Positions 1-64,000 of a stretch of DNA of 64,000 nt are shown here, in pieces. The position numbers and the translations under genes were made by a program. The notes under the pieces are model-generated. The model was not told the DNA's origin. It did no database searches and worked only from the letters and a program-made list of their open reading frames with translations. The stretch is from Mesorhizobium sp. M1C.F.Ca.ET.210.01.1.1 (GTDB lineage: Bacteria; Pseudomonadota; Alphaproteobacteria; Rhizobiales; Rhizobiaceae), in NCBI RefSeq assembly GCF_004791585.1, contig NZ_SRUU01000002.1, forward strand, positions 248,001 to 312,000, in the 5' to 3' direction. The number at the start of each line of letters is the position of its first letter. Positions within the stretch are counted from its first letter, which is position 1.

Positions 1-44
1 GCCGCATCGCGCGGCAGACGGTCGTGCAGGCCTGGGACGAGTAG
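1..44 (+). CDS. C-terminal end of an upstream gene, product unknown
   Basis: The third frame from the window edge is open and reads RIARQTVVQAWDE before a TAG stop at 42-44. Only 13 residues are visible, so no family can be named. It is listed because the next gene starts 43 bases later on the same strand with its own ribosome binding site, so this tail is probably the end of a separate coding region. Whether the two share a transcript cannot be judged from the window. Confidence 0.45.
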   Translation, partial: RIARQTVVQAWDE

Positions 45-87
45 GTCAAGAACGGACTTTATCTGCGAAACAGGGAGGAGAACCAAG

Positions 88-402
88 ATGTTCAGCGCAA
101 GATGGCAGATCGACGCCAGGTTCGGTCACAAGCAGACCGCGCTCGAGCTGATGCGGAAATGGGAGCGCGAGATCGGCTCGCAGGTCGGGCTCGCCGACCT
201 GAAGTTCCAACTCATGACCGGTTCTGTCGGCGCGCGCGAAGCGACGATCGAAGCCCACCACCAGGTCGAAAGCCTGGCCCAGTTGGAGGCGTTCTTCGCC
301 AAGATCGCGAAGATCGACGCGCACGCCAAATGGGGCAAGGAGCTGGAGCCCTATGTCGTGTCCGGCACCAGCCTGTGGAATATCTACCGCATCGTCGAGT
401 AA
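88..402 (+). CDS. Small conserved hypothetical protein, 104 aa
   Basis: This 104-residue protein has no signal peptide or membrane segment. It is rich in charged residues and alternates predicted strands and helices: a strand near residues 3-11, a helix around 15-30, and a further helix at about 64-85. That pattern resembles small dimeric alpha/beta-barrel proteins of the NIPSNAP/ABM type, but no diagnostic motif settles it. The ATG at 88 follows a GGGAGGAG ribosome binding site with good spacing, which supports the start. It is convergent with the NTF2-like gene downstream, and a palindromic repeat lies between their ends. Function unknown. Confidence 0.7.
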   Translation: MFSARWQIDARFGHKQTALELMRKWEREIGSQVGLADLKFQLMTGSVGAREATIEAHHQVESLAQLEAFFAKIAKIDAHAKWGKELEPYVVSGTSLWNIYRIVE

Positions 403-413
403 TGGCCTGCGTT

Positions 414-539
414 CTTCTCCCCGTTTCACGGGGAGAAGATGGCGGCAGCCAGATGAGGGGTAGAGCCAGCCTCCGCAAGGTTTGCGCCGCCCTCATCCGG
501 CCCTTCGGGCCACCTTCTCCCCGTGGAGCGGGGAGAAGG
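414..539. repeat. Mosaic of intergenic palindromes (RPE-like)
   Basis: Two near-identical hairpins bracket this element: CTTCTCCCCG-TTTCA-CGGGGAGAAG at 414-438 and an 11-bp-stem version with loop TGGAG at 513-539. Between them lie GGCCC-TTC-GGGCC (499-511) and an inverted pair GATGAGGGG/CCCTCATC. The element fills the space between two convergent genes and could act as a bidirectional terminator. This type of palindromic mosaic is widespread between genes in Mesorhizobium and other rhizobia. Confidence 0.75.
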
Positions 540-554
540 ATAAGCCACCGCGGC

Positions 555-1040
555 CTACATCAGGCCAAGCTGCTTGTAGAAGCCGAGTGCGTCGTAATAG
601 TCGCTCTGGGTCGCGATCTTGCCGTCCTTGACCTGGAACATCGAGGCGCCGGTGAAGGAGAATTTCTTGCCGGTCGCGGCGGTTCCGTCTCCCCAGGCGC
701 CCGTGTTGGTGCCGGAGAACTCCCATTCGAAAGAGACGCGGTCGCCGTCGACCAACGGCTTGCCCTTCATCGTCCAGACGGCGTCGGGGACGGCCTTGAG
801 GAAGTTGTCGATGACGCCGGTCTTGGCGGCGTCCTTGCCCGCCACCGGCTTGCCTACGGACGCGTCGTAATAGGTGACGTCGTCGGCGAAGTAGCCGGCG
901 GCCTTGGCCGAGTCATGCGCGTTCCAGGCTGCGACATAGGCCTCGACCACCGACTGCGCGGTGTCGGCAGCAAAGGACGGCGCCACAGCGAGAAGCGTGG
1001 CGGCGACGGCTGCTGATGTCAGAAACTGGCGGCGTTGCAT
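555..1040 (-). CDS. Tat-exported NTF2-like (SnoaL/ketosteroid isomerase fold) protein
   Basis: The 161-residue product starts MQRRQFLTSAAVAATLLAV. The RRQFL motif followed by a hydrophobic stretch and an A-S-F-A cleavage site (about residue 25) indicates Tat export to the periplasm. The mature part (about 27-150) has the SnoaL-like layout: an N-terminal helix with VVEAYVAAWNAHDSAKAAGYFADD, then curved strands ending VKDGKIATQSDYYDALGFYKQLGL. This fold is used by binding proteins and isomerases, so the activity cannot be assigned. The start was set at 1040, where the complement carries GGAGG six bases upstream; longer readings begin inside patD. It follows patD on the same strand after a 44-base gap and probably shares its transcript. 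Confidence 0.8.
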   Translation of the reverse strand: MQRRQFLTSAAVAATLLAVAPSFAADTAQSVVEAYVAAWNAHDSAKAAGYFADDVTYYDASVGKPVAGKDAAKTGVIDNFLKAVPDAVWTMKGKPLVDGDRVSFEWEFSGTNTGAWGDGTAATGKKFSFTGASMFQVKDGKIATQSDYYDALGFYKQLGLM

Positions 1041-1084
1041 TGTTGTTTTCCTCCCAGGTTGAATGCTTGCCTTCCTTCCTGTGC

Positions 1085-2512
1085 TTAGCCGTGCGCCACC
1101 ATCACGTGGCGAACGGCGGTGTAATCCTCCAGCGCGTAGAGCGACATGTCCTTGCCGTAGCCGGACTGTTTCAGTCCGCCATGCGGCATCTCGTTGGTCA
1201 GCATGAAGTGGGTGTTGATCCAGGTGCAGCCATATTGCAGGCGGGCGGCCGTCGTCATGGCGCGCGAGACGTCCTTGGTCCAAACCGACGAAGCAAGGCC
1301 GTAGTCGCTGTCGTTGGCCCAGTTCACCGCTTCATCGACCTCCGAGAAACGAGTGATCGAGACGACCGGGCCGAACACCTCACGGCGCACGATCTCGTCT
1401 TCCTGCAGTGCGCCGGCGACGACCGTCGGCTGGTAGTAGAAGCCCGAGCCCTCGCCCGGCTTGCCGCCGGTGGTGATCTCGATGTGCTTCAGCTCCGAGG
1501 CGCGCTCGACGAAGCTCGACACGCGATCGCGCTGGCGGCGCGAGATCAGCGGCCCGATCTCGTTCTCGGTGTCGTCTGGCAAATTGTACCTGATGGTCGA
1601 GACCGCCGAGGAGAGATCGGCGACCAGCTTGTCGTAGATCTTCTTGCCGGCATAGATGCGGCAGGCCGCGGTGCAGTCCTGGCCTGCATTGTAATAGCCG
1701 AAGGCGCGCAGGCCACCCACCACGGCGCCGAGGTCGGCGTCGTCGAAGACGACAACCGGCGCCTTGCCGCCGAGTTCGAGATGCGTGCGCTTGACCGACT
1801 TGGCGGCCGCCTGCAGCACCTTCTTACCGGTAGCGACGTCGCCGGTGATCGAGATCATGTTGACCTTCGGGTGATTGATCAGCGTGTTGCCGACGCTCTC
1901 GCCGCGGCCGAGAACAACGTTGACGACGCCCTCGGGCAGGATCTCCGACAGGATCTTTGCCAGCTTCAGTGCCGTCAGCGGCGTCTGCTCGGACGGTTTG
2001 AAGACGACCGTGTTGCCGCCGCCGATCGCCGGCGCCAGCTTCCAGGCCATCATCATCAGCGGATAGTTCCACGGCGCGATCGAGGCGACGATGCCGATCG
2101 GATCGCGCCGGACCATGGAAGTGTGACCGGGCAGATATTCGCCGGCCACCTGGCCGGGCATGGAACGGACCGCGCCGGCGAAGAAGCGGTAGCAGTCGAC
2201 GATCGCCGGGATCTCGTCATTGAGCACAGCGTTGATCGGCTTGCCGCAGTTCAGCGCCTCGAGCGCGGCGAATTCCTTTGCCTCGGCCTCGATGCGGTCG
2301 GCGATCTTCAGAAGATAGCCCGAACGCTGCGCCGGCGTGGTGCGCGACCAGCTGGCGAAGGCTTTTTCGGCTGCCAGCACCGCGGCATCGATCTGCGCCG
2401 GGCTCGCTTCCGGTAGGTTGAGAATGGTCGCCCCGGTCTTCGGATTGAGGATCGGCTCCTCGGTTTCAGTGCCCTTCTGGAATTTCGAGCCGAGCAGCAT
2501 CTGGGTGTCCAT
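1085..2512 (-). CDS. patD: Gamma-aminobutyraldehyde dehydrogenase (PatD/YdcW)
   Basis: This NAD-dependent aldehyde dehydrogenase of 475 residues oxidises 4-aminobutanal, made from putrescine by transamination, to GABA. Long stretches match what I recall of E. coli Ydc[13 protein letters not shown], the NAD-binding Gly in [12 protein letters not shown], the general base in LELGGKAPV and the catalytic cysteine in [13 protein letters not shown]. The C-terminal [16 protein letters not shown] is also shared. The ATG at 2512 sits eight bases from AAGGGAG, which overlaps an in-frame GTG at 2521; the ATG gives the family length. It is the fifth gene of the ydcSTUVW-like operon, 25 bases after the second permease, so import and oxidation of the diamine are linked. 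Confidence 0.93.
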
Positions 2513-2537
2513 GGACGTCACTCCCTTACGAACTTAG

Positions 2538-3353
2538 TTATTTGCCCGAACCGGCGATCTGGTCGCCGTCGCGGGTCAGGTAATAGGCGAGAAGGATCGG
2601 CAGCAGCGTCACCAGCACGACGACCATAGCCACGACATTGGTGACCGGGCGCTGGCGCGGACGGATCAGTTCTTCCAGCATCCAGATCGGTACGGTCTGC
2701 TGCTGGCCGGCGGTGAAGGTGGTGACGATGACCTCGTCGAAGGACAGCGCGAACGCGAGCATGCCGCCGGCAAGGAGTGCTGTGGCGATGTTGGGCAGCA
2801 CCACATGCCTGAACGTCTGGAAACCGTCGGCGCCGAGATCCATCGAGGCCTCGATCATCGACCCGGACGTGCGGCGGAAGCGGGCGACGGCATTGTTGTA
2901 GACCACGACCACGCAGAAGGTGGCGTGGCCGAGCACGATCGTCCAGAACGAGAACGGGATGTCGGCGAGCGCGAAGGCGGAGCGCAGCGCAATGCCGGTG
3001 ATGATGCCGGGCAGAGCGATCGGCAGGATAACGAGCAGCGAGATGGTCTCGCGGCCGAAGAAGCGGGTTTGCGAAACCGCGGCAGCGCAGAGCGTGCCGA
3101 GCACCAGCGCGATCGCCGTCGAGATGGCGGCGACGCGGATCGACAGCGACAGTGCCTCCCACACGTCCGGCCGGTTCCAGGTCACGGCGAACCATTGGGT
3201 GGTGAGCCCCGGCGGCGGCCAGACGAAGCTCTTCTCCTCGGTGGTGAAGGCATAGACGAAGATCAAGAGGATCGGCAGGTGCAGGAAGAGCAGGCCGCAG
3301 GCTGCGGCGATTTTCAGGCCGAGCGGAGCGGACTGGCCACGGTCAGAGCGCAT
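2538..3353 (-). CDS. ydcV: Polyamine-type ABC transporter permease (YdcV/PotC-like)
   Basis: This inner-membrane permease of 271 residues has six predicted transmembrane segments (first at about 14-34, last at about 238-258). The conserved cytoplasmic EAA loop is at [20 protein letters not shown] (about 172-191), which contacts the ATPase. Its PotC-type layout and operon position identify it as the second permease of a spermidine/putrescine-family importer. It overlaps the preceding permease gene by 11 bases, so translation is probably coupled. Substrate assignment rests on the neighbouring PatD and YdcS-like proteins. Confidence 0.9.
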
Positions 3354-4311
3354 CGAAGGCCCCCATGCGCTTGGCGCCCCAGAGGTAGAAGCCCATGATG
3401 ACGATCGGCACGACAGTGAAGGCGGCGGCTAAAGGGATGTTGCCGGCGGTGCCCTGCTGCGAATAGACGGCCTGGCCGATGAACAGGCGCGAGGTGCCGA
3501 TGATCTGCGGGATGATGTAGTCGCCGAGCGTCAGCGAGAAGGTGAAGATCGAGCCGGCGACGATGCCGGGCAGCGCCAGCGGGAACAGCACGTTGCTGAA
3601 GGTCTGGCCGGGCGAGGCGCCGAGATCGGACGAGGCTTCGACAAGATTGCCGGGCACGCGCTCCAAGGCCGCTTGCACCGGCAGGATCATGAAGGGCAGC
3701 CAGACATAGACGAAGACGATGAAGGTGCCGGTGAAGGACACAGAGAGCGAGTTGCCGCCGACGATGGGCAGCGAAAGCCAGCCATCGAGCACCCACAATA
3801 GGTTCAGCTTGCCGAGCAGCCAGGTAAGGATGCCTTCCTTGGCGAGGATGAGCTTCCAGGCATAGACCTTGACCAGGTAGCTCGACCACAGCGGCAGCAT
3901 GACGCCGAGATAGAACAGCGCCTTCCAGCGGCCGCGCGCATAGCGCGCCGCATAGTAGGCGATCGGAAAGGCGATGACTGCGGAGGCCAGCGTGACGAGT
4001 GCGGCCATCGTCACCGTGCGCAGGATGATGTCGAGATTGGCCGCCTGCAACAGGTCGCCATAGGTCTTCAGCGTGAACTCCCGGTTGATGAGGCCGGAGA
4101 ACTCGTCGATCGAGAAGAAGCTCTGCAAAAGCAGCGCGAACAGCGAGCCGATGTAGACGATGCCGAGCCACAGCACCGGCGGCAGCAGCATCAGGAGCAA
4201 CAGGAGTTTCGGCCGGCGCCAGAAGAGGTCGGAGAACGCGCCGCGCAGGCCGCCGCTGCCCGGCAGGATGGCGGGCGCCGTGGCGCGTGGCATGGCGGCA
4301 TCGAGGCTCAT
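3343..4311 (-). CDS. ydcU: Polyamine-type ABC transporter permease (YdcU/PotB-like)
   Basis: This permease has 322 residues with a long hydrophilic N-terminus (about 1-35), a first membrane segment at about 36-62 and five more downstream. The EAA loop at [20 protein letters not shown] (about 220-240) is intact. It corresponds to the first permease, YdcU/PotB, of putrescine-family importers. The start codon overlaps the stop of the ATPase gene by four bases (ATGA), and its own end overlaps ydcV by 11, so the four transport genes form a tightly coupled unit. Confidence 0.9.
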
Positions 4312-5306
4312 GCCGGCTCGTCCATCAGATGCAGGTGCTCGCGGTTGAAGGTGAGCGTGACGGCTTCACCCTCCGCCGGCAGCGCCGTGCCGGCCGGCAC
4401 CATGGCGTGGAGCCTGAGCCCATCGACATCGAGCGCCAGCCTGGTCGTGGCGCCGAGATAGTTGGTCCCGACCAGGCGGGCGGCGACGCCGTCGCCGCTC
4501 GTCGCGCCCGAAACGCGGATGGATTCGGGGCGCAGGCTGCCCCAGCGGTGCTGGCCGGAGTAGCGCTGGACGAAATCCGGCGGCAGCACGTTGGAGGAGC
4601 CGACGAAGTCGGCGACGAAGCGCGTCTTCGGCCGCTGGTAGATATCCTCCGGCGTACCGACCTGCATGATCCTGCCGTCGTTGAAGACGGCAACGCGGTC
4701 GGCCATGGAGAGCGCCTCGCCCTGGTCGTGGGTGACGAAGACGAAGGTGATGCCGAGCACCTTCTGCAGCGACTTCAGCTCTTCCTGCATGTTCTCGCGC
4801 AGCTTGAGGTCGAGCGCGCCGAGCGGCTCGTCGAGCAGCAGCACCTTGGGCTGATTGACCAGGGCGCGGGCAAGCGCGACGCGCTGGCGCTGGCCGCCGG
4901 AGAGCTGGCCGGGGCGGCGGGCGCCGTAGCCCGGAAGCCGGACCATCGACAACGCCTCTTCCGCCGCCTTCAATCTCTCCGCCTTGCCGACGCCCTTGAC
5001 CATCAGGCCGTAAGCGACGTTGTCCAGCACGTTGAGATGTGGAAACAGCGCGTAGTCCTGGAAGACGGTGTTGACGTTGCGGCGATAGGGCGGGACGCCC
5101 CCGGCGCGCTCGCCGAAGATCGAGATCGAGCCGGACGTCGGCTGCTCGAAGCCGGCGATCAGGCGCAGGCAGGTCGTCTTGCCGGAGCCGGACGGCCCGA
5201 GCATGGCGAAGAATTCGCCCGGCACGATCTCGAGATCGACCGCGTCGACCGCGCGCACGCTGCCGAAATGGCGCGAGACTTGTTTGAAGGAAACGGCGGA
5301 GGTCAT
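4308..5306 (-). CDS. ydcT: Polyamine-type ABC transporter ATPase (YdcT/PotA-like)
   Basis: This 332-residue cytoplasmic ATPase powers import. Walker A is GPSGSGKTT (about 38-46), the Q-loop lies in NTVFQDYALFPH, the signature is LSGGQRQRV (about 135-143), Walker B is VLLLDEPLGALD, and the H-loop is FVTHDQGEALSMADR. A C-terminal TOBE-type domain (about 245-325) follows. The sequence closely parallels E. coli YdcT over the first 240 residues. It is preceded by a 142-base gap containing stem-loops after ydcS, which may lower its expression relative to the binding protein. Confidence 0.92.
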   Translation of the reverse strand: MTSAVSFKQVSRHFGSVRAVDAVDLEIVPGEFFAMLGPSGSGKTTCLRLIAGFEQPTSGSISIFGERAGGVPPYRRNVNTVFQDYALFPHLNVLDNVAYGLMVKGVGKAERLKAAEEALSMVRLPGYGARRPGQLSGGQRQRVALARALVNQPKVLLLDEPLGALDLKLRENMQEELKSLQKVLGITFVFVTHDQGEALSMADRVAVFNDGRIMQVGTPEDIYQRPKTRFVADFVGSSNVLPPDFVQRYSGQHRWGSLRPESIRVSGATSGDGVAARLVGTNYLGATTRLALDVDGLRLHAMVPAGTALPAEGEAVTLTFNREHLHLMDEPA

Positions 5307-5358
5307 GGGTCCTGTTAGTCAGTTACCGGGTCAGCGAAGGCGGGTTCGCACGACGCCC

Positions 5359-5440
5359 TGCCTCCCCTTGCGGGGAAGCCGCGGGTGGGGTTGCCCCCAC
5401 CCCGACGCCGTGTGTCGACCCTCCCCGTGAGAGGGAGGGT
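5359..5440. repeat. Intercistronic stem-loops between ydcS and ydcT
   Basis: Three adjacent hairpins are visible: CCCC-TTG-CGGGG near 5363, GGGTGGGG (5383-5390) paired with CCCCACCC (5395-5402), and CCCTCCC (5419-5425) paired with GGGAGGG (5433-5439). They lie within the operon between the binding-protein gene and the ATPase gene. A usual consequence of such elements is stabilisation of the upstream message or partial attenuation, giving more binding protein than channel. The sequence is also of the dispersed intergenic repeat type. Confidence 0.65.
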
Positions 5441-5448
5441 TTAGAAAC

Positions 5449-6603
5449 TCACCGCCCGCCGATGACGCCGATGTAATCCGACACCCAGCGATAGTAAGGC
5501 ACGCACTGGTCGTTCTGGCTGGCGCATTTCGACACCGGCGTCTTCCAGAACTTGATCTTCTCGAAATTGTCGTAGCCGTTGGTCTTGCAGCCCTCGTCGC
5601 CGAGCAGTTCATTGCCCTTGCAGGCGGCGGGCACGACCGGCAGCGAGCCGAACCAGGACGACACATCGCCCTGGACCTTGGGCGACAGCGAGTGCTCGAT
5701 CCACATATAGGCGCAGTTCGGGTGGGCGGCGTCGGCTTCCATCATGGTAGTGTCGGCCCAGCCGGTGACGCCCTCTTCCGGCACGGTCGAGGCGACCGGC
5801 TTCTTGGCGGCGACCAGCGTGTTCACCTGGTAGGGCCACGAGCCAGAGGCGACGACGCCTTCGTTCTGGAAGTCGTCGACCTGGATGGCGGCGTCATGCC
5901 AGTAACGGCCGACCAGCGTGCGCTGGGTGCGCAGCAGTTCGAGCGCCGCCTTGTACTGGTCTTCGCTGAGTTCGTAGGGGTCCTTGATGCCGAGCTCCGG
6001 CTTGTGGAACATCAGGTAGTTGGCGGCATCCGCGATATGGATCGGCCCGTCATAGGCCTGGACGCGGCCCTTGTTCGACTTCCCGTCGGGCAGCTTCATC
6101 TCCTCGAAGACGACGTTCCAGCTCTTGGGCGCTTCCTTGAAGACATCGGTGTTGTACATCAGGATGTTCGGCCCCCACTGGTAGGGAACGCCGTAGTGCA
6201 CCTTGTCGACGGTGAACCAGGGCGCGTCCTTCAGGCGGTCGTCGACCGTCTTCCAGCTCTTGATGAGATCGGTATTGATCGGCTGCACGCGCTTGCCGGC
6301 GACCAGGCGCAGCGAAGCATCCCCCGAAGCTGTGACGAGATCGAAGCCGCCTTCGTTCATCAGCGAGACCATCTCGTCCGACGTGTTGGCGGTCTTGACG
6401 TTGACCTTGCAGCCGGTCTCCTTCTCGAAGGCCGTCACCCAGTCATAGTTCTTGTCGGTCTCGCCGCGCTCGATATAGCCCGGCCAGGCGACGATGTTCA
6501 GCTCGCCCTCGCCCTTGCCGAGCTCCTTGACCTGGGCGATTGCCTGACCCGAAAAGGTCAGCGCAACCGTCAACGCCGTGCATGACTTCAGGAATGCATT
6601 CAT
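5449..6603 (-). CDS. ydcS: Periplasmic polyamine-type substrate-binding protein (YdcS-like)
   Basis: The product of 384 residues begins with a Sec signal (MNAFLKSCTALTVALTFSGQ, cleavage after A-I-A) and continues as a class D extracellular solute-binding protein. Many blocks match remembered E. coli YdcS: IVAWPGYIERG, NVKTANTSDEMVSLM, ASGDASLRL, KSNKGRVQAYDGPI, PKVQGDVSSWFGSLP and the terminal IGVIGGR. It should bind putrescine or a related amine and deliver it to YdcUV. Two tandem ATGs (6606 and 6603) follow GGGAG; 6603 has the better spacing. It is the first gene of the operon; a 19-bp palindrome at 6784-6802 lies in its upstream region. Confidence 0.92.
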   Translation of the reverse strand: MNAFLKSCTALTVALTFSGQAIAQVKELGKGEGELNIVAWPGYIERGETDKNYDWVTAFEKETGCKVNVKTANTSDEMVSLMNEGGFDLVTASGDASLRLVAGKRVQPINTDLIKSWKTVDDRLKDAPWFTVDKVHYGVPYQWGPNILMYNTDVFKEAPKSWNVVFEEMKLPDGKSNKGRVQAYDGPIHIADAANYLMFHKPELGIKDPYELSEDQYKAALELLRTQRTLVGRYWHDAAIQVDDFQNEGVVASGSWPYQVNTLVAAKKPVASTVPEEGVTGWADTTMMEADAAHPNCAYMWIEHSLSPKVQGDVSSWFGSLPVVPAACKGNELLGDEGCKTNGYDNFEKIKFWKTPVSKCASQNDQCVPYYRWVSDYIGVIGGR

Positions 6604-6616
6604 CATCGATCTCCCA

Positions 6617-6669
6617 TTTGCGCGCATGACCCCGAAGCCGGTTCGGTTTCGGAATGGACCATGCGCAAA
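6617..6669. repeat. Dispersed rhizobial palindromic repeat
   Basis: The block opens with TTTGCGCGCATGACC and closes with GGACCATGCGCAAA, an imperfect inverted pair. In the middle is a smaller palindrome, CCGAAGCCGGTTCGG. Repeats built around a 'CGCATGA-CCGAA-CCGG-TTCGG-ATCATGCG' core are common between genes in Rhizobiaceae and Phyllobacteriaceae. Here it lies directly upstream of the ydcS ribosome binding site, so it is transcribed as part of the ydcS leader if the promoter is further upstream. Confidence 0.6.
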
Positions 6670-6783
6670 CCCGAACGCCAGAGCATCATGTGCCCGGCCA
6701 GCCGCGTTCCCGAGCAGCTTTGTTCCCTGTGCGGAAAGTGCTGTGAAAAATCCGGTTTCGCAAATTCATTTATCAGAAAGCCG

Positions 6784-6802
6784 ATATCGGTTTTTCCGAT
6801 AT
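6784..6802. promoter_or_regulatory. Perfect 19-bp palindrome upstream of ydcS, candidate operator
   Basis: ATATCGG (6784-6790) and CCGATAT (6796-6802) are perfect reverse complements around TTTTT, and a second CCGATATCGG palindrome overlaps the left arm (6781-6790). It lies about 180 bases upstream of the ydcS start and nine bases before the end of the methyltransferase gene. The size and symmetry are typical of a dimeric HTH regulator site. No ydcR homologue is present beside the operon, so the regulator is unknown. Confidence 0.55.
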
Positions 6803-6810
6803 TTCTCCCT

Positions 6811-7656
6811 TCAAGCCAGCGCCGTCACCAGCCAGCAAGCGGCATTGAAGCGAGCCTCGCCTTCCTCGACGAAAGGCGCAAACGCAGCAGGCAACACCGT
6901 GGTGATTTTTTCGGCCGTTGCCTGGTCAACCTCGCGCAGGGCGGCGCCGAGCGGCCCTAGCCGGGTAATATATGTCATCAGATCGCCTTCGGCGATCCGA
7001 CAAAGGACGTCCGCCTTTGCGACTTCGATTGACGACCAGCCACTCGCTTCAAGGATCCGCTTCACCTTGGCGCCGTCGGCAAAGGCAAACTGCCCTGGCG
7101 CGTCCGGGTCTGGCAAAGGTGCGGGCAGAAGGAAATGCGCAGCCGCCCGCGCGGCGGTCGTCATGAAATCATTCTCAACCGGACTGCGCCAAGCAACAAA
7201 GGCGAGTTTGCCACTGCACCTTGCTGCCTGTCTTATGTTGGTGAACGCGGCCACGGGATCATCGAAAAACATGACACCAAAGCGCGAGACAACAGCGTCG
7301 AAGTGCCCGGATTCGAACGCATACGCCTGGGCATCGCCCACTTCAAAACTTGCGTTCGCTACCTTTTCCACCCGCGCCCGCTCCGACGCCAGTGCGACAA
7401 GCGCCCGCGAGATGTCGAGCCCAACACAACGTCCGTCGTTGCCAACGCGGCGCGCCATCGCCAGAGTTGTGGCGCCGGCGCCGCAGCCGATGTCCAGGAC
7501 ATCGCCTCCTTCCCCGGGATAGCCGGCATCCACGACCAGCCCCTCGAACGGCGCCAGTACTTCGTCGAGGATCGGCCGCAGCTCGACCCAGGCCTTTCCG
7601 CTGACGTCGTTCCAGAGCGCGGCTTGCCGTGTGTTTGGCTGCGCGGATTGCGGCAT
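6811..7656 (-). CDS. Class I SAM-dependent methyltransferase
   Basis: This 281-residue cytoplasmic protein has SAM-binding motif I at VLDIGCGAGATTLAMA (about 53-68), an acidic residue ending strand 2 in GLDIS, motif II in FEVGDAQAYAFESGHFDAVVSRFG, and a C-terminal cap beginning near residue 140. The layout is that of the UbiE/methyltransferase 11 group; substrate unknown. The ATG at 7656 has an AGGT-type ribosome binding site. The gene is divergent from a MerR-family regulator, and a MerR-type promoter with a 19-bp spacer reads towards it. Methylation of a toxic compound or signal sensed by that regulator is a reasonable inference. Confidence 0.82.
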   Translation of the reverse strand: MPQSAQPNTRQAALWNDVSGKAWVELRPILDEVLAPFEGLVVDAGYPGEGGDVLDIGCGAGATTLAMARRVGNDGRCVGLDISRALVALASERARVEKVANASFEVGDAQAYAFESGHFDAVVSRFGVMFFDDPVAAFTNIRQAARCSGKLAFVAWRSPVENDFMTTAARAAAHFLLPAPLPDPDAPGQFAFADGAKVKRILEASGWSSIEVAKADVLCRIAEGDLMTYITRLGPLGAALREVDQATAEKITTVLPAAFAPFVEEGEARFNAACWLVTALA

Positions 7657-7698
7657 AACGGACCTCGCTTTCTATTGCTCTTACCGATCGTCGCAAGC

Positions 7699-7729
7699 AC
7701 TCTACGAGTTCAAGCCGACTTGAGGTCAA
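7699..7729 (-). promoter_or_regulatory. MerR/SoxR-type promoter for the methyltransferase gene
   Basis: On the minus strand TTGACC (7729-7724) and TAGAGT (7704-7699) are separated by exactly 19 bases, the long spacer that MerR-family activators require. The spacer holds the dyad CTCAAGTCGGCTTGAA, very close to the CCTCAAGTTAACTTGAGG core of the E. coli soxS promoter. The site ends two bases before the merR-family start codon, so the regulator would probably also repress its own gene when bound. Confidence 0.75.
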
Positions 7730-7731
7730 GC

Positions 7732-8214
7732 ATGAAAGATATGGACATTGTCGAGGTGTCGCGCCGCACCGGCGTGCCCGCCTCGACACTTCGCTACTAC
7801 GAGGAGAAAGGCCTGATTGCCTCGATCGGCCGTCGCGGCCTGCGCCGTCTGTTCGATCCGGCCATCCTGGAACGGCTCGCCATGATCGCGCTTGGACGCG
7901 CTGGTGGATTCGCACTGGACGAGATTTCCGCGATGCTGACGCCCGACGGCCTGCCGAAAATGGATCAACGGCGCCTGGATGCCAAGGCGAACGAACTGGA
8001 CAATACCATCCGGCGCCTGACGGCGATCCGAGAGGCTTTGCGTCACGCCGCCCGATGTCCGGCCGCCCGGCCAATGGAGTGTCCGACGTTCCGCCGAGCC
8101 GTCAGGCTTGCCGGCGCCGGGCGCTTCGAGGTTGCGCCGATCGGGCCGTTCAAGGCGGAGGTGGTTTCCGTCACAGGGCGCAAGCGCAAGTCTGGCGACG
8201 TCAGCCCGGAGTAG
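7732..8214 (+). CDS. MerR-family transcriptional regulator
   Basis: The 160-residue protein starts with the MerR HTH (VEVSRRTGVPASTLRYYEEKGLI, about 6-28), a wing (IGRRGLRRLFDP), a long coiled coil (about 80-120), and a short C-terminal region with cysteines in HAARCPAARPMECPTF. The paired CP...ECP motif is typical of a MerR subfamily with a compact effector end; whether the cysteines bind metal or sense redox is unknown. The ATG at 7732 is the first Met of the conserved HTH; longer in-frame readings run back through the methyltransferase gene. It is divergent from that gene, and the operator lies between them. Confidence 0.85.
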   Translation: MKDMDIVEVSRRTGVPASTLRYYEEKGLIASIGRRGLRRLFDPAILERLAMIALGRAGGFALDEISAMLTPDGLPKMDQRRLDAKANELDNTIRRLTAIREALRHAARCPAARPMECPTFRRAVRLAGAGRFEVAPIGPFKAEVVSVTGRKRKSGDVSPE

Positions 8215-8226
8215 GCCACGCCAGAG

Positions 8227-9132
8227 CTATCGGCGAACCGTGCGCTGCGACTGGGCAAGGCCGATGAAGTCGCGCGCGGCCTGCGGCAGGCTGGAACCGC
8301 GGCGCCAGACCATGCCGACCTGGACGACCGGAAGCGACCCGGAAATATCGCGGGATTCGATGCGGTCGCCTTCGAGCGACCAGGGGCGGTAGACGAGATC
8401 GGGCAAGAGTGCCACGCCGGCACCGGTGGCGACCAGGCTGCGCACGGCTTCGACCGAGCGGGTGCGGAATGCGACATGGGGTCTCGCGCCGATCGCCGAC
8501 AAGAGCTTGCCGGTGTTCTCCTCGATCTCGTCGACGGTCAGCATGATCAGCGGCTCGGACGCGATATCGCCGATCGAAATGATGTCGGCGCTGGCGAGCT
8601 TGTGGCTGAGCGGCAGCCAGAGCCGGTAAGCGGAGACCTCGAGGATCTCGGACTGCAGCGCAGTGCGGTCGCGCAGGTTGGAGGTGACCATGACGGCGAT
8701 GTCGAGCTTGCCGCCGACCAGGAGGTGCTCGAGATAGTCGCCATTGTCCTCTATGGCCGAAACCTCGACGCTCGGATAGGCGCGGCGGTAGCGGGCCAGC
8801 AGATCGGAGAGCACATAGCCGGCAACCAACGAGGTGACGCCGAGCTGCAGCCGTCCGCCGGCCGTCAGCTGGTCGCCGAGGAAGGCGCGGCGCGCGTCGG
8901 AGACATCGGCCAGGATCTTGGTGGCGTGGCGCAGGAACTGGTGGCCCTTGTGGGTGATGTTCAAGCCCCGCGGATGGCGCTCGAACAATTCGACGCCGAG
9001 ATCGCTCTCCAGCTCCTTGATCGCCTCTGTGACCGAGGATTGCGAGATGGAGAGGTTCTGCGCGGCGCCCGACACCGTGCCCTGCTCGGCGACGGCGACA
9101 AAGAACTGGAGCTGACGGATGGTGAAGGCCAT
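8227..9132 (-). CDS. LysR-family transcriptional regulator
   Basis: This is a 301-residue LTTR with an N-terminal winged HTH (IRQLQFFVAVAEQGTVSGAA, then ISQSSVTEAIKELESDLGVELFERHPRG, about 5-60) and a periplasmic-binding-protein-like effector domain (about 90-295). The domain arrangement and length are standard. The start at 9132 places the HTH at the usual distance from the N-terminus; no strong ribosome binding site is visible there. It follows dedA on the same strand after 67 bases and may be co-transcribed with pmtA-dedA or have its own promoter. Target genes and ligand are unknown. Confidence 0.86.
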   Translation of the reverse strand: MAFTIRQLQFFVAVAEQGTVSGAAQNLSISQSSVTEAIKELESDLGVELFERHPRGLNITHKGHQFLRHATKILADVSDARRAFLGDQLTAGGRLQLGVTSLVAGYVLSDLLARYRRAYPSVEVSAIEDNGDYLEHLLVGGKLDIAVMVTSNLRDRTALQSEILEVSAYRLWLPLSHKLASADIISIGDIASEPLIMLTVDEIEENTGKLLSAIGARPHVAFRTRSVEAVRSLVATGAGVALLPDLVYRPWSLEGDRIESRDISGSLPVVQVGMVWRRGSSLPQAARDFIGLAQSQRTVRR

Positions 9133-9199
9133 TGGCGGACTAAACACTGACGCAGCGTAGAAGAAAAGCTGGTCGCGCCCTTGTCCGCTTTGTCCAGGT

Positions 9200-9817
9200 C
9201 TAGCCACGCGCCGATCCGAAGCGCGACCACCACAGGTGCCGGTAGCGCAGCCCAAGCAGCGCCGTCATTTCCAGGAGAACAACGATGACGATGATGCGAA
9301 AGGCGACGGCAAGCAAGTCGTGGCCGCTGTCGCGCATCGAATAGCCCGCGATCAGAAATCCGCTGTTCCAAATGGTCGCACCAAGCAGCGTGGCAAGGGC
9401 GAACGGCATGGCCGAGAGGCGCAACGCGCCGGCCAGGACGGGCAGATAGTTGCGCACGGTGGGCACGAACTGCGCGACGAGCGAGGCCCTGACGTGGTTG
9501 CGGCGGTAGGCTCGGGCGAGGCCGGCATAGGTGGCGTGGCGAAGAAACATGTATCTGCCGAAACGTCCGACTAGCGCGTCGGCACGCGCCGGCCCCAGCC
9601 AGCGCCCCATCGCGTACCAGAACAGGCAGCCCGTCATGGACCCGAACGTCGTCACCGCCAGCAAGATGCCGAGCATCGCAAGGTCCGGAACCCTGGTCAT
9701 GCCCAGGAACAGCAGCAGCACATGCGACGGCGGCGCGGGCAGGATCCTTTCGGCGAATGCAAGGCAGGCGGCGCCGAACAGGCCAAGGCCCAGCAACGCC
9801 GACAAAGGATCGGTCAT
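9200..9817 (-). CDS. DedA-family (SNARE-associated/VTT) membrane protein
   Basis: The 205-residue protein has several membrane segments (about 5-25, 40-62, 130-155, 165-190) and re-entrant hydrophobic stretches. The DedA hallmarks are present: PAPPSHVLLLFLG near the N-terminus and RRNHVRASLVAQFVPTVRNYLPVLAG, the conserved F/V-P-x-x-R motif, at about 105-130. DedA/VTT proteins act as lipid scramblases/flippases, for example of undecaprenyl phosphate or phosphatidylethanolamine. The start overlaps the stop of the PmtA-like gene (ATGA, 9814-9817), so a lipid methyltransferase and a lipid-translocation protein are translationally coupled. Confidence 0.85.
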   Translation of the reverse strand: MTDPLSALLGLGLFGAACLAFAERILPAPPSHVLLLFLGMTRVPDLAMLGILLAVTTFGSMTGCLFWYAMGRWLGPARADALVGRFGRYMFLRHATYAGLARAYRRNHVRASLVAQFVPTVRNYLPVLAGALRLSAMPFALATLLGATIWNSGFLIAGYSMRDSGHDLLAVAFRIIVIVVLLEMTALLGLRYRHLWWSRFGSARG

Positions 9818-10413
9818 GAGAAGCGCCAGTCATAGGTGCTGAGGTTCTTGATCCTGGAAACCCGGTAGACCGTCGCCGGCGGGAAGTTGCGGAACGTGCG
9901 GCCGATGCGCACCGCCTCCAGGTCGAGCCTGTCGAGGATCGTCTGATCGAAGGGGCAACGGCCGCCGAACGTAAACTGGTAAAGTGCCCCGCCCGGCCGT
10001 AGATTGGCAAAGACACCTTCCAGTATCGCGAAGGTTCTGCGCGGCGATATCAGCCGGAACGGCAGCCCGCTGACCGCCGCGCCGACGACCGGGCCGTCGA
10101 ACAGCGTCAGGTGGCGCAGGCCGACCGCATCCATTTCGAATATGCGGGCAGCCGGGAAGCGGCGCGTCAGCAAAGAGGCGAAGTCCGGATCGGCCTCGAC
10201 CAGCGTCAGGTTCCGTTCCTGAACGCCGCGCGCCAGCAATGCGCGCGTGAACGGACCCGTGCCCGGTCCGAGCTCCAGCACCGGCCCCGTCTCGGGGCCG
10301 ATCTCGCGGGTGATCAGCGACGCGAGGCTGGGGCTGGAGGGCGCGACAGAGCCGACCCGGAATGGCGCCAGCGTCCAGGCCCTGAGGAAAGACAAAGCGT
10401 CATTTGCAAGCAT
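9814..10413 (-). CDS. PmtA-like phospholipid N-methyltransferase
   Basis: This is a 199-residue class I methyltransferase with motif I at VLELGPGTGPFTRALLARG (about 46-64), strand-2 acid in TLVEADPDF, and the GAAVSGLPFRLISPRRT block (about 110-126). The SGLPF motif is characteristic of the rhizobial phosphatidylethanolamine N-methyltransferase family. It would act at the cytoplasmic face of the membrane using SAM; substrate is inferred from family resemblance. The ATG at 10413 has TGAGGT eight bases upstream; a longer in-frame reading from 10461 has no such site. It heads the pmtA-dedA operon and is divergent from a two-component system. Confidence 0.78.
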   Translation of the reverse strand: MLANDALSFLRAWTLAPFRVGSVAPSSPSLASLITREIGPETGPVLELGPGTGPFTRALLARGVQERNLTLVEADPDFASLLTRRFPAARIFEMDAVGLRHLTLFDGPVVGAAVSGLPFRLISPRRTFAILEGVFANLRPGGALYQFTFGGRCPFDQTILDRLDLEAVRIGRTFRNFPPATVYRVSRIKNLSTYDWRFS

Positions 10414-10611
10414 ATTGACCTCATTTCTGTGCGGGCGATTCGCCTGCCCGGCATTCGGCAAGGTGCTGCTTGCTGCGACCGGATTGCATGGACATTGCGA
10501 AAGTCAAAGCCTCGCAAAAGAAAGCGCCGGCGGCCGCCTGCGCGGGTTGGCGCCATGTTTACGCAATCTTGGCGCGATAGCCGGCCACCAACTGCTGTTA
10601 AGAGGTGACGA

Positions 10612-11286
10612 ATGCGAATCCTGCTGGTCGAGGACGAGCCGGAAATGGTTTCAGCGCTGCGGTCGGCGCTGAAGCGGCATGACATGGTGGTCGACCATGC
10701 GGCCTCGCTGCAGGCGGCAGAAGGTTTCGTCGCCGCCGATGGCTACGACGCCATCCTGCTCGACCGCCAGTTGCCGGACGGAGACGGGCTGGCGCTGGTG
10801 CCGCGCCTGCGCAAGGCCAGGAACACGACACCTGTGCTGATGCTGACGGCCAGGGGCGACACCGCCGACAAGGTCGACGGGCTCGACATGGGCGCGGACG
10901 ACTACCTGGCAAAGCCCTTTGCCTTCGAGGAGTTGCTGGCGCGGCTGCGGGCGCTGCTCAGGCGTCCGGCGACGATCGAGACACAGGCGATTCGCGCCGG
11001 CCATCTGACGCTCGACGTCGGCCATCGCGAGGCTTCGATCCGCGGCGAACCGTTCACCTTGCCGCGCCGGGAACTGCTGGTGCTGGAGACGCTGATGCGG
11101 CGCACCGGGCGCATGGTGCAGCGCGAGGCCCTGATGGAAGCGGTGTTCGGGCTCGACGACGAGATCCAGTCCAACGCGCTCGACACCCATGTCTCGCGCC
11201 TGCGCCGCAAGCTGACGGAGGCCGACAGCGGCGTCGCGATCAACGGCATCCGCGGCGTCGGCTATCTGCTACGAGAGATCACATGA
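10612..11286 (+). CDS. OmpR/PhoB-family response regulator
   Basis: The 224-residue regulator has a receiver domain (about 1-115) with the acidic pocket E7-D8, phospho-acceptor D51 in ILLDRQLPDG, the switch Thr/Ser in MLTARGD, and the conserved Lys in YLAKPF. A C-terminal winged helix (about 125-222) with VSRLRRKL and GIRGVGYLL binds DNA. It is followed by its kinase with an ATGA overlap. The promoter region (10414-10611) is shared with the divergent pmtA-dedA genes, which makes these candidate targets. It resembles the QseB/PmrA group; no specific name is justified. Confidence 0.9.
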   Translation: MRILLVEDEPEMVSALRSALKRHDMVVDHAASLQAAEGFVAADGYDAILLDRQLPDGDGLALVPRLRKARNTTPVLMLTARGDTADKVDGLDMGADDYLAKPFAFEELLARLRALLRRPATIETQAIRAGHLTLDVGHREASIRGEPFTLPRRELLVLETLMRRTGRMVQREALMEAVFGLDDEIQSNALDTHVSRLRRKLTEADSGVAINGIRGVGYLLREIT

Positions 11287-12647
11287 GCCTCAGCCGGCCG
11301 CGTTCGCTGAAATGGAGCCTGGTGCTGCGCATCGCCGTGCTGCAATGCGTGATGCTGACGCTGATCATCGCCGGCATCATCGGCGCCATGCTGGCCACTG
11401 GAATCATCCCGAACGATTACGAGGACGGCACGATGGACGTGCTGGCGGATGCGCTGGCGCGCGACGCCAAGGGCACGCTCGTGCTCAAGGACACGTCCGA
11501 CCTGGCAAAGCTAAGGTCGAGCGTTCCGGACCTCTGGTTCATCATCCGCGACAAGCAAGGGCATCGACTGCAGGAAGGGGCCGTGCCGACTGCCTACCAG
11601 CCCTTTGTCGGTCTGCTGGACAACATCAGCGACGCCCGCATCGATCCCTCTATAGGCGAAGCCTCGCCGCCCGGCGGCAAGGTCCGCTGGACCGATACGG
11701 CGGCCGGCAATGTCCAGATCATGTGCGGCACGAAGGGCGAGCTTTCCTTGCTTCGCGTACTTGGACAGGCGCCAAATCTGTTCCTCGCGGGGATATTGCC
11801 GCTGGCGGGTCTGATGGCGCTGGCAACGCTGTTCGTGACTCCCTGGGTGGTGCGCGGCGCCCTTTCCAGCCTGGGGCGCGCGGCCACCGCGGCCGGTCAG
11901 ATCGACATCGACAAGCGCGGCGTGCAACTGCCTCTGGAGGGCGTGCCAAAGGAAGTCATGCTGCTGGTCACCGCCGTCAACGCCGCGCTGGCGCGGCTCG
12001 ACGCGGGCTATGAGCGCCATAAGCGCTTCCTGACTGATGCCGCGCACGAGCTCCGAACGCCCGTCGCCATCCTCAACACGCGGCTGGCCTCGCTGCCGGC
12101 GACGCCGGAGCGGGCACGGCTGCTGCAGGATGCCGCCCGGCTGTCGACGCTTGCCGACCAGTTGCTCGACCTGCAGCGCCTCGACCGCCAGGCCGAGCAT
12201 TTCCGGCCGGTCGACCTGGTCGCCGTGGCGCGCAATGTCATGGTCGACCTGGCGCCGATGGCGTTCGCGGCCGGCTACGAGATGTCGTTCGAGCCTACGA
12301 AGGACAAGCTCGCCGTGCGCGGCGACCGCACGGCAATCGAGCGCGCCGTGACGAATCTCGTCCAGAACGCCATCGACCATGGCGGCAATGCCGGCCTCAT
12401 CACCGTCAGCGTCCGCTCGCCCGCCGTGATCGAGGTGCTGGACGAGGGCGGCGGCGTGCCGGCCGCGGAACGGGAGCGCATCTTCGAGCCGTTCTACCGG
12501 CTGCGCCCGCAGGACCATGGCGCCGGCCTCGGCCTCAACCTGGTCCGAGACCTGATGCTGCGGCATGGCGGCAAGGTGGAGGTGCTCGACGGCAAGGCAG
12601 GCGGGGCCTGCTTCAGGATGATTTTCCCGCCCGCGCCGCGTGACTGA
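11283..12647 (+). CDS. Membrane sensor histidine kinase (EnvZ/PmrB type)
   Basis: The 454-residue kinase has a first membrane segment at about 14-38, a periplasmic sensor loop (about 40-155), a second segment at about 156-182, and a HAMP-like linker. The HisKA H-box is FLTDAAHELRTPVAIL with the phospho-accepting H255. The ATPase domain contains the N-box (ERAVTNLVQNAIDHGG), G1 (VLDEGGGVP), F-box (IFEPFYR) and G2 (GAGLGLNLV). The start codon overlaps the response-regulator stop by four bases. The periplasmic loop has no recognisable sensor fold. Envelope-related input is suggested only by the neighbouring lipid genes. Confidence 0.9.
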   Translation: MSLSRPRSLKWSLVLRIAVLQCVMLTLIIAGIIGAMLATGIIPNDYEDGTMDVLADALARDAKGTLVLKDTSDLAKLRSSVPDLWFIIRDKQGHRLQEGAVPTAYQPFVGLLDNISDARIDPSIGEASPPGGKVRWTDTAAGNVQIMCGTKGELSLLRVLGQAPNLFLAGILPLAGLMALATLFVTPWVVRGALSSLGRAATAAGQIDIDKRGVQLPLEGVPKEVMLLVTAVNAALARLDAGYERHKRFLTDAAHELRTPVAILNTRLASLPATPERARLLQDAARLSTLADQLLDLQRLDRQAEHFRPVDLVAVARNVMVDLAPMAFAAGYEMSFEPTKDKLAVRGDRTAIERAVTNLVQNAIDHGGNAGLITVSVRSPAVIEVLDEGGGVPAAERERIFEPFYRLRPQDHGAGLGLNLVRDLMLRHGGKVEVLDGKAGGACFRMIFPPAPRD

Positions 12648-12680
12648 GACGAGGCCGGATCGCCATTGCAGCTTGAGGAA

Positions 12681-12715
12681 TTGACATCGGTGCTATTTGT
12701 AACTAACTAAGTTAC
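12681..12715 (+). promoter_or_regulatory. Promoter with palindromic operator for the Rrf2 gene; possibly leaderless mRNA
   Basis: TTGACA (12681-12686) and TAACTA (12704-12709) are 17 bases apart, a good sigma-70-type promoter. A perfect palindrome GTAACT-N5-AGTTAC (12699-12715) covers the -10 element and ends at the base before the ATG at 12716. Transcription from this promoter would begin at or within a base or two of the ATG, and no ribosome binding site precedes it, so a leaderless message is likely. Repressor binding here would block the promoter directly. Confidence 0.65.
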
Positions 12716-13165
12716 ATGAAACGCAACAGCCGACTGTCTTCCACCCTGCACATTCTCGTCCACATGGCGGAAGCGCCGGAGCGGGCGCTGACCTCCGAGC
12801 AGCTTGCCACCTTCATCCATACCAACCCGGTCGTCGTGCGCCGCACGATCGCCGGCCTGCGCGAGGCGGGCATCGTCAGCTCCTCGCGGGGCCATGGCGG
12901 CGGCTGGCAGCTCGGCCGCGCGCCGGAAGAGATTTCGCTGGCCGAAATCAGCGTCGCGCTCGGCGAGACGCTGCTGCCGTTCAGCACCGAGCCGGAAAGT
13001 CCCGGATGCCTGGTCGAGCAGGCGGTGATTGCCGTGCTCGACGATTTTCGCCTCGAAGCGGAAAGGCTGCTCGCCGAAAAGCTCAGCCACATCACGCTGG
13101 CCGACCTGACGGCCGATTTCCGCCGCCGCTACGACCTGATCGGAGTTTCGAGCCATGCACTATGA
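12716..13165 (+). CDS. Rrf2-family transcriptional regulator
   Basis: The 149-residue protein carries an N-terminal winged HTH (SSTLHILVHMAEAPERALTSEQLA, then NPVVVRRTIAGLREAGIVSSSRGHGGGW, about 8-64) and a dimerisation helix. Unlike IscR or NsrR it has a single cysteine (C98) instead of the three-cysteine cluster ligand set, so it should not hold a conventional Fe-S cluster. It resembles the YwnA-like branch of the family. Its 3' end overlaps the oxidoreductase gene by 11 bases, making a regulator-enzyme operon that is probably auto-repressed through the adjacent palindrome. Confidence 0.85.
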   Translation: MKRNSRLSSTLHILVHMAEAPERALTSEQLATFIHTNPVVVRRTIAGLREAGIVSSSRGHGGGWQLGRAPEEISLAEISVALGETLLPFSTEPESPGCLVEQAVIAVLDDFRLEAERLLAEKLSHITLADLTADFRRRYDLIGVSSHAL

Positions 13166-14051
13166 TGTCATCGTCGTTGGCGGCAGCTTCGCCGGGCTCT
13201 CCGCCGCCATGCAGCCGGCGCGGGCGCGGCGCAAAGTGCTGGTGATCGATGCCGGCGAGCCGAGGAACCGGTTTGCCGGGCATTCGCATGGTTTTCTCGG
13301 CCAGGACGGACGCACGCCATCCGCCATTCTCGACGAAGCCAGGCGGCAATTGCTCGCCTACCCTACCGCCAGGATCATTCCCGGACGTGCTGAACGGGCC
13401 GCCATCACCGGAAACGGCTTCGAGGTCCGGACGGAGGATGGAGAGACATTCGAGGCGACGCGGCTAGTGCTCGCCACCGGCGTGCGCGACATCCTGCCGA
13501 ATGTTCCGGGGCTGGCCGGCTTGTGGGGCAGGAAAGTGCTGCACTGTCCGTACTGCCATGGCTACGAGGTGGCCGGCGGCCCGCTCGGCGTGCTGGCAAC
13601 CGGGCCGATGTCGATGCATCAGGCGGAGCTGATCTCGGACTGGGGCGCCGTCACACTTTTCGCCAATGGCCAGTTCGAGCCGGACGTCGACCAGAGGCGA
13701 ACCTTGGAAAACCGCAACATCCTCTTCGAGCAGTCGAAGGTGATCGAGCTGCAGGAGAATGACGCAGGCGGGCTCGTCGTCCGGCTGGATGACGGTCGGA
13801 GCGCTGGTGTGCGGGCGGTCTTCACCGCGCCGCACAACGTGATGGCGAGCCCACTCGCCGAACAGCTGGGCTGCGCCTTCAACGAAGGCCCGCTCGGCCG
13901 GGCGATCGTGGTTGACGACAAGCAGCAGACGTCCGTGCCCGGTGTCTTCGCGGCCGGCGACGCGGCCCGGCTGATGCACAACATCGCTTTCGCGGTATCC
14001 GGCGGCGCCATGGCCGGGGTCGCCGCGCATCAATCGCTGGTCTTCGGCTAG
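13155..14051 (+). CDS. Thioredoxin-reductase-like NAD(P)/FAD-dependent oxidoreductase
   Basis: This 298-residue flavoprotein has an N-terminal FAD-binding fold (VIVVGGSFAGLSAA, about 5-18), VLATGVRDILP, a CPYC redox pair (C131, C134) and a C-terminal FAD motif GVFAAGDAARL. It therefore belongs to the pyridine nucleotide-disulphide family close to thioredoxin reductase, but the second nucleotide motif is degenerate (GVLATGPMSMHQA instead of a GxGxxA loop), so the electron donor is uncertain. It overlaps the Rrf2 gene by 11 bases. Its TAG stop overlaps the stop of the convergent DeoR gene by four bases. Confidence 0.85.
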   Translation: MHYDVIVVGGSFAGLSAAMQPARARRKVLVIDAGEPRNRFAGHSHGFLGQDGRTPSAILDEARRQLLAYPTARIIPGRAERAAITGNGFEVRTEDGETFEATRLVLATGVRDILPNVPGLAGLWGRKVLHCPYCHGYEVAGGPLGVLATGPMSMHQAELISDWGAVTLFANGQFEPDVDQRRTLENRNILFEQSKVIELQENDAGGLVVRLDDGRSAGVRAVFTAPHNVMASPLAEQLGCAFNEGPLGRAIVVDDKQQTSVPGVFAAGDAARLMHNIAFAVSGGAMAGVAAHQSLVFG

Positions 14052-14812
14052 GCCGCGGCGATGCTGAGCCGCGCCCCAGCCTGGCTGAGCGCGGCGGCGA
14101 TGTCCGCCGGCGGCGGCTGGTCGGTGGCGAGTTCGGAAAAGCCGTCGAAGCCGCAGACCTGAACCAGCCCCTGCCTGCCGAACTTGGTGTGATCGGTGAT
14201 GACCAGCGAGCGCTGGCCGCGCGACAGCACCATGCGGGCGAATTCGGCCTCCTCCAGCTCATAATCGGTGAGGCCGGCGACGGCATCGACGGCGCCGATG
14301 GAGATGACGGCGTGGCTGACCGAGAACCGGCTGACGAAATCGATCGCGGTGACGCCGAAGGCCGCGCCTGAATCGCTGCGCAGCTCGCCGCCTGCCATAT
14401 AGACCTTGTTGCCGTTCACCGTCGCCAGCGTGCGGGCGATGTCGGACGAGTTGGTGACCACAGTCAGGCGGCGATGGCCAAGCAGCTCGCGCGCCAGGAA
14501 CGAAGTGGTGGTGCCGGTGTCGAGCATGATCGACTCGCCGTCGCGGATGGTGGCCGCGACCATGCGGGCAATCAGGCGCTTGGCCTCGGCATTCTCGCGC
14601 ATGCGGCGCTCGAACGGTGCCTCGCCGGCCATCGACGGCAGGCTGACGGCGCCATGCATCTTGAGCAACGCCCCGTCATCGGTGAGCGGTTTGACGTCGC
14701 GGCGAACGGTCTCCAGCGACACGCCGAGCCGCTCTGCCAGGCTGGCAATGGTGATGGTGCCCTCCTCGTTGAGGAGCCGCAGGATCTCGCCATGCCGTTT
14801 CGAGTGGATCAT
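14048..14812 (-). CDS. DeoR/GlpR-family transcriptional regulator
   Basis: The 254-residue repressor has a DeoR HTH (RHGEILRLLNEEGTITIASLAERLGVSLETVRRDVKPL, about 5-42) and the DeoR C-terminal sensor domain (about 75-230) with MLDTGTTTSFLARELL and the VTNSSDIA block that binds phosphosugars or phosphorylated metabolites. The ATG at 14812 gives the standard N-terminus; an upstream in-frame reading adds 28 atypical residues. It is divergent from the kinase/flavoprotein operon starting at 15211 and is the natural candidate for its control. The inducer could be the phosphorylated product of the adjacent kinase, as DeoR proteins usually respond to phosphorylated intermediates. Confidence 0.86.
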   Translation of the reverse strand: MIHSKRHGEILRLLNEEGTITIASLAERLGVSLETVRRDVKPLTDDGALLKMHGAVSLPSMAGEAPFERRMRENAEAKRLIARMVAATIRDGESIMLDTGTTTSFLARELLGHRRLTVVTNSSDIARTLATVNGNKVYMAGGELRSDSGAAFGVTAIDFVSRFSVSHAVISIGAVDAVAGLTDYELEEAEFARMVLSRGQRSLVITDHTKFGRQGLVQVCGFDGFSELATDQPPPADIAAALSQAGARLSIAAA

Positions 14813-14915
14813 GTGGATGCCCAGGTTCTTGACCGATTCTAAGGCATTCCTAACGCTTTTAAAGAAATTGCTTCTATATTCGGGCAAAACACCCAAAAAA
14901 GGTCACAGCGCTTTA

Positions 14916-14944
14916 TTGACAGCAATGTCTCGCTGGCGTGAGAT
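14916..14944 (+). promoter_or_regulatory. Candidate promoter for the kinase-flavoprotein operon
   Basis: TTGACA (14916-14921) and TGAGAT (14939-14944) are 17 bases apart. This is the best sigma-70-type match in the 398-base gap between the divergent DeoR gene and the kinase gene. It would give a leader of about 260 bases containing the stem-loop at 15089-15137. The -10 element is weak, as expected for a regulated promoter. Confidence 0.4.
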
Positions 14945-15088
14945 TGACGAAGTGACAGGCTCGGAACTGCCCCGGGAGGACGATGGCAGAACCACAATCG
15001 ACCGACCAGATCTTCTGGAACGTGCCTGGCGCGAGCTTTTTTCGAATCCGCGGGGGCGGATGCCGGGATCCTGAACCTGGCCAAGGGG

Positions 15089-15137
15089 CTCGTCGGTGCG
15101 GTGCGGGATATCGATCCCGGCGTCCCGCACCGACGAG
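15089..15137 (+). other. Nested perfect stem-loop in the leader of the kinase operon
   Basis: CTCGTCGGTGCGG (15089-15101) pairs perfectly with CCGCACCGACGAG (15125-15137), a 13-bp stem. Inside its loop a second hairpin, GGGAT-ATCG-ATCCC (15105-15118), forms. There is no T tract, so it is not a standard terminator. It lies 73 bases before the GTG start of the kinase gene. It may be an mRNA structure affecting expression, a protein-binding site, or the remains of a repeat. No convincing gene is seen in 14813-15210. Confidence 0.6.
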
Positions 15138-15210
15138 GCTCCTCTGTTCTCTCATCGCTTTGTCGAAAACCGGCGCCTCGTCAAAAGCCGGCTGAAGCAG
15201 GAAAGGCTCC

Positions 15211-16107
15211 GTGAACGCCCCCGTGATCGCCGAAGACCGCATCCGCGCCCTGCCCTGCTGGAACGGCAGCATCGAGATCGAGCCGCTGCCGGGAGGCTTG
15301 AGCAACGCCAACTACGTGGTCACGGACGCCGCCGGGCGGCATGTCGTGCGCTTCGGCCAGGACTTTCCGTTCCACCATGTGTACCGCGAGCGCGAGGTGA
15401 TGACGGCGCGGGCGGCACATGCGGCGGGCTTTGCGCCTGCCGTGCATTTTGCCGAGCCCGGCATTCTGGTGACCGCGTTTCTCGGCGCCCGGACCCTCCT
15501 TGCCGAGGATGTGCGCGCCGATCTCGGCCGCGTGGCGGCGCTGCTGCGCGGCTTCCATCGCGAGATGCCCAACCACGTCTCCGGCGCCGGCTTCATGTTC
15601 TGGGTGTTCCACGTCATCCGCGACTACGCCCGCACGCTGTACGAAGGCGGCAGCCGCAAGAGGGGCGAGCTGCCACGTTATCTGGCTCTGGCCGACGAGC
15701 TCGAACGGGCGCAGAAGCTCCTGCCGATCGTCTTCGGCCACAACGATCTTTTGCCGGCGAACATCCTCGACGACGGCAAGCGGCTGTGGCTGATCGATTT
15801 CGAATATGCCGGCTTCAACACGGCAATGTTCGATCTCGCGGGCGTCGCGTCCAATGCCAGCATGAGCGATGACGAGTCCTTCGCCTTCCTGACCGCCTAT
15901 TTCATGAAGGAGCCGGATGGCGAGATCCGCCGGTCGCATGCCGCCATGCAATGCGCTTCGCTGCTGCGCGAGGCGATGTGGAGCATGGTCTCCGAGCTCT
16001 ATCTCGACGCGCCCGGCATCGACTACGTCGCCTACACCGAAGAGAACCTGGTGCGGCTCGACGCGGCGCTGGACAACTACCGGACGAAATACGGGACCAA
16101 GCCATGA
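15211..16107 (+). CDS. Choline/ethanolamine-kinase-like phosphotransferase (LicA/ChoK family)
   Basis: The 298-residue kinase has an N-terminal lobe with GGLSNANYVV (about 31-40), the catalytic loop VFGHNDLLPANIL (about 174-186, HxDxxxxN) and the metal-binding LIDFEYAG (about 193-200). These are the choline/ethanolamine kinase motifs, so a small amino alcohol or related hydroxylated compound is the likely substrate. The GTG start at 15211 has an AGGAAAGG site upstream. The stop overlaps the flavoprotein start (ATGA, 16104-16107), which ties phosphorylation to oxidative demethylation. A second paralogue lies at 19315. Confidence 0.85.
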   Translation: MNAPVIAEDRIRALPCWNGSIEIEPLPGGLSNANYVVTDAAGRHVVRFGQDFPFHHVYREREVMTARAAHAAGFAPAVHFAEPGILVTAFLGARTLLAEDVRADLGRVAALLRGFHREMPNHVSGAGFMFWVFHVIRDYARTLYEGGSRKRGELPRYLALADELERAQKLLPIVFGHNDLLPANILDDGKRLWLIDFEYAGFNTAMFDLAGVASNASMSDDESFAFLTAYFMKEPDGEIRRSHAAMQCASLLREAMWSMVSELYLDAPGIDYVAYTEENLVRLDAALDNYRTKYGTKP

Positions 16108-18557
16108 CGTTGCCCAGCCATGCCGGGGTCGTCGTCATCGGCGGCGGCATCATCGGCTGCTCGACCGCCTATCATCTGGCGCGCGACCATAAGGCCGACG
16201 TGGTGCTGCTGGAGCAGGGCAAGCTGACCTCGGGCTCGACATGGCACGCAGCCGGCCTGGTCGGGCAGTTGCGCTCTTCGGCCTCGATCACGCGCGTGCT
16301 CAAATATTCGGTCGAGCTCTACAAGGGCCTCGAGGCCGAGACCGGGCTTGCCACCGGCTGGAAGATGACCGGGTGCCTCAGGCTCGCCACCAACGCCGAC
16401 CGCTGGACCGAGTTCAAGCGGCTGGCGACGACGGCAAAAAGCTTCGGCATGGACATGCAGCTTCTGTCGCCGGCCGAGGTGAAGCGCATGTGGCCGCTGA
16501 TGGAAACCGGCGACCTCGTCGGCGCCTCCTGGCTGCCGACCGACGGCCAGGCGAGCCCCTGCGACATCACCCAGTCGCTCGCCAAAGGCGCGCGCATGTA
16601 CGGCGCGAAGCTCTACGAGGATGTGCGCGTCACCGGTTTCGAGATGAAGGACGGCCGCATCACGGCGGTGAAGACCGAGAAAGGCGACATCGCCTGCGAC
16701 AAGGTGGTGAACTGCGCCGGACAATGGGCGAGGCAGGTCGGCGCGATGGCCGGCATCAACGTGCCGCTGCAGCCGGTCAAGCACCAATACATCATCACCG
16801 AGAAGATCGAAGGGCTCGCCAACGACGCGCCGACGATCCGCGATCCCGACCGCCGCACGTATTTCAAGGAGGAGGTCGGCGGGCTGGTGATGGGTGGCTA
16901 CGAGGCGAACCCGCAGGCCTGGGCCACCGGTCATCCCGGAGGCGACGTGCCCAGCGACTGGGAGTTCCGCCTGTTCGACGACGATTACGATCACTTCGAA
17001 CAGCATATGCATCAAGCGATCGAGCGCGTGCCCGCGCTGGCCGATGTCGGCGTCAAGCAGATGATCAACGGGCCGGAAAGCTTCACGCCTGACGGCAATT
17101 TCATCCTCGGCGCAGCACCGGAATGCTCCAACATGTTCGTCGGCGCCGGCTTCAACGCCTTCGGCATCGCATCGGGCGGCGGCGCCGGCTGGGTGCTGGC
17201 GCAGTGGGTGGTCGATGGCGAGGCGCCGCTCGATCTGTGGGTGGTCGATATCCGGCGCTTTTCCAACCTGCACCGCGACCGCGACTGGGTCCGCGACCGC
17301 ACGCTTGAAGCCTATAGCAAGCACTACACGATCGGTTTCCCGCACGAGGAGTATCTCTCGGGCCGGCCGCGCATCGTCTCGCCGCTCTTTGAGCGGCTGA
17401 AGGCGCACCGCGCCGTGTTCGGCTCCAAGCTCGGCTGGGAGCGGCCGAACTGGTTCGCTCCCGACGGGATGGAGCCCGAAGACATCTATTCGATGGAGCG
17501 GCAGAACTGGTTTTCGCCCGTTGGCGACGAACACCGGCATGTGCGCGAGAAGGTCGGCATCTTCGACCAGTCCTCGTTCGCCAAATACGAGATGACCGGC
17601 ACTGATGCGCTAAAGGCGCTCGACTGGATCTGCGCCAACGATGTCGACAAGCCGGTCGGACGGCTGACCTACACGCAGCTTCTCAACACGCGCGGCGGCA
17701 TCGAGGCGGACCTCACCGTGGCGCGGCTTGGCGAGGACCGGTTCTACATCGTTACCGGCACCGGCTTCCGCACCCATGATATGTCATGGATCGGCGACCA
17801 TATCGGCGAAGGTCTCGAGGCCAGGCTGAAAGACGTCACCGAGGAGTTCGGCACGCTGTCGCTGATGGGGCCGCGCGCCCGCGATGTGCTGTCGGCGGTG
17901 ACGGACGCCGATGTCGCCAATGCTGCCTTCCCCTTCGGCCACGCGCGCGAGATCCAAATTGCCGGCCACACGGTGCGGGCGCTGCGCGTGACCTATGTCG
18001 GCGAGCTTGGCTGGGAACTGCATGTGCCGATCGCCGCCACCGGCGAGATCTTCGACGCGCTGATGGCGGCAGGAGAACAAGACGGCATCCGGCCGGTCGG
18101 CTACCGGGCGCTGGAATCGCTTCGGCTGGAGAAAGGCTATCGCGCCTGGGGGTCGGACATCACGCCAAACGACACGCCGCAGGAAGCAGGTCTCGGCTGG
18201 GCGGTGAAGCTTCGCAAGAACACCGATTTCGTCGGGCGGCGGGCGCTGGAGGCGGCCGCCGGTAAGCCGCTGACAAAACGCTTTGCCGGCTTCACGGTCG
18301 ACGATCCGGATATCGTTCTGGTCGGACGCGAGACGATCCTGCGCAATGGCGAGCCGGTCGGCTATCTCACCAGTGGCGGCTACGGGTACACGCTCGCGAA
18401 GAACATCGGCTACGGCTATGTCCGCAACCCCGACGGCGTCGGCGACGATTTCCTTGCCTTGGGCGACTACGAGCTGGTGGTGGCGATGGAGCGCACGCCG
18501 GCAAAAATCCATCTCGAGCCGATGTATGACCCGGGTGGTGAGAAGATAAAGGCCTGA
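16104..18557 (+). CDS. Dimethylglycine/sarcosine-dehydrogenase-like FAD and GcvT fusion protein
   Basis: The 817-residue protein has an N-terminal FAD-dependent DAO domain (about 8-370; GVVVIGGGIIGCSTAYHLA) followed by a linker domain and a glycine-cleavage-T-like tetrahydrofolate domain (about 430-700) with a C-terminal barrel (about 710-810). H48 in GSTWHAAG matches the position of the histidine that carries covalent FAD in dimethylglycine dehydrogenase. The expected reaction is oxidative N-demethylation, with the one-carbon unit passed to tetrahydrofolate. The substrate is unknown; coupling to a choline-kinase-like gene makes a simple glycine betaine route less certain. The start is the ATG overlapping the kinase stop; longer readings run into the kinase. 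Confidence 0.87.
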   Translation: MTLPSHAGVVVIGGGIIGCSTAYHLARDHKADVVLLEQGKLTSGSTWHAAGLVGQLRSSASITRVLKYSVELYKGLEAETGLATGWKMTGCLRLATNADRWTEFKRLATTAKSFGMDMQLLSPAEVKRMWPLMETGDLVGASWLPTDGQASPCDITQSLAKGARMYGAKLYEDVRVTGFEMKDGRITAVKTEKGDIACDKVVNCAGQWARQVGAMAGINVPLQPVKHQYIITEKIEGLANDAPTIRDPDRRTYFKEEVGGLVMGGYEANPQAWATGHPGGDVPSDWEFRLFDDDYDHFEQHMHQAIERVPALADVGVKQMINGPESFTPDGNFILGAAPECSNMFVGAGFNAFGIASGGGAGWVLAQWVVDGEAPLDLWVVDIRRFSNLHRDRDWVRDRTLEAYSKHYTIGFPHEEYLSGRPRIVSPLFERLKAHRAVFGSKLGWERPNWFAPDGMEPEDIYSMERQNWFSPVGDEHRHVREKVGIFDQSSFAKYEMTGTDALKALDWICANDVDKPVGRLTYTQLLNTRGGIEADLTVARLGEDRFYIVTGTGFRTHDMSWIGDHIGEGLEARLKDVTEEFGTLSLMGPRARDVLSAVTDADVANAAFPFGHAREIQIAGHTVRALRVTYVGELGWELHVPIAATGEIFDALMAAGEQDGIRPVGYRALESLRLEKGYRAWGSDITPNDTPQEAGLGWAVKLRKNTDFVGRRALEAAAGKPLTKRFAGFTVDDPDIVLVGRETILRNGEPVGYLTSGGYGYTLAKNIGYGYVRNPDGVGDDFLALGDYELVVAMERTPAKIHLEPMYDPGGEKIKA

Positions 18558-18572
18558 TCCGCGGAAGGCAGG

Positions 18573-19205
18573 TCAGGCGACGCGCAGCACCAGGCCACGG
18601 CTCGGCACCGTGTCGGCCTCACCGGGCATCGAGGCGTAGGGCCGCGACTCCTCGACGCGCGTTATGACGCCCCGTTTCTCCAGGTCGGCGATGCGCTCGG
18701 CAAAGCCGGCCTGCCAGAGCGTGTTCTTCACCGTCAGCACGATGATGCCACCTGGACGGCAGATACGGATAAGCTCGTCCAGCCCCTCAACGCCGACATG
18801 GCCCGAGGTGAAGACGCCGGCCGAGACGATGCCGGCATAGGCGCCGTCGGCGAAGGGCAAGGCCGCGCCCAGCGCCAGGCGATGCAGCGCCGTATACACG
18901 CCTTTGGCGGCCGCCTTGTCCAGCATGCCTTGCGAGATGTCGAGCGCCTCGACTTGCGGGTAGCCGGTGATGGCCAGCCACTCGCCGATCAGGCCGGTGC
19001 CGGCGCCGGCATCGAGCACAGGCTCGGCGCCGCGCGGCAGATGGCGGGCGAGCAGCGCGAGACAGATCGTTGGGTGGCGATAACCGGCGGCCGACATGTC
19101 GGCGTCATAGGTCTCGGACCACCTGTCGTAGATCGCCGCCACTTCGTCCGGCCGGGTTGACGCATAGGCGGCGCTCAGCGCGCTGTTGTGCTTGCCGTCC
19201 GTCAT
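18573..19205 (-). CDS. Class I SAM-dependent methyltransferase
   Basis: This 210-residue methyltransferase shows motif I at VLDAGAGTGLIGEWLA (about 63-78), the strand-2 acid in ALDISQGML, and GLDELIRICRPGGIIVLTV (about 137-155). The N-terminal YDRWSETYDADM helix is typical of Williams-Beuren-syndrome-27-like small-molecule methyltransferases. The ATG at 19205 follows GGAGGGG, and longer readings lack this. It sits opposite the flanking kinases in a cluster with a demethylating flavoprotein, so it may act on the same metabolite, but this is only positional evidence. Confidence 0.82.
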   Translation of the reverse strand: MTDGKHNSALSAAYASTRPDEVAAIYDRWSETYDADMSAAGYRHPTICLALLARHLPRGAEPVLDAGAGTGLIGEWLAITGYPQVEALDISQGMLDKAAAKGVYTALHRLALGAALPFADGAYAGIVSAGVFTSGHVGVEGLDELIRICRPGGIIVLTVKNTLWQAGFAERIADLEKRGVITRVEESRPYASMPGEADTVPSRGLVLRVA

Positions 19206-19314
19206 TGCCCCTCCGCGCCCCTCCACCGATTCGCGTCCCCCATGGTAGCCAAGCGGCGAAAACTGTGGAACCGTTCCGCCATTAAAGATGGCGTGATGGT
19301 AAAGGGGGATGACG

Positions 19315-20211
19315 ATGGACGACGCGCGCGCGGCGCTGGCCGCCATTCCAGCGCTGGCCGGTTATGACGGACCGCTGGAGCGGCTGGGTGGCCTGACCAA
19401 CCTCGTCTACAGGGCGGGTGACATCTGCCTGCGCATTCCCGGCAAGGGCACGGAGGAATACATCAACCGCGCCAATGAGGCGGTCGCGGCGTACGAGGCG
19501 GCGAAGGCCGGCGTCAGCCCGGAGGTGCTGCATGTCGATGCCGCAAGCGGCATTATGGCGACGCGCTTCATCGCCGGCGCCGAGACGATGTCGCCGGAGA
19601 AGTTCAAAACGCGCAAGGGGAGCCCGGCCCGCGCGGGCGAGGCCTTCCGCAAGCTGCACAACTCGGGCGCCGTCTTTCCTTTCCGCTTCGAGCTGTTCGC
19701 GATGATCGACGACTATCTGAAGGTGCTGTCCACCAAGGATGTCGCGCTGCCTCCCGGCTATCACGACGTGGTGCGCGAAGCCGCAGTGGTGCGCGAAGCA
19801 CTTGCCGCCCATCCGATCCAGCTTGCGGCCTGCCATTGCGATCCGCTCTGCGAGAATTTCCTCGATACCGGCGAGCGGATGTGGATCGTCGACTGGGAAT
19901 ATTCCGGCATGAACGATCCGCTGTGGGATCTCGGCGACCTCTCCGTCGAAGGCGGGTTCGACGTCGTCCAGGACGAAGAGATGATGCGCGCCTATTTCGG
20001 CGGCAAGGCGAAGCCGGCCGAGCGCGGCCGCATCGTCATCTACAAGGCGATGTGCGATCTTCTGTGGACGCTGTGGGGTCTGATCCAGCTTGCCAACAAC
20101 AACCCGGTCGACGATTTCAGAGCGTATGCCGACGGACGCTTCGCCCGCTGCAAGGCGCTGATGGAGACGAAGGAATTCTCGCTCCATCTGGCGGCAATAC
20201 GAGAGGGCTAG
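19315..20211 (+). CDS. Second choline-kinase-like phosphotransferase
   Basis: This is a 298-residue protein of the same family as the gene at 15211 but clearly diverged. Motifs are GGLTNLVYRAGD (about 24-35), the catalytic loop AACHCDPLCENFL (about 176-188, HxDxxxxN) and WIVDWEYSGMNDP (about 195-207). CHCDPLxxNFL and VDWEYSG are closer to genuine bacterial choline kinases than the first copy. GGGGG at 19304-19308 abuts an ATG at 19309, so the next in-frame ATG at 19315, with six bases of spacing, is preferred. The TAG stop overlaps the convergent transporter stop by four bases. It is divergent from the small methyltransferase, across 109 bases. Confidence 0.86.
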   Translation: MDDARAALAAIPALAGYDGPLERLGGLTNLVYRAGDICLRIPGKGTEEYINRANEAVAAYEAAKAGVSPEVLHVDAASGIMATRFIAGAETMSPEKFKTRKGSPARAGEAFRKLHNSGAVFPFRFELFAMIDDYLKVLSTKDVALPPGYHDVVREAAVVREALAAHPIQLAACHCDPLCENFLDTGERMWIVDWEYSGMNDPLWDLGDLSVEGGFDVVQDEEMMRAYFGGKAKPAERGRIVIYKAMCDLLWTLWGLIQLANNNPVDDFRAYADGRFARCKALMETKEFSLHLAAIREG

Positions 20212-21131
20212 TTGACGCCCTTCGGGACGTTCTCCGGCGGAACCGCGGTTTCCACCACCTTCTGACGGTGGAAGATGAAGATGCCGGCGAGCACGACGAT
20301 CGCCGAGCCGGCCAGTAAGCGCGGGCTGGGCATATCGCCGAAGAAGACCAGACCGAAGACAATGGCCCACAGAAGCAGGCTGTAATGCAGCGGCGCCAGC
20401 GTCGAGGCAGGCGCCAGCTTCAGCGCCCGGGTGATCATTAGATGGGCGGCGCAGGAGACGACGCCGAGCAAAAGCATGGCGCCGAAATCGAGCGCGGTGG
20501 GGGTTCGCCAGGCGCCGATGGTGAGAACGCCGCCGACAATCAGCGTGCCGATGGTCTGCCAGGTGACAAGTGTCGTGTCGCTCGTTCCACGCAAGCGCCG
20601 GCCGAGGATGATGGCGAAGCCGAAGGCGATGCTGCCGATCAGCGCATAGGTCGACGACAGCGAGAACGCCGCCGGCGAAGGCTTCAGGATGATCAGCACG
20701 CCGCAGAAGCCGACCAGGATCGCCAGCCAGCGGCGCCAGCCGACCTTCTCGCCGAGCAGGAGGTGGGAGAGCGCCGCGACATAGATCGGCCCGGCCATGT
20801 AGAAGCTCATCACGTCGGCGAGCGGCAGATAGACGACGGCGGCGTAGAAGAGCCCGGTGTCGAGCGTGGTTGCGACAACGCGCAGGAGCTGCAGCATCGG
20901 CTTCTCAATGTCGAACAGCTTGCCCGCACCCTGGCTGGCGATCATCGGGCCAAGCACGATGAAGGCGCCGATGGAGCGGATCAGCACCACCTGGCCGACG
21001 GAGAAGGAAGCAACCAGCCATTTGCCCATCGCGTCGTTGAGCGCAAACATGAAGTCGCCGGCCAGCATCAAAAGGATGCCGGCGAGCAGGACGTTCCTGA
21101 TCGTGAAATTGCGGGCGAAGGACTGAGCCAT
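20208..21131 (-). CDS. DMT-superfamily (EamA) transporter
   Basis: The 307-residue membrane protein has ten predicted helices in two EamA repeats (about 15-145 and 155-285). GEKVGWRRWLAILVGFCGVLIIL near the end of the first repeat is a typical EamA signature. Such transporters move small metabolites or amino acids, usually outward; no substrate can be assigned. It is convergent with the second choline-kinase-like gene and shares a four-base stop overlap with it, so it may belong to the same functional neighbourhood. Confidence 0.85.
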   Translation of the reverse strand: MAQSFARNFTIRNVLLAGILLMLAGDFMFALNDAMGKWLVASFSVGQVVLIRSIGAFIVLGPMIASQGAGKLFDIEKPMLQLLRVVATTLDTGLFYAAVVYLPLADVMSFYMAGPIYVAALSHLLLGEKVGWRRWLAILVGFCGVLIILKPSPAAFSLSSTYALIGSIAFGFAIILGRRLRGTSDTTLVTWQTIGTLIVGGVLTIGAWRTPTALDFGAMLLLGVVSCAAHLMITRALKLAPASTLAPLHYSLLLWAIVFGLVFFGDMPSPRLLAGSAIVVLAGIFIFHRQKVVETAVPPENVPKGVN

Positions 21132-21214
21132 GCCGGCTCCCTAGCCGCAAGCCGGCGATTTGACGAGCGAAATCCGGAGGAACCGGTAAGACCAGCGCCG
21201 GAAATCGGCTGGTT

Positions 21215-22495
21215 CTAGCCGGCCCTGTGCCGCCTGTTCACCTGTGCCGGGCGACCGGCGATCGACAGCCGCGTCTCCTGCTTCGTCCGTTCGGCAACCA
21301 CCTTTCCCCTGGCGATGACGCAGAGACGCTCGGGGCGCAGGCGCACGGCCTCGATCGGGTTGCCGGCATCGAGTACGACGAGGCTGGCCCGCTTGCCGAC
21401 CGCCAGCCCGAGGTGATCGAGGCCCATGATGGCGGCGTTGACATTGGTGACCATGTCGAAGCAGCGCGCCATGTCGGCGGGACTCGACATCTGGGCGACA
21501 TGCAGGCCCATGAAGGCGACGTCGAGCATGTCGGCGGTGCCCAGCGAATACCAGGGGTCGAGCACGCAATCCTGGCCCCAGCCGACGCGGATGCCGAGCG
21601 CCAGCATCTCCTTCACCCGGGTCATGCCGCGACGCTTGGGGAAGGTGTCGTGGCGCCCTTGCAGCATGATGTTGATCAGCGGGTTTGGGATAGCCGATAC
21701 GCCGGCCTCGGCGATCAGCGGCAGGAGCTTCGAGACGTAGTAATTGTCCATCGAATGCATGGAGGTGAGGTGCGAGCCGGCCACCCTGCCCTGCAGCCCG
21801 AGCCGCTGCGTCTCATAGGCGAGCTGCTCGATGTGGCGCGACAGCGGGTCGTCGGTCTCGTCGCAATGCATGTCGACCATCAGGCTGCGCTCGGCGGCGA
21901 TCTCGCAAAGCTCCGTCACCGAGCGCGCGCCGTCGGCCATGGTGCGCTCGAAATGCGGGATGCCGCCGACAATGTCGACGCCCATGTCCAGCGCGCGGAT
22001 GGTGTTTTCGCGCGCCGTCGGCGAGCGATAAAGCCCGTCCTGCGGAAAGGCGACCAATTGCAGGTCGATATGGGGCGCGACCGTCTTCTTCACGTCGAGC
22101 AGCGCCTCGACGGCGAGCAGCCGGTCGTCGCAGACATCGACATGGCTGCGGATGGCGAGCAGGCCCATCGACACTGCCCAGTCGCAATAGGCGAGCGCGC
22201 GGTCGCGCACGGCCTCATGCGTCAAAAGCGGCTTCAGCTCGCCCCACAGCGCGATGCCTTCGAGCAGCGTGCCCGACGCATTGATGCGCGGGATGCCGTA
22301 GGACAGCGTAGCGTCCATATGGAAATGCGGATCGACGAAGGGCGGCGAGACGAGATTGCCGCGCGCGTCGATCGCGGCACCCGCGGTGACATTGAGCTCG
22401 GGCTCGATGGCCACGATCGTCTCACCGGCAATGCCGATATCGGCAACCCTGCCGTCCGGCAGCGTGCCGCCGCGCACGATGAGGTCGAAATCCAT
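21215..22495 (-). CDS. CodA-like cytosine deaminase family amidohydrolase
   Basis: This 426-residue metal-dependent deaminase aligns from memory with E. coli CodA throughout: metal ligands HFH (57, 59), H210 with catalytic E213 in DMHCDETDD, H242 in AGSHLTSMHSM, and D309 in GWGQDCVLDPWY. Blocks LQGRHDTFPKRRGMTRVKEML and DPWYSLGTADML are also shared. The residue after the metal aspartate, D314 in CodA and a known specificity determinant, is C310 here, so a pyrimidine or related amidine other than cytosine may be the substrate. The start at 22495 follows AGGGA; upstream ATGs at 22513 and 22588 lack good sites. Confidence 0.85.
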   Translation of the reverse strand: MDFDLIVRGGTLPDGRVADIGIAGETIVAIEPELNVTAGAAIDARGNLVSPPFVDPHFHMDATLSYGIPRINASGTLLEGIALWGELKPLLTHEAVRDRALAYCDWAVSMGLLAIRSHVDVCDDRLLAVEALLDVKKTVAPHIDLQLVAFPQDGLYRSPTARENTIRALDMGVDIVGGIPHFERTMADGARSVTELCEIAAERSLMVDMHCDETDDPLSRHIEQLAYETQRLGLQGRVAGSHLTSMHSMDNYYVSKLLPLIAEAGVSAIPNPLINIMLQGRHDTFPKRRGMTRVKEMLALGIRVGWGQDCVLDPWYSLGTADMLDVAFMGLHVAQMSSPADMARCFDMVTNVNAAIMGLDHLGLAVGKRASLVVLDAGNPIEAVRLRPERLCVIARGKVVAERTKQETRLSIAGRPAQVNRRHRAG

Positions 22496-22664
22496 CTGTC
22501 GTCGTCCCTCCATAGAATCGGCCGCTATCGTGGCCGAAAAGACATCCCGCCATAGCCACTTGCTTGTCTTGGCGGCGAACGGTTCCATCCGTCGGCAACA
22601 CGCTCTATAAGCCGCCTCTCGCCCTCGTGGCGAATCCGAAATTCATAGCCATGGGATCGGCCGT

Positions 22665-24419
<1,755 letters not shown>

Positions 24420-24426
24420 CGCCCTT

Positions 24427-24450
24427 CCCTTCTCCCTTGTGGGAGAAGGG
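24427..24450. terminator. Bidirectional stem-loop between convergent ABC exporter and ilvD
   Basis: CCCTTCTCCC (24427-24436) pairs perfectly with GGGAGAAGGG (24441-24450) across a TTGT loop. It lies between the stops of two convergent genes, eight bases after the exporter. There is only a weak T tract on either side. The sequence is the same kind of palindrome as at 414-438, so it is a repeat unit used as a terminator. Confidence 0.65.
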
Positions 24451-24460
24451 GGAACCTTGC

Positions 24461-26305
24461 TTACTCCGGCACTTTCCTCACCGCCCCCTTATCGGCGCTG
24501 GTGGCGAAGGCGGCGTAGGCGCGCAACGCGGTCGTCACCTTGCGCTTGCGTATTTCTGCCGGCTTCCAGGCGTCCGCGCCCTTCGCCGCCATCGCCTTGC
24601 GGCGCGCGCCGAGCTCGGCCTCGCCGACGGCCAGATGGATCTTGCGGTTCGGGATATCGATCTCGATCGTGTCGCCTTCCTGGACGAGCCCGATCAGCCC
24701 ACCTTCGGCGGCTTCCGGCGAGACATGGCCGATCGACAGGCCGGAGGTGCCGCCCGAGAAGCGGCCGTCGGTGATCAGCGCGCAGGCTTTGCCGAGGCCC
24801 TTCGACTTCAGATAGCTGGTCGGATAGAGCATTTCCTGCATGCCGGGACCGCCGCGCGGACCCTCGTAGCGGATGACGACGATGTCGCCCGCCTTGATCT
24901 CGTTGCCGAGAATCGCCTTGACCGCATCGTCCTGGCTCTCGAAGACGCGAGCCGGACCGGTGAACTTCAGGATCGACTCGTCGACGCCGGCGGTCTTCAC
25001 GATGCAGCCGTCGAGCGCCAGGTTGCCTTTCAGCACGGCAAGGCCGCCATCCTTCGAGAACGGCGTCTTTGCCGAGCGGATGACGCCCGTCTCGCGGTTC
25101 GTGTCGAGCTCGTCCCAGCGGCGATCCTGGCTGAAGGCGACCTGCGTCGGCACGCCGCCTGGGGCGGCGCGGAAGAACTCGCGCACGTTCTCGGCCGAGG
25201 TGCGGGCGATGTCCCAATGGTCGAGCGCTTCGCCGAGCGTTGCCGTATGCACGGTCGGCAGGTCGCGGTTGATCAGGCCTGCGTCGTCCAATTGGCCGAG
25301 GATGGCCATGATGCCGCCGGCGCGGTGGACGTCCTCCATATGCACGTCGGCCATGGCCGGCGCCACCTTGCACAGCACCGGCACCTTGCGCGACAGCCGG
25401 TCGATGTCCTCCATTGTGAAGTCGACCTCGCCCTCATGCGCGGCAGCGAGGATGTGCAGCACCGTGTTGGTCGAGCCGCCCATGGCGATGTCGAGCGCCA
25501 TGGCGTTCTCGAAGGCACCCTTGGTGGCGATGCTGCGCGGCAGCGCGCTGTCGTCCTCCTGCTCGTAATAGCGCTGGGCGAGATCGACGATCAGATGCCC
25601 GGCCTCGACGAACAGGCGCTTGCGGTCGGCATGGGTGGCCAAGGTCGAGCCGTTGCCGGGCAGCGACAGCCCAAGCGCCTCGGTCAGACAGTTCATCGAA
25701 TTGGCGGTGAACATGCCGGAGCAGGAGCCGCAGGTCGGGCAGGCAGAGCGCTCGATGACCTTGACGTCCTCGTCGGAGATCTTGTCGTCGGCGGCGGCGA
25801 CCATGGCGTCGACCAGGTCGAGCGCCTGCGCCTTGCCGGCCAGCACCACCTTGCCGGCCTCCATCGGACCGCCGGAGACGAAGACGGTCGGGATGTTGAG
25901 GCGCAACGAGGCCATCAGCATGCCGGGCGTGATCTTGTCGCAATTCGAAATGCAGACCATGGCGTCCGCGCAATGCGCGTTGACCATGTATTCGACGGAG
26001 TCGGCGATCAGTTCGCGCGACGGCAGCGAATAGAGCATGCCGTCGTGACCCATGGCGATGCCGTCATCGACGGCGATGGTGTTGAACTCCTTGGCGACGC
26101 CGCCGGCCTTCTCGATCTCGCGCGCGACCAGCTGGCCAAGGTCCTTCAGGTGTACGTGGCCCGGCACGAACTGGGTGAAGGAATTGACGACCGCGATGAT
26201 CGGCTTGCCGAAGTCACTGTCCTTCATGCCGGTGGCGCGCCACAGGCCGCGGGCGCCGGCCATGTTACGGCCATGGGTGGTGGTGCGGGAACGATAGGCA
26301 GGCAT
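24461..26305 (-). CDS. ilvD: Dihydroxy-acid dehydratase
   Basis: IlvD is a 614-residue Fe-S enzyme that converts 2,3-dihydroxy-isovalerate and its C6 homologue to 2-oxo acids in valine, leucine and isoleucine synthesis. The long form is typical of proteobacterial [4Fe-4S] enzymes. Cluster ligands are visible in [12 protein letters not shown] and [19 protein letters not shown]. The N-terminal [20 protein letters not shown] and [17 protein letters not shown] are family signatures, and [19 protein letters not shown] marks the C-terminal region. The ATG at 26305 has AGGAA upstream. It stands alone, not in an ilv operon. Confidence 0.96.
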
Positions 26306-26447
26306 CGCATTCCTTGCTGGCTGGCCGCGCCGGTGCGAGGCGGGCGCTGATCTTTGGTCGGCAGCGGTTATAGCCGTCACGGTGCCGCGTTGCCACAATT
26401 TTGCGCTGCGCCAGGAAGCCTGGTTGACCTCCCATGTTTGCTCGTAT

Positions 26448-26479
26448 ATAGCCAATTAGGTATATATCCATTTGGCTAT
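26448..26479. promoter_or_regulatory. Tandem-palindrome operator of the ArsR-family operon
   Basis: ATAGCCAA (26448-26455) and TTGGCTAT (26472-26479) are perfect reverse complements bracketing an AT-rich core. The block can also be read as two imperfect ArsR-type sites, ATAGCC-AATT-AGGTAT and ATATCC-ATTT-GGCTAT, in mirror arrangement. It ends five bases before the ArsR start codon and overlaps the only plausible promoter (TATATATCC-rich), as expected of an auto-repressed regulator. Confidence 0.7.
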
Positions 26480-26484
26480 GAAAT

Positions 26485-26829
26485 ATGAATCAGCTCGACG
26501 CCACCTTTGCAGCGCTTTCCGACCCGACGCGACGCGCCATCCTTGCACGACTCATCCAGGGCGAGGCCTCGGTGATGGAACTGGCCGAGCCGTTCGCGAT
26601 GAGCCAGCCGTCGATCTCGAAACATCTCAAGGTGCTCGAGAATGCGGGACTGATCTCGCGCGGCCGCGATGCCCAGCGCCGCCCATGCCGGCTCGAAGCG
26701 AAACCCTTGGCCGAGGCCACGGAATGGCTGGAGCGCTATCGCAAGATCTGGGAAGGCAATTTCCAGCGGCTCGATGCGCTGCTCGGTGCCCTGCAAGCCA
26801 AGAAGAACCCGGGCGAGGCGGAACAATAG
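26485..26829 (+). CDS. ArsR-family (SdpR-like) transcriptional repressor
   Basis: The 114-residue winged-helix repressor reads FAALSDPTRRAILARL at the N-terminus and EPFAMSQPSISKHLKVLENAGLISRGRDAQRRPCRL for the recognition helix and wing (about 32-70). It lacks the CxC metal motif of ArsR/SmtB sensors. It is the variant that usually precedes an SRPBCC (AHSA1) gene, as here, where it is followed by SRPBCC and VOC-family genes on the same strand. A palindromic operator precedes it. The natural inducer of such operons is not known. Confidence 0.88.
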   Translation: MNQLDATFAALSDPTRRAILARLIQGEASVMELAEPFAMSQPSISKHLKVLENAGLISRGRDAQRRPCRLEAKPLAEATEWLERYRKIWEGNFQRLDALLGALQAKKNPGEAEQ

Positions 26830-26935
26830 GCAAAGCCGGGCACATTCGGCCTATCGGAAAAGTCGCAGCCCGTGTCGGATCGAGGCCCGACCGAGCGTCC
26901 TTGGGTCCAGGAAACGCAAGCGGAAGAGGACATCG

Positions 26936-27463
26936 ATGAGTACGACGAGACTGCCAGGCCCAACCGTGGCAACGCCGACCGTGACAACCCCCAGCGATCG
27001 CGAGGTCCGGATAACCCGCACGTTCGATGCGCCGCGGCCGATGGTGTTCGACTGCTGGACCATTCCGGAACTGCTCAAGGGCTGGCTGCATGGCCCGGAC
27101 GGCTGGCGGCTCGAGATTTGCGAGATCGACCTCAAGGTGGGCGGCGCGGCGCGCTATGTCTGGCGCCACCGCGACGGGCAGGCAATGGGCATGAGCGCCA
27201 CCTATCGCGAGATCGTGCGGCCGAGCCTGATCGTCGCCACGGAGCTGTTCGACGAAGACTGGACCGGCGGCGAGACGCTGGGAACGGTTGTGTTCACCGA
27301 AGTCAACGGCAAGACGCTGCTGACGCAGACGATCCTCTATGCTTCGCAGGCGGCGCGCGACGGCGCGCTTGGCACCGGCATGACCAGCGGCATGGCCGAC
27401 AGCTATGCCCAGCTCGATGACCGTCTTGCGTCCCTACAGCATGGCGCCAAGGGGGCCGCCTGA
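26936..27463 (+). CDS. SRPBCC/AHSA1-domain protein
   Basis: The 175-residue protein has an unstructured Thr/Pro-rich N-terminus (about 1-20) and an AHSA1-like START fold (about 22-165): VRITRTFDAPRPMVFDCWTI, LLKGWLHGPDGW, VGGAARYVWRHRDG and a C-terminal helix GMADSYAQLDDRLASL. Such proteins bind hydrophobic ligands in a cavity; the activity is unknown. The ATG at 26936 follows AGAGGA. It is the second gene of the ArsR operon, 106 bases after the repressor and 33 bases before the VOC gene. Confidence 0.82.
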   Translation: MSTTRLPGPTVATPTVTTPSDREVRITRTFDAPRPMVFDCWTIPELLKGWLHGPDGWRLEICEIDLKVGGAARYVWRHRDGQAMGMSATYREIVRPSLIVATELFDEDWTGGETLGTVVFTEVNGKTLLTQTILYASQAARDGALGTGMTSGMADSYAQLDDRLASLQHGAKGAA

Positions 27464-27496
27464 TCCCTCTCACGACAGAGCACGAAGGAGAAAACG

Positions 27497-27967
27497 ATGC
27501 AGAAGATCACCACTTTCCTGTGGTTCGACGGCCAGGCCGAAGAGGCGATGAACCACTACATTTCGATCTTCCAGAATGCGAAGGTGCTGAGCCTGACGCG
27601 CTGGCCGAAGGGCCACCCCCTGGAAGGCAAGGTGCTGGTCGTTTCGTTCGAGCTCGACGGCGTGCCGTTCCTGGCGCTGAACGGCGGCCCGCAATACAAG
27701 TTCACCGAGGCGATCTCGCTGTCGATCGATTGCAAGACGCAAGCCGAGGTCGATCATTTCTGGGCAAGGCTTACCGAAGGCGGCGGCGAGCCCGGCCCTT
27801 GCGGCTGGCTGAAGGACAAGTTCGGCGTGTCCTGGCAGGTGGTGCCGGAACAGTTGCCGCGGCTGCTTCAGGATCCCGACCGGGCCAAGGCAGGCCGCGT
27901 CATGGAAGCGATGATGCAGATGGGCAAGATCGAGATCGGCAAGCTCGAAGAGGCGGCGAAGGGGTGA
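27497..27967 (+). CDS. VOC-family protein (PhnB-like)
   Basis: The 156-residue protein belongs to the PhnB/'3-demethylubiquinone-9 3-methyltransferase' group of the vicinal oxygen chelate fold. Conserved pieces are TTFLWFDGQAEEAMNHYISIF, VVSFELDGVPFLALNGGP, FTEAISLSIDC, and GPCGWLKDKFGVSWQVVP (about 100-117). Despite the database name it is not a methyltransferase; the activity is unknown. It has a GGAGAAA ribosome binding site and closes the ArsR-SRPBCC-VOC operon, a set often seen together in rhizobia. A stem-loop follows the stop codon. Confidence 0.85.
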   Translation: MQKITTFLWFDGQAEEAMNHYISIFQNAKVLSLTRWPKGHPLEGKVLVVSFELDGVPFLALNGGPQYKFTEAISLSIDCKTQAEVDHFWARLTEGGGEPGPCGWLKDKFGVSWQVVPEQLPRLLQDPDRAKAGRVMEAMMQMGKIEIGKLEEAAKG

Positions 27968-27975
27968 GGAGGCTT

Positions 27976-28002
27976 CCCCTTCCCGCCTTGCGGGAGAAGG
28001 GG
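27976..28002. terminator. Bidirectional stem-loop between VOC gene and prfC
   Basis: CCCCTTCCCGC on the left pairs with GCGGGAGAAGGGG on the right with one bulged position. It lies in the 44-base gap between two convergent genes, where a shared terminator is expected. It is the same repeat type as at 24427-24450. Confidence 0.6.
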
Positions 28003-28011
28003 AGTTGACGC

Positions 28012-29604
28012 TCACGCCGCCTTGTCGCGGACCTGGTAATCCTTGACCGCCGTGAAGCGGATCGCCTTCCAGCGCTCGGCTTCGTAGTTCAGCGAGAAAG
28101 CGTGCTGGGCAAGGAAGACCGGATCGTTGTCGAGGTCGCGGGCAATGTCGCCGCGATGGCCTTCGATGAAGCGCTGCACCTCCGCCCTGTCGTCGGCCGA
28201 AATCCAGCGGCAGACGGAAAAGCGCGACATCTCGAAATCCACGGGAAGCGTGTATTCGATGTTCAGCCGCTCCTTGAGCACATCGAGCTGCAGCGCGCCG
28301 ACAACGCCAACGATCGCCGGCGACCCATCCTCCGGCGAGAAGAGCTGCACGACGCCTTCCTCGGCCATCTGGTGCAGCGCTTCCTTCAGCTTCTTGGCCT
28401 TCATGGCGTCGCCGAGGCGCACCCGGCGCAGGATTTCCGGGGCGAAGTTGGGCACGCCGCGGAACAGGATCTCCTCGCCCTCGGTCAGCGTGTCGCCGAT
28501 GCGCAGCGTGCCGTGATTGGGGATGCCGACGACATCGCCGGCAAAGGCCTCGTCGGCGGTGACGCGGGTGCGGGCAAAGAAGAACTGCGGCGCCGACAGG
28601 CTCATCGGCTTGCCGGTTCGCACCAGCTTGGCCTTCATACCGCGCTCCAGCTTGCCCGAGCAGACGCGGACGAAGGCGATGCGGTCACGGTGGTTGGGAT
28701 CCATGTTGGCCTGGATCTTGAAGACGAAGGAGGTCATCTTCTCCTCGGTCGCCTCCACCGTCCGTTCATCGGCTTCCTGCGCGCGCGGCGGCGGCCCAAA
28801 GGCGCCGAGCGCCTCGATCAGATCGCGCACGCCGTAATTGCGCAGCGCCGAGCCGAAATAGACCGGGGTCAGATGGCCCTCGCGGAAAGCGTCGACATCG
28901 AGAGGTCGGCACGCTTCCCGCGCGAGCTCCAGTTCCTCGATGAAGTCGTTGCGCTCGTTCTCCGGCAACAGCCCCGCGACGCGGTTGGAATCCGGGCCAT
29001 GAACCGGCGTGCGTTCCTTCTCGTCGTCGCTTCTGCGCACGGCGTTCTGCGCCAGATGGTAGGTACCGGAGAAAGTCTTGCCGCGGCCGATCGGCCAGGT
29101 GACCGGCGCGGTGTCCAGCGCCAGCTTCTGCTCGATCTCGTCGAGGATCTCGAAGGGATCGCGGCTCTCGCGGTCCATCTTGTTGACGAAGGTGATGATC
29201 GGAATGTCGCGCAGGCGGCAGACCTCGAACAGCTTCAGGGTGCGCGGCTCGATGCCCTTGGCGGCGTCGATGACCATGACGGCGGAGTCGACCGCCGAGA
29301 GCGTGCGGTAGGTGTCGTCGGCGAAATCTTCGTGGCCGGGCGTGTCGAGCAGGTTGAAGACGTTGTCCCCATACTCGAAGGTCATCACCGAGGTGACGAC
29401 GGAAATGCCGCGCTCGCGCTCGATCTTCATCCAGTCGGACCGCGTCTGGATGCGGTCCTTCTTAGCCTTGACCTCGCCGGCAAGCTGGATAGCGCCGCCG
29501 AACAGCAGCAGCTTTTCGGTGAGCGTGGTCTTGCCGGCGTCGGGGTGGGCGATGATCGCGAAGGTACGGCGGCGCGATACCGCCTGTTCGATGTCTTCTG
29601 CCAA
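28012..29604 (-). CDS. prfC: Peptide chain release factor 3 (RF3)
   Basis: RF3 is a translational GTPase that recycles RF1/RF2 from the ribosome after termination. The 530-residue length is standard. The G domain shows the P-loop AHPDAGKTT (19-27), ERGISVVTSVM (switch I, G2), DTPGHEDF (G3) and NKMDRESRDP (G4). RF3-specific features follow: TWPIGRGKTFSGTYHL, and the C-terminal SRFSVCRWI and IEYTLPVDFEMS region. It is a single gene, convergent with the VOC gene. Confidence 0.95.
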   Translation of the reverse strand: MAEDIEQAVSRRRTFAIIAHPDAGKTTLTEKLLLFGGAIQLAGEVKAKKDRIQTRSDWMKIERERGISVVTSVMTFEYGDNVFNLLDTPGHEDFADDTYRTLSAVDSAVMVIDAAKGIEPRTLKLFEVCRLRDIPIITFVNKMDRESRDPFEILDEIEQKLALDTAPVTWPIGRGKTFSGTYHLAQNAVRRSDDEKERTPVHGPDSNRVAGLLPENERNDFIEELELAREACRPLDVDAFREGHLTPVYFGSALRNYGVRDLIEALGAFGPPPRAQEADERTVEATEEKMTSFVFKIQANMDPNHRDRIAFVRVCSGKLERGMKAKLVRTGKPMSLSAPQFFFARTRVTADEAFAGDVVGIPNHGTLRIGDTLTEGEEILFRGVPNFAPEILRRVRLGDAMKAKKLKEALHQMAEEGVVQLFSPEDGSPAIVGVVGALQLDVLKERLNIEYTLPVDFEMSRFSVCRWISADDRAEVQRFIEGHRGDIARDLDNDPVFLAQHAFSLNYEAERWKAIRFTAVKDYQVRDKAA

Positions 29605-29720
29605 GTCGTGGAATCCTGTCTGTGGCGCGGGCTTCTAGCAGCGCTTTCCCGCGCTGTCGACGGTTTTGGCCGGACCGGTTCTGCGCCGGGAAGCCGCCAT
29701 TGGCCAGGAATCACGGCTCG

Positions 29721-29963
29721 TCAGGTCGCAATTCGATCGCTGTATCCCCTGCCGAACCTGGTGGCTGACCAGATCTCCACGCGGCTGATGCCGATGTCAC
29801 GCAACAGATGATCCGGCAATTCGTCCAGCCACACGCGGTCCCTGCGAATACGCAAGGTGCGCGCAACGGTTCGTCTGGCTGAACGCCACGCCTCGATGCT
29901 TGCGGCCAACAGGCGTCCGGGCGCAGGCCGATTGGTGATGCGTTGTTGCCAAAAAAGTGTCAT
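29721..29963 (-). CDS. DUF1127 small protein
   Basis: The 80-residue basic protein ends in the DUF1127 domain: LDELPDHLLRDIGISRVEIW (about 50-69), preceded by an Arg-rich helix RRTVARTLRIRRDR. Small DUF1127 proteins are abundant in Hyphomicrobiales; some longer and shorter members affect phosphate, nitrogen and RNA metabolism, but this one has no assigned role. The ATG at 29963 follows GGGAG; a longer in-frame reading to 30005 has no such site. It is on the same strand as DUF4242 upstream, 127 bases away. Confidence 0.82.
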   Translation of the reverse strand: MTLFWQQRITNRPAPGRLLAASIEAWRSARRTVARTLRIRRDRVWLDELPDHLLRDIGISRVEIWSATRFGRGYSDRIAT

Positions 29964-30090
29964 GTCGTTCTCCCTTCGATTGACCGATAGAAATGGGAGG
30001 GCCAACGGCTGACCCTCCCAAAGGGATCGCCGATAAGAGGTGAGGACGAATCGTGGTTGCGGCCGATAGGCCGACGACCCATCCTCCCCA

Positions 30091-30369
30091 TCAGGCGGCG
30101 TATGCCGTCGTCGGATCGAACAGGCGCTTGACCTGCGTGATCTTGGTTGCCGGGAAGCCGCTCATCTTGGCGTGGCGCTGGATGATCGCCTCATCCTTGG
30201 CGAGGTAGACGCAAAAGGTCTTGTCGTCCGTCACGAAGGATTCCACCCACTGGATGTCCGGGCCGAGCTCGGCGAGAACGGCATTCGAGGCCTTGGAGGC
30301 GTCGCGAAGCTGCTCGCGCTCGAAGGTGCCAACCTTGGGAATTTCCCGTTCGATGATGTATTTGTGCAT
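30091..30369 (-). CDS. DUF4242-domain small protein
   Basis: The 92-residue protein is a complete DUF4242 (nickel-binding-protein-like) domain: KYIIEREIPKVGTFEREQL at the N-terminus, ASNAVLAELGPDIQWVESFVTDDKTFCVYLAKDEA in the middle, then a C-terminal helix starting HAKMSGFPATKI. It probably forms a dimeric alpha/beta barrel. The family name comes from a nickel-binding member; metal binding here is not established, although H66 and C53 are candidates. The ATG follows AAGGAG. It is divergent from a winged-helix/TPR regulator with a short palindrome between them, so it may be controlled by it. Confidence 0.83.
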   Translation of the reverse strand: MHKYIIEREIPKVGTFEREQLRDASKASNAVLAELGPDIQWVESFVTDDKTFCVYLAKDEAIIQRHAKMSGFPATKITQVKRLFDPTTAYAA

Positions 30370-30411
30370 TTCACAATCTCCTTGATCTGGGGTTCAAATG
30401 CCCTCTGGACG

Positions 30412-30426
30412 CCCGACCAGGTCGGG
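30412..30426. promoter_or_regulatory. Palindrome between DUF4242 and winged-helix regulator genes
   Basis: CCCGACC (30412-30418) and GGTCGGG (30420-30426) are perfect reverse complements around a single A. It lies in the 206-base divergent gap, 43 bases from the DUF4242 start. The position fits an operator for the neighbouring winged-helix regulator, but a small transcribed hairpin is also possible. Confidence 0.45.
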
Positions 30427-30575
30427 TGCCGGTGACATCCCTGGGGCCGCTGAGCTAAACTGCAGCTTGGCTCGCCAGGCAGATGGAGAATTACGGAAGA
30501 GGCGGCCAACAGTCCTTACGTCGCTCTTATCTTGTTCTGATCCTTCGCCTATTGCCGATACAGGGATTGCTGCCG

Positions 30576-32405
30576 ATGGGAATCTATCGCTTCGGTGACT
30601 TCGAGCTTAACGAAAACTCTCGCGCCCTTCGTCTCGCCGGAAGCGAGATCGAGGTGCAGCCCCTGGTCTTCGATTTCCTCGCCATTCTGCTGCGGCACCA
30701 GGACCGGGCCTTGAGCAAGAATGAGCTACTCGAAACGCTCTGGCCGGGCGTGACGGTAACCGAGGCTTCGCTGCAGCGCGTCGCGAGCCTTGCCCGTAGC
30801 ATACTTCGCCAGGGCGGCATGGAGACGGCGCTGCGCAACCTGCCCCGTTTCGGCTACCGCATCTGCCTCGACCAGTTGGCCGCTTCGGAAAACGGGCCGG
30901 CTCGGGCCGATGGCGGCGACAAGCTGTCGAGCCCCGGCTCAGCAATCCTGTCAGCACGCACAGCCGTTGCAGGCAGAAAATGGTACGAGGCCGCAACGTC
31001 CTTCGCCAAAGCGGATGCCGTCGGCGAGCTGCTGACGGCCGATCTCGAAGAATGGGCATTGGCGCTGGAATGCATGGGGCGGCCGGCCGAAGCCATTCCA
31101 CTCCTGGCGCGCGCGGTGACGGAATACGGTGTCGCCGGCGAGCGCCTGCGTGCTGCGTCCCCGGCAATCACCCTTGCCAAGATCCATCTGGAAAGAGGTG
31201 AGCTAGCCGTCGCAAAGGGCTGGCACAAGCGTGCTGCGCAACTGATCGATACCGCCGCCGACAGCAGGGAGCACGGCCTGTGGTGCTGGATGGGCGCGCG
31301 CATCATGGGCGCGGAAGCCGAGCCCGAGCAGGCGCTTGCACTCGCCGAGCAGGCGTTCGAGGTCGGCAGGCGGCTCGAAGACCCGGTCGTGGAGTCGCTC
31401 GGGCTGATCTATCGTGGCTTCTTCAAGCTCTGCCTTGGGGAAACCAAGTCCGGACAGGAAGATCAGGATTTTGCAGCCGCGCTTGGTCTTTCCAGCGACG
31501 TGGACCCGATCGTCGGCGGCATCCTCTATTGCAACATTCTCTGGGCCTGCAGGAATTTCGGCGACTGGTCGAGAGCCAACCAATGGACGTTTGGTTACGA
31601 AGACTGGTGCAGAGGACACGGGCTGGAAGACCTGTCGGGCTCGTGCCGGCTGCACCGTGCCGAGGTGCTCGGCGTTCACGGCACGCTGAAGGAGGCCGAG
31701 GCGCTGGTGCGGGCCGCGCTCGACCAGCTTGCGCTCGATGCGCCCTGGGCGACGGGTGACGCGCTGCGCGTGCTGGGTGACATTCATCTCGCCGCGGGCG
31801 ATTTTGCCGAGGCTGAGACAGCCTATCGCGCATCCCATGCCGCGGGCTGGGACCCGCAGCCCGGCCTTGCGCTGCTGCAGCTCGAACAGGGGCAGGCGGA
31901 GGCCGCTTTCAGCGCTCTTGAGCGCTCCCTGGCGGGGAACGGCTGGCCAACCCTGCAGCGGCGAGGCACGGTCCTTGCCACTCTCGCCAAGGTAGCGGCG
32001 CGCACCGATCGACGCGAGCGTGCGAAAGAGGTCATAGTCGAATTGGAGACCCAGCCGCAGCGCTGGCCGATGGCCTCCATCCGGGCGCTGACCGCTGAGG
32101 CCAAGGCAGAGCTTTTGATACAGGAAGAACGCCTGACCGAGGCTGCTCGGGAGCTGCAGGCAGCATGCTCGCGCTGGAGTGAGGTCGGCTCGCCGATCAA
32201 TGTCGCCGACGCCAGGCTTTCGCTCGCGGCGCTGCTCATTCAGCTCGGCGATCGGACCGGCGCGGAGCTGGAGCTCGCCACCGCGCTGGCGGCTGCAAAG
32301 AAGGTCGACTCCGCACGACTCATGCGGCGCTGCGAAGAGCTGGAGGGTCTGCTTGCGGGGACCCAGAAAATAGCGACGGGCATCGTGCAGGCGCTTCGAG
32401 CTTGA
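30576..32405 (+). CDS. Winged-helix (OmpR/CadC-type) regulator with TPR-rich C-terminus
   Basis: The 609-residue protein starts with an OmpR-type DNA-binding domain (about 1-100): FGDFELNENSRALRLAGSEIEVQ, VFDFLAILLRHQDRALSKNELLE, and LRNLPRFGYRICL. There is no receiver domain and no clear membrane segment. From about residue 125 to 600 it is built of helical TPR-like repeats rich in Ala, Leu and Glu (for example AEALVRAALDQLALDAPWAT, GDIHLAAGDFAEAETAYRAS). TPR halves of such regulators usually bind a protein or small-molecule signal. ATG 30576 fits the domain start; an in-frame ATG at 30483 is possible. It is divergent from DUF4242. Confidence 0.82.
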   Translation: MGIYRFGDFELNENSRALRLAGSEIEVQPLVFDFLAILLRHQDRALSKNELLETLWPGVTVTEASLQRVASLARSILRQGGMETALRNLPRFGYRICLDQLAASENGPARADGGDKLSSPGSAILSARTAVAGRKWYEAATSFAKADAVGELLTADLEEWALALECMGRPAEAIPLLARAVTEYGVAGERLRAASPAITLAKIHLERGELAVAKGWHKRAAQLIDTAADSREHGLWCWMGARIMGAEAEPEQALALAEQAFEVGRRLEDPVVESLGLIYRGFFKLCLGETKSGQEDQDFAAALGLSSDVDPIVGGILYCNILWACRNFGDWSRANQWTFGYEDWCRGHGLEDLSGSCRLHRAEVLGVHGTLKEAEALVRAALDQLALDAPWATGDALRVLGDIHLAAGDFAEAETAYRASHAAGWDPQPGLALLQLEQGQAEAAFSALERSLAGNGWPTLQRRGTVLATLAKVAARTDRRERAKEVIVELETQPQRWPMASIRALTAEAKAELLIQEERLTEAARELQAACSRWSEVGSPINVADARLSLAALLIQLGDRTGAELELATALAAAKKVDSARLMRRCEELEGLLAGTQKIATGIVQALRA

Positions 32406-32457
32406 GGTCTGGCCAGCGCGGTGGCATGACGGGATAAATCTCCTCCGAAGGTCCAGC

Positions 32458-33531
32458 ATGAGCAGCGCAAAACAAGTCGTCGTCATCGGCGCCGGCATCA
32501 TCGGCGCTTCGATCGCCTGGCACCTGACGAAGGCCGGTGCGCGGGTGACGGTGGTTTCGGAAAGCGGCGCCGGCGGCGTCGCCACCCCCAACTCCTTCGC
32601 CTGGATCAACGCCAGCTGGGGCAATCCGGAAGTGTATTTCCGGCTACGCACTCGCGCCATGGCCGAATGGAAAAGGCTGGCGAAGGACGTGCCCGGGTTG
32701 CCGCTCGCCTGGTGCGGCGGCCTGTGCTTCGACCTGCCGGCGGACAGGCTGGAGGCCTATGCGGCCGAGCATTCGTCATGGGGCTACGGCATCGAGCGGG
32801 TCGGTCGTGAGCGCGCCGGCGAGATCGAACCCAACCTCGTCGAGCCTCCGGATTTCGCCGTCTACGTTGCGGAGGAAGGCGTGGCTGAGCCAGCGGCAAC
32901 CGCCAAGGCACTGCTGGCGGATGCAGAGCGGCTCGGTGCGCGGGCGATGACCGGCACAGTGGAGAGGCTGAAGTTCGTCAACGGAAGGGTCAGCGGCGTG
33001 GTCGTGGCGGGCGAAACCATCGACACCGACGAGGTGGCCGTTGCAGCCGGCACCGGTACCCCGGCCATTGCTGCAACAGCCGGCATCAAGCTGCCGCTCG
33101 ACACACCGCCAGGCCTCATCGTGCATTCGCGCCCCTACAGGAAACTGCTCAACGGGCTGGTGCACGCGGAGAAACTGCATATGCGCCAGACGGCCGAGGG
33201 CCGCATCATCGCCGGCTCGGATTCCGCCGGCGGCGATCCGGGCGAAAATCCGGCAGCAACCGCTCGCGAATTGTTCACGGTGACGAAGGCAGCTTTGCGC
33301 GACGCAGGCGGGCTGGAGTTCGATTTCCACACCGTCGGCTACCGCCCTATCCCGGTCGACGGTTTTCCGATCATCAGCCGCGCCGGAGGCGTCGGCGGCC
33401 TCTACATCACCGTCATGCATTCCGGCATCACGCTGGCTGCAGCGGTCGGCTTGTTTGCCACCCGTGAAATCCTTGAAGGCGAGCGCGATGCGCTGCTGAC
33501 GCCTTACGGGCTGGAGCGTTTCGCTCAATAA
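32458..33531 (+). CDS. FAD-dependent oxidoreductase of the DAO (D-amino-acid oxidase) family
   Basis: The 357-residue flavoprotein has an N-terminal Rossmann FAD motif VVVIGAGIIGASIAWHLTKAGA (about 7-28) and a DAO domain to about 340, with VGYRPIPVDGFPIIS and GLYITVMHSGITLAAAVG near the C-terminus. Glycine oxidase, D-amino-acid dehydrogenase and related amine oxidations are typical; the substrate is unknown. The ATG has an AAGG site. It ends with a seven-base overlap against the convergent amidase. No partner subunit gene is adjacent. Confidence 0.85.
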   Translation: MSSAKQVVVIGAGIIGASIAWHLTKAGARVTVVSESGAGGVATPNSFAWINASWGNPEVYFRLRTRAMAEWKRLAKDVPGLPLAWCGGLCFDLPADRLEAYAAEHSSWGYGIERVGRERAGEIEPNLVEPPDFAVYVAEEGVAEPAATAKALLADAERLGARAMTGTVERLKFVNGRVSGVVVAGETIDTDEVAVAAGTGTPAIAATAGIKLPLDTPPGLIVHSRPYRKLLNGLVHAEKLHMRQTAEGRIIAGSDSAGGDPGENPAATARELFTVTKAALRDAGGLEFDFHTVGYRPIPVDGFPIISRAGGVGGLYITVMHSGITLAAAVGLFATREILEGERDALLTPYGLERFAQ

Positions 33532-34898
33532 CCCCGCGGACGGCGAAACCCGCCGGCAAACGGCGCCATCGCCGCAGCGATGCCGAGCAGCCTCGCCTCC
33601 GACCATCGCTTACCGACAAGTTGCAGGCCGATCGGCAAGCCGTTGCTGTCCTGCCCGCAAGGGAATGCAAGCGCCGGGTGGCCGGAATAGTTGAAGACCG
33701 CGCCATAGGCCGGCAGCATCCAATAGCTCTCATCCTTGCCGTTGACCTTGAGCGGGCTGTCAGGCTTGCAATGCGCAAAGGCCGTGGTCATGGCGACCGG
33801 ACAGAGCAGGGCGTCGCAGCTTTCGAAGAAGCTCTCCCAGGCGAGGATCGACCGGTCGCGGCGGGCAAGCGCCGCGAACCAGCTCGACACCGGCGTCGGT
33901 TGCTCGGGCGGTTCCGGCTGCGCCGCCTCCAGCATCATGCCGATCAGCCTGCCGCCCTCGGCGAGGTCGTCGTGCAGGTCGAGCCCGGGCAATTTCGCTT
34001 CCTCGACGCTGGCACCGGAGGATGCCAATTGCGAAGCCAGGCTTTCGACGGCAGCGCTGATTTCGGCAGCGACCGGAAAGCCGGGGAAGGTGCTGGCGAA
34101 GGCGATGCGCAGCGATTTCAGCTCGAGCCTCGGTGTCGGGTCAACCGGCATCGGCGCCAGATCGGTGTCGGCTCCGTCCGGCCCGGCGATGATCCGGTAG
34201 GTCAACGCCAGGTCCTCCGGATCGCGAGCAATCGGGCCGACACAAGACATCAAGCGGACACTGCGCGGAATGCCGCCCGGATCGGGGAAAGCGCCGGCCA
34301 GCGAGACACGATTCTCGGTCGGCTTCAGGCCGTAGACGCCGCAGAAGGCAGCCGGCAGGCGGATCGAATCCTGCATGTCGGTGCCGACTTCGAACGGCGT
34401 CATGCCTGCCGCGACCGCCGCCGCGGCGCCACCGCTGGAGCCCCCCGCCGTGCGCGACGGATCCCAGGGGTTGCCGGTGCGGCCGAACAGCGGATTGTCC
34501 GACTGCCAGTCACCCAGCATGGTGGCGACATTGGTCTTGCCGACCAGCACGGCGCCCGCCGCCTTCAACCGGGTAACGACCGGACTATCCTTCCTGGCCG
34601 CATAGCCGGCAAAAGGCGGGAAGCCGGCCGTCGACTTCATCCCGGCAGTCTCGTGCGCGTCCTTCAGCGTGAAGGGTACACCATGCAGCGAGCCGAGCGT
34701 GTCGCCGCGCGCCACTGCGGCGTCAGCTTGCCTGGCGCGCTCGCGCGCGCCCTCCCGGTCAAGGATGACGACGGCATTGATCGCCTCGTTGTGTTTGTCG
34801 ATCTGGGCAAGGTGCGCATCGAGCGCCTCGACCGCCGAGATTTTTCGGGTGGCGATCGCAGCGGCGAGTTTGGTGGTTGAGGAGAAGGCGATATCCAA
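33525..34898 (-). CDS. Amidase-signature family hydrolase
   Basis: The 457-residue enzyme has the amidase catalytic triad: Lys79 in PFTLKD, the cis-Ser in TAGGSSGGAAAAV (about 150-162), and the nucleophile Ser178 in TDMQDSIRLPAAFCG. In most members the nucleophile is preceded by I-G-G; here it is M-Q-D, at the oxyanion loop. It hydrolyses a C-N amide bond in an unknown substrate. The homologous N-terminus begins DIAFSS, and TTG at 34898 with GGAG upstream fits; the alternative ATG at 34979 adds an atypical 27 residues. Confidence 0.83.
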   Translation of the reverse strand: MDIAFSSTTKLAAAIATRKISAVEALDAHLAQIDKHNEAINAVVILDREGARERARQADAAVARGDTLGSLHGVPFTLKDAHETAGMKSTAGFPPFAGYAARKDSPVVTRLKAAGAVLVGKTNVATMLGDWQSDNPLFGRTGNPWDPSRTAGGSSGGAAAAVAAGMTPFEVGTDMQDSIRLPAAFCGVYGLKPTENRVSLAGAFPDPGGIPRSVRLMSCVGPIARDPEDLALTYRIIAGPDGADTDLAPMPVDPTPRLELKSLRIAFASTFPGFPVAAEISAAVESLASQLASSGASVEEAKLPGLDLHDDLAEGGRLIGMMLEAAQPEPPEQPTPVSSWFAALARRDRSILAWESFFESCDALLCPVAMTTAFAHCKPDSPLKVNGKDESYWMLPAYGAVFNYSGHPALAFPCGQDSNGLPIGLQLVGKRWSEARLLGIAAAMAPFAGGFRRPRGY

Positions 34899-35070
34899 CG
34901 TCAATGCTCCAGCTTGGCCGCGCCGCCCGGCATGAAATGGCGGATTGGCGAGCGGCTTCAAGCCAAGTTCAGCATTCAAGGCTGGGTGGCGCTTGATCGA
35001 AATTGCGCTGCAGAGCTCTGCGAGGTCAGCGCTGGCCCCTCTGTGCCGCGAACTAACCTATCTTCATTGC

Positions 35071-35868
35071 CTAAATGGCCAGCGCCAGTTTGGCGACAGC
35101 CGGCGCGAAGGGACGGATCGCCATGCCACCGACGGTCATGGTGACGAAGCTCGACGGCGGGATTGCCTGCCACTCGCCGCCGTCGCGGTCGAACGGCTCG
35201 GACACCACGCAGCGACCGCCATTGCGGAAGACGGAGGTGTAAAGCGTGGGTGCATGGTCATCGGTGGCGTAGCGCACGGCATGGAGCGCCTGGCCGTCCG
35301 AGAAGGCGGCGGTGAGTTTCAGGGAAGGCTCGAAACCGGCCCGGCGCGACGTCTCGAGCACCCGGCTGGTGGCGCGCGACACCGCGCCCTGGGGGTCGGC
35401 CGACAGACCCTCGTCGATCATCAACAGGAAGAAGAGTTCGGAATCGGTGGTGCCTTCGCGCTGGTCGAAGACTGCGTCGGAGAGCGAGTTCTCGAGCGCG
35501 CGGCGGATTTTTTCGAAGCCGCCGATCTGGCCGTTATGCATGAAGGACCAGCGGCCGGAAATGAAGGGATGGCAGTTCATGCGGCTGGTGGCGCCGCCGG
35601 TCGAGGCGCGCACATGGGCAAGGAACAGGCCGGACTTGATCTGCCGGCAGAGGCTTTTCAGGTTGGGATCGGACCAGGCTGGCAGTATGTCGCGATAGAG
35701 GCCGGGCTCGGGCCGGTCGCCATACCAGGCAAGGCCGAAGCCATCGCCGTTGGTCGGCGACTTGGCCTCCTGGGCGCAATGGCTCTGGGCGATCAGCGAA
35801 TGGCAGGGCGCGGTGACGATGTCTTCGAGGAAGACCGCTTCACCGAGATAGGCCGCCCACCGGCACAT
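35071..35868 (-). CDS. Class II glutamine amidotransferase (YafJ-like)
   Basis: The 265-residue protein starts MCRWAAYLG, so Cys2 becomes the N-terminal nucleophile after Met removal, as in Ntn-type glutamine amidotransferases. Other hallmarks are NGDGFGLAWYG, LFLAHVRASTGGA, NCHPF and WSFMHNGQI (about 125-133, the oxyanion region). It resembles E. coli YafJ and the EgtC group, with no fused synthase domain, so it must act with an unknown partner or as a simple amidase. It lies 13 bases downstream of the DUF6356 gene, probably in the same operon. Confidence 0.87.
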   Translation of the reverse strand: MCRWAAYLGEAVFLEDIVTAPCHSLIAQSHCAQEAKSPTNGDGFGLAWYGDRPEPGLYRDILPAWSDPNLKSLCRQIKSGLFLAHVRASTGGATSRMNCHPFISGRWSFMHNGQIGGFEKIRRALENSLSDAVFDQREGTTDSELFFLLMIDEGLSADPQGAVSRATSRVLETSRRAGFEPSLKLTAAFSDGQALHAVRYATDDHAPTLYTSVFRNGGRCVVSEPFDRDGGEWQAIPPSSFVTMTVGGMAIRPFAPAVAKLALAI

Positions 35869-35881
35869 CGCATTCCACCAT

Positions 35882-36139
35882 TTATCGGGCGCGATCCATC
35901 AGAGCCGTCGGCTCCTTGACCGCATGTGAGCCTCTGTTGTGCGTGCGCTCGTAGAGCTCGCGAACGATTCGGCTGGCCGTAGTCTCAAACAGAAATGGCA
36001 AGAAAGCGTGAACGAGCGCGGCACCCGCGGCCATCGACAGGCGGGAACAGAACCAGGCGGCAAAGGCCATATGGCCGAAATAGGTCTCGCCCACCTTGGC
36101 CGGGTGAGACGTGAAGAGCGCTGTGAGCCGTGTCGTCAT
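35882..36139 (-). CDS. DUF6356 small membrane-associated protein
   Basis: The 85-residue protein reads FTSHPAKVGETYFGHMAFA at the N-terminus and a hydrophobic helix about 26-48 (AAWFCSRLSMAAGAALVHAF LPFLF, split by one Ala-rich turn), then a basic tail. The F-x-x-H-P-x-x-V-x-E-T-Y-x-x-H motif is the DUF6356 signature; function unknown. The ATG at 36139 follows GGAGGG at ideal spacing, which rules out the longer upstream readings. It is divergent from an Lrp-family regulator and upstream of the glutamine amidotransferase gene. Confidence 0.78.
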   Translation of the reverse strand: MTTRLTALFTSHPAKVGETYFGHMAFAAWFCSRLSMAAGAALVHAFLPFLFETTASRIVRELYERTHNRGSHAVKEPTALMDRAR

Positions 36140-36236
36140 GATGGTCCCTCCTGCCGGGATGAGCCCCGATTCTGTGTATGCTGCCATGGGGCGAAGGTTC
36201 ATTGGTCTCAAATTGTCCTTGTATCGAAGCCAATTT

Positions 36237-36252
36237 TGGGACATTTGTCCCA
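36237..36252. promoter_or_regulatory. Perfect 16-bp palindrome next to the Lrp-family start codon
   Basis: TGGGACA (36237-36243) and TGTCCCA (36246-36252) are perfect reverse complements around TT, two bases before the ATG at 36255. The gap of 115 bases is shared with the divergent DUF6356 gene. Lrp-family proteins typically auto-regulate from such sites. No ribosome binding site precedes the ATG, so the message may be leaderless or the palindrome may also affect translation. Confidence 0.6.
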
Positions 36253-36254
36253 CG

Positions 36255-36725
36255 ATGTCCCTTGAACTCGATGCGATTGATCGAAGATTGCTGGCGGAGC
36301 TCCAGCGCGACGGCACGCTTTCCGTCGACCAGCTGTCAGAGCGCGTCGCGCTTTCGCGCAACGCCTGCTGGCGGCGCGTCAAGCGGCTGGAGGAGGAGGG
36401 CATCATCACCGGACGCGTGGCGCTGGTCGATGCCGACAAGATCGGGCTCGGCCTCTCCGTGTTCATCCTGATCCGGACCTCGAACCACGACCCGGACTGG
36501 TTGCAGAAGTTCCGGGCGGCGGTGACCGGCTTTGCCGAGATCACAGGCGTCTACCGCATGTCCGGCGATCTCGACTATGTGCTGAGGGCCCGCGTCGCCG
36601 ACGTCAAAGCCTATGACCGGCTCTACCAGCGGCTGATCGCCAAGGTGCCGCTGTCGGACGTCTCGGCCTCCTTCGTGATGGAAGAGATCAAGGAGACGAC
36701 CGTAGTTCCGGTAGAGCTGCGCTGA
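36255..36725 (+). CDS. Lrp/AsnC-family transcriptional regulator
   Basis: The 156-residue regulator has an N-terminal HTH (LDAIDRRLLAELQRDGTLSVDQLSERVALSRNACWRRVKRLEEEGII, about 4-50) and a RAM/AsnC ligand-binding domain (about 65-150) with ITGVYRMSGDLDYVLRARV. Length and architecture are standard. The amino-acid effector is not predictable. It is divergent from a DUF6356-glutamine amidotransferase pair, whose expression it may control, and a perfect palindrome sits at its own start. Confidence 0.88.
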   Translation: MSLELDAIDRRLLAELQRDGTLSVDQLSERVALSRNACWRRVKRLEEEGIITGRVALVDADKIGLGLSVFILIRTSNHDPDWLQKFRAAVTGFAEITGVYRMSGDLDYVLRARVADVKAYDRLYQRLIAKVPLSDVSASFVMEEIKETTVVPVELR

Positions 36726-36775
36726 GACCGGCGGAACCACGCCGAAAGAAAGACGTTGAAAGGCTTGCAGCCGGG

Positions 36776-36804
36776 TTGACTGAATCGGCACTCGCGCCGA
36801 TAGG
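36776..36804 (+). promoter_or_regulatory. Probable promoter of dut
   Basis: TTGACT (36776-36781) and GATAGG (36799-36804) are 17 bases apart, ending nine bases before the dut ATG at 36814. The spacing is ideal; the -10 is moderate. With transcription starting near 36811, the leader would be very short. Confidence 0.45.
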
Positions 36805-36813
36805 AATGGGCTC

Positions 36814-37299
36814 ATGCGCACCGCTGTCTATCCTTCCTCCGTCATCGGCCCCGCCGTCGGTTTCGTCAGGCTTCCGCATGGCGAGGGCTTGCCGCTGCCT
36901 GCCTATGAAAGCGCTGGCGCTGCCGGCATGGACCTGCGGGCCGCGGTGCCGGAGGATCGGCCGCTGCTCATCCTGCCGGGAAAGCGCGCGCTGGTGCCGA
37001 CCGGACTGATCCTGGAAATCCAGGAAGGCATGGAAGGCCAGGTGCGGCCGCGTTCCGGCCTTGCCTTCAAGCATGGTCTGACCGTTCTCAACACGCCCGG
37101 CACCGTCGACAGCGACTATCGCGGCGAGGTGAAGGTGCTGCTCGTCAATCTCGGCGACGAGGATTTCGCGGTGACCCGCGGCATGCGCATCGCGCAGATC
37201 GTCTTTGCCGCGGTGACGCAGGTGGCCAGCGAGGAACGGTCGCTTGCCGGCGGCACGGCGCGCGGCGCCGGCGGTTTCGGGTCGACCGGCACGGCCTGA
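36814..37299 (+). CDS. dut: dUTP diphosphatase
   Basis: The 161-residue trimeric dUTPase hydrolyses dUTP to dUMP and diphosphate, keeping uracil out of DNA and feeding thymidylate synthesis. All five family motifs are visible: AGMDLRAAV (1), [11 protein letters not shown] (2), [17 protein letters not shown] (3), RIAQIVFA (4) and the flexible C-terminal arm [10 protein letters not shown] (5). The stop overlaps the next gene's start by one base (TGATG), so translation is coupled to the HAD phosphatase. Confidence 0.96.
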
Positions 37300-37958
37300 T
37301 GCAAGTTCCAAAGCTGGTCATCTTCGACTGCGACGGGGTTCTGGTCGATACCGAGAACCTTGCAAACCGGCGCCTCGCCGAATGGCTTTCCGGGGCCGGC
37401 TTTCAAACCACATTCGAATATTGCCGCAAGCATTTTTCCGGGCGCAGCATGGCCTCGGTGCAGAAAGAGATCGAAGCGGAGACCGACGTCAGGCTCGGCG
37501 CCGATTTCGTCGAGCGCTGGAATGCCGGCCTGCCTGACCTGTTTGCGCATGGCGTCGAGGCGATCCCCTATGTGCGCGACTTCATCGAGAAGGTGCGGGC
37601 CGCCGGCATCGCCTATTGCGTCGCCTCCTCGGCGCGGGTGTCGAAAATGCATATCACGCTCGGGCAGACCGGCCTGCTGCCGCTGTTCAAGCATGCCATG
37701 TTCTCCTCGACCATGGTCAGCCGCGGCAAGCCGTTCCCGGACCTGTTCCTCCATGCCGCAACGACGATGGGCTTCGCGCCGGCCGATAGCATCGTCATCG
37801 AGGACAGCGTCGCCGGCACGCAGGCAGGTATTGCCGCCGGCATGCGCGTCTTCTCCTACCATGCCGATCCATTCTCCGACCCAAATGGCCTGGCCGCGGC
37901 CGGCGGCATATTGTTCGACGACATGCGGGAACTCGCCGGGCTGGTGCCGATCCACTGA
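37299..37958 (+). CDS. HAD-superfamily phosphatase (beta-PGM/phosphoglycolate phosphatase-like)
   Basis: The 219-residue hydrolase has HAD motif I DCDGVLVDT (nucleophile D10, acid/base D12), a helical cap (about 17-85), motif II in VASSARV, the motif III lysine in RGKPFPDLF and motif IV VIEDSVAGTQAG. Sugar phosphates and nucleoside monophosphates are common substrates of this subgroup; coupling with dut hints at nucleotide metabolism but does not prove it. It is the second gene of the dut transcript, and a dispersed repeat follows it. Confidence 0.86.
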   Translation: MQVPKLVIFDCDGVLVDTENLANRRLAEWLSGAGFQTTFEYCRKHFSGRSMASVQKEIEAETDVRLGADFVERWNAGLPDLFAHGVEAIPYVRDFIEKVRAAGIAYCVASSARVSKMHITLGQTGLLPLFKHAMFSSTMVSRGKPFPDLFLHAATTMGFAPADSIVIEDSVAGTQAGIAAGMRVFSYHADPFSDPNGLAAAGGILFDDMRELAGLVPIH

Positions 37959-38004
37959 GTTCATTTCTGCCTGAAGGCCCGGCTGTGCGTTTCGAAAGTC
38001 CGTG

Positions 38005-38110
38005 CTAGAGCGGTTCACCGTTTCACGGAAACGCCGAACCGCTCTATCTCATTGGTTTGACGCAATTCCGGACGAAAAACCGTTTCACCCTTTTCCTGGA
38101 ATTGCTCTAG
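38005..38110. repeat. 106-bp dispersed Mesorhizobium-type intergenic repeat
   Basis: The element starts CTAGAGC and ends GCTCTAG, giving short terminal inverted repeats. Its left half is a hairpin, CTAGAGCGGTTC with GAACCGCTCTA, and its right half includes TTTGACGCAATTCCG and GGAATTGCTCTAG. The same wording is frequent between genes in Mesorhizobium genomes, as I recall. It lies between the HAD gene and an unknown secreted protein and leaves about 30 bases for the latter's promoter. Confidence 0.75.
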
Positions 38111-38140
38111 CGTGCGCTCTCTCGAGGGGGCGCCGCACAC

Positions 38141-38965
38141 ATGATCTCCATCTTTCTTCGCTTCTTTCTCGCTTGCCTGATCCTGCCGTTCCTTTGGGCG
38201 GCGGCAAATGCACAAGTCGTGAGCCGTCCGGATCCCGGCGACACCGTTCCTGGGCATCAGGGCGTTACCTATCTCGACCTTGCCGACATGGTCGTTCCCG
38301 TTCTCGCAGGCACGTCGCCGATCAAGATTCGTCACATCATCGGCGGCGATGACGGCGTGGCGCCGCCTTCTACCACCGACCTGTCGGACGCCGCCGCGCT
38401 CCCCGTCAAGGCCGGCGGCAAGGAACGGCTGGCGATGCTATTCGACCTTGGGCAGGTCTCCGACAGCGCCGAGGGCTTCGCCGTGCTGGCGCTCTATGAT
38501 CTCGGCGGCAAGCCGAAACTGCTTGATGCGGTCAATGTCGCCATCGATCGGAGCACCTTCTTCCGCGATAGGAGCAGGCTTTCGATCGGTGCCGGCGATG
38601 ACGCCATCGTCACCACGAGCACGCATTCCAATTCGAGCCAGGGCTATGTCGGCACACTGCTGATCATGGTCCGCGACGACCGCTTCCAGTTGATCGATTC
38701 AATCTTTACGTTCGATGAAAACTACTGCGGTTACAAGCGGACGCAGGACCTTGCCTTCAAGACGCTCCCGGGCGGCCATTATGCGGCGATCAAGGCGACG
38801 GTCACCGACGCCACGGCGCCGGGAGAAGGCTGCGAGGACAAACAGGCCAAGGCTTCGACGCAGAGGATCTCCGTGACCTACCGCTGGAGCAAGAAAGCAT
38901 CGCGCTACATGCCTAGCTCCAAGGCGTTCGAGCGTTTGGCAGCAGAGAACGAGAAACGGTTCTGA
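38141..38965 (+). CDS. Secreted protein of unknown function, 274 aa
   Basis: The product begins with a Sec signal peptide (MISIFLRFFLACLILPFLW, cleavage after A-N-A at about 24). The mature part has no recognised domain. It is moderately acidic, with two Cys residues (in ENYCGYKR and GEGCEDK) that could form a disulphide in the periplasm, and strands consistent with a beta-rich fold. No ribosome binding site stands out. It follows a dispersed repeat and precedes a PEP-mutase-family gene by 79 bases; neither neighbour suggests a function. Confidence 0.78.
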   Translation: MISIFLRFFLACLILPFLWAAANAQVVSRPDPGDTVPGHQGVTYLDLADMVVPVLAGTSPIKIRHIIGGDDGVAPPSTTDLSDAAALPVKAGGKERLAMLFDLGQVSDSAEGFAVLALYDLGGKPKLLDAVNVAIDRSTFFRDRSRLSIGAGDDAIVTTSTHSNSSQGYVGTLLIMVRDDRFQLIDSIFTFDENYCGYKRTQDLAFKTLPGGHYAAIKATVTDATAPGEGCEDKQAKASTQRISVTYRWSKKASRYMPSSKAFERLAAENEKRF

Positions 38966-39044
38966 GCCTGACGCATTCGTTTGCCCGGTCCGGCCGGCCG
39001 CGATAAATTCCCCTCACAACCCCGATCACGATTGAGGATCCGCC

Positions 39045-39857
39045 ATGGACAAGGGCAAGATTTTTCGCGATCTGCACACCTCCACCTTCGTCATGCCCAA
39101 TCCCTGGGATATCGGCACGACCAAGCTTCTTTCCTCCTTTGGCTTCAAGGCGCTGGCCACCACCAGCGCCGGCTTTGCCTTCTCGCGCGGCCTGCCCGAC
39201 GGCGCCGTGACGTTCGATGCCATGATCCACCATTGCCGCGAGGTGACGGCGGCGACCGACCTGCCGGTTTCGGCCGATCTCGAGCGCGGCAAGGGCGACA
39301 GCCCCGAGCAGGCGGCCGAAACCATCTTCGCGGCCGAAGCCGCCGGCCTTGCCGGCTGCTCGATCGAGGACCATACCGGCGATCCCGACAATCCGATCTA
39401 CGATTTCTCGCACGCGGTCGAACGCGTCGCCGCAGCCGTCGAGGCGGCTCGGGCGCTCAAGCACGATTTCGTCTTCACCGCGCGGGCCGAGAACTTCCTG
39501 TGGGGCAAGACCGATCTCGACGACACGATCAAGCGCCTGCAAGCCTTCGAGAAGGCCGGCGCGGATGTGCTTTACGCGCCGGGCCTGAGCGATGTCGAGA
39601 CCGTGCGGACGGTCTGCGCGGCGGTGAGCAAGCCCGTCAACGTCATGGCGCGGCCCGGCTTCACCGTCACCGACCTTGCCATGGCGGGCGTCAAGCGCGT
39701 GTCGCTCGGGCCATGGCTGACGAATTTCGCCTACGGCATGCTGGAAACGGCGGCGCGCGAAATCCAGCAGGACGGCACCTTCGGCTTCACCCGTGCCGCC
39801 ATGCCGTTCGGCAAGCTGCAGGCGCTGTTCCGCGAGGGCGGTACGGAGCAAGACTAG
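39045..39857 (+). CDS. Isocitrate lyase/PEP mutase superfamily enzyme
   Basis: The 270-residue TIM-barrel enzyme reads VMPNPWDIGTTKLLSSFGFKA near the N-terminus, then LPVSADLERGKGD (metal-binding DxE, about 65-77), GCSIEDHTGD (about 100-109) and VFTARAENFLWG. Members of this group include oxaloacetate decarboxylase, 2-methylisocitrate lyase and phosphonopyruvate hydrolase. The KKCG motif of the lyases is missing, so an oxaloacetate-decarboxylase-like or other C-C/P-C activity is more likely. The TAG stop overlaps the convergent EI24-like gene by four bases. Confidence 0.82.
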   Translation: MDKGKIFRDLHTSTFVMPNPWDIGTTKLLSSFGFKALATTSAGFAFSRGLPDGAVTFDAMIHHCREVTAATDLPVSADLERGKGDSPEQAAETIFAAEAAGLAGCSIEDHTGDPDNPIYDFSHAVERVAAAVEAARALKHDFVFTARAENFLWGKTDLDDTIKRLQAFEKAGADVLYAPGLSDVETVRTVCAAVSKPVNVMARPGFTVTDLAMAGVKRVSLGPWLTNFAYGMLETAAREIQQDGTFGFTRAAMPFGKLQALFREGGTEQD

Positions 39858-40549
39858 ACAGGCTTGCGCACGGAGACCGCCTTGTGCAGATGCACCATCA
39901 TGGCGGCCGCAAAGAGCGGCGTCAAAAGGTTGAGCAGCGGCACGGCGAGGATGAGGGCGATGACCAACCCGGCCAGGAAAACGGTGCCGGCATATTTGCG
40001 GCGCAGCGCCTTGGCCTCTGCCTCAGGACGAAAACGCATGGCGGCGAATTCGAAGAACTCGCGGCCCAGCAGATAGCCGTTGACGATGAAGAAGGCGGCG
40101 ATGTTGATGCCCGGCACCAGCAGCAGAAGCAGGGCGACGATGTTGCCGAGGATCACGACGCCGAAGAATTTGATCGCCAGCACCAGTGAATGCAGCGCCG
40201 GCACGGCGCGGCCGGGCGGGTCGTTCGGGTAGTCGGTGCGCTCGACCACCTCGGCGACGTCGTCCAGGAACAGGCCGGCGATGATCGCCGTTACCGGCGC
40301 CACGAGCAGCGCCATTCCCACCGCGAGGACGATGCCGGCGATGATGCCGCCCAGCCATCCGGCCCAGGAAGGCAGGCCCGGAACAAGCGCCTGCAGCCAC
40401 GGCCAGGCCAACCATTCGAGCAGGCTCTCGACACCTAACCACAACGCCACCAGCGCCAGCAGCGTCAGGCCCAGCGTCTTCAGGAAGACGGAGCGGAATT
40501 CGGTCGAGAACAGTTGGCTGGCGGCGGCGCGGGCGGCGTCTAGGATCAC
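39854..40549 (-). CDS. EI24/CysZ-like integral membrane protein
   Basis: The 231-residue protein has four to six membrane helices (about 22-45, 67-95, 128-155, 185-215) and the EI24/CysZ-type internal block LLVPGINIAAFFIVNGYLLGREFFE. CysZ imports sulphate in E. coli; the alphaproteobacterial EI24 members are uncharacterised. No cys genes are nearby. The start is a GTG at 40549 with a weak site. It is convergent with the PEP-mutase-family gene. Confidence 0.8.
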   Translation of the reverse strand: MILDAARAAASQLFSTEFRSVFLKTLGLTLLALVALWLGVESLLEWLAWPWLQALVPGLPSWAGWLGGIIAGIVLAVGMALLVAPVTAIIAGLFLDDVAEVVERTDYPNDPPGRAVPALHSLVLAIKFFGVVILGNIVALLLLLVPGINIAAFFIVNGYLLGREFFEFAAMRFRPEAEAKALRRKYAGTVFLAGLVIALILAVPLLNLLTPLFAAAMMVHLHKAVSVRKPV

Positions 40550-40666
40550 GGCAGGTCCAAGCCCTTATCGAGGAACGACGTTCCCGAGATAGGCGGGCTT
40601 GGCGGCTCGCGCAACCAAGGCGCATCGCGTCGACGCGCCCGTCCCCCTAAAACCACTCGACATGCG

Positions 40667-41569
40667 CTATTGCGCAAGCCTTGCCTGCCTTGCCGGAATG
40701 GTCATGGCGGCCACGCCGACGACGACGAAGGCCATGCCGAGCCAGGCCGTCGGGCCGAGGCTCTCGCCGAGGAAGACGGCGCCGATGCCGACGCCGATCG
40801 GCACGCGCAGATAGGCCTGCGAGGTGGTGCCGACCGAGCCCAGCGTATGGATGAGCCGGAAGAAGATCGAGAAGGCGAGCGCGGTGGAGAAGACCGAAAG
40901 CCCGAAGAGTGCCAGGATCGATGCCGTCGACGGCGTCAATGTCCAGGGCCGGTCGAAGACGAGACTTAAAGGTATAAGGATCGCGGCGCCGCAGATCATC
41001 GAGCCGGCCGCCGGCACCATCGGATCCAGTCCCCTGAAGTTTCGGCCGAAGATGGCGGCGCCCGCATAGCAGATGGTGGCGGCGACCACCGCAAGCTGCG
41101 CCCAGAGCTGATGGCCGATGCCGCCGAGAGCCTCGGTGCCGACAATGAGGCAAATGCCTGCGATACCGGCGCCGACGCCGACCAGCTTGCGCAGCGTCAC
41201 CGGCTCGTGGCGGGTGATCAGCGCCGTCAGCAGGAAGGTGAAGATCGGCGATGTCGCGTTCAGGATCGTGGCGAGACCGGCGTCGATCGAGCGCTCGGCG
41301 GCCGCGATCAGCGTGAACGGGATGACGCTGTTGAGGCAGGCCTGGAACATGAAGCGGCGCCAGTTGACCATGTCCCGCGGCATGGCAAGGCCGCGCCAGC
41401 GGATGAGGCCAAGCAGAATGCCGCCGGCGATCAGGGTGCGCCCGGCGATGAAGGTCACAGGCGGGATCGTCTCGACGCCGATCTTGATGAAAGTGTAGGA
41501 GGCGCCCCACAGCACCGCGAGCAAGCCAAGCAGCGCCAGTTCGATGGTCATCTCGGTCTTTTCGGACAT
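40667..41569 (-). CDS. DMT-superfamily (EamA) transporter
   Basis: The 300-residue protein has ten helices in two EamA repeats. Signatures are LWGASYTFIKIGVETIPPVT (about 20-39), RHEPVTLRKLVGVGAGIAGI after the first repeat, and GTTSQAYLRVPIGVGIGAVFLGE in the second. It is more similar to RhtA/YdcZ-type metabolite exporters than to sugar-nucleotide carriers. Substrate unknown. The second DMT gene of the window (other at 20208) is not a close copy. Confidence 0.86.
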   Translation of the reverse strand: MSEKTEMTIELALLGLLAVLWGASYTFIKIGVETIPPVTFIAGRTLIAGGILLGLIRWRGLAMPRDMVNWRRFMFQACLNSVIPFTLIAAAERSIDAGLATILNATSPIFTFLLTALITRHEPVTLRKLVGVGAGIAGICLIVGTEALGGIGHQLWAQLAVVAATICYAGAAIFGRNFRGLDPMVPAAGSMICGAAILIPLSLVFDRPWTLTPSTASILALFGLSVFSTALAFSIFFRLIHTLGSVGTTSQAYLRVPIGVGIGAVFLGESLGPTAWLGMAFVVVGVAAMTIPARQARLAQ

Positions 41570-41844
41570 TGAGTAGTTCGTGCCTTCAGCCAGTTGCCGG
41601 ATCCGCTTCTAGCTCATAGCGCGGCGGAAATGTTTCGATGACGGTGGAACCATAGCCGTGAGCGACGCGACTGTTATGGGCCAGTTCGACGCGAACACTG
41701 CCGCAGCCGGCGAACAATCCCGGCCAAGGTCGGCGCGATGCAAAACCGGCGCCGATTTTTCGGGGTAGGCAAAGCGGTTGCAAGCCGCTAGACCCGCGCC
41801 CGGCCGGCATGGCAGAAAGCCGGTAGACGTTGGCGGAGACTTTG

Positions 41845-42837
41845 ATGCCGGAATATGACGTGCTTTGCATCGGCAATGCCATTGTCGACATCATCGCCCA
41901 GTGCGACGAGGCCTTTCTCGAAACCAACGGCATCATCAAAGGCGCGATGAACCTCATCGACACCAGGCGCGCCGAATTGCTCTACAGCCGCATGGGGCCG
42001 GCGATCGAGGCTTCGGGCGGCAGCGCCGGCAACACGGCGGCGGGCGTGGCGAGCTTCGGCGGCCGCGCCGCCTTCTTCGGCAAGGTTTCCAACGACGCGC
42101 TCGGCGACATCTACACTCACGATATCCACGCACAGGGCGTGGCCTTCGACACCAAGCCGCTCAAGGGCGAACCGCCAACGGCGCGCTCGATGATCTTCGT
42201 CACGCCGGACGGCGAGCGTTCGATGAACACCTATCTCGGCGCCTGCATCGAACTCGGGCCGGAAGATGTCGAGGCCGACAAGGCCGCCGGCGCCAAGGTC
42301 ACCTATTTCGAAGGTTACCTGTGGGATCCGCCGCGCGCCAAGGAGGCTATCCGGCAGACCGCGAAGCTGGCGCACACCGCCGGCCGCGAGGTCTCGATGA
42401 CGCTGTCGGATTCCTTCTGCGTCGACCGCTACCGCGACGAGTTCCTGGATCTGATGCGCTCCGGCACGGTCGACATCGTTTTCGCCAACAGCCACGAGAT
42501 CAAGTCGCTCTACCAGACCGCTTCCTTCGACGACGCGCTGGCGGCGATACGCAAGGACTGCAAGATCGCCGCCGTCACCCGATCCGAAAAAGGCTCGGTG
42601 ATCGTGCGCGGCGACGAGACCGTCACCATTCACGCGACGACGATCAGAGAACTGGTCGACACCACCGGCGCCGGCGATCTCTATGCCGCCGGCTTCCTCT
42701 ACGGCTACACGACCGGTCGAAGCCTCAAAGACTGCGGCGATCTCGGCTCGCTGGCGGCCGGGCTGGTGATCCAGCAGATCGGCCCGCGGCCGCGGCAGAA
42801 CCTGCGCCGCGAAGCGGAACAGGCGGGGCTGCTGTAG
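41845..42837 (+). CDS. PfkB-family kinase, probable adenosine kinase
   Basis: The 330-residue sugar/nucleoside kinase has the PfkB-1 region GGSAGNTAAGVASFGGRAAFFGKV (about 58-81) and the PfkB-2 signature DTTGAGDLYAAGFL with catalytic D278. The early motif VLCIGNAIVDIIAQCDEAFL matches rhizobial adenosine kinases, which phosphorylate adenosine to AMP for purine salvage. The ATG at 41845 follows GGAG; a TTG at 41830 is in frame but weaker. A stem-loop follows the stop. Ribokinase-like activity on another nucleoside cannot be excluded. Confidence 0.85.
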   Translation: MPEYDVLCIGNAIVDIIAQCDEAFLETNGIIKGAMNLIDTRRAELLYSRMGPAIEASGGSAGNTAAGVASFGGRAAFFGKVSNDALGDIYTHDIHAQGVAFDTKPLKGEPPTARSMIFVTPDGERSMNTYLGACIELGPEDVEADKAAGAKVTYFEGYLWDPPRAKEAIRQTAKLAHTAGREVSMTLSDSFCVDRYRDEFLDLMRSGTVDIVFANSHEIKSLYQTASFDDALAAIRKDCKIAAVTRSEKGSVIVRGDETVTIHATTIRELVDTTGAGDLYAAGFLYGYTTGRSLKDCGDLGSLAAGLVIQQIGPRPRQNLRREAEQAGLL

Positions 42838-42845
42838 CGTGTCCA

Positions 42846-42866
42846 CCTCTCCCATAAGCGGAGAGG
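42846..42866 (+). terminator. Stem-loop after the adenosine-kinase-like gene
   Basis: CCTCTCC (42846-42852) pairs with GGAGAGG (42860-42866) around CATAAGC. It begins nine bases after the stop codon. There is no T tract, so it may be a repeat unit that limits read-through into the gene at 43087. Confidence 0.5.
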
Positions 42867-43086
42867 GCAAACCCTCCTTGTCGCGCGCCTGTCACAGAGC
42901 GCTCCTACATGCACCCTGGGCGTTTCGCGGCTGACATTTCGGGACGCCCGCCAGTTGGGGTGTCGAATGCAAGACAGCAACCTTTACGGTCGCTGCGTCT
43001 GTTGCCGTTGCAATTGCCGCTTTCCGTTGTAGCCGTTCAAAACCGGCCGCGACCAGGGGGAGGAGCGCGGCGCGCAAGACAGATGC

Positions 43087-43791
43087 ATGACCAGATTTCA
43101 GAATCCGCCTGATGGGATTTCGCAGGAGGCCCTGGCAGGCCTGGTGGCCGAGGCGGTGCGACAGGCACTGATGCAGCATGGCGCCCTGCTGGACGCGGAG
43201 GCCCTGGCTTCCGCAAGCGCGATTGCAGGCAGCGTTGCCGCCGCCCTTCCCTTCCTGCCACAGGCGCAGCGGCTTGCAATCACCTCCTTCAAAGGCCGCT
43301 GGAGCGAGCTGACGTCCGAGTTTTTCCGCATGACGGCGGAAAGAATCGCGCGCGCCGACCAGGCGGGCACCGACAGCGTGGACGAAAGCGCGACAACCGG
43401 GCTTGCCAGGCCCGCCTCCCGGCCTTTGGCCGCGCGAGCCTTGGAACTCCGGTCGATGCTCATCGAAGACTGGGCCGGCGAGGTTGCCGGGTCGACCTAT
43501 CTGGAAGAGAAATTCCGCATACCCCGCTCGACGCTGCATCGCTGGCAGAGACGGGGCGAGGTGGTCGCGCTTCGCAAGGGCGGCCGCAAGCACGTCTTCC
43601 CGCTCGCCCAGTTCGTCGACGGCAGGCCTGCTCCGGGCATAAGCGATGTTTTGGCGGCGATCACCAATGCCAGGCTGGCCTGGTTCTGGCTGACCCGGCC
43701 CTCGCCCGAACTGGATGACCGTATCCCCATTGAAATGCTGCGCGAGGACATGGTCGAGGATGTGGTTCGCGTCGCGCACGCCTTGACCTGA
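43087..43791 (+). CDS. Orphan protein with HTH-like core and MbcA/Xre antitoxin-like C-terminus
   Basis: The 234-residue protein has an Ala-rich helical N-terminus (about 10-95), a hydrophilic linker (about 95-118), an HTH-like segment (about 137-176: STYLEEKFRIPRSTLHRWQR followed by a basic strand) and a C-terminal region ITNARLAWFWLTRP with PIEMLREDMVEDVVRVA (about 192-230). The last part resembles the toxin-binding domain of Xre/MbcA/ParS antitoxins (DUF2384 type). No RES or other toxin gene lies on either side. It stands alone between the adenosine-kinase-like gene and the porin. It may be a DNA-binding regulator that has lost, or never had, a toxin partner. Confidence 0.72.
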   Translation: MTRFQNPPDGISQEALAGLVAEAVRQALMQHGALLDAEALASASAIAGSVAAALPFLPQAQRLAITSFKGRWSELTSEFFRMTAERIARADQAGTDSVDESATTGLARPASRPLAARALELRSMLIEDWAGEVAGSTYLEEKFRIPRSTLHRWQRRGEVVALRKGGRKHVFPLAQFVDGRPAPGISDVLAAITNARLAWFWLTRPSPELDDRIPIEMLREDMVEDVVRVAHALT

Positions 43792-43872
43792 CCCTGACTT
43801 CCCGACGCAGGTCCGCGCCAGTGCCACGACACTATTAGCCGGATAATAATTCGTCATAAAGCCGTAATAAAT

Positions 43873-43938
43873 GGCACAAATGGCACATTTTCATATAAAA
43901 ATTATCGTCCTTAATGTATCCATTGTGCAATTTGTGCC
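43873..43938. promoter_or_regulatory. Inverted and direct repeats of GGCACAAAT in the porin upstream region
   Basis: GGCACAAAT (43873-43881) and ATTTGTGCC (43930-43938) are perfect reverse complements 48 bases apart. A second partial half-site, TGGCACA (43881-43887), follows the first directly, and TTGTGCAA (43923-43930) precedes the second. The whole stretch 43840-43990 is AT-rich against a GC-rich background. This looks like an operator region for porin control; the rest of the 371-base gap (43792-44162) holds no gene that I can support. Confidence 0.55.
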
Positions 43939-44162
43939 GTTCTTTCAAATATGTGACGTGATATTTGCGCAACAAGACTTCTATAAGCGTCCAGAACGCA
44001 CTTTTCAGTCGCAATCTCTGTTGTGAACGACCGCCAGTTGGGCCATGTCGAGGGCGAAGAAGCGCGCCGATGCGCGACTTTTTCAACGATGGGGACGGGG
44101 GTGGCAGAGCCTGCGAGGCATGCCCGAGCCTGTCTTGAACCTTTGACTGGAGATTCAAGAAA

Positions 44163-45290
44163 ATGAACATCAAGAGCCTTCTACTCGGCTCCGCTGCGAC
44201 GCTGATCGCAGTTTCGGGCGCCCGCGCCGCCGACGCGGTCACCGTCGCCGAGCCGGAACCGGCCGAATACGTCAAGATCTGCGACGTCTATGGCGCGGGT
44301 TACTTCTACATCCCCGGCACCGAGACCTGCCTGCGCGTCGGCGGCTACGTCCGCTATGACGCCGGCTTCGGCGATGTCGGCTCCTTCGATGGCCGCACGG
44401 CCACCGATCACGAGGACGGCGACGCGCAAAACAGCTGGAAGAAGAACGCCCGCTTCAACCTAAAGACATGGACCGGCCAGGAAACCGAACTCGGCACGTT
44501 GAAGACCTATACCGAGACCAAATTCAACTTTCCGAACGGTGGCGCCACCAGCGTGTCGCTGAGCTTTGCCTGGATCCAGCTTGGCGGCCTGCGCGTCGGT
44601 AAGGACGAAACGCCTTACGATCAGTTCATCGGCTATGCCGGCAACGTCATCCAGGACACGATCATCCCGTACGGCATCAAAGACACCAATGTCGTCAGCT
44701 ACTACTTCGACGCCGGCAGCGGCTTCTCGGGCGTGATCTCGCTCGAAGAGGGCTCGGACGGTTCGGGCATATCCGGCACGATCGACAGCTATGTCCCGCA
44801 TGTCGTCGGCGGTTTGAAGTACAAAGGCGACTGGGGCGCGGTCACTGGCGTCGTCGCCTATGACAGCAACTACGAGGAAGTGGCCGGCAAGGTTCGCTTG
44901 GACGTCAACGTCACCAAGGAACTGTCGCTGTTCATCATGGGCGGCTACGGCACCGACGACAATCTCCGCGACGATGCGGGTAACGTCATCGACGCTCATG
45001 GCCGCGGCTTCTACAAGCCGTGGGGCGGCAACTGGGCTGTGTGGGGTGGCGGCACCTACAAATTCAACGAGAAGACGGCGTTCAACCTCCAGGCCTCGGC
45101 TGACGACGACAAGAACTACGCGCTCGCAGCCAACGTCGCCTACACTATCGTTCCGGGCTTCACGATCACGACCGAAGTCGACTGGGATCATTTCGCCCAC
45201 TTCGGCGACGGCACCTCGGCCGTCAACTGGACCAAGGCCGACAAGAAGAACAGCGTCGGCGGCATCGTCCGCTTCCAGCGCTCCTTCTGA
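44163..45290 (+). CDS. Outer-membrane porin (Porin_2 family)
   Basis: The 375-residue protein has a Sec signal (MNIKSLLLGSAATLIAVSGA, cleavage after A-R-A near 22) and a mature barrel typical of Hyphomicrobiales porins: AEYVKICDVYGAGYFYIPGTETCLRVGGYVRYD with the conserved cysteine pair, repeated amphipathic strands, and the C-terminal Phe of IVRFQRSF required for outer-membrane insertion. It forms diffusion channels in the outer membrane. The ATG follows GGAG within a long AT-rich 5' region. A strong intrinsic terminator follows, fitting high expression. Confidence 0.93.
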   Translation: MNIKSLLLGSAATLIAVSGARAADAVTVAEPEPAEYVKICDVYGAGYFYIPGTETCLRVGGYVRYDAGFGDVGSFDGRTATDHEDGDAQNSWKKNARFNLKTWTGQETELGTLKTYTETKFNFPNGGATSVSLSFAWIQLGGLRVGKDETPYDQFIGYAGNVIQDTIIPYGIKDTNVVSYYFDAGSGFSGVISLEEGSDGSGISGTIDSYVPHVVGGLKYKGDWGAVTGVVAYDSNYEEVAGKVRLDVNVTKELSLFIMGGYGTDDNLRDDAGNVIDAHGRGFYKPWGGNWAVWGGGTYKFNEKTAFNLQASADDDKNYALAANVAYTIVPGFTITTEVDWDHFAHFGDGTSAVNWTKADKKNSVGGIVRFQRSF

Positions 45291-45312
45291 TCGAAGCTGC
45301 GATCTCACATGG

Positions 45313-45345
45313 AAAGGCCCGCGACATCGCCGCGGGCCTTTTTTT
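45313..45345 (+). terminator. Strong intrinsic terminator after the porin gene
   Basis: AAAGGCCCGCG pairs with CGCGGGCCTTT around ACATCGC, followed by a run of seven T residues. This is the clearest Rho-independent terminator in the window. It begins 23 bases after the porin stop and would also serve the convergent maeB gene. Confidence 0.92.
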
Positions 45346-45383
45346 GCTTGTCCCTAGCCAATGTCGACCGGCTTTCCGGCTCC

Positions 45384-47663
45384 CTAGTTGCTCGCCGTAT
45401 AGGCAGCGATCGCCGCCATGTTGACGATGTCTGAATCCTTGGCGTTGAGCGAGACGATCTGGACCGGCTTGTTCAAGCCGACGAGCAGCGGGCCGATGAC
45501 GGTCGAGCCGCCGAGTTCCTGCAGCATCTTGGTCGAGATCGAGGCCGAGTGGAACGCCGGCATCACCAGCACATTGGCCGGGCCGGTCAGCCTGATGAAG
45601 GGATACTGCGCCATGGCGCGCGGGTTCAGCGCCACGTCGGCGGCCATCTCGCCGTCATACTCGAAATCGACGCGGCGCTTGTCGAGGATGCGCACGGCCT
45701 CCTGCACGCGCTCGGAGCGCTCGCCCTGCGGATGGCCGAAAGTGGAATAGGCGAGCATGGCAATCCTCGGCTCGTAGCCCATGCGGCGGGCAAAGCCCGC
45801 AGCCTCCTCGGCGATATCGGCGATCTGCTCGGCATTCGGCATGTCGTGCACGGCAGTGTCGGCAACCAGCACCGTGCGGCCCCTTGCCAGCACGATCGAC
45901 ACTCCGATGACGCGGTGACCCGGCTTGGCGTCGATGGCGCGGCGGATGTCGTCGAGCGCGGTCGAATAGTTGCGGGTCACGCCGGTGACGATGCCGTCGG
46001 CATCGCCCAGCGCCACCATGCAGGCGGCGAAATGGTTGCGGTCGTTGTTGATCAGGCGTTGACAGTCGCGGAACAGGTAGCCCTTCCGCTGCATGCGCTC
46101 GTAAAGATAGTCGGTATAGATCGAGTTGCGGCGCGACAGCCTGGCATTGATGATCTCGAGGCCCTGCTTGTTGAGATCGATGCCGGCGTTGCGGGCATTC
46201 TCCTTGATGACGTCGTCGCGGCCGAGCAGGATCGCCGTGCCGAGCTTCTGGTTCACATAGGAGACGGCGGCGCGCATCACCTGCTCCTCCTCGCCCTCGG
46301 CGAAGACGATGCGCTTGGGCTGGCGGCGGACGCGGTCGTAGATGCGCTGGAGGGTCGACGCGATCGGGTCGCGGCGGGCGGAAAGCTCATGCGCGTAGCG
46401 GTCGAGGTCGAGGATCGGCTTGCGGGCGACGCCGGACTCCATCGCCGCCTTCGCTACCGCGAGCGGGATCGCCGAGATCAGGCGCGGATCGAACGGCACC
46501 GGAATGATGTAGTTCGGGCCGAATTTCGGTCGGTTGCCCTGATAGGCGGCGGCGACATCATCCGGCACGTCCTGGCGCGCCAGCTCGGCCAACGCCCGGG
46601 CCGCGGCGATCTTCATCTCGTCATTGATGGTGGTGGCCCGGACATCCAGCGCGCCGCGGAAGATATAAGGGAAGCCCAGCACATTGTTGACCTGGTTCGG
46701 GTAGTCCGAGCGGCCGGTCGCCATGATGGCGTCGGTGCGGATCTCGCCCACTTCCTCCGGGGTGATTTCCGGATCGGGATTGGCCATGGCGAAGATGATC
46801 GGGTTCTTCGCCATCGACTGCACCATGGCGGGGGTCAGCGCGCCTTTGGCGGACAGGCCGAGGAAGACGTCGGCACCGTCCAGCGCCTCGGCGAGGCTGC
46901 GCGCCTCGGTCTTGACCGCATGTGCCGACTTCCACTGGTTCATGCCTTCGGTACGGCCCTGGAAGACCACGCCTTTGGTGTCGCAAAGGATGATGTTTTC
47001 CGGCGAAAAACCCATCGCCTTCATCAGTTCGATGCAGGCGATGCCGGCGGCGCCGGCGCCGTTGCAGACCATCTTGGTGGTCTTCATGTCGCGGCCGGTG
47101 ATCTCCAGCGCGTTGATCAGCCCGGCGGACGAGATGATGGCGGTGCCGTGCTGGTCGTCATGGAAGACGGGGATGTCCATCAATTCGCGCAGGCGCTGCT
47201 CGATGATGAAGCATTCCGGCGCCTTGATATCCTCGAGGTTGATGCCGCCGAAGGAGGGGCCGAGGAAACGCACGCAGTTGATGAACTCGTCGGCGTCCTC
47301 GGTCGCGACTTCAAGATCGACGGAATCGACGTCGGCGAAGCGCTTGAACAAAACCGCCTTGCCTTCCATGACCGGCTTCGAGGCCAGCGCGCCGAGATTG
47401 CCGAGCCCCAAGATGGCGGTGCCGTTGGAAATGACGGCGACCATGTTGCCGCGCGTCGTGTAGTCGAAGGCGCGGCTCGGGTCCTCCGCGATGGCGCGCA
47501 CCGGAACGGCGACGCCCGGCGAATAAGCAAGGCTGAGATCGCGCTGGGTGGCCATCGGCTTGGTGGCGACGATCTCCAGCTTGCCTGGACGCCCCATGGC
47601 GTGGAATTCGAGCGCTTCCTGCGCGCTGACGGAGGGCCCGCTGCTTTCGGTTTTCCTGGCCAT
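45384..47663 (-). CDS. maeB: NADP-dependent malic enzyme with C-terminal phosphotransacetylase-like domain
   Basis: The 759-residue enzyme decarboxylates malate to pyruvate. The N-terminal malic domain (about 1-430) includes DLSLAYSPGVAVPV, FHDDQHGTAI and the nucleotide-binding GAGAAGIACIELM. The C-terminal PTA-like domain (about 435-759) includes RIVFAEGEEEQVMRAA and GVSIVLARGRTVLVADTAV; in rhizobial enzymes it controls activity and oligomer state, and does not carry out acetyl transfer. Length matches Sinorhizobium Tme/Dme. Cofactor choice (NADP versus NAD) is by family habit. ATG 47663 with AGGAA is preferred over 47693. It is divergent from mutS. Confidence 0.92.
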   Translation of the reverse strand: MARKTESSGPSVSAQEALEFHAMGRPGKLEIVATKPMATQRDLSLAYSPGVAVPVRAIAEDPSRAFDYTTRGNMVAVISNGTAILGLGNLGALASKPVMEGKAVLFKRFADVDSVDLEVATEDADEFINCVRFLGPSFGGINLEDIKAPECFIIEQRLRELMDIPVFHDDQHGTAIISSAGLINALEITGRDMKTTKMVCNGAGAAGIACIELMKAMGFSPENIILCDTKGVVFQGRTEGMNQWKSAHAVKTEARSLAEALDGADVFLGLSAKGALTPAMVQSMAKNPIIFAMANPDPEITPEEVGEIRTDAIMATGRSDYPNQVNNVLGFPYIFRGALDVRATTINDEMKIAAARALAELARQDVPDDVAAAYQGNRPKFGPNYIIPVPFDPRLISAIPLAVAKAAMESGVARKPILDLDRYAHELSARRDPIASTLQRIYDRVRRQPKRIVFAEGEEEQVMRAAVSYVNQKLGTAILLGRDDVIKENARNAGIDLNKQGLEIINARLSRRNSIYTDYLYERMQRKGYLFRDCQRLINNDRNHFAACMVALGDADGIVTGVTRNYSTALDDIRRAIDAKPGHRVIGVSIVLARGRTVLVADTAVHDMPNAEQIADIAEEAAGFARRMGYEPRIAMLAYSTFGHPQGERSERVQEAVRILDKRRVDFEYDGEMAADVALNPRAMAQYPFIRLTGPANVLVMPAFHSASISTKMLQELGGSTVIGPLLVGLNKPVQIVSLNAKDSDIVNMAAIAAYTASN

Positions 47664-47904
47664 GATGCTTCTGATTTCCTCGCCTTGCGGCACCGCTTGG
47701 CATGGGTGCTTGCTTATGGATTCCCGGATTAAGGCTACACGCGGCCGCTGTAAACCGACAAGCCGGGCAAAGCTGCTTCAACGCGGAAGACCCAAGCGTT
47801 GCCGAGGCTCGGTTGGCGACCGGCTGGCAGCATGGCTCGCGGTTTCCCCTGCTTTTCGAGCACCCGGCATTAAACCCTCCGGTCACATCTGCTAGCGTCC
47901 CGAT

Positions 47905-50643
47905 ATGAACATGCATATGTCCACCGAGACCGACGCCCAGGAAACGACGACGCCGCCGCCAGCCACGGGCGGCGTCACGCCGATGATGGAGCAGTATATC
48001 GAGATCAAGGCGGCGAACCCGGATTCGCTGCTCTTCTACCGCATGGGCGATTTCTACGAGCTGTTCTTCGACGACGCCGAGAAAGCAAGCCAGGCGCTGG
48101 GCATTGTTTTGACCCGGCGCGGCAAGCACCAGGGCCACGACATTCCGATGTGCGGCGTGCCGGTGCATGCGGCGGACGACTATCTGCAGAAGCTGATCGC
48201 ACAAGGTTTCCGCGTCGCCGTGTGCGAGCAGATCGAGGACCCGGCGGAAGCCAAGAAACGCGGCTCGAAATCGGTGGTGCGGCGCGACGTGGTGCGGCTG
48301 GTCACGCCCGGCACCATCACCGAGGACAAGCTGCTCGCGCCCTCGGAATCGAGCTTCCTGATGGCGCTGGGCAGGGTGAAGGGCGGCAATTCGGCCAGCC
48401 AAGGCAGCTTCGCGCTGGCATGGATCGACATATCGACGGGCGCGTTCCGCGTGGCGGAAACCACGGCCGAGCGGCTGCTTGCCGACATCTTCCGCGTCGA
48501 CCCGCGCGAACTGATCGTCGCCGAGCCGGTGTTCCACGACCCGGAACTGCGACCGGTCTTCGACGTGCTTGGCCGGGTCGCCAACCCGCAGCCGCCGTCA
48601 CTGTTCGATTCGGCATCGGCCACCGGCCGCATCGCCCGCTTCTTCGAGGTGGCGACGCCGGACAGTTTCGGAACCTTCTCGCGCGCCGAGCTGTCGGCAA
48701 TCTCGGGCGCCATCGCCTATGTCGAGAAGACGCAGAAGGCCGAGCGGCCGCCGCTGTCGCGGCCCGAGCGCGAGGAGAGCGGCTCGACGCTGTTCATCGA
48801 CCCGGCGACGCGCGCCAATCTGGAACTGTTGCGCACGCTTTCCGGCAGCCGCGACGGCTCGCTGTTCAAGGCGATCGACCGCACGGTGACCGGCGGCGGA
48901 GCGAGATTGCTCGCCGACCGGCTGATGGCGCCTCTGACCGACCCGGCGGCGATCACGGCAAGACTGGATTCGGTGTCGTTCTTCCGTTCCGAGACGCGGC
49001 TTTGCCAAGGGGTGCGGGCCAGTCTAAAAAGCGTCGCCGACATGCCGAGGGCGCTGTCCAGGCTGGCGCTCAACCGCGGCGGCCCGCGCGACCTCGGCGC
49101 GCTGCGCGCCGGCTTCGAGGCGGCCGGCGCGATCGCCGCACTGTTCGCGACGTCGGCGCTGCCCGCCGAGCTCGCCGCCGCGCTGGCAGCGATCAATGCC
49201 TTGCCCGAGGCGCTCGCCCGCCACCTCAGCGAGGCGCTCGACGACGAGTTGCCGCTGATCAAGCGCGACGGCGGCTTCGTGCGCTCCACCTATAATGCCG
49301 AACTCGACGAGATGCGGGCGCTGCGTGACGAGTCGCGAAAAGTGATCGCCGGGCTGGAGCGCTCGCTGGTCGAGGAGACCGGTATCCGCTCGCTGAAGAT
49401 CCGCCGCAACAATGTGCTGGGCTACTATATCGAGGTCACCGCCAACCACCATGGCGTGATGACCGGCAGCGATGCCGCCAAGGCGCGCTTCATCCATCGC
49501 CAGACTATGGCCAACGCCATGCGCTTCACGACGACGGAACTCGCGGAGCTGGAATCAAAGATCGCCAACGCCGCCGACAAGGCACTGAGCATCGAGCTTG
49601 CCGCCTTCGACCGGCTGACGGCGGAGGTCGTCGGCGAGGCCGACAGCATCCGCGCCGGCGCCGAGGCGCTAGCCGTGCTCGACGTCTCGTCGGCTCTCGC
49701 TCTGCTTTCCGAAAGCGAGGGCTGGTGCCGGCCGATTGTCGATTCCGGCCTCGCCTTCGAGATCTCCGGCGGGCGTCATCCGGTCGTCGAGCAGGCACTC
49801 AGGCGTTCAGGCGAGGGCCCGTTCGTCGCCAACGACTGCGACCTCTCGCCCGAAGGTGCAGCGAAGGCCGGCGCGATCTGGCTGCTCACCGGGCCGAACA
49901 TGGGCGGCAAGTCGACCTTCCTCAGGCAGAACGCTCTGATCGCCATCCTGGCCCAGACCGGCTCCTTCGTGCCGGCGCAGAGTGCCCATATCGGCGTCGT
50001 CGACCGGCTGTTCTCGCGCGTCGGCGCCTCGGACGATCTGGCGCGCGGCCGCTCGACCTTCATGGTTGAGATGGTCGAGACGGCCGCGATCCTCAACCAG
50101 GCAGGCGAGCGGGCGCTGGTCATCCTCGACGAGATCGGGCGCGGCACGGCGACCTTCGACGGTCTGTCGATCGCCTGGGCGGCGGTCGAATACCTGCACG
50201 AGAAGAACCGCTGCCGGGCGATCTTCGCCACCCATTTCCACGAGATGACGGCGCTGGCCGGCAAGCTTGCCCGGCTTCACAACGTCACCATGCGGGTCAA
50301 GGAATGGGAAGGCGACGTCGTCTTCCTGCACGAGGTCGGCAAGGGCGCGGCAGACCGTTCCTACGGCGTCCAGGTGGCGCGGCTCGCCGGCCTGCCGGAA
50401 GCGGTGGTCGCCCGCGCCAAGGAAGTTCTGCATCAATTGGAGGAAGGCGAAGTCTCGGGCAAGACCAACCGTCTGGTCGACGACCTGCCGCTGTTTTCGG
50501 TGGCAGTGAAGCGCGAAGCGCCGAAGCCGGCCAAGATCGATGCGTTGGGCGAGGCGCTTGGCGCCATCAACCCCGACGAGATGACGCCAAGGGAAGCCTT
50601 GGAAGCGCTCTATCGGCTGAAGGGTCTGACGGCGAAGCAATAG
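47905..50643 (+). CDS. mutS: DNA mismatch repair protein MutS
   Basis: This 912-residue protein recognises mismatches and small loops in DNA and recruits MutL. Domain I contains the mismatch-reading motif [15 protein letters not shown] (about 44-58), with the Phe-x-Glu within GDFYE. The ATPase has Walker [10 protein letters not shown] (663-671), the signature region [14 protein letters not shown] and Walker [26 protein letters not shown] follows. A C-terminal tail (about 840-912) carries the dimer contacts. Three nearby ATGs (47905, 47911, 47917) could start it; the first is used, and no ribosome binding site is clear. It is divergent from maeB across 241 bases without another gene. Confidence 0.96.
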
Positions 50644-50676
50644 CTCAGTCTTGACCGTCGTTCACTGTTGACTCAT

Positions 50677-50692
50677 TGTACCGCTCGGTACA
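50677..50692. promoter_or_regulatory. TetR-type operator upstream of the DUF1348-TetR pair
   Basis: TGTACCG (50677-50683) and CGGTACA (50686-50692) are perfect reverse complements around CT. A TTGACT -35-like element sits just upstream (50668-50673), so the operator lies within the promoter. The adjacent TetR-family gene at 51205 is the obvious candidate binder. The ACCG-x-x-CGGT core is common among TetR/AcrR operators. Confidence 0.75.
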
Positions 50693-50731
50693 GTGTCGGC
50701 TACCGATGATCGGAACCGACAGGAGATTTTC

Positions 50732-51196
50732 ATGAGCCGTCCGCCATTGCCGCCGTTCACGGCGGAAACCGCAGCGCAGAAGGCGCGGCTCGCGGAGGAC
50801 GCCTGGAACAGCCGCGACCCTGAGCGGGTGTCGCTCGCCTACACCGAGGACAGCGTCTGGCGGAACCGGGCCGAATTCATCTCGGGCCGGGGCGAGATCG
50901 TCGGCTTCCTCAAGCGCAAATGGGCGCGCGAGCTGGACTACCGCCTCATCAAGGAGGTCTGGACTTGGAACGACAACCGTATCGCCGTGCGCTTCGCCTA
51001 TGAATGGCATGACGACAGCGGCCACTGTTTCCGCTCCTACGGCAACGAGAATTGGGAATTCGACGAAGCCGGGCTGATGCGGCGGCGCGTGGCGAGCATC
51101 AACGACCTGCCGATCGCCGAGAGCGAGCGGAAGTATCACTGGCCACTCGGACGCCGGCCGGACGACCATCCCGGCCTTTCGGAACTCGGACTGTAA
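50732..51196 (+). CDS. DUF1348 (SnoaL-like) protein
   Basis: The 154-residue cytoplasmic protein is a complete DUF1348 domain with an NTF2-like fold: [47 protein letters not shown], and [23 protein letters not shown]. The C-terminal [20 protein letters not shown] is highly conserved in the family. The activity is unknown. The ATG has AGGAG at ideal spacing. It is the first gene of an operon with a TetR regulator and is preceded by a perfect operator, so its expression is probably induced by a small molecule sensed by that TetR. Confidence 0.87.
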
Positions 51197-51204
51197 AGCC
51201 GCGA

Positions 51205-51774
51205 ATGCGACGAATCGCGCCCGATCGCGACGGCCTGCTGGCCATGATCGGCGAGGTTTTCCGCGAGCACGGCTATGAGGGCGCCAGCCTGGCCCTGATC
51301 GGTGCCGCTACGGGGCTCGGCAAGGGAAGTCTTTACCACTTCTTTCCCGGCGGCAAGGAAGAGATGGGACGGGCCGTCATTGCCCATATCGACTGCTGGT
51401 TCGAGGAGAATGTCTTTGCGCCGCTGCGCGACAGCACCGATCCACAGGTCGGGATCGAACGGATGCTCGCGGCAACGGACAGCTATTTCCGCTCGGGGCG
51501 CCGGGTTTGCCTGATCGGCGCCTTCGCGCTGGAGGAACCGCGCGATCTTTTCGCCGATCAGATCCGGGACTATTTCGGCCGCTGGGTCACCCACCTCGCC
51601 GATGCGCTGGCGCGAGCTGGGCACCAGCCGGGCGAGGCCAGCGAGTTGGCCGAAGAAGCCGTCGCCGCCATCCAGGGCGCACTCACACTCGCCCGCGCCG
51701 CCGATGACGCCGACGTGTTTGCGCGTGCGCTTCGCAGGGTGCGCGTGAGGCTGGGGCTGACGGCGGGCGGCTAG
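51205..51774 (+). CDS. TetR-family transcriptional regulator
   Basis: The 189-residue repressor has the TetR HTH (LLAMIGEVFREHGYEGASLALIGAATGLGKGSLYHFFPGGKEEM, about 10-53) and a helical ligand domain with a C-terminal half typical of the YxaF/LmrA group. It starts eight bases after the DUF1348 stop and is read from the same promoter, which contains a palindromic operator. The position points to auto-repression together with the DUF1348 gene. Confidence 0.88.
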   Translation: MRRIAPDRDGLLAMIGEVFREHGYEGASLALIGAATGLGKGSLYHFFPGGKEEMGRAVIAHIDCWFEENVFAPLRDSTDPQVGIERMLAATDSYFRSGRRVCLIGAFALEEPRDLFADQIRDYFGRWVTHLADALARAGHQPGEASELAEEAVAAIQGALTLARAADDADVFARALRRVRVRLGLTAGG

Positions 51775-51778
51775 ATAG

Positions 51779-52591
51779 CTAAACAGGTTCGAAGCGGAAG
51801 GCTGTCTCGGTTCGATGAACCCGACCGACGCCGGGTGAATCGAGATGCGCGCCTGCAACGAAATGGCCGTTGTCGGCGGCAAGACCAAGTATTCGCAACC
51901 GGCTTGCGCGCGCCTGCTCCTGGTCGGCGTCGAATTCCCATGCGACCTCCGGCCGATCGAACTGAAGCGACGGCACATGCACGGTGTCGCCCCAGATCAA
52001 CAATGTTTCGCCGCGGCTCGTGACACGAAAGCAGGTATGGCCGATTTCGTGGCCGGGAGCGGCGATCGCCTCGATACTCGCGCTCAGGCGCTGTCCCGGG
52101 TCCAAAGGTTTTGCTCGATCATGGAAGCGGCTCAACCTTGCAACCGACCGGAACATGTCGAGCTCGGCTCGAGGCACAAGCAAGCGGGCGAGCTGCGGGA
52201 AACCGTCCCCGCCGTCCGGGAGGATGAGCCCGTGGATATGGTCGAGATGGGTGTGGGTGAAGGCAACCGTGCGTATCCGATCGACGGCGATCTTCGCCTC
52301 GCTTAGCGCCTGCGGCAGAAAGCCCATTGTCGGATGCCATGCGTTCGAGCATCCCGTATCGATCAGCGTGATTGCTTCGCCTTCTTCGATGGCAAAGGCA
52401 TTCACCGACAATCTGAGTGCGCCATCGAAGAGCGGTACCTGCGACGGGAGGTCGTCGCCGAAGCGCTTGTCTCCCGGCTGGCGCAGTCGCCGGACCGGCA
52501 TGTCGACATAGCCGTCGCGCAGCGACGCGACCGTCATGTCGCCGATCCTATAGGTCGCGTGATGAGGACCGTCTGAAATTCGCTCCAACAC
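51779..52591 (-). CDS. MBL-fold metallohydrolase
   Basis: The 270-residue protein carries the zinc-binding motif HTHLDH (113-118), a second-metal histidine in APGHEIGHT (about 185-193), and the bridging Asp in LIWGDTVHV. Further metal ligand candidates are in FVAGAHLD. It resembles quorum-quenching lactonase and other hydrolase-like MBL proteins with an N-terminal strand-rich extension. A GGAGGG site precedes a GTG (52591) by three bases and a TTG (52588) by six; the GTG was used but the TTG is equally possible. It is convergent with the TetR gene, four bases apart. Confidence 0.85.
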   Translation of the reverse strand: MLERISDGPHHATYRIGDMTVASLRDGYVDMPVRRLRQPGDKRFGDDLPSQVPLFDGALRLSVNAFAIEEGEAITLIDTGCSNAWHPTMGFLPQALSEAKIAVDRIRTVAFTHTHLDHIHGLILPDGGDGFPQLARLLVPRAELDMFRSVARLSRFHDRAKPLDPGQRLSASIEAIAAPGHEIGHTCFRVTSRGETLLIWGDTVHVPSLQFDRPEVAWEFDADQEQARASRLRILGLAADNGHFVAGAHLDSPGVGRVHRTETAFRFEPV

Positions 52592-52633
52592 TTGCCCTCC
52601 GTTCGATCGCAAAATCCGGATTGACGTTTCGGG

Positions 52634-53524
52634 CTAGATCATTTCCAGGCCGCGCTTGCGCGTCGGCGGCGGGAAGGCGCGGTCGAGCTCGGCGAAATCC
52701 TGAGGCGTCAGAGCGATGTCGAGCGCGGCGGCGTTCTGGCGGACATGCTCCTGCCGGCTGGCCTTCGGGATGGCGATGACGCCTTTCTGCGCCATCACCC
52801 AGGCAAGAGCGATCTGCGCGGCCGTCGCGTTATGGCGGGCGGCGATCGCGTCAAGCCTGGCGTTGCGCGCCAGCGCGCCCTGCTCGACCGGGGAATAGGC
52901 CATCAGCGGGATGCCGCGCTTCAGGCTCCAGGGCGCGAGGTCGAATTCCGGACCGCGCCGCGAGAGGTTGTAGAGGACCTGGTTGGTCTGGACGTTGCCG
53001 CCGGAAGCGAGGCCCACCAGTTCCTCCATATCGTCGGTGTCGAAATTGCTGACGCCCCAGTGGCGGATCTTGCCGGCCGCCTTCAAGGCCTCGAAGGCTT
53101 CCACGGTTTCGGCCAAAGGCACGCTGCCCGGCCAGTGCAGCAGATAGAGATCGATGCGGTCGGTGGCGAGACGTTTGAGGCTGTTCTCGCAGGCCCGCAT
53201 GACGCCGGCCCGCGAGGCATTGGTCGGCAGCACCTTGGAAACCAGGAAGGTCTCGTCGCGGCGCCCGGCGATGGCTTCCGCCACCACCTCCTCGGCACCG
53301 CCGCCGGCATACATCTCCGCCGTATCGATGAGCGTGATGCCGAGGTCCAGCCCGAGTTTCAATGCCGCGACCTCGTCGGCGCGGCGCCGGCGGTCCTCGC
53401 CCATTTTCCACGTGCCCTGGCCCAGCACCGGAACGGCTTCGCCCGACGGCAGCGTGGTGGTTCTGATCTTGGAAGACGTGGGCCTGGAAGACGTGGGCTT
53501 GGAAGACATGGGCTTGGAAGACAT
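52634..53524 (-). CDS. Aldo/keto reductase with a repeat-coded N-terminus
   Basis: The 296-residue NADPH-dependent reductase shows the AKR tetrad region: [15 protein letters not shown] (catalytic Asp and Tyr, about 63-77), [10 protein letters not shown] with Lys, [10 protein letters not shown] with His, and the coenzyme loop [13 protein letters not shown]. The first about 20 residues are encoded by four copies of a 15-bp unit (M/T-SSK/R-P), so they are low in complexity and unlike family starts, which begin at [18 protein letters not shown]. In-frame ATGs lie at 53566, 53524 and 53509; none has a strong ribosome binding site. Confidence 0.83.
53465..53524 (-). repeat. Coding minisatellite, 4 x 15 bp
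   Basis: Four head-to-tail units of ATGTCTTCCAAGCCC-like sequence (two identical, then ACGTCTTCCAGGCCC and ACGTCTTCCAAGATC) encode SSKP/SSRP repeats at the start of the aldo/keto reductase. The first two units each begin with an ATG, so copy-number change would shift the number of start codons. The 15-bp period keeps the frame when units are gained or lost. Confidence 0.85.
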
Positions 53525-53620
53525 GGGGGGCTCGCTCCGCGTGAAGCCGGATCGCAGCACAGCCATGGCCGGAAATCCAGACCGAGGTCCCCGCTTCTGT
53601 CCGGATTCCGGCGCGGGGAA

Positions 53621-54010
53621 TTACTCCACCGGATGCTTGGCAAGCCAGTCCTGCATCTCTTTGATCTCGGCTTCCTGCGCCTTGACGACGCCTTCGGCGA
53701 GCTTACGAATTTCCGGGTCCTTGCCGTTGGCGATCACCACCTTGGCCATGTCGATCGCGCCCTGGTGATGCGGGATCATGCCGCGCACGAAATCGACATC
53801 GGCATTGCCGGTGTACCCGATCATCATGTCGTTGTGCATTTTGTCCATCGCCGCCTTGTAGCCGTCGGTGGCGGGGCTATCCGTACCCATCGCCATGCCG
53901 GCCATATTGTGCTTCGTCTCTTCCGACTGCGCCGGAACGCTTTCGAGGAACACGGCGAGCAGCATTCCCGCCGCCATCAAGAGCAGCACAATCTTCTTGG
54001 CCAAGGTCAT
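53621..54010 (-). CDS. DUF305 protein, probable periplasmic copper-binding (CopM-like)
   Basis: The 129-residue protein has a signal peptide or membrane anchor (about 5-22, KIVLLLMAAGMLLAVFL) followed by Met/His-rich segments (HNMAGMAMG, AAMDKMHNDMM) and the DUF305 core FVRGMIPHHQGAIDMAKVVI (about 75-94). Methionine and paired histidine residues suit Cu(I)/Cu(II) binding in the periplasm. It lies 44 bases downstream of a copper-ATPase gene on the same strand with its own AGGAG site, so the two probably form a copper-resistance operon. Confidence 0.86.
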   Translation of the reverse strand: MTLAKKIVLLLMAAGMLLAVFLESVPAQSEETKHNMAGMAMGTDSPATDGYKAAMDKMHNDMMIGYTGNADVDFVRGMIPHHQGAIDMAKVVIANGKDPEIRKLAEGVVKAQEAEIKEMQDWLAKHPVE

Positions 54011-54054
54011 CCAGTATCTCCTGTTGAATGGAATGTCGTATCTGGGGGCTTCGG

Positions 54055-56565
54055 TCAGAGTTTCAACGTTCTCAGTCGCAATGCGTTGCCGATCACCGAG
54101 ACCGACGACAGGCTCATCGCCACCGCCGCAATCATCGGCGACAGAAGCGTGCCGGTGAGCGGGTAGAGCACGCCGGCGGCGACCGGCACGCCGAGCACGT
54201 TGTAGAGGAAGGCGAAGAACAGGTTCTGGCGAATGTTGCGGATCGTCGTCTGGGCGAGCGTACGGGCTCTGACGATGCCGTTGAGGTCGCCCTTGACCAG
54301 CGTTATGCCGGCGCTTTCGACAGCGACATCGGCGCCCGTGCCCATGGCGATGCCAACGTCGGCGCCGGCCAGCGCCGGCGCGTCGTTGACGCCGTCGCCA
54401 GCCATGGCGACGCCGGCGCCCTTGGCGCGTAACTCCTCGACCAGAGCGCCCTTCTCATCCGGCAGCAGGCCGGCGCGAACCTCATCGATGCCGAGCCTGC
54501 CGGCGATCGCTTTTGCCGTGCGCTCATTGTCGCCGGTCGCCATGATGATCCTCAGGCCCCTGTCGTGCAGCGCCTTGATCGCTTCGGCAGTGGTTGCCTT
54601 GATCGGGTCGGCGACGGCGACGAAGCCGGCGAGCTTGCCGCCGACGGCAACGAACATCGCCGTCTTGCCTTCGCCCTGCAAGGCCTCAGCCTTTGCCGAA
54701 ACCGGTGCGGTGTCGACGCCGAGATCGGCCATCATCGCCGCGTTGCCGAGTGCGACTTTCCTGCCCGATACCGTGCCGGAGACGCCCTTGCCGGTGATTG
54801 CCTCGAAGTTTTCGGCCTCGGCAAGCTTGACGCCGCGTTCGGCGGCACCCTCGACGATCGCCTCGGCGAGCGGATGTTCCGAGCCTTTTTCGAGCGCTGC
54901 GGCGAGCGCCAGCAGATCGTTCCCGTCGCTGGCCTCGACAGCAACCACGTCGGTCAGCCGCGGCCTGCCCTCGGTCAAGGTGCCGGTCTTGTCGACGATC
55001 AGCGTATCGACGGAAGCGAAGCGCTCGAGCGCCGCCGCCTCCTTGATCAGCACGCCGGCTTGCGCGCCGCGTCCGGTCGCGGTCATGATCGACATCGGCG
55101 TGGCGAGACCGAGAGCGCAGGGACAGGCGATGATCAGCACCGATACAGCGGAGACGATGGCGAAGATCAGGCTCGGCTGAGGGCCGAACAGCGCCCAGGC
55201 GATGAAGGAAATGATCGCGACCAGCACGACAGCGGGAACGAAATAGAAGGACACGCGGTCGGCCAGCCCCTGGATCGGCGCGCGTGAGCGCTGCGCCTTG
55301 GCGACCATTTCGACGATGCGTGAGAGCGTCGTCTCGGCGCCGACCTTTTCGGCGCGCATGATCAGCGAGCCGTTCTTGTTCAGCGTGCCGCCGGTAAGGT
55401 TGTCGCCTTCGGTCTTCTCGACCGGGAGCGGTTCGCCGGTGATCATGGACTCGTCGATCGCCGAGCGGCCTTCCAGCACTATGCCGTCGACGGGAACGGC
55501 GTCGCCCGGACGGATGCGCAGCATATCGCCGACCTGCACGCTGTCGAGCGGCACATCCTTCTCGGAACCGTCGGCACCGATCAGCCGCGCCGTCTTCGGG
55601 GCAAGGTCGAGGAGCGCGCGGATGGCCGAGCCGGTGCGTTCGCGGGCTCTGAGTTCCAGCACCTGGCCGAGGAACACCAGCGCGACGATGACCGCGGCTG
55701 CCTCGAAATAGACCGGCACGGCGCCGTCATGGCCGCGGAACTGGTGCGGGAAGATGTCCGGGAACAGGGCGGCGACCACGCTGTAAAGATAGGCGGCGCC
55801 GACGCCGAGCGAGATCAGCGTCCACATGTTGGGGCTGCGATTCAGGATCGATTCCCAGCCGCGATGGAAGAAGGGCAAGGCCGCCCACAGCACCACCGGG
55901 CTCGCCAACGCCAGCTCTGCCCATGTCTTCGCCCGGCCGTCGATGAAGCTTTCGAAGCTCAAACCGAGCATCGGCGCCATGGCGGCGATGAGCAGAGGCA
56001 AGGACAAAACGGCGCTTACCCAAAGGCGACGGGTGAAATCCACCAGTTCCGGATTCGGCCCCTCGTCGCCGGTTGGCACGCCCATCGGCTCCAGCGCCAT
56101 GCCGCAGATCGGGCAGGAACCGGGCTTGTCGCGGATGATCTCGGGATGCATCGGGCAGGTGTATTGCGTGCCCTTCGGCATCGGCTCCGGCTCTGGCCGG
56201 CCGGCGAGGTATTTTGCCGGCTCGGCTTCGAACTTGGCCTTGCAGCCGCTTGAGCAGAAATAGAAGCCCTGGCCTTCGTGGCGCACGAAGTGCTTCGCGC
56301 TCGCGCGGTCGACACTCATGCCGCAGACGGGATCGATTGCGGTCAGATATGTTTCCGGATCGGCCTGGAACTTCGTGCGGCAGCGCTCGCTGCAGAAATG
56401 AAATGTCCGTCCGCCATGCTCGGCCGTCGGCTTGCCGGCGGCCGGATCGACCGTCATGCCGCAGACAGGGTCGCGAATCACCGCTTCGGCCGCAGGCGCG
56501 GCATTCTTGGCCGAACAGCAGGATGCGCCGTGTGCATGATGGTGGCTGTGGTCGGAATGGCTCAT
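54055..56565 (-). CDS. copA: Copper-exporting P1B-type ATPase with YHS domains
   Basis: The 836-residue pump has a His-rich tail (HSDHSHHHAHGASCC), two YHS domains (about 30-75 and 77-122; DPVCGM with FCSxxC), and a metal-binding zinc-ribbon-like segment YTCPMHPEIIRDKPGSCPICGM (about 134-155, read with gaps). There is no ordinary CxxC HMA domain. The transport CPC site is in IIACPCALGLATP, the phosphorylated Asp in DKTGTLTEG, and the nucleotide loop contains GDGVND. It exports Cu(I) across the inner membrane. The ATG at 56565 starts the His-rich tail. A CueR-type promoter precedes it. Confidence 0.9.
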   Translation of the reverse strand: MSHSDHSHHHAHGASCCSAKNAAPAAEAVIRDPVCGMTVDPAAGKPTAEHGGRTFHFCSERCRTKFQADPETYLTAIDPVCGMSVDRASAKHFVRHEGQGFYFCSSGCKAKFEAEPAKYLAGRPEPEPMPKGTQYTCPMHPEIIRDKPGSCPICGMALEPMGVPTGDEGPNPELVDFTRRLWVSAVLSLPLLIAAMAPMLGLSFESFIDGRAKTWAELALASPVVLWAALPFFHRGWESILNRSPNMWTLISLGVGAAYLYSVVAALFPDIFPHQFRGHDGAVPVYFEAAAVIVALVFLGQVLELRARERTGSAIRALLDLAPKTARLIGADGSEKDVPLDSVQVGDMLRIRPGDAVPVDGIVLEGRSAIDESMITGEPLPVEKTEGDNLTGGTLNKNGSLIMRAEKVGAETTLSRIVEMVAKAQRSRAPIQGLADRVSFYFVPAVVLVAIISFIAWALFGPQPSLIFAIVSAVSVLIIACPCALGLATPMSIMTATGRGAQAGVLIKEAAALERFASVDTLIVDKTGTLTEGRPRLTDVVAVEASDGNDLLALAAALEKGSEHPLAEAIVEGAAERGVKLAEAENFEAITGKGVSGTVSGRKVALGNAAMMADLGVDTAPVSAKAEALQGEGKTAMFVAVGGKLAGFVAVADPIKATTAEAIKALHDRGLRIIMATGDNERTAKAIAGRLGIDEVRAGLLPDEKGALVEELRAKGAGVAMAGDGVNDAPALAGADVGIAMGTGADVAVESAGITLVKGDLNGIVRARTLAQTTIRNIRQNLFFAFLYNVLGVPVAAGVLYPLTGTLLSPMIAAVAMSLSSVSVIGNALRLRTLKL

Positions 56566-56597
56566 GATCAAATGCCTCGGAATTCTCGAATGAGGCG

Positions 56598-56628
56598 GAC
56601 GTAGTCCTTCCAGTAACTGGAAGGTCAA
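56598..56628 (-). promoter_or_regulatory. CueR-type copper-responsive promoter of copA
   Basis: On the minus strand TTGACC (56628-56623) and TACGTC (56603-56598) are separated by 19 bases. The spacer region contains the perfect palindrome CCTTCCAGTAACTGGAAGG (56606-56624), essentially the known CueR/HmrR site at copA promoters. Activation by a Cu(I)-sensing MerR protein is strongly implied. No such regulator gene is adjacent; the only MerR gene in the window (7732) belongs to a different site type. Confidence 0.85.
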
Positions 56629-56754
56629 GGGCGGGTTTCGTTTTTTGGAAGATTTTGCCGGGCAGCCGCGGGTGGTGCTCCTCGTCTACTGCAGCAAAGC
56701 GCATTCGCCAGCCCCATACACAGCGCCGCGAAAACGCGCTATAGACGCCGCCGA

Positions 56755-59556
56755 ATGGCAAAGATCTCCCTGAAACTCGACGAAATCATCGACGGTGACG
56801 CCTTGCGCCGCGACATGACGGCGCTGACGGTGGCGAGCGCCGGTGACGGCTCCGGCAAGGCCACGCGCACAGCTGTCCTCCAGCTGCTCAAGGGCAGGCT
56901 TGGCGAGGGGCGGAAGATCGCGGAAGCGATGCTGAAGGAGGATGGCGGCGGCCATGCCTGCGCCGAGCGGCTGTCGCATCTGATGGATGAGCTGATCCGG
57001 GCGCTCTACGATTTCGCGGCCACCCATGTCTACCGGGTCAAGAACCGTTCCGTGGCCGAACGCATGGCGGTCGTCGCGGTTGGCGGCTATGGGCGCGGCA
57101 CGCTGGCCCCGGGATCCGACATCGACCTGTTGTTCCTGCTTCCCTACAAGCAGACGCCGTGGGGCGAGCAAATCGTCGAATACATGCTCTACATGCTGTG
57201 GGACATGGGGCTGAAGGTCGGCCATGCCACCCGCAACATCGAGGAGTGCCTGAGGCTGTCGCGCACCGACATCACCATCCGCACGTCGATCCTGGAAGCG
57301 CGCTTCCTGTGGGGCGAAAGCAAGCTCTATGACGAATTGCTGACCCGCTTCGACCACGAAGTGGTGCGCACGACCGGCCCCGAATATGTGCAGGCCAAGC
57401 TCGCCGAGCGCGACGAGCGCCATGCCAAGGCCGGCGAAAGCCGCTATCTGGTCGAGCCCAACGTCAAGGACGGCAAGGGCGGCCTGCGCGACCTTCAGAC
57501 GCTGTTCTGGATCGCCAAATACTTCTATCGCGTGCGCACCGGCGAGGAACTGGTCGAGAAAGGCGTTTTCACCGAGGCCGAATATCGCGAATTCCAGAAG
57601 GCAGAGGATTTCCTGTGGGCGGTGCGCTGCCACATGCATTTCCTGACCGGCAAGGCGGAAGAGCGGCTGCATTTCGACATTCAGCGCGAGATTGCCGAGC
57701 GGCTGGGCTACACGACGCATCCCGGCCTGTCGGCGGTCGAGCGCTTCATGAAGCACTACTTCCTCGTCGCCAAGGATGTCGGGGACCTCACCCGCATCTT
57801 CTGCGCCGCGCTCGAGGAAGAGCAGGCCAAGCACGTGCCGGGCTTCAACCGCATCTTCCTCACCTTCTCGCGGCGCAAGCGCAAGCTTGCCGGCACATCC
57901 GATTTCATCGTCGACAACCACCGCATCAACATCGCCGACGACATGGTGTTCGAGCGCGATCCGGTCAATCTTCTCAGGCTGTTCTGGTTCGCCGACAAGC
58001 ACGGGCTGGAATTCCATCCCGACGCGCTGAAGCTGCTCACCCGCTCGCTCGGCCTGGTCAACAAGTCGCTCAGGCGCGACGAGGAAGCCAACCGGCTCTT
58101 CCTCGACATCCTGACCTCCGACCGCAATGCCGAGCTCAATCTCAGGCGCATGAACGAGGCGGGGCTGCTCGGCAAGCTGATCCCCGATTTCGGCAAGATC
58201 GTCGCCATGATGCAGTTCTCGATGTACCACCACTATACGGTGGACGAGCATCTGATCCGCTGCATCGGCGTGCTGGCCGAGATCGAGCGTGGCGACGGCG
58301 CGAAAGTGCATCCGCTGGCCCATTCGCTGATGCCCGGACTGAAGAAGAGCCGCGAGGCGCTCTATGTAGCGGTGCTGCTGCACGACATTGCCAAGGGCCG
58401 GCCGGAAGACCATTCCGAAGCCGGCGCCAGGATCGCGCGGCGCATCTGCCCGCATATGGGGCTATCGGCGGCCGACACCGAGACGGTCGCCTGGCTGGTC
58501 GAGAACCATCTTGTCATGTCGATGACGGCGCAGACGCGCGACCTCAACGACCGCAAGACGATCGAGGATTTCGCTTCGATCGTGCAGTCGGTCGAGCGGC
58601 TGAAGCTGCTCTTGACCCTCACCGTCTGCGACATCAGGGGCGTCGGGCCGGGCGTGTGGAACGGCTGGAAGGGGCAATTGCTGCGCACGCTCTACTTCGA
58701 GACCGAGCTGCTTCTGACCGGCGGCTTCTCGGAAGTGTCGCGCGCCGAGCGTACGGCGGCCGCGCGCGAGCGGCTGGCAGAGGCGCTCTCCGCCTGGCCG
58801 GCGAAAGAACGCAAGCGCTATGTCGCCCAGCATTACGAGAACTATCTGCTGACCGTCGACCTGCCCGACCAGCTGCGTCATGCCGAATTCGTCCGCGAGG
58901 CGGATGCGGCCGGCAAGAAGCTCGCCACCATGGTGAAGACGCACGAATTCGAGGCGGTGACCGAAATCACCGTGCTGGCGCAGGACCATCCGCGCCTGCT
59001 CTCGGTAATTGCCGGCGCGTGCGCGGGGGCCGGCGGCAACATCGTCGACGCGCAGATCTTCACCACCTCGGACGGGCGCGCGCTTGACACCATCCTGATC
59101 TCCAGGGAATTCGACCTTGACGAGGACGAGCGCCGCCGCGCCGAGCGCGTCGGCAAGCTGATAGAGGACGTGCTGTCCGGCAGAAGCTGGCTGCCCGAGA
59201 TGATCGAGAAGCGCACCAAGCCGAAACGCGGCGCCAAGGCGTTCCGCATTCCGCCGCGCGCCGAGATCCGCAACACTCTGTCGAACCGCTTTTCTGTGAT
59301 CGAGATCGAGGGGCTGGACAGGCCGGGCCTGCTGTCCGAGATCACCGGCGCGCTGTCGGACCTTTCGCTGGACATCGCCTCGGCGCACATCACGACCTTC
59401 GGCGAGAAGGTCATCGATACCTTCTATGTCACCGACCTCACAGGACAGAAGATCGACAGCCCGACGCGCACGGCCACCATCCACAAGCGGCTGATCGACA
59501 CGCTGGAAGGCAATGCGCCCGAACGCAACGGCAAGGCCAAGGCGGCGGCCGAATGA
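56755..59556 (+). CDS. glnD: [Protein-PII] uridylyltransferase/uridylyl-removing enzyme
   Basis: GlnD senses glutamine and adds or removes UMP on PII proteins, setting nitrogen control. The 933-residue protein has the nucleotidyltransferase domain with [19 protein letters not shown] (GG at 110-111; metal Asp122 and Asp124), a helical PII-binding region, the HD domain with H543-D544 in [13 protein letters not shown], and two C-terminal ACT domains (about 736-800 and 845-915) that bind glutamine. It precedes murJ on the same strand by 39 bases, the usual alphaproteobacterial order. Confidence 0.96.
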
Positions 59557-59595
59557 CATCCATTTGACGCAATTCCGCAGGCAGTCATCCAGCGC

Positions 59596-61203
59596 ATGAG
59601 CCTTGTCAAGAAATTCGCCACCGTCGCTTCCGGCACGCTGATGAGCCGCGCGCTGGGTTTCGGCCGCGAGATGCTGATGGCAGCGGCGCTGGGCACCGGG
59701 CCCGTCGCCGACGCCTTCAACGCCGCCTTCCAGTTCCCCAACACCTTCCGTCGGCTGTTCGCCGAGGGCGCCTTCAACGCCGCCTTCGTGCCGCTGTTCG
59801 CCAAGGAGATCGAGACGCACGGCACTGATGGCGCCAAGCGCTTTTCAGAGGAAGTGTTCGGCGTGCTGTTCTCGGCGCTTTTGGCGCTCACCATCGCCAT
59901 GGAGCTGGCGATGCCGCTGATCGTGCGCTACCTGGTGGCGCCGGGTTTTGCCGACATTCCGGGCAAGTTCGAGACGACCGTCCGGCTCGCGACGATCATG
60001 TTCCCCTACCTCATCTGCATGTCGCTCGGCGCCATGATGGCGGGCATGCTGAATTCGCTGCGCCGCTATTTCGCGGCGGCGATCGCACCCGCCTTCCTCA
60101 ACATCATCCTGATCGGCGTCCTCGGCTATGCCTGGTATCACGGGGCGGACGCGCATGATGTCGGCTTCGGGCTCTCCTGGGGCGTGTTGGCGGCAGGCAT
60201 CGTGCAGCTCGCCATCGTCTGGGTGGCGGTGCGCCATGCCGGCATCTCGATTGGCTTCCGCCGGCCGAAGATGACGCCCAACGTCAAGCGACTCCTGATC
60301 CTGGCGCTGCCGGCGGCGATCACCGGCGGCATCACCCAGATCAACCAGTTGATCGGCACGGCGATCGCCTCGGGGCAGAACAGCGCCGTGTCGTCGCTGG
60401 CCTATGCCGACCGCATCTACCAGCTGCCGCTCGGCGTCGTCGGCGTGGCGGTGGCGATCGTGCTTTTGCCCGAACTGTCGCGGGCGCTGAAATCGGGCAA
60501 TCTGATCGAGGCCGCCAATCTGCAGAACCGCTCGGTCGAGTTCACTTTATTCATGACCTTGCCGGCGGCGGCCGCGCTTTGGGTGATGTCGGAGCCGATC
60601 GTGCGTCTGGTCTACGAGCGCGGCGCGTTTGCCGCCAACCATTCGACGCCGATCGTCGCCTCAATCCTGGCGATCTTCGGCCTCGGCCTGCCGGCCTTCG
60701 TGCTGATCAAGGCCTTCACCCCCGGCTACTTTGCGCGCGAGGACACGCGCACGCCGATGGTCTTCGCCGCCATCTCGGTCGGCGTGAATGTCGCCACGGC
60801 GCTGAGCTTGTTCCCGTCGATGGGCGCGCCGGGCATCGCGGTCGCTTCGGCCGTCGCCGGCTGGGTCAACGCCCTGATGCTGCTCGGCATGCTGATAAGG
60901 CGCGGCCATTGGGGCCGGGATATCCCCCTGCTCAAGCGCATTCCGCGGCTGGTGCTGTCGGCTGTGGTGATGGCGGTCGCGCTTTACTTCGCCGAGCACT
61001 ATTTCGCCACCAGGCTCGGACCCGGCTCGCCGCTGGTGGTCAAGGCGACGACGCTGTTCGCGCTGGTCGGAGGCGGTGCGGCGCTCTACTTCATCACCGC
61101 CTTCGGCACCGGCGGCGCCGATTTCGGCATGATCCGCAGGAACGTCAAGCGCGGTTCGGCAAAGGCGGTGCCGTCGGTCACGGAACAGTCTCCAGATCCG
61201 TGA
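59596..61203 (+). CDS. murJ: Lipid II flippase MurJ (MviN)
   Basis: The 535-residue protein has 14 predicted membrane helices and flips lipid II across the inner membrane during peptidoglycan synthesis. Family marks are the N-terminal TLMSRALGFGREMLMAAALG, FRRLFAEGAFNAAFVPLF, and the conserved charged residues in QINQLIGTAIASG and ADRIYQLPLGVVGVAVAIVLLPELSRA. The 39-base gap after glnD contains TTTGACGCAATTCCG (59563-59577), also found in the repeat at 38005-38110. The last 26 bases overlap the vapC gene read from the other strand. Confidence 0.95.
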   Translation: MSLVKKFATVASGTLMSRALGFGREMLMAAALGTGPVADAFNAAFQFPNTFRRLFAEGAFNAAFVPLFAKEIETHGTDGAKRFSEEVFGVLFSALLALTIAMELAMPLIVRYLVAPGFADIPGKFETTVRLATIMFPYLICMSLGAMMAGMLNSLRRYFAAAIAPAFLNIILIGVLGYAWYHGADAHDVGFGLSWGVLAAGIVQLAIVWVAVRHAGISIGFRRPKMTPNVKRLLILALPAAITGGITQINQLIGTAIASGQNSAVSSLAYADRIYQLPLGVVGVAVAIVLLPELSRALKSGNLIEAANLQNRSVEFTLFMTLPAAAALWVMSEPIVRLVYERGAFAANHSTPIVASILAIFGLGLPAFVLIKAFTPGYFAREDTRTPMVFAAISVGVNVATALSLFPSMGAPGIAVASAVAGWVNALMLLGMLIRRGHWGRDIPLLKRIPRLVLSAVVMAVALYFAEHYFATRLGPGSPLVVKATTLFALVGGGAALYFITAFGTGGADFGMIRRNVKRGSAKAVPSVTEQSPDP

Positions 61204-61582
61204 GCCTGAATTCGCCGGCCGTGGAGAGCATGGGAACGGCGTAGTAGCGCGCGCAAGCGTAGTGGAAGCAGTCGGCCATATTCAGAGGGATGGCGTTGCT
61301 GCGAAACCGCGACGCGGCCTCGACGGACAGCGATGCTGCCTCGGGCGCAGGCGGAAGCTCGCGCAAGGCAATGGCCCGTTCTTCGAGGAAGCGGCTCACG
61401 ATCTCCGCGCTCCTCGCAACCGGTATGGCCAGCTTTTCCGGTCGCGCGAGCGCCATTGCGGCCTCCCACGCGGCGATCGCCGAAGTGAACGGAGTCGACG
61501 CATCCATGACCGCCCGCGCACAGCGCTCGGCCTCAGCTTCGTTGCTCAGCATCGCGACGATGGCGGCGGCGTCGACGAACAT
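61178..61582 (-). CDS. vapC: VapC-family PIN-domain ribonuclease toxin
   Basis: The 134-residue PIN-domain protein has the acidic catalytic set: D4 in MFVDAAAIVAML, E40 in AAWEAAMAL, and D103 in LNMADCFHYACARYYAVPML, with a later D at the GEFRLTDLE end. VapC toxins are Mg-dependent RNases that cut tRNA or rRNA. The ATG overlaps the vapB stop by one base (TGATG). Its last 26 bases overlap murJ on the opposite strand, so it was inserted or has extended up to the murJ end. Target RNA unknown. Confidence 0.88.
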   Translation of the reverse strand: MFVDAAAIVAMLSNEAEAERCARAVMDASTPFTSAIAAWEAAMALARPEKLAIPVARSAEIVSRFLEERAIALRELPPAPEAASLSVEAASRFRSNAIPLNMADCFHYACARYYAVPMLSTAGEFRLTDLETVP

Positions 61583-61827
61583 CAGTCGTCACCGGAGAGC
61601 TCGTCATAGACCGAGCGCGGCAGTGGGTTGCGCGCCTGATCGCTGAGCTTGATCCCGAATTCGGCGCGCAGCCTTGCCGCCGTTTCCAGCGGCGTCTCGC
61701 GATTGCGGCGCCGCTCCAAGGCTTCGCGCATGGCGATCACGATAGCCTCGGTAATGCCGACGCCTTCGACCCTGGCGAAAGCGCGCGTCAGACTATCCGC
61801 TTCTTTGTTGCTGATGTTGATGGTCAT
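61582..61827 (-). CDS. vapB: VapB-family antitoxin (Rv0623/PSK-type)
   Basis: The 81-residue antitoxin reads MTINISNKEADSLTRAFARV at the N-terminus (ribbon-helix-helix DNA-binding part) and ALERRRNRETPLETAARLRA, then a C-terminal toxin-binding tail ending PRSVYDELSGDD. This is the Rv0623/PSK-type VapB pattern. The ATG at 61827 is the conserved start; a longer reading adds five atypical residues. It precedes vapC with a one-base overlap, and palindromic DNA upstream is the expected auto-regulatory operator. Confidence 0.87.
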   Translation of the reverse strand: MTINISNKEADSLTRAFARVEGVGITEAIVIAMREALERRRNRETPLETAARLRAEFGIKLSDQARNPLPRSVYDELSGDD

Positions 61828-61846
61828 CGCGAGCGCCCACATCGAT

Positions 61847-61876
61847 TTGTAGGTTAATTAATGTAGCAAGCTACAA
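61847..61876. promoter_or_regulatory. Operator of the vapBC pair
   Basis: TGTAGC-AA-GCTACA (61862-61875) is a perfect palindrome, and an outer pair TTGTAG (61847-61852) and CTACAA (61871-61876) shares its right arm. It lies 20-49 bases upstream of the vapB ATG in an AT-rich patch (TTAATTAA) that would hold the promoter. VapBC complexes typically repress from such inverted repeats. Confidence 0.7.
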
Positions 61877-61915
61877 CTGGAAATCAACATGCAGCGGGCC
61901 GGTTCGGCCCGGACC

Positions 61916-62542
61916 CTACCCGCGCTCCAGGGCGAGCTTTGCGCCGAACAGGATGAGCAGACCGCCGGCAAGGCGATCAATGGCGCGGCGCAGCCGCCGA
62001 TAGCCGTTCGAAACGGCTTCGGCCGCGAACAGCCAGACCACGCAGGCATACCAGCCGACCGAGATCGCCACCATCAGCACGACCGATGCGACCCCCAGCG
62101 TCAGCGAGGGCTGCGCCGGCAAGGCGACGGCAAAGACGCTGGCCACCGAAAGCGCTGAACGTGGATTGGCGAGGCTGGTCGCAAGGCCAATCCAGAAGGC
62201 GCGCCAAGTCGAAAATCCCCTGGAATCGACGGCCAATGCGCCGTCGGCCTCACTGCGCCTCTCGGCAAGCACGATCAACCTTAGGCCCGAATAGATGAGG
62301 TAGCCGGCGCCCGCCAGCTTCAACGCCGCATAGGCCCACGGCGCGGCCAGGAACAGCGCCTTGATGCCGGCAAGCCCGCAGACCCCCCAGATGGCGGTGG
62401 CGATGCCGATGCCGCAGACGGCGGCAAGGCCCGCGCCGCGCGAGCGCGCCACCGCGATCCGCGCCGTCATCAGGAAGTTCGGGCCAGGCGAGACCGCGGC
62501 GACCAGCCACACGGAAGCGACGGCAAGCAGATGTGAGAGCAT
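61916..62542 (-). CDS. LysE/RhtB-family amino acid or metabolite exporter
   Basis: The 208-residue inner-membrane protein has six predicted helices and the LysE-family start SHLLAVASVWLVAAVSPGPNFLMTARIAVARSRGAGLAAVCGI (read from residue 3), with the P-G-P-N motif at about 19-22. The middle LATSLANPRSALSVASVF holds the conserved N-P. It probably exports an amino acid or homoserine lactone-like compound. The ATG at 62542 is the family start; the long in-frame extension upstream crosses into trpS and is not coding. Confidence 0.87.
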   Translation of the reverse strand: MLSHLLAVASVWLVAAVSPGPNFLMTARIAVARSRGAGLAAVCGIGIATAIWGVCGLAGIKALFLAAPWAYAALKLAGAGYLIYSGLRLIVLAERRSEADGALAVDSRGFSTWRAFWIGLATSLANPRSALSVASVFAVALPAQPSLTLGVASVVLMVAISVGWYACVVWLFAAEAVSNGYRRLRRAIDRLAGGLLILFGAKLALERG

Positions 62543-62773
62543 GATGAGGATTCCAGGCGAGGCCACGATGCTAAGCCAGACCAGCCCAAAATGGCTAGGG
62601 CTCAATCCAGCCCTTACTCGGCCGACCTCTTGATCCGGCAATCGGCTTCGTCCATAAGCGCGCCGTCGCAAGACTTTCGCCGCACGCGGTTTCCAGCCGC
62701 ATGATTGGCTCCAAAAAGTCTGCAGCTTCTTGGAATCATGCTTGTACGGCCCTCCACAAGCCCTGAGGAACTC

Positions 62774-63841
62774 ATGTCCGCCTTCAAGCCACTCGTCTTT
62801 TCGGGCGTCCAGCCGACCGGCAATCTGCATCTCGGCAACTATCTCGGCGCCATCAAGAAATTCGTCGCCCTCCAGGAACAGTCCGACTGCATCTATTGCG
62901 TCGTCGACCTGCATTCGCTGACGGCGCAGCTCGTACATCAGGATCTCGGCGACCAGACGCGCTCGATCACCGCGGCGTTCCTCGCCTCCGGCATCGACCC
63001 CAAGAAGCACATCGTCTTCAACCAGTCGCGGGTCATGCAGCATGCGGAGCTCGCCTGGATCTTCAACTGCGTGGCGCGCATCGGCTGGATGAACAAGATG
63101 ACGCAGTTCAAGGACAAGGCCGGCAAGGACCGCGAGAACGCCTCGCTCGGCCTGCTCGCCTATCCGAGCCTGATGGCGGCCGACATCCTGCTCTACCGCG
63201 CCACCCACGTTCCGGTGGGCGAGGACCAGAAGCAGCATCTGGAGCTAACCCGCGACATCGCGCAGAAGTTCAACAACGATTTCTCGGACCGCATCGCGGC
63301 GCTTGGCGTCGGCGTCGAGATGCAAGTCGGCGAGGAGACCGTGAACGGCTATTTTCCGATCACCGAGCCTGTGATCGGCGGCCCGGCGGCGCGCATCATG
63401 AGCCTGCGCGACGGCTCGAAGAAGATGTCGAAGTCCGACCCCTCGGACCTGTCGCGCATCAACCTGACCGACGATGCCGACACCATCTCGAAGAAGATCC
63501 GCAAGGCCAAGACCGATCCCGAGGCTCTGCCGAGCGAGCTCGACGGGCTGGAAAGCCGGCCGGAAGCCGAAAACCTGGTCGGCATCTATGCCGGGCTGGC
63601 CGAGATCTCGAAGGCCGACGTGCTTAAGGAGTATGGCGGGCAGCAGTTTTCGGTGTTCAAGCCGGCGCTTGCCGACCTTGCGGTCGAAAAGCTCGCGCCG
63701 ATCGCTTCCGAGATGCGCCGCATCGAGGGCGACCGCGCCTATGTCGATGCCGTGCTCAAGGACGGCGGCGACCGCGCCCGCGCGATCGCCGAGGGCACGA
63801 TGAAGACGGTGCGCGACATCATCGGCCTGCTGCAGGACTGA
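62774..63841 (+). CDS. trpS: Tryptophanyl-tRNA synthetase
   Basis: TrpRS charges tRNA-Trp with tryptophan. The 355-residue class Ic enzyme has the HIGH-type motif [13 protein letters not shown] (H19-L-G-N22) and the KMSKS loop (217-221) in [13 protein letters not shown]. The tryptophan pocket region [21 protein letters not shown] is standard. The ATG at 62774 has GAGGA at correct spacing; an upstream in-frame ATG at 62705 gives an atypical tail. It follows murJ in the usual rhizobial order, with vapBC and lysE inserted between. Confidence 0.96.
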
Positions 63842-63943
63842 TCGCTCCTGCCTCGCTAACTTCCATCGCCACGCCGGCCGGCGACTTGCCGCCGGTTCGT
63901 GGCGGTGGCAGATTGCGGCCGAATTGATACCGAGCAGATAGAC

Positions 63944-64000
63944 ATGGTCTCCAAACGCCTTAGCCGTGAAGCCGGCCATCGCCGCAAGTTCCTGGCGATC
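63944..64000 (+). CDS. Start of a probable universal stress protein (truncated by window end)
   Basis: The last 57 bases encode MVSKRLSREAGHRRKFLAI, open at the window edge. R-K-F-L-A-I at this position fits the first strand of a UspA domain, and a universal stress gene commonly follows trpS in Mesorhizobium, as I recall. Only 19 residues are visible, so the identity is tentative. The upstream GAGCAGATAGAC offers a weak ribosome binding site. Confidence 0.5.
   Translation, partial: MVSKRLSREAGHRRKFLAI

Follow-up and report, generated by a model that had tools for sequence, protein, structure and literature searches.

We consider it somewhat more likely than not that two adjacent genes in the window analysed here, a 64-kb stretch of a Mesorhizobium genome, are the central genes of a pathway that breaks down N-methylated ethanolamines (N,N-dimethylethanolamine, N-methylethanolamine or both). 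One encodes a choline/ethanolamine-kinase-family phosphotransferase (K1) and the other an 817-residue FAD/GcvT protein of the dimethylglycine dehydrogenase (DMGDH) family (FAD). In the proposed route, K1 would phosphorylate the hydroxyl of a methylated ethanolamine, the phosphate supplying an anionic group as the carboxylate does in dimethylglycine, and the DMGDH-type flavoprotein would oxidise the N-methyl group, passing electrons to ETF and loading the carbon on tetrahydrofolate (THF) as CH2-THF. The phosphoethanolamine would be dephosphorylated by the product of an IMPase-type gene present in some relatives, ethanolamine would enter the published gamma-glutamyl route to glycine, and GlyA could join glycine and CH2-THF into serine; Mesorhizobium would use an ethanolamine block that is unlinked to the window. 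The sequences themselves show what the genes are, that the pair is conserved, that the flavoproteins form a clade of their own with their catalytic residues kept, that ethanolamine genes are linked to the pair in one species, and that the two sets co-occur; we infer the substrate, the order of the steps, the inducer, the IMPase step and this use of the unlinked block. The preliminary description of this DNA had suggested that an N-methylated amino alcohol is phosphorylated and then demethylated to THF, under the control of a phosphorylated inducer. For K1-FAD this gains support from relatives, which have a ProU-type transporter, genes for ethanolamine use, FolD, PurU and ETF, and a gene of phosphatase type, and also from the separate clade of the flavoproteins and the precedent described in PMC12155760, while the enzyme activities and the DeoR inducer are predictions.

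All six genes of the cluster were confirmed in place. A DeoR/GlpR-family regulator (14048..14812, minus strand; DeoRC 149.7 and HTH_DeoR 53.9 bits, over cut-off) is divergent from K1 (15211..16107, plus strand), the stop of which overlaps the start of FAD (16104..18557, plus strand) in an ATGA, exactly as had been described. The regulator frame is open to 14896, but in full-length NCBIfam matches the alignment sets in at residue 29-34 of this frame, which makes the ATG at 14812 its likely start. The methyltransferase, second kinase and EamA transporter said to follow are present, as a class I SAM-dependent methyltransferase of 210 residues (MT; 18573..19205; Methyltransf_11 41.4 bits), a second choline/ethanolamine-kinase-family protein (K2; 19309..20211, plus strand) and an EamA/DMT-type transporter (20208..21131). 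However, MT and EamA lie on the minus strand, opposite to K1, FAD and K2, and there are therefore at least three transcription units. Farther along, the minus-strand frames 22605-24356 and 24461-26455, which served as neighbour markers in the comparison of loci, are doubtful as genes, and no conclusion is based on them; the first runs antisense to 22665-24419, which is probably a real gene.

The view that all six genes belong to one DeoR regulon was not supported. A predicted DeoR operator, an A-rich phylogenetic footprint at 14881..14908 (plus strand), is closely followed by a -35 box TTGACA (14916-14921) and TGAGAT (14939-14944), and its matrix, built mostly from near relatives, scored 34.9 here against 11.2 for the next best place in the 64 kb. 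The operator was found only before K1, and MT, K2 and EamA are therefore probably outside the regulon. Binding of a phosphorylated effector is a general property of DeoR/GlpR regulators, and this DeoR probably senses a phosphorylated intermediate and controls K1-FAD. Between DeoR and K1 runs a conserved leader with a long hairpin (15041..15140, plus strand; alignment of 41 sequences). An RNA element was rejected here, as the leader matched no Rfam family over cut-off and the fold z-score for 14950-15215 was -1.5, and so was a small conserved ORF, the frames varying among the genomes compared with nothing consistent.

The pairing of K1 with FAD exceeds chance. Among Alphaproteobacteria the two genes were adjacent and co-directional (on one strand, with under 150 bp between the match ends) in 145/145 loci in which both were recognised (79 from the genus, 45 from the family, 12 from the class and 9 from plasmids); 143 of these are distinct, L215/L219 and L070/L111 being repeats. 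DeoR was divergent from K1 in 131 of 132 loci (129 of 130 distinct). Counted against the route are fourteen loci with K1 and no FAD gene at 55% identity or more. When checked for conservation, the whole gene order was well kept among the nearest 80 loci, almost all of them from Mesorhizobium; farther out the stable core is DeoR divergent from K1-FAD. EamA occurs in 75 of the 80 genus loci; MT is present in 88 of 100 K2 loci, repeats included, and in 0/20 class loci, and FAD2 takes its place in 11 of the 100 K2 loci.

Both kinases carry the HxDxxxxN and DxE (or DxD) motifs and exceed the Choline_kinase gathering score of 29, K1 with 60.9 bits (and 71.4 bits for Pfam APH, also over cut-off) and K2 with 62.5 bits. 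They had rightly been placed in one family but are only 27% identical. H177, D179, N184 and D196 are invariant in 17 K1 sequences, in which position 198 is E or D, and K2 matches PDB 3dxq, named only as a family protein, with 606 bits over 299 residues. The LicA-type amine site is formed by Y197, W251, W254, Y268 and E213 (PMC4364537). By alignment, all five residues are present in K2 and three in K1, which has Val260 for Trp254 and an invariant Asn215 for Glu213; these two differences were counted against the route. K1 is predicted to phosphorylate a methylated ethanolamine.

The flavoprotein has the domain order DAO-FAO_M-GCV_T-GCV_T_C, each domain over cut-off. Among proteins of solved structure it comes closest to mitochondrial DMGDH and dimethylglycine oxidase (DMGO; 1pj5), with which it shares this order, the flavin histidine and the catalytic residues. 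It differs from them in standing in an operon with a kinase and in its phylogeny, as the K1-linked FADs form one clade in the tree, apart from human DMGDH, a point counted for the route. Within the clade the flavin-linking His and the equivalents of DMGO His225, Tyr259 and Asp552, which we take to be catalytic, are conserved; His48, His227 and Tyr253 were found in 66/66 sequences and Asp536 in 65/66, the remaining one having X. A_L202 was left out of these counts, since the frame chosen for it was placed outside the clade, on a long branch. At the position of Lys87 eight comparison sequences have His, Arg or Asn, and none of the eight has an Arg250, which stands three residues ahead of Tyr253. 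The enzyme is predicted to be an N-demethylase of a phosphoester.

The main clue to the wider route was a single run in Salipiger abyssi, in which transporter-K1-FAD-EtfBA-FolD-PurU is followed by an ethanolamine block (amidohydrolase-GS-ALDH-FeADH) and then GlyA and serine ammonia-lyase; an IMPase-type gene is the neighbour of DeoR there. Full linkage of ethanolamine genes to K1-FAD was seen in one species, which was counted against the route; the four-gene block with TRAP genes was seen on five other plasmids examined. The block matches a Phaeobacter operon for ethanolamine gamma-glutamylation (GGAH, ETAGA, GAADDH, GETADH; PMC10132767), a pathway which starts from ethanolamine imported by a TRAP system, whereas here the kinase/demethylase and an ABC transporter would feed the ethanolamine route. 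The same kind of block lies downstream in Salipiger and on another contig (C173), unlinked to the window, in the window's genome, its amidohydrolase, GS-like, ALDH and Fe-ADH proteins being 46, 53, 56 and 65% identical to those of Salipiger. A GS next to DeoR in Shinella was rejected as an ethanolamine gene at 30% identity, which was counted against the route. In L147, L157, the Ruegeria plasmids L214 and L256, and Salipiger an IMPase-type gene lies close to the module, which was counted for the route, and in R. conchae such a gene, 67% identical to that of L214, stands beside the ethanolamine block; counted against it, the gene was found in 2/53 family and 0/20 class stretches and not in the window. 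Also counted against it was L194, where ETF is set off by a gene on the opposite strand and is possibly a general locus.

Some relatives carry a ProU-type amine ABC transporter between DeoR and K1, which was counted for the route; its binding protein (SBP) occurs in 0/80 genus, 19/53 family, 7/20 class and 5/8 distinct plasmid loci. The permease of relatives passes the ChoXWV permease cut-off, whereas the SBP scores far under that of ProX. The best solved relative of SBP (phmmer, 244 bits) is 4xz6, presumably TmoX, a trimethylamine N-oxide binder, from which it differs in that the Trp in 'NWTP' of 4xz6 aligns with Tyr in 'VYAP' of SBP. The window gave no SBP or permease match at 1e-5 that could be a remnant of a lost transporter, and EamA, the cluster membership of which is uncertain, is a possible stand-in. 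The EamA of Ruegeria conchae was rejected as a relative of it (no BLAST match at 1e-3).

Across family genomes eto GS was found in 58/59 with K1 and 52/92 without (p 9.5e-10) and SoxA in 54/59 and 68/92 (p 0.010), both counted for the route, and the MTTB family, an unplanned second control, in 56/59 and 54/92 (p 4.5e-7), all p values ignoring phylogeny and genome size and the K1 set taking in the K2-only genome G118 and the fragment G089. Since MTTB is also enriched, genomes with K1 are rich in methylamine genes generally and the eto GS association is not specific, which goes against the route.

Phosphorylation followed by demethylation is proven for choline in Eubacterium limosum, which grows by converting choline to dimethylaminoethanol (PMC12155760). 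In its MthK/MthB/MthC/MthA system, as in the proposed route, a choline kinase with LicA motifs phosphorylates the amino alcohol first; the demethylase MthB acts on phosphocholine, not choline, making dimethylaminoethanol phosphate, the methyl carbon goes to THF, and the phosphate is argued by the authors to yield an acidic quaternary amine (PMC12155760). That demethylase is an MttB-type cobalamin enzyme of an acetogen, giving methyl-THF and ending at dimethylaminoethanol phosphate, whereas an FAD/GcvT enzyme would give CH2-THF, from tertiary or secondary amines. The predicted demethylase of the window cluster is FAD/GcvT, and no cluster protein is MTTB (MttB-type, PF06253). We know of no case in which a flavoprotein follows such a phosphorylation, and no paper describing this route was found, by title or abstract start, in the open-licence PMC literature. 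More tentative, with chances near even, is the full proposal that a family of flavin- and folate-dependent demethylases acts on phosphate esters, not carboxylates, turning kinase-tagged N-methylethanolamines into CH2-THF and phosphoethanolamine in a complete aerobic route to serine and pyruvate. Alphaproteobacteria as different as rhizobia and lineages with small genomes, which are probably marine, would then possess this route, and the genes of the clade that are now labelled dimethylglycine dehydrogenase would be misnamed.

The flavoprotein might still be an ordinary dimethylglycine or sarcosine dehydrogenase, with K1 merely co-transcribed or making an unrelated phosphoester. Its best solved relatives and the catalytic residues common to both would agree with this, and Roseobacter papers use the names DMGDH or sarcosine dehydrogenase for genes, H4F-binding or similar, that may belong to this clade. 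Against it stand the strict K1 linkage, the separate clade and the Salipiger run, which holds ethanolamine genes, not betaine genes. Moreover, the window's genome has a separate dimethylglycine/sarcosine-type locus on contig C179, with a SoxB-like DAO, SoxD, SoxA-type, homocysteine S-methyltransferase-family and two other FAD/GcvT genes, which was counted for the route; this locus and the clade weaken ordinary dimethylglycine/sarcosine catabolism, and we regard it as unlikely. A small though real share of probability goes to the same chemistry on another N-methylated alcohol (e.g. methylated 1-amino-2-propanol, an amino sugar alcohol or an N-oxide). The absence from K1 of the glutamate and one of the tryptophans that LicA has in its choline site, and a binding protein that is a divergent relative of 4xz6, speak for it, whereas the Salipiger ethanolamine block with GlyA and serine ammonia-lyase fits a C2 amino alcohol, and K2 keeps a choline-type site.

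Choline itself as the input is improbable. K1 or K2 would make phosphocholine, an MttB-type cobalamin enzyme encoded elsewhere would take the first methyl, as MthB does, and FAD (with FAD2) the others; the MTTB family is indeed found in 110/151 family genomes, among them nearly all of those with K1, and the window's genome has 7 copies, but of the MTTB places listed and compared none is closer to K1 than about 63 kb (G105), and the cluster has none. Very improbable is a salvage or lipid-head-group module in which the flavoprotein trims phosphocholine produced by the kinases and MT; the company of MT with K2 would suit this, whereas the genes for transport, ETF, FolD, PurU and the oxidation of ethanolamine speak for catabolism, and MT is absent from the class loci and replaced by FAD2 in some K2 loci.

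If the catabolic route for N-methylated ethanolamines is true, the principle of phosphorylating and then demethylating would be extended to a second enzyme class. Methylated ethanolamines arise from lipid turnover. They also arise by anaerobic choline demethylation (PMC12155760). Little work seems to have addressed what becomes of them under aerobic conditions. For this fate the module would give named genes, and it would offer candidate ligands to test on a DeoR regulator and on an amine transporter; it also warns that another activity may be hidden behind dimethylglycine dehydrogenase annotations.

All six genes of the cluster proposed in the preliminary description were confirmed in the window. 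A gene for a DeoR/GlpR-family regulator (14048-14812, likely ATG start, minus strand) diverges, as described there, from K1 (15211-16107, plus), the first of two choline/ethanolamine-kinase-family genes, and the claimed stop-start overlap is present, K1 sharing an ATGA with the gene for the 817-residue FAD/GcvT flavoprotein (FAD; 16104-18557, plus). They are followed by a class I SAM-dependent methyltransferase gene (MT; 18573-19205, minus), the second kinase gene K2 (19309-20211, plus) and a DMT-type transporter gene (EamA; 20208-21131, minus). Since MT and EamA lie on the minus strand and K2 on the plus strand, at least three transcription units are involved. In the Mesorhizobium DeoR-K1 region a conserved A-rich element lies directly 5' of TTGACA, and a matrix built from 46 distinct sites gave the predicted operator (14881-14908) a score of 34.9, with a runner-up of 11.2 in the 64 kb and best scores of -9.9 upstream of MT/K2 and -7.3 upstream of EamA. 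By pattern it was recognised in 63/80 genus and 20/38 family regions, and is therefore less clear outside the genus. Overlapping weak matches also occur at 43840-43888, upstream of a frame (44163-45290) that we read as porin-like. The DeoR-K1 leader contains a long conserved hairpin (15041-15140), which had no Rfam match above cut-off and no significant folding energy.

The nearest named loci to the window's genome are from Mesorhizobium. Among the best 80 of 427 stretches found by contig scan to encode a K1 relative, 78 from this genus and some on short contigs, DeoR was present in 79, FAD in 79, K2 in 74, MT in 73, EamA in 75 and a cytosine-deaminase neighbour in 74. K1 was matched (E <= 1e-20) in 59 of the 151 genomes of the GTDB family, and its alignment in 31 of 289 class genomes (1e-40); 53 family stretches around listed K1 places, 20 class stretches and nine plasmid stretches (eight distinct) were added. 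The gene order on which the preliminary description staked its pathway is kept for the K1-FAD pair from genus to class and plasmids: the two genes shared a strand, with under 150 bp separating their match ends, at 145/145 loci where both were recognised, and K1 diverged from DeoR at 131/132, or 143/143 and 129/130 distinct loci, because L215/L219 and L070/L111 are repeats. The K1-FAD module is real and conserved. K1 stood without a FAD gene of at least 55% identity at 14 loci, one of them at a contig end, so the K1 family extends beyond the module. L153 and L155 carry a K1-like gene (45-46%) and an MT-like gene (41-45%) with the FAD gene absent; the Rrf2 and TrxR-like genes flanking the window cluster have relatives beside these genes too.

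In an 86-sequence tree, read by topology alone, the K1-linked flavoproteins formed one clade (A_L202 excepted) apart from human DMGDH, FAD2 (a second such protein in relatives) and the paralogues in the window's genome, of which C179b was nearest. All 66 clade sequences keep the flavin His and the residues corresponding to DMGO His225 and Tyr259, and 65 of the 66 keep the one corresponding to Asp552. Lys87 was invariant in the 66 clade and 10 FAD2 sequences, whereas eight comparison sequences have His, Arg or Asn there; Arg250, three residues before Tyr253, occurred in 97% of the 66 clade sequences and in 0/8 comparison sequences, and was mixed in FAD2. This extra positive charge would suit a phosphate. 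For the kinases, the LicA amine-site residues compared include Trp254 and Glu213 (available excerpts of PMC4364537). K2 retains all five such residues on alignment, while in K1 Val replaces Trp254 and an invariant Asn replaces Glu213, and its amine may therefore differ from choline.

K2 had MT at 88 of 100 loci (one repeat), FAD2 at 11 (L038, L087, L105, L114, L121-L123, L139, L163, L203 and L218), neither at one and both at none. FAD2, about 43% identical to the first FAD where measured, sits with K2 where other genomes carry MT, and the order transporter-K1-FAD-FAD2-K2 of Rhizobium rosettiformans is a run of two predicted kinase-demethylase pairs. Genome G118 yielded no K1 orthologue, and its K2 is grouped with transporter, FAD and FAD2 (L163), an indication that K2 can take the place of K1.

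A substrate-binding protein gene was present at 19/53 family, 7/20 class and 5/8 distinct plasmid loci and at 0/80 genus loci; in the examples inspected, genes for an ATPase and a fused permease lie with it in the DeoR-K1 interval. Among solved structures the closest relative of the binding protein is 4xz6 (244 bits), whose entry describes a glycine betaine/proline ABC transporter protein and which we take to be TmoX of Ruegeria, and the permease scores above the ChoXWV permease cut-off. EamA, common in the genus, was found at 1/19 family loci beside the transporter against 5/34 without it, a pattern weakly consistent with replacement of the ABC transporter. Salipiger abyssi has a second transporter of the same type (L219:25582-29001; 41-58% identical) directly downstream of its long operon. 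At L114, L112, L117-L119 and L251 the permease after the cytosine-deaminase-like gene resembles a putative B6 ABC transporter (228 bits; cut-off 465). In L194 (1,410,127 bases) a GMC oxidoreductase gene is grouped with K1, FAD and genes for a binding protein and a permease, and these last two have no ATPase frame between them.

The run that holds this operon, on Salipiger plasmid pPABY1, reads IMPase-DeoR, then divergently SBP-ATPase-permease-K1-FAD-EtfB-EtfA-FolD-PurU-amidohydrolase-GS-ALDH-FeADH-GlyA-serine ammonia-lyase-HAD. ETF accepts flavin electrons, FolD and PurU take CH2-THF to formate, and GlyA with serine ammonia-lyase makes pyruvate from glycine and CH2-THF. Two 1.4-Mb genomes, L195 and L194 (the latter with an intervening gene), likewise carry ETF genes downstream of FAD and on its strand. 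The Salipiger GS is 61-70% identical to those of Phaeobacter-layout blocks with a TRAP system on five plasmids (Paracoccus, Qingshengfaniella, Rhodobacteraceae SC52, Marinovum and Ruegeria B32), the Phaeobacter ethanolamine operon comprising amidohydrolase, TRAP transporter, ethanolamine gamma-glutamylase and two dehydrogenases (PMC10132767, in part). An IMPase-type gene lies close to the module at L147 and L157, on two Ruegeria plasmids and in Salipiger; it occurred in 2/53 family and 0/20 class stretches, and none was found in the window (1e-5). In Ruegeria conchae (L245) such a gene, 67% identical to that of the Ruegeria plasmid L214, has a DeoR gene on one side and the ethanolamine block on the other. 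That stretch also includes an EamA gene, and neither annotated TRAP genes nor K1-FAD are present in it.

The window's genome encodes eight long FAD/GcvT proteins, including the window's. Contig C179 has two of these genes with DAO (SoxB-like), SoxD, SoxA-type and homocysteine S-methyltransferase-family genes, as would be expected of a dimethylglycine and sarcosine locus, and contig C173 has an ethanolamine block (identity to Salipiger: amidohydrolase 46%, GS 53%, ALDH 56%, Fe-ADH 65%). For dimethylglycine the window's flavoprotein is therefore probably dispensable, and the product proposed for it probably has a route in the same genome. Across the family, with kinship and genome size ignored in the Fisher tests, this ethanolamine GS gene was present in 58/59 K1-positive against 52/92 K1-negative genomes (p 9.5e-10; by genus 42/43 against 37/66, p 4.5e-7), the sole K1-positive genome without it being 76% complete; the positive set takes in G118 (K2 only) and G089 (fragment). 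SoxA (54/59 against 68/92, p 0.010) and MttB-type methyltransferase family genes (56/59 against 54/92, p 4.5e-7) were also enriched, kinship and genome size again ignored. The MttB-type enrichment shows that K1-positive genomes are generally rich in methylamine genes, and the association of GS with K1 is thus only modestly specific.

The closest known principle to K1-FAD is the phosphorylation and subsequent demethylation of choline in E. limosum, where, according to the part of the source available, MthK phosphorylates choline and the cobalamin enzyme MthB demethylates phosphocholine, not choline, to dimethylaminoethanol phosphate, its authors proposing that phosphorylation makes the alcohol an acidic quaternary amine for MthB (PMC12155760). 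The demethylase of the K1-FAD module, in contrast, is a predicted DMGDH-type flavoprotein, and no flavoprotein version of phospho-activated demethylation was found in the literature searched. It is likely that the module works as predicted, by phosphorylation and then demethylation. What would be new, as proposed here, is phospho-activated demethylation by a DMGDH-type enzyme.
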